DNA from: a bacterium
GTDB taxonomy: Bacteria > UBP15 > UBA6099 > DSWB01
Assembly (NCBI GenBank): GCA_020061125.1
Contig: JAGUYV010000476.1
Location: 1 to 8,176, forward strand
DNA: 8,176 nucleotides
Reading direction: 5' to 3'
This document shows positions 1-8,176 of this stretch, one piece after another (the stretch's first letter is position 1; every line of letters begins with the position of its first letter). Under the pieces are notes generated by a model. That model saw only the letters and a program-made list of their open reading frames with translations. It ran no database searches and had not been told where the DNA came from. Made by a program: the position numbers and the translations under genes.

Positions 1-136
1 CGGCCAGGCGCGCCACGGCGCCGCCCGCGGCCCAGTCCGCGTCATCCGTGTGCGCCTGGGTCACAAGCACGGTGGAATCCTTGTATTTGCCGATTGGAAA
101 CCATGGAGTGACGATTGCGGGAAAGAATTTCGACAT
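1..136 (-). CDS. PIG-L/LmbE-family deacetylase, N-terminal part (cut by window edge)
   Basis: Only the first 45 codons are present. The translation begins MSKFFPAIVTPWFPIGKYKD and continues with a beta-strand (VLVTQ) into AHTDDADWAAGGAVARLA. That segment matches the zinc-binding AHxDD motif and following GG-x-(A/L)-AR of the PIG-L/LmbE fold (normally AHPDD; here Thr replaces Pro). Family members are zinc-dependent deacetylases acting on N-acetylglucosaminyl groups of sugars and glycoconjugates; the substrate here cannot be told. The start at 136 is preferred because a G-rich GGGGG lies about 8 nt upstream and a promoter places the transcript start near 167. An in-frame ATG at 154 (six codons longer) is possible but would leave almost no leader. 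The gene has its own promoter and is separated from the dsr cluster by 403 bp, so it is probably an independent unit. The motif is clear but the protein is mostly outside the window. Confidence 0.75.
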   Translation of the reverse strand, partial: MSKFFPAIVTPWFPIGKYKDSTVLVTQAHTDDADWAAGGAVARLA

Positions 137-174
137 GGCTTTGCCCCCGATCATAGCGCTGCATGCTGCATTTA

Positions 175-204
175 TTATTAGTGCGCGCAGTGCGCGAGTG
201 TCAA
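175..204 (-). promoter_or_regulatory. Sigma70-type promoter of the PIG-L gene
   Basis: On the minus strand a perfect -35 TTGACA (199-204) is followed by an 18-bp spacer and a TAATAA/AATAAT -10 (174-180). The spacer contains the direct repeat GTGCGCG twice (181-187 and 191-197 on the plus strand), 10 bp apart, which could be a regulator site between the promoter elements. The predicted transcript start near 167 gives a leader of about 30 nt before ATG 136. Confidence 0.5.
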
Positions 205-215
205 CACGAATTCAT

Positions 216-239
216 CCCAAATTCGCCGTTGAATTTGGG
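216..239. repeat. Perfect 9-bp inverted repeat
   Basis: CCCAAATTC (216-224) and GAATTTGGG (231-239) are exact reverse complements around the 6-nt loop GCCGTT. Neither side has a T tract, so this is not a normal intrinsic terminator. It abuts the 121-bp compound repeat. Confidence 0.75.
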
Positions 240-241
240 TG

Positions 242-362
242 GCAATCGCAAGAAGGCATGAGATGCAAGGCAACAGGCGCATTTTTGCAGTGAATAGAAC
301 TGCGGTTCATGAACAAAAAAAATGCGCCGATAACGCAGCAGATCGTGCCTTATTGCGATTGC
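242..362. repeat. 121-bp compound inverted repeat with inner palindromes
   Basis: Two 45-bp arms (242-286 and 318-362) are reverse complements at 34 of 45 positions with no gap. The outer 10 bp (GCAATCGCAA / TTGCGATTGC) and inner 11 bp (GGCGCATTTTT / AAAAATGCGCC) are perfect, and 243-261 is almost perfect. The 31-nt centre holds two more dyads: GCAGT/ACTGC (287-303) and GTTCATGAAC (305-314). As RNA or extruded DNA this would make a long stem ending in a three-way junction. No flanking target duplication or transposase is seen. It may be a small non-autonomous element, a repetitive extragenic palindrome, a structured RNA or a protein-binding site. Confidence 0.75.
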
Positions 363-363
363 A

Positions 364-399
364 GGATTCGTCAAATCTTTGACTTCTATTGACGAATCC
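364..399. repeat. Perfect 11-bp inverted repeat with an internal 14-bp dyad
   Basis: GGATTCGTCAA (364-374) and TTGACGAATCC (389-399) are exact reverse complements separated by 14 nt. The left arm also takes part in a second, competing dyad, GTCAAA-TC-TTTGAC (370-383). The half-site TTGAC thus occurs three times (one inverted) in 30 bp, which resembles an operator cluster or a switchable RNA hairpin. No T tract follows. Confidence 0.7.
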
Positions 400-443
400 G
401 GGTTCATGGGCGGCATTCCGGAACCCGCGCCTGGAAAGCGCAA

Positions 444-487
444 ACCCTTCCCATCGTCGCGTCGCATGGCGTTCGGGCGGGAAGGGT
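444..487 (-). terminator. Possible terminator of the ferredoxin/dsr transcript
   Basis: ACCCTTCCC (444-452) and GGGAAGGGT (479-487) form a perfect 9-bp stem with a 26-nt loop. In the minus-strand transcript it lies about 50 nt after the ferredoxin stop and is followed by a broken T-rich stretch (TTGCGCTTT). The long loop and weak T tract make it a poor intrinsic terminator, so it may instead be a 3'-end stabilising structure. Confidence 0.3.
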
Positions 488-539
488 CGTTAACGCGATT
501 TGATATTGCCGGTGTGTTTGTTTTTGCGGATCTGCGGCT

Positions 540-728
540 TCACTCGTCGGTGAGCGTGATGGCCTCGTTGGGGCAGGTCTCCACGCAGCTTTCGCAGCCC
601 ATGCACTCGTCCATGTTCACGGGTTCCGCTTTGCCGTCCACCATCTCCAGAACTTCAGCCGGGCAGATGTCGACACAGGATTCGCAAGCGTCGCACTTGT
701 CCTTGTCCACGGTGATTTTGTATGCCAT
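540..728 (-). CDS. 2[4Fe-4S] ferredoxin
   Basis: This is a 62-residue bacterial-type ferredoxin and presumed cytoplasmic electron carrier. Both cluster motifs are intact: C12-x2-C15-x2-C18-x3-C22-P and C42-x2-C45-x2-C48-x3-C52-P. The protein is acidic and of normal length for clostridial-type ferredoxins. The start at MAYKITVD is fixed by a near-perfect ribosome binding site, AAGGAGGTGA (736-745), about 7 nt upstream; a longer reading frame extends upstream from 842 without family similarity. Ferredoxin genes accompany dsr clusters in several sulfite and sulfate reducers, so an electron-transfer role with DsrAB or related oxidoreductases is reasonable but inferred. A 308-bp gap with a strong hairpin separates it from dsrC, so it may be transcribed separately or be a distal gene of the operon. 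Confidence 0.9.
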   Translation of the reverse strand: MAYKITVDKDKCDACESCVDICPAEVLEMVDGKAEPVNMDECMGCESCVETCPNEAITLTDE

Positions 729-768
729 TATGAGTTCACCTCCTTGCCGGGGTCGCCGGGTCTCTATT

Positions 769-796
769 ATCCTAATAAAGTGTGATACGCCGTCCA
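769..796 (-). promoter_or_regulatory. Weak candidate promoter for the ferredoxin gene
   Basis: On the minus strand TGGACG (791-796) and TAGGAT (769-774) are spaced by 16 bp, each matching four of six consensus positions. It would start transcription near 762, about 34 nt before the ferredoxin ATG. An overlapping GATAAT is a better -10 but has no -35 at a good distance. Confidence 0.25.
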
Positions 797-972
797 GTGT
801 TTTGAAAACTTTTTCCCGCCAACCCGTGCCTTTCTTATTCACACTACAGCTTGCTCAAGTGTGCTTGAGGGCGATTGCAGATTGACGGCGTGCATTGTGC
901 GAAGGATCTCGCAAATGGCGCATTGCGGGAGAAATCTCCGAATGCGCGCACATTGAAGACGCTTGGAAATTG

Positions 973-1000
973 CGGCCGGCCGGATAACTCCGGCCGGCCG
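973..1000 (-). terminator. Strong 12-bp GC hairpin just after dsrC
   Basis: CGGCCGGCCGGA (973-984) and TCCGGCCGGCCG (989-1000) are exact reverse complements around a TAAC loop. In the minus-strand transcript the stem begins 36 nt after the dsrC stop. The T-rich tail is poor (CAATTTCC), so it may act as a partial terminator or as a block to 3' exonuclease that stabilises the upstream mRNA. Either would lower ferredoxin relative to DsrC unless the ferredoxin has its own promoter. Confidence 0.5.
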
Positions 1001-1036
1001 TCAATGCCGTTGTCTTCGATGTCTGACCTGAAGTGA

Positions 1037-1354
1037 TTACACGCAGCCCGTGGGCTTGGGCAGCCCGGCGACTTTACAGCCGCCCTTGGCCGGTCCCGAG
1101 GGGAACAGTTCGTAGATCTTCTTGAGATCGAACTTGGTTTCCTTGCAGACTTTGCGAATCATGGGGGCGATACCGAACTTCAGGTAATAGTTGCGCAGAT
1201 AGTTGATGAGCACCCAGTGCTCATCGGTCAGGTTGTCCACGCCTTCCGTCTTGGCCAGGTCGGCCGCCACGGCTTCGTCCCACTGTTCCGGATCCTGAAT
1301 GAAGCCATCCTCGTCAATGTCGAGATCTTTGCCACCGAGTGATACTGTCGGCAT
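1037..1354 (-). CDS. dsrC: DsrC, sulfur-carrier partner of dissimilatory sulfite reductase
   Basis: The 105-residue protein is full length for the DsrC/TusE family. It ends in the flexible arm GGCKVAGLPKPTGCV with both conserved cysteines: Cys93 and the penultimate Cys104, spaced by exactly ten residues. This makes it a true DsrC rather than a single-cysteine TusE- or regulator-like homolog. In sulfite reduction the arm enters DsrAB, and a trisulfide bridges the two cysteines as product, later reduced by the membrane complex DsrMKJOP (not in this window). The start is set by AAAGGAGG (1364-1371), 9 nt before the ATG. The gene begins 28 bp after dsrN, so co-transcription with dsrABN is likely. 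In Desulfovibrio, from memory, dsrC lies away from dsrAB, so the linkage here is informative. Confidence 0.96.
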   Translation of the reverse strand: MPTVSLGGKDLDIDEDGFIQDPEQWDEAVAADLAKTEGVDNLTDEHWVLINYLRNYYLKFGIAPMIRKVCKETKFDLKKIYELFPSGPAKGGCKVAGLPKPTGCV

Positions 1355-1382
1355 GTGCTAATTCCTCCTTTATGGATACTTT

Positions 1383-2876
1383 TTAAGTTTTTCCAACCAC
1401 TTTTTTATATACAGATTTCAACTGGTTTTCAAGGGATTTTCCACCGTTTTCAAGAGAAACGCGGGGCGTGGCCTGCTTGCGCTCCATGTGGCGGATGGCG
1501 CTGCGGATGAGTCCTGCGGCCCAGCCGTGTTCGCCGGCCGCGTGCATGTGCGAATATGCGGCCAGCACATTGCGGTGGCACGCTCCATCGTGCGCGCCGT
1601 CAAACCCGTAGCCGCGCTCCAGGGTGAACGCCATGGTCATGGCGTCCTGGTCCCACTCGAGCACATAGGAGTAATGGAATTCGTGGCCGCGCAGAGTCTG
1701 CGCCTGTTCGAAGAAGGGGTTGGCCCGGTCCACGCGGCAGACCGTGTAGCCGTGCCCGCGGGGGCGGCGGCTCAAGCCATAGGTGATGGGCAGCGCGCCC
1801 ACCATAGGATACTCGCGCCCGTCGCACACGAGCGTGTTGCCCATGTACATGGCGCCGCCGCATTCCGCATAGACCGGCAGGCCGTCTTCCACGGCCTGGC
1901 GCAGGGCGATGCGGAATGTTTCGTTGCCCGCGAGTTGCGCGGCGTGGGTTTCGGGGAACCCGCCGCCTATGTAAAGCGCGTCAATGTCAGGCAGGAACCG
2001 GTCCGTGAGCGCGGAGATGTCCACCAGGTCTGCGCCCTGTTCCTTGAGGGCTTCGAGATTTTCCGGATAGTAGAACTGGAACGCGGAATCGCGGATCACG
2101 CCGATGCGTGGCCGGGGATGAGGCATGGGAAGACGGCTCATGCCGGGCCTGCCGCTGGAACGCAATTCCGGTGCGCCAGCAGAAAGCGCCCACAGGGCGT
2201 CCAGGTCAATGTGTTTTTCGACCGCGTCCGCAAGCTGATCCACGGCCTGGTCCACGGTGAGATGCTCCTGCGGAGGAATGAGGCCGAGGTGGCGTTCCTG
2301 GAACGGGAAGTCCTTGAGCCGGGGCATGGCGCCAATCACGGGCACCCCGCATCGGTCCTGGATCGAAGCGCGCAGCATGTCTTCGTGTCGCGCGCGCGCC
2401 ACCTGGTTCAGAATCACGCCGCTGATGGTCACATCCGGATCGAACATCATGCAGCCCAGAACCAGTGCCGCGGCCGTGCGGGTGATTTTGCTGCAGTCCA
2501 CCACCAGAACCACCGGCGCTTCGATGAGTGCGGCCAGGGCCGCGGTGCTGTAACTGCCCTGCTGGTCCATGCCGTCGAACAACCCGCGCGCGCCCTCGAT
2601 GACGGCCATGTCCGCATGGCGCGCATGTTTCACGAACGAGTCAAGCACGGGGTCGTCGCCCAGCAGGAATGTGTCCAGATTGTAGCAAGGGGATTTTGCG
2701 GAACGGGTGAGCCAGGCGGCGTCTATGTAGTCAGGCCCCTTCTTGAAGGAAGCGACCTTGCGTCCCTGACGGATGAGCGCGCGCGTGACGCCCACGCTCA
2801 CGGCGGTTTTGCCCTGCCCGCCGCGCATGGCGGCCAGGATGCAGCGCGGAGTTGTGATGGTTGTGGCGCCGTTCAT
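1383..2876 (-). CDS. dsrN: DsrN, siroheme amidase (CobB/CbiA-type glutamine amidotransferase)
   Basis: The 497-residue protein has the two-domain layout of cobyrinic acid a,c-diamide synthases. The N-terminal ATPase domain carries the P-loop RGGQGKT (residues 18-24) and FKKGPDYID (44-52). The C-terminal class I glutamine amidotransferase domain has YIGGGFPE (302-309), the nucleophile Cys339 in YAECGG, and histidines in RGHEFHYS (396-403) and SHMH (442-445). In dsr operons this homolog is called DsrN and is thought to amidate a siroheme acetate, giving the siro(heme) amide of DsrAB, with glutamine and ATP. Position directly after dsrB and before dsrC favours that role over cobalamin synthesis; CbiA is the alternative name. 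Its ribosome binding site is weak (GCGGGG just before the ATG), and a perfect hairpin lies about 20 nt upstream. The last ~30 residues are a Lys/Asn-rich tail of unknown role. Confidence 0.87.
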   Translation of the reverse strand: MNGATTITTPRCILAAMRGGQGKTAVSVGVTRALIRQGRKVASFKKGPDYIDAAWLTRSAKSPCYNLDTFLLGDDPVLDSFVKHARHADMAVIEGARGLFDGMDQQGSYSTAALAALIEAPVVLVVDCSKITRTAAALVLGCMMFDPDVTISGVILNQVARARHEDMLRASIQDRCGVPVIGAMPRLKDFPFQERHLGLIPPQEHLTVDQAVDQLADAVEKHIDLDALWALSAGAPELRSSGRPGMSRLPMPHPRPRIGVIRDSAFQFYYPENLEALKEQGADLVDISALTDRFLPDIDALYIGGGFPETHAAQLAGNETFRIALRQAVEDGLPVYAECGGAMYMGNTLVCDGREYPMVGALPITYGLSRRPRGHGYTVCRVDRANPFFEQAQTLRGHEFHYSYVLEWDQDAMTMAFTLERGYGFDGAHDGACHRNVLAAYSHMHAAGEHGWAAGLIRSAIRHMERKQATPRVSLENGGKSLENQLKSVYKKVVGKT

Positions 2877-2895
2877 GGCCCCGCCTGCCTGCGTG

Positions 2896-2923
2896 CCGGA
2901 GGGGGGATGAACTCCCCCTCCGG
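2896..2923 (-). repeat. Perfect hairpin between dsrB and dsrN
   Basis: CCGGAGGGGG (2896-2905) and CCCCCTCCGG (2914-2923) are exact reverse complements around an 8-nt loop; a G-T pair can extend the stem to 11 bp. It is in the 84-bp dsrB-dsrN spacer, about 37 nt after the dsrB stop, with no T tract on the minus strand. It therefore looks like an mRNA processing or stability element that could set DsrAB above DsrN. It also folds away a GGAGG that is not suitably placed for any start codon. Confidence 0.7.
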
Positions 2924-2960
2924 ATTTATCGCAGGTTGGTTTTTTTACAGGTGAAGCGCC

Positions 2961-4049
2961 TTACTTGATGTGGCTTGTGAACTTGAACATCGTGGTGCGG
3001 CGCAGGGTGGTGATGCCGTAGGAGCCGGCTTCGCCGAAGTCGTCAATATGCTTGTCGGTGAACTCGATGCCGGTGACTTCGAAGAATTTTTCCCAGCCGA
3101 TGCGCTCGATCCAGTCGCCCACGCGCTCGTAGCGCTTGGCGCCTGCAGCGTATTTTTCAACGATGTTCTTGATGGCTTCCACGGTCTCGGGCCATCGCGG
3201 CGGGTTGTTGGGCAGGTACGGAACAGCCAGTTTGGAGAAGCGGGGAGCGGTGCGTGCGCTGGACACTTTGCCGCCGACCCACAGGCTGATGCCGTCGTTT
3301 TCGCTGTCCGCCAGGGGCATGGCCGGGCACATGGTGTAGCAGTTGCCGCAGTACATGCAGCGTTCGCCGTTGACCTTGACGCTCTTGGTCTTGGGATCCG
3401 GCTTGATGGCCGCGGTGGGGCAGGAGCCGATGGTGGAGGGCACTTCGCACATTTTCGGCACTTTTTCCGGATCCACTTTGGGCGGAAGGCGGTGCATGCC
3501 GAGGATGGCGATGTCCGAACAGTGCACGGCGCCGCACATGTTGAGGCAGCAGGCCAGAGCGATGCGCAGCTGCGCCGGGAGCTTCATGCCCTTGAAGTAG
3601 TCAATGAGTTCGTCCATGACGGACTTGACCACGCCGGAGGCGTCGGTTGCCGGGGTGTGGCAGTGCACCCAGCCCTGGGTGTGCACGATGCTGGTGATGG
3701 AGCAGCCGGTGCCGCCGATGGGATAACCCTTGGCGGTGAGCTTGTCAATCAGCGGCTGGAGCTTGGCCTGGTCCTCGACCAGGAACTCGACATTGTGGCG
3801 GCTGGTGAAGCGGAAGTGGCCGCCGCAGAACTCGTCGGCCAGTTCGCAGTAGTCGCGCACGCGATCCGTGCAGATGAGGCGGGCGCCGCCCACGCGCACG
3901 GACCACAGTTTGTCGCCGCTCTCGGCCACATGAACCATGACGCCGGGTTTTTCAATTTCGTGATAGAGCCACTGGCCGTAATTCTTCTTGACCAGATCGG
4001 ACATGAAGTCTTTGAAATACGGAGGGCCGATGTCTGTTTTCGCTGGCAT
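2961..4049 (-). CDS. dsrB: Dissimilatory sulfite reductase beta subunit
   Basis: This 362-residue protein is the beta subunit of the cytoplasmic DsrAB heterotetramer that reduces sulfite with siroheme-[4Fe-4S]. The cluster/siroheme ligands fit the DsrB pattern Cys-x36-CysCys-x3-Cys: Cys130 (VHCHTPATD), Cys167, Cys168 and Cys172 ([13 protein letters not shown]). The inserted ferredoxin domain has Cys210 (SCPTAA) and C231-x2-C234-x2-C237 ([12 protein letters not shown]), enough for its own [4Fe-4S]. Hallmark segments include [19 protein letters not shown] (29-47) and PIGGTG (110-115). The ATG shares one base with the dsrA stop (TAATG), and its ribosome binding site lies inside the dsrA acidic tail codons, so translation is coupled to dsrA. 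The C-terminus extends a few residues (TSHIK) past the FKF where I recall Desulfovibrio DsrB ending. No dsrD follows. Confidence 0.97.
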
Positions 4050-5305
4050 TAGTCGTCATCCTCCTCCTCGTTGGATTCAAGCCCGAGCTCTTCCGGCCAC
4101 CAGAAGAAGTACGGGTTGGAGCGGGGTTCCTTGACCATCTGCGGAATGGCCTTGATGCCCATACCCTTGAGGTACACGCGCAGGCCGATGCGCTCGATCA
4201 TTTCGCCGATTCTTTCGCGGAACTTGGCGTTTTCATCCCAGAACTCCCAGGTGTTCTCGATGAACTCGGCGAGTTCGTCGGACACGGGGGTCATCTTCTC
4301 GCGGGGCATGAAGGGGATGATGACCGAGGACATGAGGGCGCCGTTCAGAATGGGCGCCTTGGCGCCGAGCAGGATGGTGCAGCCCTGGTCCGCGCCCGGG
4401 CGCAGCGCGCGGGGCATGCAGTTGATGCAGTGCATGCAGCGGTTGCACTCGGCGTTGTTGATGGAGAGCTTGTCGCCGTCCCAGCTCATGCACTGGGTGG
4501 GGCACAGGTCAACCACATCTTTCTGGATGTCCAGCTTGACATGCTCCTCATGGGCGCCGCCGTTGGCCTTGAGTTCGCCGGCCGCGTAAGCTTTAACTGC
4601 GGCGGCATCCACGCGGATGGCGTCGCGCCATGTGCCGATGAAGGCCATGTCGGAGCGGGCCACCGAAGCCACGCAGTCGTTGGGGCAGCCCGAGAATTTC
4701 ATCTTGAACTTGTAGGGCCACATGGGGCGGTGCAGTTCCATCTGGTACTTCTGGGTGAGATCGTAGCAGACCTGCAGGTTGTCGTAGCAAGCCCACTCGC
4801 AGCGGCCGGGGCCGGCGCAGGTGCTGGGCGTGCGCAGAGCGCTGCCGGAACCGCCGAGGTCAAATCCGGCTTCAGACAGATCGTCGAAGCAGGGCTGCAG
4901 GGCATCGGTGTTGGTGCCCAGCAGGATGATGTCGCCGGTGGAGCCGTGGAAATTGGTCATGCCGCTTCCATGCTTGTCCCAGATGTCGCACAGGGTGCGC
5001 ATGGCTGTGCTGCTGTAGTACCACCCCGCGGGCTGGTTCACGCGGATGGTGTGGAAGTTTTCCACGCCGGGGAACTTGTCGGGCTGGTCTACATAGCGGC
5101 CCACCACGCCGCCGCCGTAACCCATTACGCCCACAATGCCGCCGTGCTTCCAGTGCACGATCTTCTCCTTGTAGGAGAGCTCGAGCACATTGAGAAGGTC
5201 CATTGTCGTGGCTTTGCGTTTGGCGGCCATCTTGATGTCCGCCACAAAACTCGGCCAAGGCCCCTTCTCGAGTTCGTCGAGCAGTGGAGTTTTGCTTTCT
5301 GCCAT
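4049..5305 (-). CDS. dsrA: Dissimilatory sulfite reductase alpha subunit
   Basis: The 418-residue protein carries the alpha-subunit siroheme-[4Fe-4S] ligand pattern Cys-x5-Cys-x37-Cys-x3-Cys: Cys163, Cys169, Cys207 and Cys211 ([16 protein letters not shown]). Other family landmarks are [20 protein letters not shown] (51-70), HGSTGDI (120-126) and [11 protein letters not shown] (150-160). The ferredoxin domain has LCPTQC (267-272) and CNRCMHC (287-293). Cys296 and Cys309 are extra relative to the Desulfovibrio protein as I remember it. The loop between residues about 25 and 37 is shorter than in Desulfovibrio, suggesting another lineage. The protein ends in an acidic EEEDDD tail. Start: AAAGGAGTG (5311-5319) precedes the ATG by about 5 nt. 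It begins 25 bp after the regulator gene and overlaps dsrB by one base. Reductive rather than oxidative type is inferred from the overall sequence, not from a tree. Confidence 0.97.
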
Positions 5306-5330
5306 CGGGTCACTCCTTTACTATAGTTTT

Positions 5331-5813
5331 TTAATCGACCTTATTCCCTTGCATGAAAATGCGCTGAAGAACCGCGCATTTTCGGCAGATTTCCAGTTTT
5401 CGCGACCACTTTTCCTCGGGTTCGCCGGTGCAGTAAGTGCCGGTGTACATCCAGCAACTGTCTCCTCGCTGCAGCCGCCACACGATGCAGCGGTCCCGGT
5501 TCTCCTGCGGGCATTCAAGCTGCTCCCAGCAGGGCAGTATGTCCCGCCTGCGCCGGGTGCGCAAACCCACCAGGTACATGAGGCACAGCCGTTCCACATT
5601 GGCCGGCGTGTTGCGCCAGCCCTGCTCGTAGCTTTGAACGGCTTTCTTGGACACGCCCAGCAGATTGGCCATCTCCTGCTGCGTCATGCCCATGGCCTTC
5701 CGGGCCGTGCGGCAGATGTGCCTGTGCGGCACCGCCGCTCTGTTCAGGCTCTGAACACGGCCCTGCCCCGGTTTCTGTTGTCCGTCAATGTTCTCCCCGG
5801 TTTTCTTTTCCAT
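5331..5813 (-). CDS. HTH regulator with C-terminal two-CW cysteine domain
   Basis: The 160-residue protein has an XRE/Cro-like helix-turn-helix at about 35-70 (ARKAMGMTQQEMANLLGVSK then AVQSYEQGWR). A compact cysteine-rich domain follows at 95-146: Cys95-Trp96, Cys101, Cys109, Cys120-Trp121, Cys128, and C143-x2-C146. Seven cysteines with two CW pairs suggest a metal or Fe-S site that could sense redox state, metal or a sulfur species; this is inferred from spacing. The first 22 residues are low-complexity and hydrophilic; the frame stays open further upstream but without a start codon, so ATG 5813 is used, with a modest GAGG 9 nt before it. The gene is the first of the dsr cluster, ending 25 bp before dsrA on the same strand, and has a strong promoter with palindromes upstream. 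A dsr-specific, possibly self-regulating, transcription factor is the best reading, without direct proof. Confidence 0.8.
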   Translation of the reverse strand: MEKKTGENIDGQQKPGQGRVQSLNRAAVPHRHICRTARKAMGMTQQEMANLLGVSKKAVQSYEQGWRNTPANVERLCLMYLVGLRTRRRRDILPCWEQLECPQENRDRCIVWRLQRGDSCWMYTGTYCTGEPEEKWSRKLEICRKCAVLQRIFMQGNKVD

Positions 5814-5881
5814 GTGACCGGCCTCTAGACCGGTTTCCGGTTGCCGCCCGCTTTGCGCTTCCGGCTGTTTCTCCGGTTTTC
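5768..5881. repeat. Spaced CCGGTTT(T)C repeats around the regulator start
   Basis: On the plus strand CCGGTTT-type motifs occur at 5768, 5797, 5830 and 5873, with CCGGTTG at 5837 and CCGGCTGTTTC at 5861. The main copies are spaced by 29-33 bp, close to three helical turns. They span the leader and first codons of the HTH gene, so they could be an operator array. They could equally reflect a low-complexity Lys/Pro/Glu/Gln-rich coding stretch, since the frame upstream of ATG 5813 is also open. Confidence 0.4.
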
Positions 5882-5888
5882 ATCGGGC

Positions 5889-5925
5889 TTTTTATAAAAA
5901 TGCGATAATTAAAAATGCATTTTTA
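5889..5925. promoter_or_regulatory. Paired AT-rich palindromes at the dsr transcription start (putative operators)
   Basis: Two perfect palindromes, TTTTTATAAAAA (5889-5900) and TAAAAATGCATTTTTA (5910-5925), have centres 23 bp apart, about two helical turns. The half-site AAAAATGC occurs at 5896-5903 and 5911-5918, and inverted within the second palindrome. They lie directly downstream of the -10 and cover the predicted start site, a classic place for repressor binding. The adjacent HTH regulator is the obvious candidate ligand, but this is inference. Confidence 0.5.
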
Positions 5926-5934
5926 CATTGAATG

Positions 5935-5963
5935 TGTATAACACACGGCACAAGGGCCGTCAA
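5935..5963 (-). promoter_or_regulatory. Sigma70-type promoter of the regulator-dsr operon
   Basis: On the minus strand TTGACG (5958-5963) and TATACA (5935-5940) are separated by exactly 17 bp. The -10 overlaps the dyad TGTGT-ATA-ACACA (5933-5945), and GTGTATA is repeated 30 bp apart at 5934-5940 and 5964-5970, bracketing the promoter. Transcription would start near 5928, giving a leader of about 115 nt before the HTH gene. It is the only convincing promoter found for dsrAB. Confidence 0.6.
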
Positions 5964-6305
5964 GTGTATATCCAAAAACACAATCGCCGGATTTTTCTTT
6001 ATCTATCGGGTTTTTCAAGAATTATGAGATAAATTTCACACATTCGGATTTCATGCGTTTGCGATCCCCGTATTGCTTCCGTATCCAATTTCATATCATA
6101 TCGTGGATGTATATCAGAAAATACTACTGGAACGAGCGCTTGCTGCGTCTCCGCCATTGATGGTTGCCAACTCCCGATTTCATCAGCACGCCATTAATCA
6201 ATATTTTCTACATTTTATAATAATTTCGCTATTCGGAATAGGCGATTTTTTTTATGTTATTCTGTTTTGAAATCACAAGAAAATGGATTGGCGGTTATGG
6301 ACTGT
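5964..6305. other. AT-rich intergenic region upstream of the dsr promoter
   Basis: This stretch is much more AT-rich than the genes around it. Open frames here (for example TTG 6073 to 6270, plus) lack a ribosome binding site and any recognisable motif. CGATTTCAT-like words recur at 6047, 6176 and near 5880. A plus-strand terminator lies at 6227-6253. A regulatory region or a small RNA gene is possible; nothing firmer can be supported. Confidence 0.5.
6227..6253 (+). terminator. Orphan intrinsic terminator on the plus strand
   Basis: CGCTATT pairs with AATAGGCG (one bulged G) around a CGG loop, followed by A and eight Ts. This is a standard Rho-independent terminator on the plus strand, yet no plus-strand gene lies upstream in this window. 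In the other direction the stem is followed by an A/T-rich, T-poor tail, so it is less convincing for the SRPBCC operon. Confidence 0.5.
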
Positions 6306-6332
6306 GAAACAAACCGGAGCGCGGCGCACCGG
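6306..6332 (-). terminator. Intrinsic terminator of the SRPBCC operon
   Basis: In the minus-strand transcript, 12 nt after the stop of the second SRPBCC gene, CCGG-T-GCG pairs with CGC-T-CCGG (6314-6332, one T-T mismatch) around a 3-nt loop. It is followed at once by TTTGTTTC (6306-6313). The GC-rich stem and T-rich tail fit Rho-independent termination. Confidence 0.55.
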
Positions 6333-6344
6333 ACCGGCTGCGGG

Positions 6345-7133
6345 TCAACGCGCCTTTTTCTCGGACGCGCGCTTGATTTGCTCCACATAAATCATGGCGT
6401 TTGCCAGACTCACGGCGATTTGAAGGCTGGGAGAACGCTCGACCATGTGCTTGGCCAACGCGCCCGCGGTTTTGAAATCGCTGTAGGCGTCGTAAAACAG
6501 AATGGTTCGCTTGCCGCCCTTGGCCGGAACCAGTTCCCAGGCGCCGTTCAGCCCCTTGCCTTTATCCCCCGTGGTCTCGAATTCCATGCGCTTGCCGGCG
6601 TCCATGGTATAGGCGAGCGTGTAATCGGAGGTGAGGTTCACCGGCCCGGCTTTGAGCAGAGACATTTTGAAACTCACGGTTGCGCCTTTGTCCGTTTTGT
6701 TCTTGACTTTCACGCCCGTGCATTCGCGGATGTATTTGGTGTAATTTTCGAAATCCGTAAGAACGGCCCAGACTTTGTCCGGCGCCGCATCCACGATCAT
6801 GCCGACTACGGCGCGCTCGCCGCCCGCGCGGTCAATGTATGCGAACTTGTCTGTGCCCACCATTTTGGTGAGTGCGGCTTCGTTCATGCCCCTCCAGAAA
6901 GGGTTTTTAGGCGCAGCGGCTCGCGCATCGAGCGCGCCTGTCAGCAGCACGGCGGCAAACATGACGGCGGCGGTGAGGCTTTTGAAACTGCCGGACGGCC
7001 GCAAAAAGCAGGTACAGGCACGCGGAAAAGCGCCGCGTTCCCAGTCCCTGTATTTTGCTGTGCTTGCGCCTTTTACGCAGCTTTTTTGGAAGGGCGGCAG
7101 CCCCGCGAGTGACGAAATATATATCCGTTTCAT
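6345..7133 (-). CDS. Exported SRPBCC/START-like domain protein (second of tandem pair)
   Basis: With the start at ATG 7133 the protein has 262 residues. A hydrophobic export signal (SLTAAVMFAAVLLTGALDARA) sits about 50 residues in, which is unusually far from the start. It is followed by an SRPBCC-type lipid/hydrophobic-ligand-binding fold: VDAAPDKVWAVLTDFENYTK then YIRECTGVKV, and GAWELVPAKGGKRTILFYDA near the end. The COQ10/polyketide-cyclase-like pattern is clear, but the ligand is unknown. ATG 7133 is chosen because GAGGTG lies about 7 nt upstream; GTG 7139 is two codons longer. An internal TTG about 13 codons before the signal core would give a normal signal peptide but lacks a ribosome binding site. 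The long Cys-containing leader (CVKG, CTCF) is odd; a frameshift at the A6 run (7082-7087) is one explanation. It starts 55 bp after its paralog and likely shares its operon. Confidence 0.72.
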   Translation of the reverse strand: MKRIYISSLAGLPPFQKSCVKGASTAKYRDWERGAFPRACTCFLRPSGSFKSLTAAVMFAAVLLTGALDARAAAPKNPFWRGMNEAALTKMVGTDKFAYIDRAGGERAVVGMIVDAAPDKVWAVLTDFENYTKYIRECTGVKVKNKTDKGATVSFKMSLLKAGPVNLTSDYTLAYTMDAGKRMEFETTGDKGKGLNGAWELVPAKGGKRTILFYDAYSDFKTAGALAKHMVERSPSLQIAVSLANAMIYVEQIKRASEKKAR

Positions 7134-7188
7134 TCTCACACCTCTTTTTGTGTTGTTTTCCGGGAGCGCCAGATCGAGCCGGGCGCCT

Positions 7189-7830
7189 TTACTTCTTCTC
7201 CGCTTTCTTGCGCACGGCCTGGGCCAGCATCACGGCGCTGGACAGGTTGATGGCGGTTTCCGTGGCCGGCTGGTTGTCGAGCGCTGTTTTGGCGATGGGG
7301 CTGGCGGATTTGAGATTCGAGGTGATGCCGTAAATCACGATGGTCTTTTTGCCGCCGTCCGCGGGCTTCAACTCCCAGTATCCGCTGACATCCTTGACCT
7401 TGCCGCTCACCCATTCGATCTTCACATGTTTGGGCCGGGTTTTGGTGACCTTGAGCGTATAGTCCGTGGCAATCTTGAGGGGACCGAAATCCACCACCGT
7501 GACCTCGAACCACACATGAACCACATTCTTGCCCTTGGGCGTGACTTTCACATCCGTGACCTCGGGCATGAGCTTGCCGTAGTTCTCGTAGTCCACGATG
7601 ATGTCGAACACTTTTTCCGGAGGCGCGGCCACCAGAAATCCGATGGTCGCCATCTCGATGGCCCCCGCTCTGTTCACGCCCACCAGATCGCCTTTGTCGA
7701 GCAGTTTCTTCATAGTTGCGGCGTCGAGCTTTTTCCACGACGGCTCGCCCATGGTCGCGGCGCGCGCCTGGCCGCAGGCCGCCAGCGCGAACGCCAGCGC
7801 CAGAATCCATTTCATGCTCCGGTTGCTCAT
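7189..7830 (-). CDS. Exported SRPBCC/START-like domain protein (first of tandem pair)
   Basis: The 213-residue protein starts MSNRSMKWILALAFALAACG, a signal peptide with either a lipobox (L16-A17-A18-C19) or signal peptidase I cleavage after QARA (24). It should therefore be periplasmic or a membrane-anchored lipoprotein. The mature part is an SRPBCC fold: APPEKVFDIIVDYENYGK then LMPEVTDVKV, and GYWELKPADGGKKTIVIYG. It is clearly paralogous to the next gene in motif order and spacing. ATG 7830 is preferred because GGGGGGAT lies about 6 nt upstream; the earlier ATG 7896 would place 22 unneeded residues before the signal, and MKW at 7815 has a poorly spaced site. A hydrophobic-ligand carrier or cell-envelope role is inferred. 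Link to sulfite reduction is not supported beyond proximity. Confidence 0.75.
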   Translation of the reverse strand: MSNRSMKWILALAFALAACGQARAATMGEPSWKKLDAATMKKLLDKGDLVGVNRAGAIEMATIGFLVAAPPEKVFDIIVDYENYGKLMPEVTDVKVTPKGKNVVHVWFEVTVVDFGPLKIATDYTLKVTKTRPKHVKIEWVSGKVKDVSGYWELKPADGGKKTIVIYGITSNLKSASPIAKTALDNQPATETAINLSSAVMLAQAVRKKAEKK

Positions 7831-7842
7831 GCGCAATCCCCC

Positions 7843-7875
7843 CGCACGCCCGTGCGCCGCGAAAACCCGGAACCG
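7843..7875 (-). promoter_or_regulatory. Hairpins in the SRPBCC operon leader
   Basis: CGCAC-GCCC-GTGCG (7843-7856) forms a 5-bp stem directly upstream of the ribosome binding site of the first SRPBCC gene. Just before it, nested CCGG repeats near 7866-7886 can pair and are followed in the minus-strand transcript by TTTTC. A leader attenuator or translation control is possible, though GC-rich DNA forms such stems often. Confidence 0.3.
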
Positions 7876-7925
7876 GCCCAAGCCGGGCCTGTTCACGATT
7901 GCGCACTGGCGGAATGTTTATTGGG

Positions 7926-7954
7926 ATTGTACCCGCGCGCGGGGCGCTTGTCGA
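7926..7954 (-). promoter_or_regulatory. Sigma70-type promoter of the SRPBCC operon
   Basis: On the minus strand TCGACA (7949-7954) and TACAAT (7926-7931) each match five of six consensus positions and are spaced by exactly 17 bp. Transcription would begin near 7919, about 90 nt before ATG 7830. The promoter diverges from birA. Confidence 0.6.
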
Positions 7955-7983
7955 GATCCGGAACTCTGTTTCACGCGATGGGC

Positions 7984-7989
7984 TATAAT
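7984..7989 (+). promoter_or_regulatory. Candidate -10 element for birA
   Basis: A perfect TATAAT lies on the plus strand 65 nt before the birA start. The -35 position (GAACTC at 7961-7966) does not match consensus and no extended TGn is present, so support is limited. Confidence 0.25.
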
Positions 7990-8054
7990 GGAATTTGTGA
8001 TATGCGCATGGGGATGCGTATTGACAGTAAAACCGGGTGCGGAGGCGCATGGGA

Positions 8055-8176
8055 ATGAACGCCGGGGCGTTGCAGGCGCGGCTCAAGACGCGGCATCTTG
8101 GCCGCGCGCTCGAAACGCATGAATCGCTTCCCTCGACAAACGCGGCGGCGCGCGCGGCGGCGCGCGATGGCGCGCC
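8055..8176 (+). CDS. birA: Biotin--[acetyl-CoA-carboxylase] ligase, N-terminal part (cut by window edge)
   Basis: Forty codons are visible: MNAGALQARLKTRHLGRALE followed by THESLPSTNAAARAAARDGA. The pattern LKTRxLG...xESxxSTNxxA...A...GA is the start of the biotin-protein ligase catalytic domain, where the STN motif helps bind biotin. The enzyme makes biotinyl-5'-AMP and transfers biotin to the carrier lysine of carboxylases. STN falls at residues 27-29, so there is no room for the N-terminal HTH of E. coli BirA; this should be a monofunctional enzyme that does not regulate transcription itself. Start 8055 is chosen because GGAGG (8041-8045) is 9 nt away; ATG 8049, in frame two codons earlier, is only 3 nt from it. 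It is divergent from the SRPBCC operon. The Ala/Arg-rich stretch reflects high GC. Confidence 0.82.
   Translation, partial: MNAGALQARLKTRHLGRALETHESLPSTNAAARAAARDGA

Follow-up and report, generated by a model that had tools for sequence, protein, structure and literature searches.

A widespread family of HTH-two-CW regulators with a conserved predicted operator near sulfur and Fe-S genes, and a member at the head of a dsr operon

Our study reports on a family of bacterial regulators in which an XRE-type HTH is joined to a small, cysteine-rich two-CW domain. These HTH-two-CW proteins are widespread in bacteria, recur beside sulfur-assimilation and Fe-S genes with a conserved predicted DNA site, and are apparently undescribed. 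The member studied here heads a dsr operon in the window, which is an entire contig of 8,176 bases from a 4.1-Mb genome (G000) in 513 contigs; this genome is about 79% complete, and gene absences in it are therefore soft. We consider it fairly probable, from its sequence and genomic context, that the protein is a repressor responding to sulfur or Fe-S status which acts on cysEK and on its own promoter, a promoter that in this lineage would also drive dsrAB. How sulfate and sulfite reducers control sulfur assimilation and dsrAB is poorly known, and the family offers a hypothesis for how a cell that produces sulfide for energy senses its biosynthetic need for sulfide.

The first-pass annotation described a protein of 160 residues with an XRE-type HTH and a small domain containing seven cysteines, and this description holds. 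The HTH matches Pfam HTH_3 above its cut-off (1.4e-7), the C-terminal part scores 41 bits with the NCBIfam model NF045718, two_CW_domain (cut-off 35), and the cysteines follow the order CW-C-C-CW-C-CxxC (C95, C101, C109, C120, C128, C143 and C146). With these two matches the protein is very probably a DNA-binding regulator carrying a cysteine-rich domain of the sensor type, as had been suggested. Profile searches yielded 118 HTH-two-CW genes, across which the seven cysteines are 94-100% conserved and the recognition helix SKKAVQSYEQGWR is nearly invariant. The window protein covers the full span of the 114-position HTH-two-CW profile and forms a very long branch in the homolog tree, so that its specificity may have drifted. 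Its start codon, ATG or GTG, is uncertain: 77% of homolog starts align to residue 29, an in-frame GTG stands at residue 28 (5732), and residues 1-28 have low confidence in the predicted model. The model places the HTH helices at H30-41, H45-52, H56-64 and H71-85, with pLDDT values of 91-95 for the HTH; the cysteine domain is fairly confident in the full-length model and middling when modeled in isolation (pLDDT 74). A Foldseek search with this isolated model listed no PDB match, a result that does not of itself show a new fold.

The modeled HTH resembles that of palindrome-binding repressors (e.g. Aca2) and that of MqsA, and its likeness to the MqsA and HigA HTHs would fit an antitoxin-like XRE protein of either type, with a zinc domain and a role unrelated to sulfur control. 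We regard such a role as highly improbable, given that TIGR03830 scores 29.2 bits against a cut-off of 61.8, that a toxin neighbor is absent from the window and none recurs at homolog loci, and that the recurrent neighbors are sulfur genes. Two further regulator families were tried and rejected. CymR, like IscR, belongs to the Rrf2 family, and the window protein has no Rrf2 Pfam match; for the CRP/FNR family, which includes HcpR, HTH_Crp_2 scores 14 bits against 27 and the cNMP domain is missing.

On the minus strand the window carries, in order, two tandem START-type genes, the regulator, dsrA, dsrB, a cobyrinate diamide synthase gene, dsrC and a ferredoxin gene (Table 1). The regulator is indeed the first gene of the dsr operon, as annotated at first pass, and its stop lies 25 bp ahead of the dsrA ATG (5305). 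The two genes upstream of it encode tandem paralogous START/polyketide-cyclase-like proteins (6345-7139 and 7189-7896, minus strand). A search for known RNA elements across the window found none at the gathering score.

Table 1. Features of the dsr operon and its promoter region in the window.
Feature	Position	Strand	Basis or remark
HTH-two-CW regulator gene	5331..5813	(-)	160 aa from ATG; 133 aa if GTG 5732 is the start
XRE-type HTH, residues 30-85	5559..5726	(-)	Pfam HTH_3, conservation, model helices
Two-CW domain, C95 to C146	5376..5531	(-)	NF045718, invariant columns; seven conserved Cys
Alternative GTG start	5730..5732	(-)	Alignment: start point of most homologs
dsrA	4049..5305	(-)	TIGR02064, 559 bits
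dsrB	2961..4049	(-)	TIGR02066, 510 bits
Cobyrinate a,c-diamide synthase-like gene (cobB/CbiA; dsrN-like)	1383..2876	(-)	NF002204
dsrC	1037..1354	(-)	TIGR03342
-35 box TTGACG, operon promoter	5958..5963	(-)	Sequence and composite search
-10 box TATACA, 17-nt spacer	5935..5940	(-)	Sequence and composite search
Putative operator half-site TGTGTTAT (consensus TGTGGTAT)	5938..5945	(-)	Canonical offset from -35 box
Palindrome TGTGTTATACACA, containing half-site TGTGTTAT	5945-5933	(-)	
Palindrome TAAAAATGCATTTTTA, 16 nt	5910..5925	(-)	Close to chance

This position in the operon, the short gap to dsrA and a half-site at the dsr promoter are the features that speak for a dedicated dsr regulator whose main role is the control of dsrAB transcription. 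That was the proposal made at first pass, with a survey of gene neighborhoods as its test, and the survey goes against it. In 78 homologous loci from genomes of the GTDB collection, with DNA examined up to 6 kb on either side, dsrA or dsrB was found at none (0/78), and a full dsrA lies elsewhere in 27 of the 49 homolog-carrying genomes that were searched whole. A two-CW match occurs in 127 of 395 Desulfobacterota genomes; of the 80 among these 127 that were searched for dsrA, 49 have it. About 75 genomes have both genes; among the matches listed no pair lies within 20 kb, and the closest pair listed is 23.5 kb apart (G265). The operator sites of the family and the cysE site in G000 (see below) likewise point to other genes, and we judge a dedicated dsr regulator to be very unlikely.

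Among seven genomes from the window's phylum, a second dsrA was found only in the sister genome G001 (71% identity). There DsrD (Pfam PF08679, 51 bits; L084:9240-9500) stands directly upstream of dsrA, and a search of G001 for a relative of the regulator found none; in the window no dsrD adjoins dsrAB, and the regulator occupies that place. The dsr position is thus particular to the window's lineage, since the homologs surveyed show no link to dsr and DsrD holds the corresponding site in G001. We regard the protein as a real regulator to which the dsr-dedicated label does not apply; it came to lead a dsr operon in one lineage. DsrD resembles the regulator in being a small protein beside dsrA, and differs in its unrelated sequence; it activates the enzyme allosterically (PMC10591310).

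The neighbors of the homologs suggest what the family controls. The gene directly after the homolog is mnmA (tRNA 2-thiolation) in 45 Desulfobulbales-type loci, with mtaB, cinA and recA beyond it. In about ten other Desulfobacterota loci the next genes are metY-metX-metW (sulfide incorporation into homocysteine). The metY-metX-metW loci are dispersed over the tree, where supported branches force at least six changes. Homologs also stand ahead of cysK in Acidobacteriota and Desulfobacterota, and others ahead of sulfide-dependent thi4, thiE, moeB/thiF or homoserine dehydrogenase; some adjoin nifU/iscU or diverge from nifU, and many are without an obvious sulfur neighbor. A sulfur or Fe-S gene lies within 2 kb at 15 of 40 context-unselected loci versus 2 of 40 control stretches, drawn mostly from the same genomes (Fisher p 7e-4, an optimistic value because the seed gene list was drawn up after the loci had been inspected). 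A stronger argument than this p-value is that metYX recurs at distances of less than 0.5 kb. At four Kiritimatiellota/Verrucomicrobiota-type loci (L070, L071, L074 and L075) the HTH-two-CW gene lies by methylene-THF-reductase-like and CO dehydrogenase (Wood-Ljungdahl) genes, which were named by eye.

A predicted operator emerged from a search in which spaced tetramers were counted in the 200 nt upstream of 117 homolog genes, with no motif supplied. The palindrome CCAC-2-TGTG occurs upstream of 37 of the 117, against a shuffle maximum of 13. The refined operator is ATACCACAWTGTGGTAT, the best matches to which cluster about 57 bp ahead of the regulator gene and span Desulfobacterota, Acidobacteriota, Kiritimatiellota, Lentisphaerota and Latescibacterota. 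With hold-out matrices trained on half of the non-Desulfobulbales loci, 20-23 of 36 non-Desulfobulbales and 20-25 of 45 Desulfobulbales regions score above the 99% control threshold. The exact core is present in 23 of the 395 Desulfobacterota genomes and the reversed control pattern in 2; two-CW carriers make up 20 of the 23 core-bearing genomes, compared with 127 of 395 overall (p 3e-8), the exact-core sites including some at the regulators' own promoters. Exact sites also occur in a gap flanked by a regulator gene and nifU, and ahead of CO dehydrogenase (G167, L215). The trinucleotide TTG stands exactly 19 nt ahead of GTGGTA at 31 of the 38 loci from Desulfobulbales and at 15 of the 34 remaining ones. 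We read it as the -35 box of a predicted sigma-70 promoter with 17-nt spacing, whose -10 box overlaps the operator; this layout would be that of repression through blocking of the polymerase. Two other placements of the exact operator were observed, one between a divergent nadA and a homocysteine-biosynthesis gene (HcyBio, PF01837; L205:1501-1515) and one ahead of a 450-aa protein in two genomes (L212 and L213, 1501-1515), with a cytochrome-like gene on its other side in L212.

The genome of the window contains two palindromes that are one mismatch from the operator core, where 0.66 are expected. One, AAACCACATTGTGGTAC (G000:C456:11824-11838), lies between nifU-nifS and cysE-cysK, about 60-80 bp ahead of cysE. 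It scores 22 with the matrix, compared with a control 99% level of 8-9.5, above all 1,148 control stretches, and is the sole strong intergenic copy of the operator in G000; the second (C162) was set aside, as it lies within a coding ORF. Because the matrix contained no G000 sequence, the cysE site constitutes an independent test, and it places an operator ahead of a sulfur gene in the same genome as the window regulator. With up to two mismatches, sites in G000 are not in excess (4 versus 6 for the reversed-pattern control), so the case for cysE as a target rests on one site. In G001 the order nifS-cysE-cysK is kept with neither regulator nor operator site, and the operator is absent at cysE of the regulator-less relatives examined (G001, G002, G003 and G005).

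At the head of the dsr operon the evidence is of a different kind. A strong promoter with palindromes over the start had been proposed; the promoter is there, but its strength was overstated, as TTGACG-17-TATACA agrees at 5/6 and 4/6 positions, and the arm length of palindrome TAAAAATGCATTTTTA is reached by about 4% of Markov shuffles. A generic promoter scan did not return TTGACG-17-TATACA, since its rule asks for a -10 box with a final T. By matrix score no full operator is significant in the 531 nt upstream of the regulator; a strong site is also missing at about one third of homologs. The best full-site match in the window (1329-1345, score 9.0) was discarded, as it falls within the dsrC coding sequence. 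What the promoter does contain is the composite TTGACG-N12-TGTGTTAT (5963-5938), in which the half-site is one mismatch from TGTGGTAT and sits at the exact position seen in the family, where the composite of -35 box and half-site occurs in 30 of 117 loci. Its chance frequency is about 0.002 per such region (controls with a relaxed -35 requirement: 3 in 748 kb), and that of the half-site, once a TTGACN-17-TATA promoter is granted, is about 1.6%. The window palindromes are not conserved in the dsr upstream region of G001. In G001, which lacks the regulator, the dsr promoter (TTGACA-17-TATATT) shows this layout too, though with two mismatches; this weakens the half-site argument, and the layout may predate the regulator's arrival.

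These observations bear on a further explanation, that of a passenger: the regulator would act on cysE-cysK, and possibly on further sulfur genes, but would merely sit ahead of dsrA, be read from the dsr promoter and have no effect on dsr. Such a passenger would be consistent with the absent full operator, the strong site at cysE, the similar promoter in regulator-less G001 and the lack of dsr linkage among the homologs. It accords less well with a half-site at the exact family position, at the low chance frequencies given above, or with the fact that the family operator is usually found at the regulator's own promoter, and we consider it unlikely. Under the reading that we favor, of a cysEK repressor that also acts on its own promoter, control of dsr through autoregulation is possible and would operate via the half-site only.

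We propose the following model for the activity of the family. HTH-two-CW proteins would be dimeric XRE-type repressors that tune sulfur assimilation, sulfur transfer and Fe-S assembly, with the sulfur or Fe-S status of the cell as their cue. The seven cysteines may hold a metal or an Fe-S cluster, and could thereby sense sulfide, cysteine or cluster supply. In the promoters of its own gene and of its targets, the repressor would bind ATACCACAWTGTGGTAT in the interval from the -35 to the -10 box and so block RNA polymerase; the outside target recognized in G000 is the putative cysE-cysK site, downstream of nifU-nifS. Since the regulator gene heads dsrAB-cobB-dsrC, the dsr operon would share the autoregulated promoter if co-transcribed with it, and one switch could tune sulfide production together with sulfide use. 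A more far-reaching version, which we put forward tentatively, has a redox-, Fe-S- or sulfide-sensing repressor controlling both dsrAB (through the half-site) and cysE-cysK (through the full site) directly, coupling dissimilatory sulfide production to assimilation, in a family that would be an unrecognized sulfur regulator of anaerobes from several phyla. The conserved operator, its promoter position and the recurrent neighbors (metYX, cysEK, mnmA and nifU) define a regulon that lends itself to direct testing in those Desulfobulbales that can be cultured, as well as in many further anaerobes.

Comparison with known systems places the proposed role among those of other sulfur regulators. IscR, the Rrf2 Fe-S regulator, resembles the window regulator in the putative role of the latter as a sensor of Fe-S or sulfur supply, and family sites precede nifU-type genes in some genomes, but the DNA-binding family and cysteine arrangement of IscR are different, and the cluster of the window regulator is putative. 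CymR, which governs cysteine metabolism in Bacillota as its master regulator (PMC2869319), would be alike in controlling cysteine and sulfur assimilation genes; the window regulator differs from it in its XRE plus two-CW architecture and in its operator. HcpR is likewise tied to sulfate-reduction genes and is of a family unlike that of the window regulator; it is predicted to regulate sat and apsAB in Desulfovibrio, in a regulon that explicitly does not include dsrAB (PMC545781). A search of a collection of open-access papers for the two-CW domain name or the operator found nothing relevant. The proteins closest in kind are those of NF045718, which share the cysteine pattern above the curated cut-off; the model names the domain only, alone or with kinase, cyclase or nickel-responsive domains, with no function or operator attached. 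Examples (L093, L097 and L111) are a cNMP-binding/Ser-Thr kinase pair, a HAMP-adenylate cyclase and an SCO4226-like nickel-responsive domain, partners that fit a putative sensor role for the two-CW domain.
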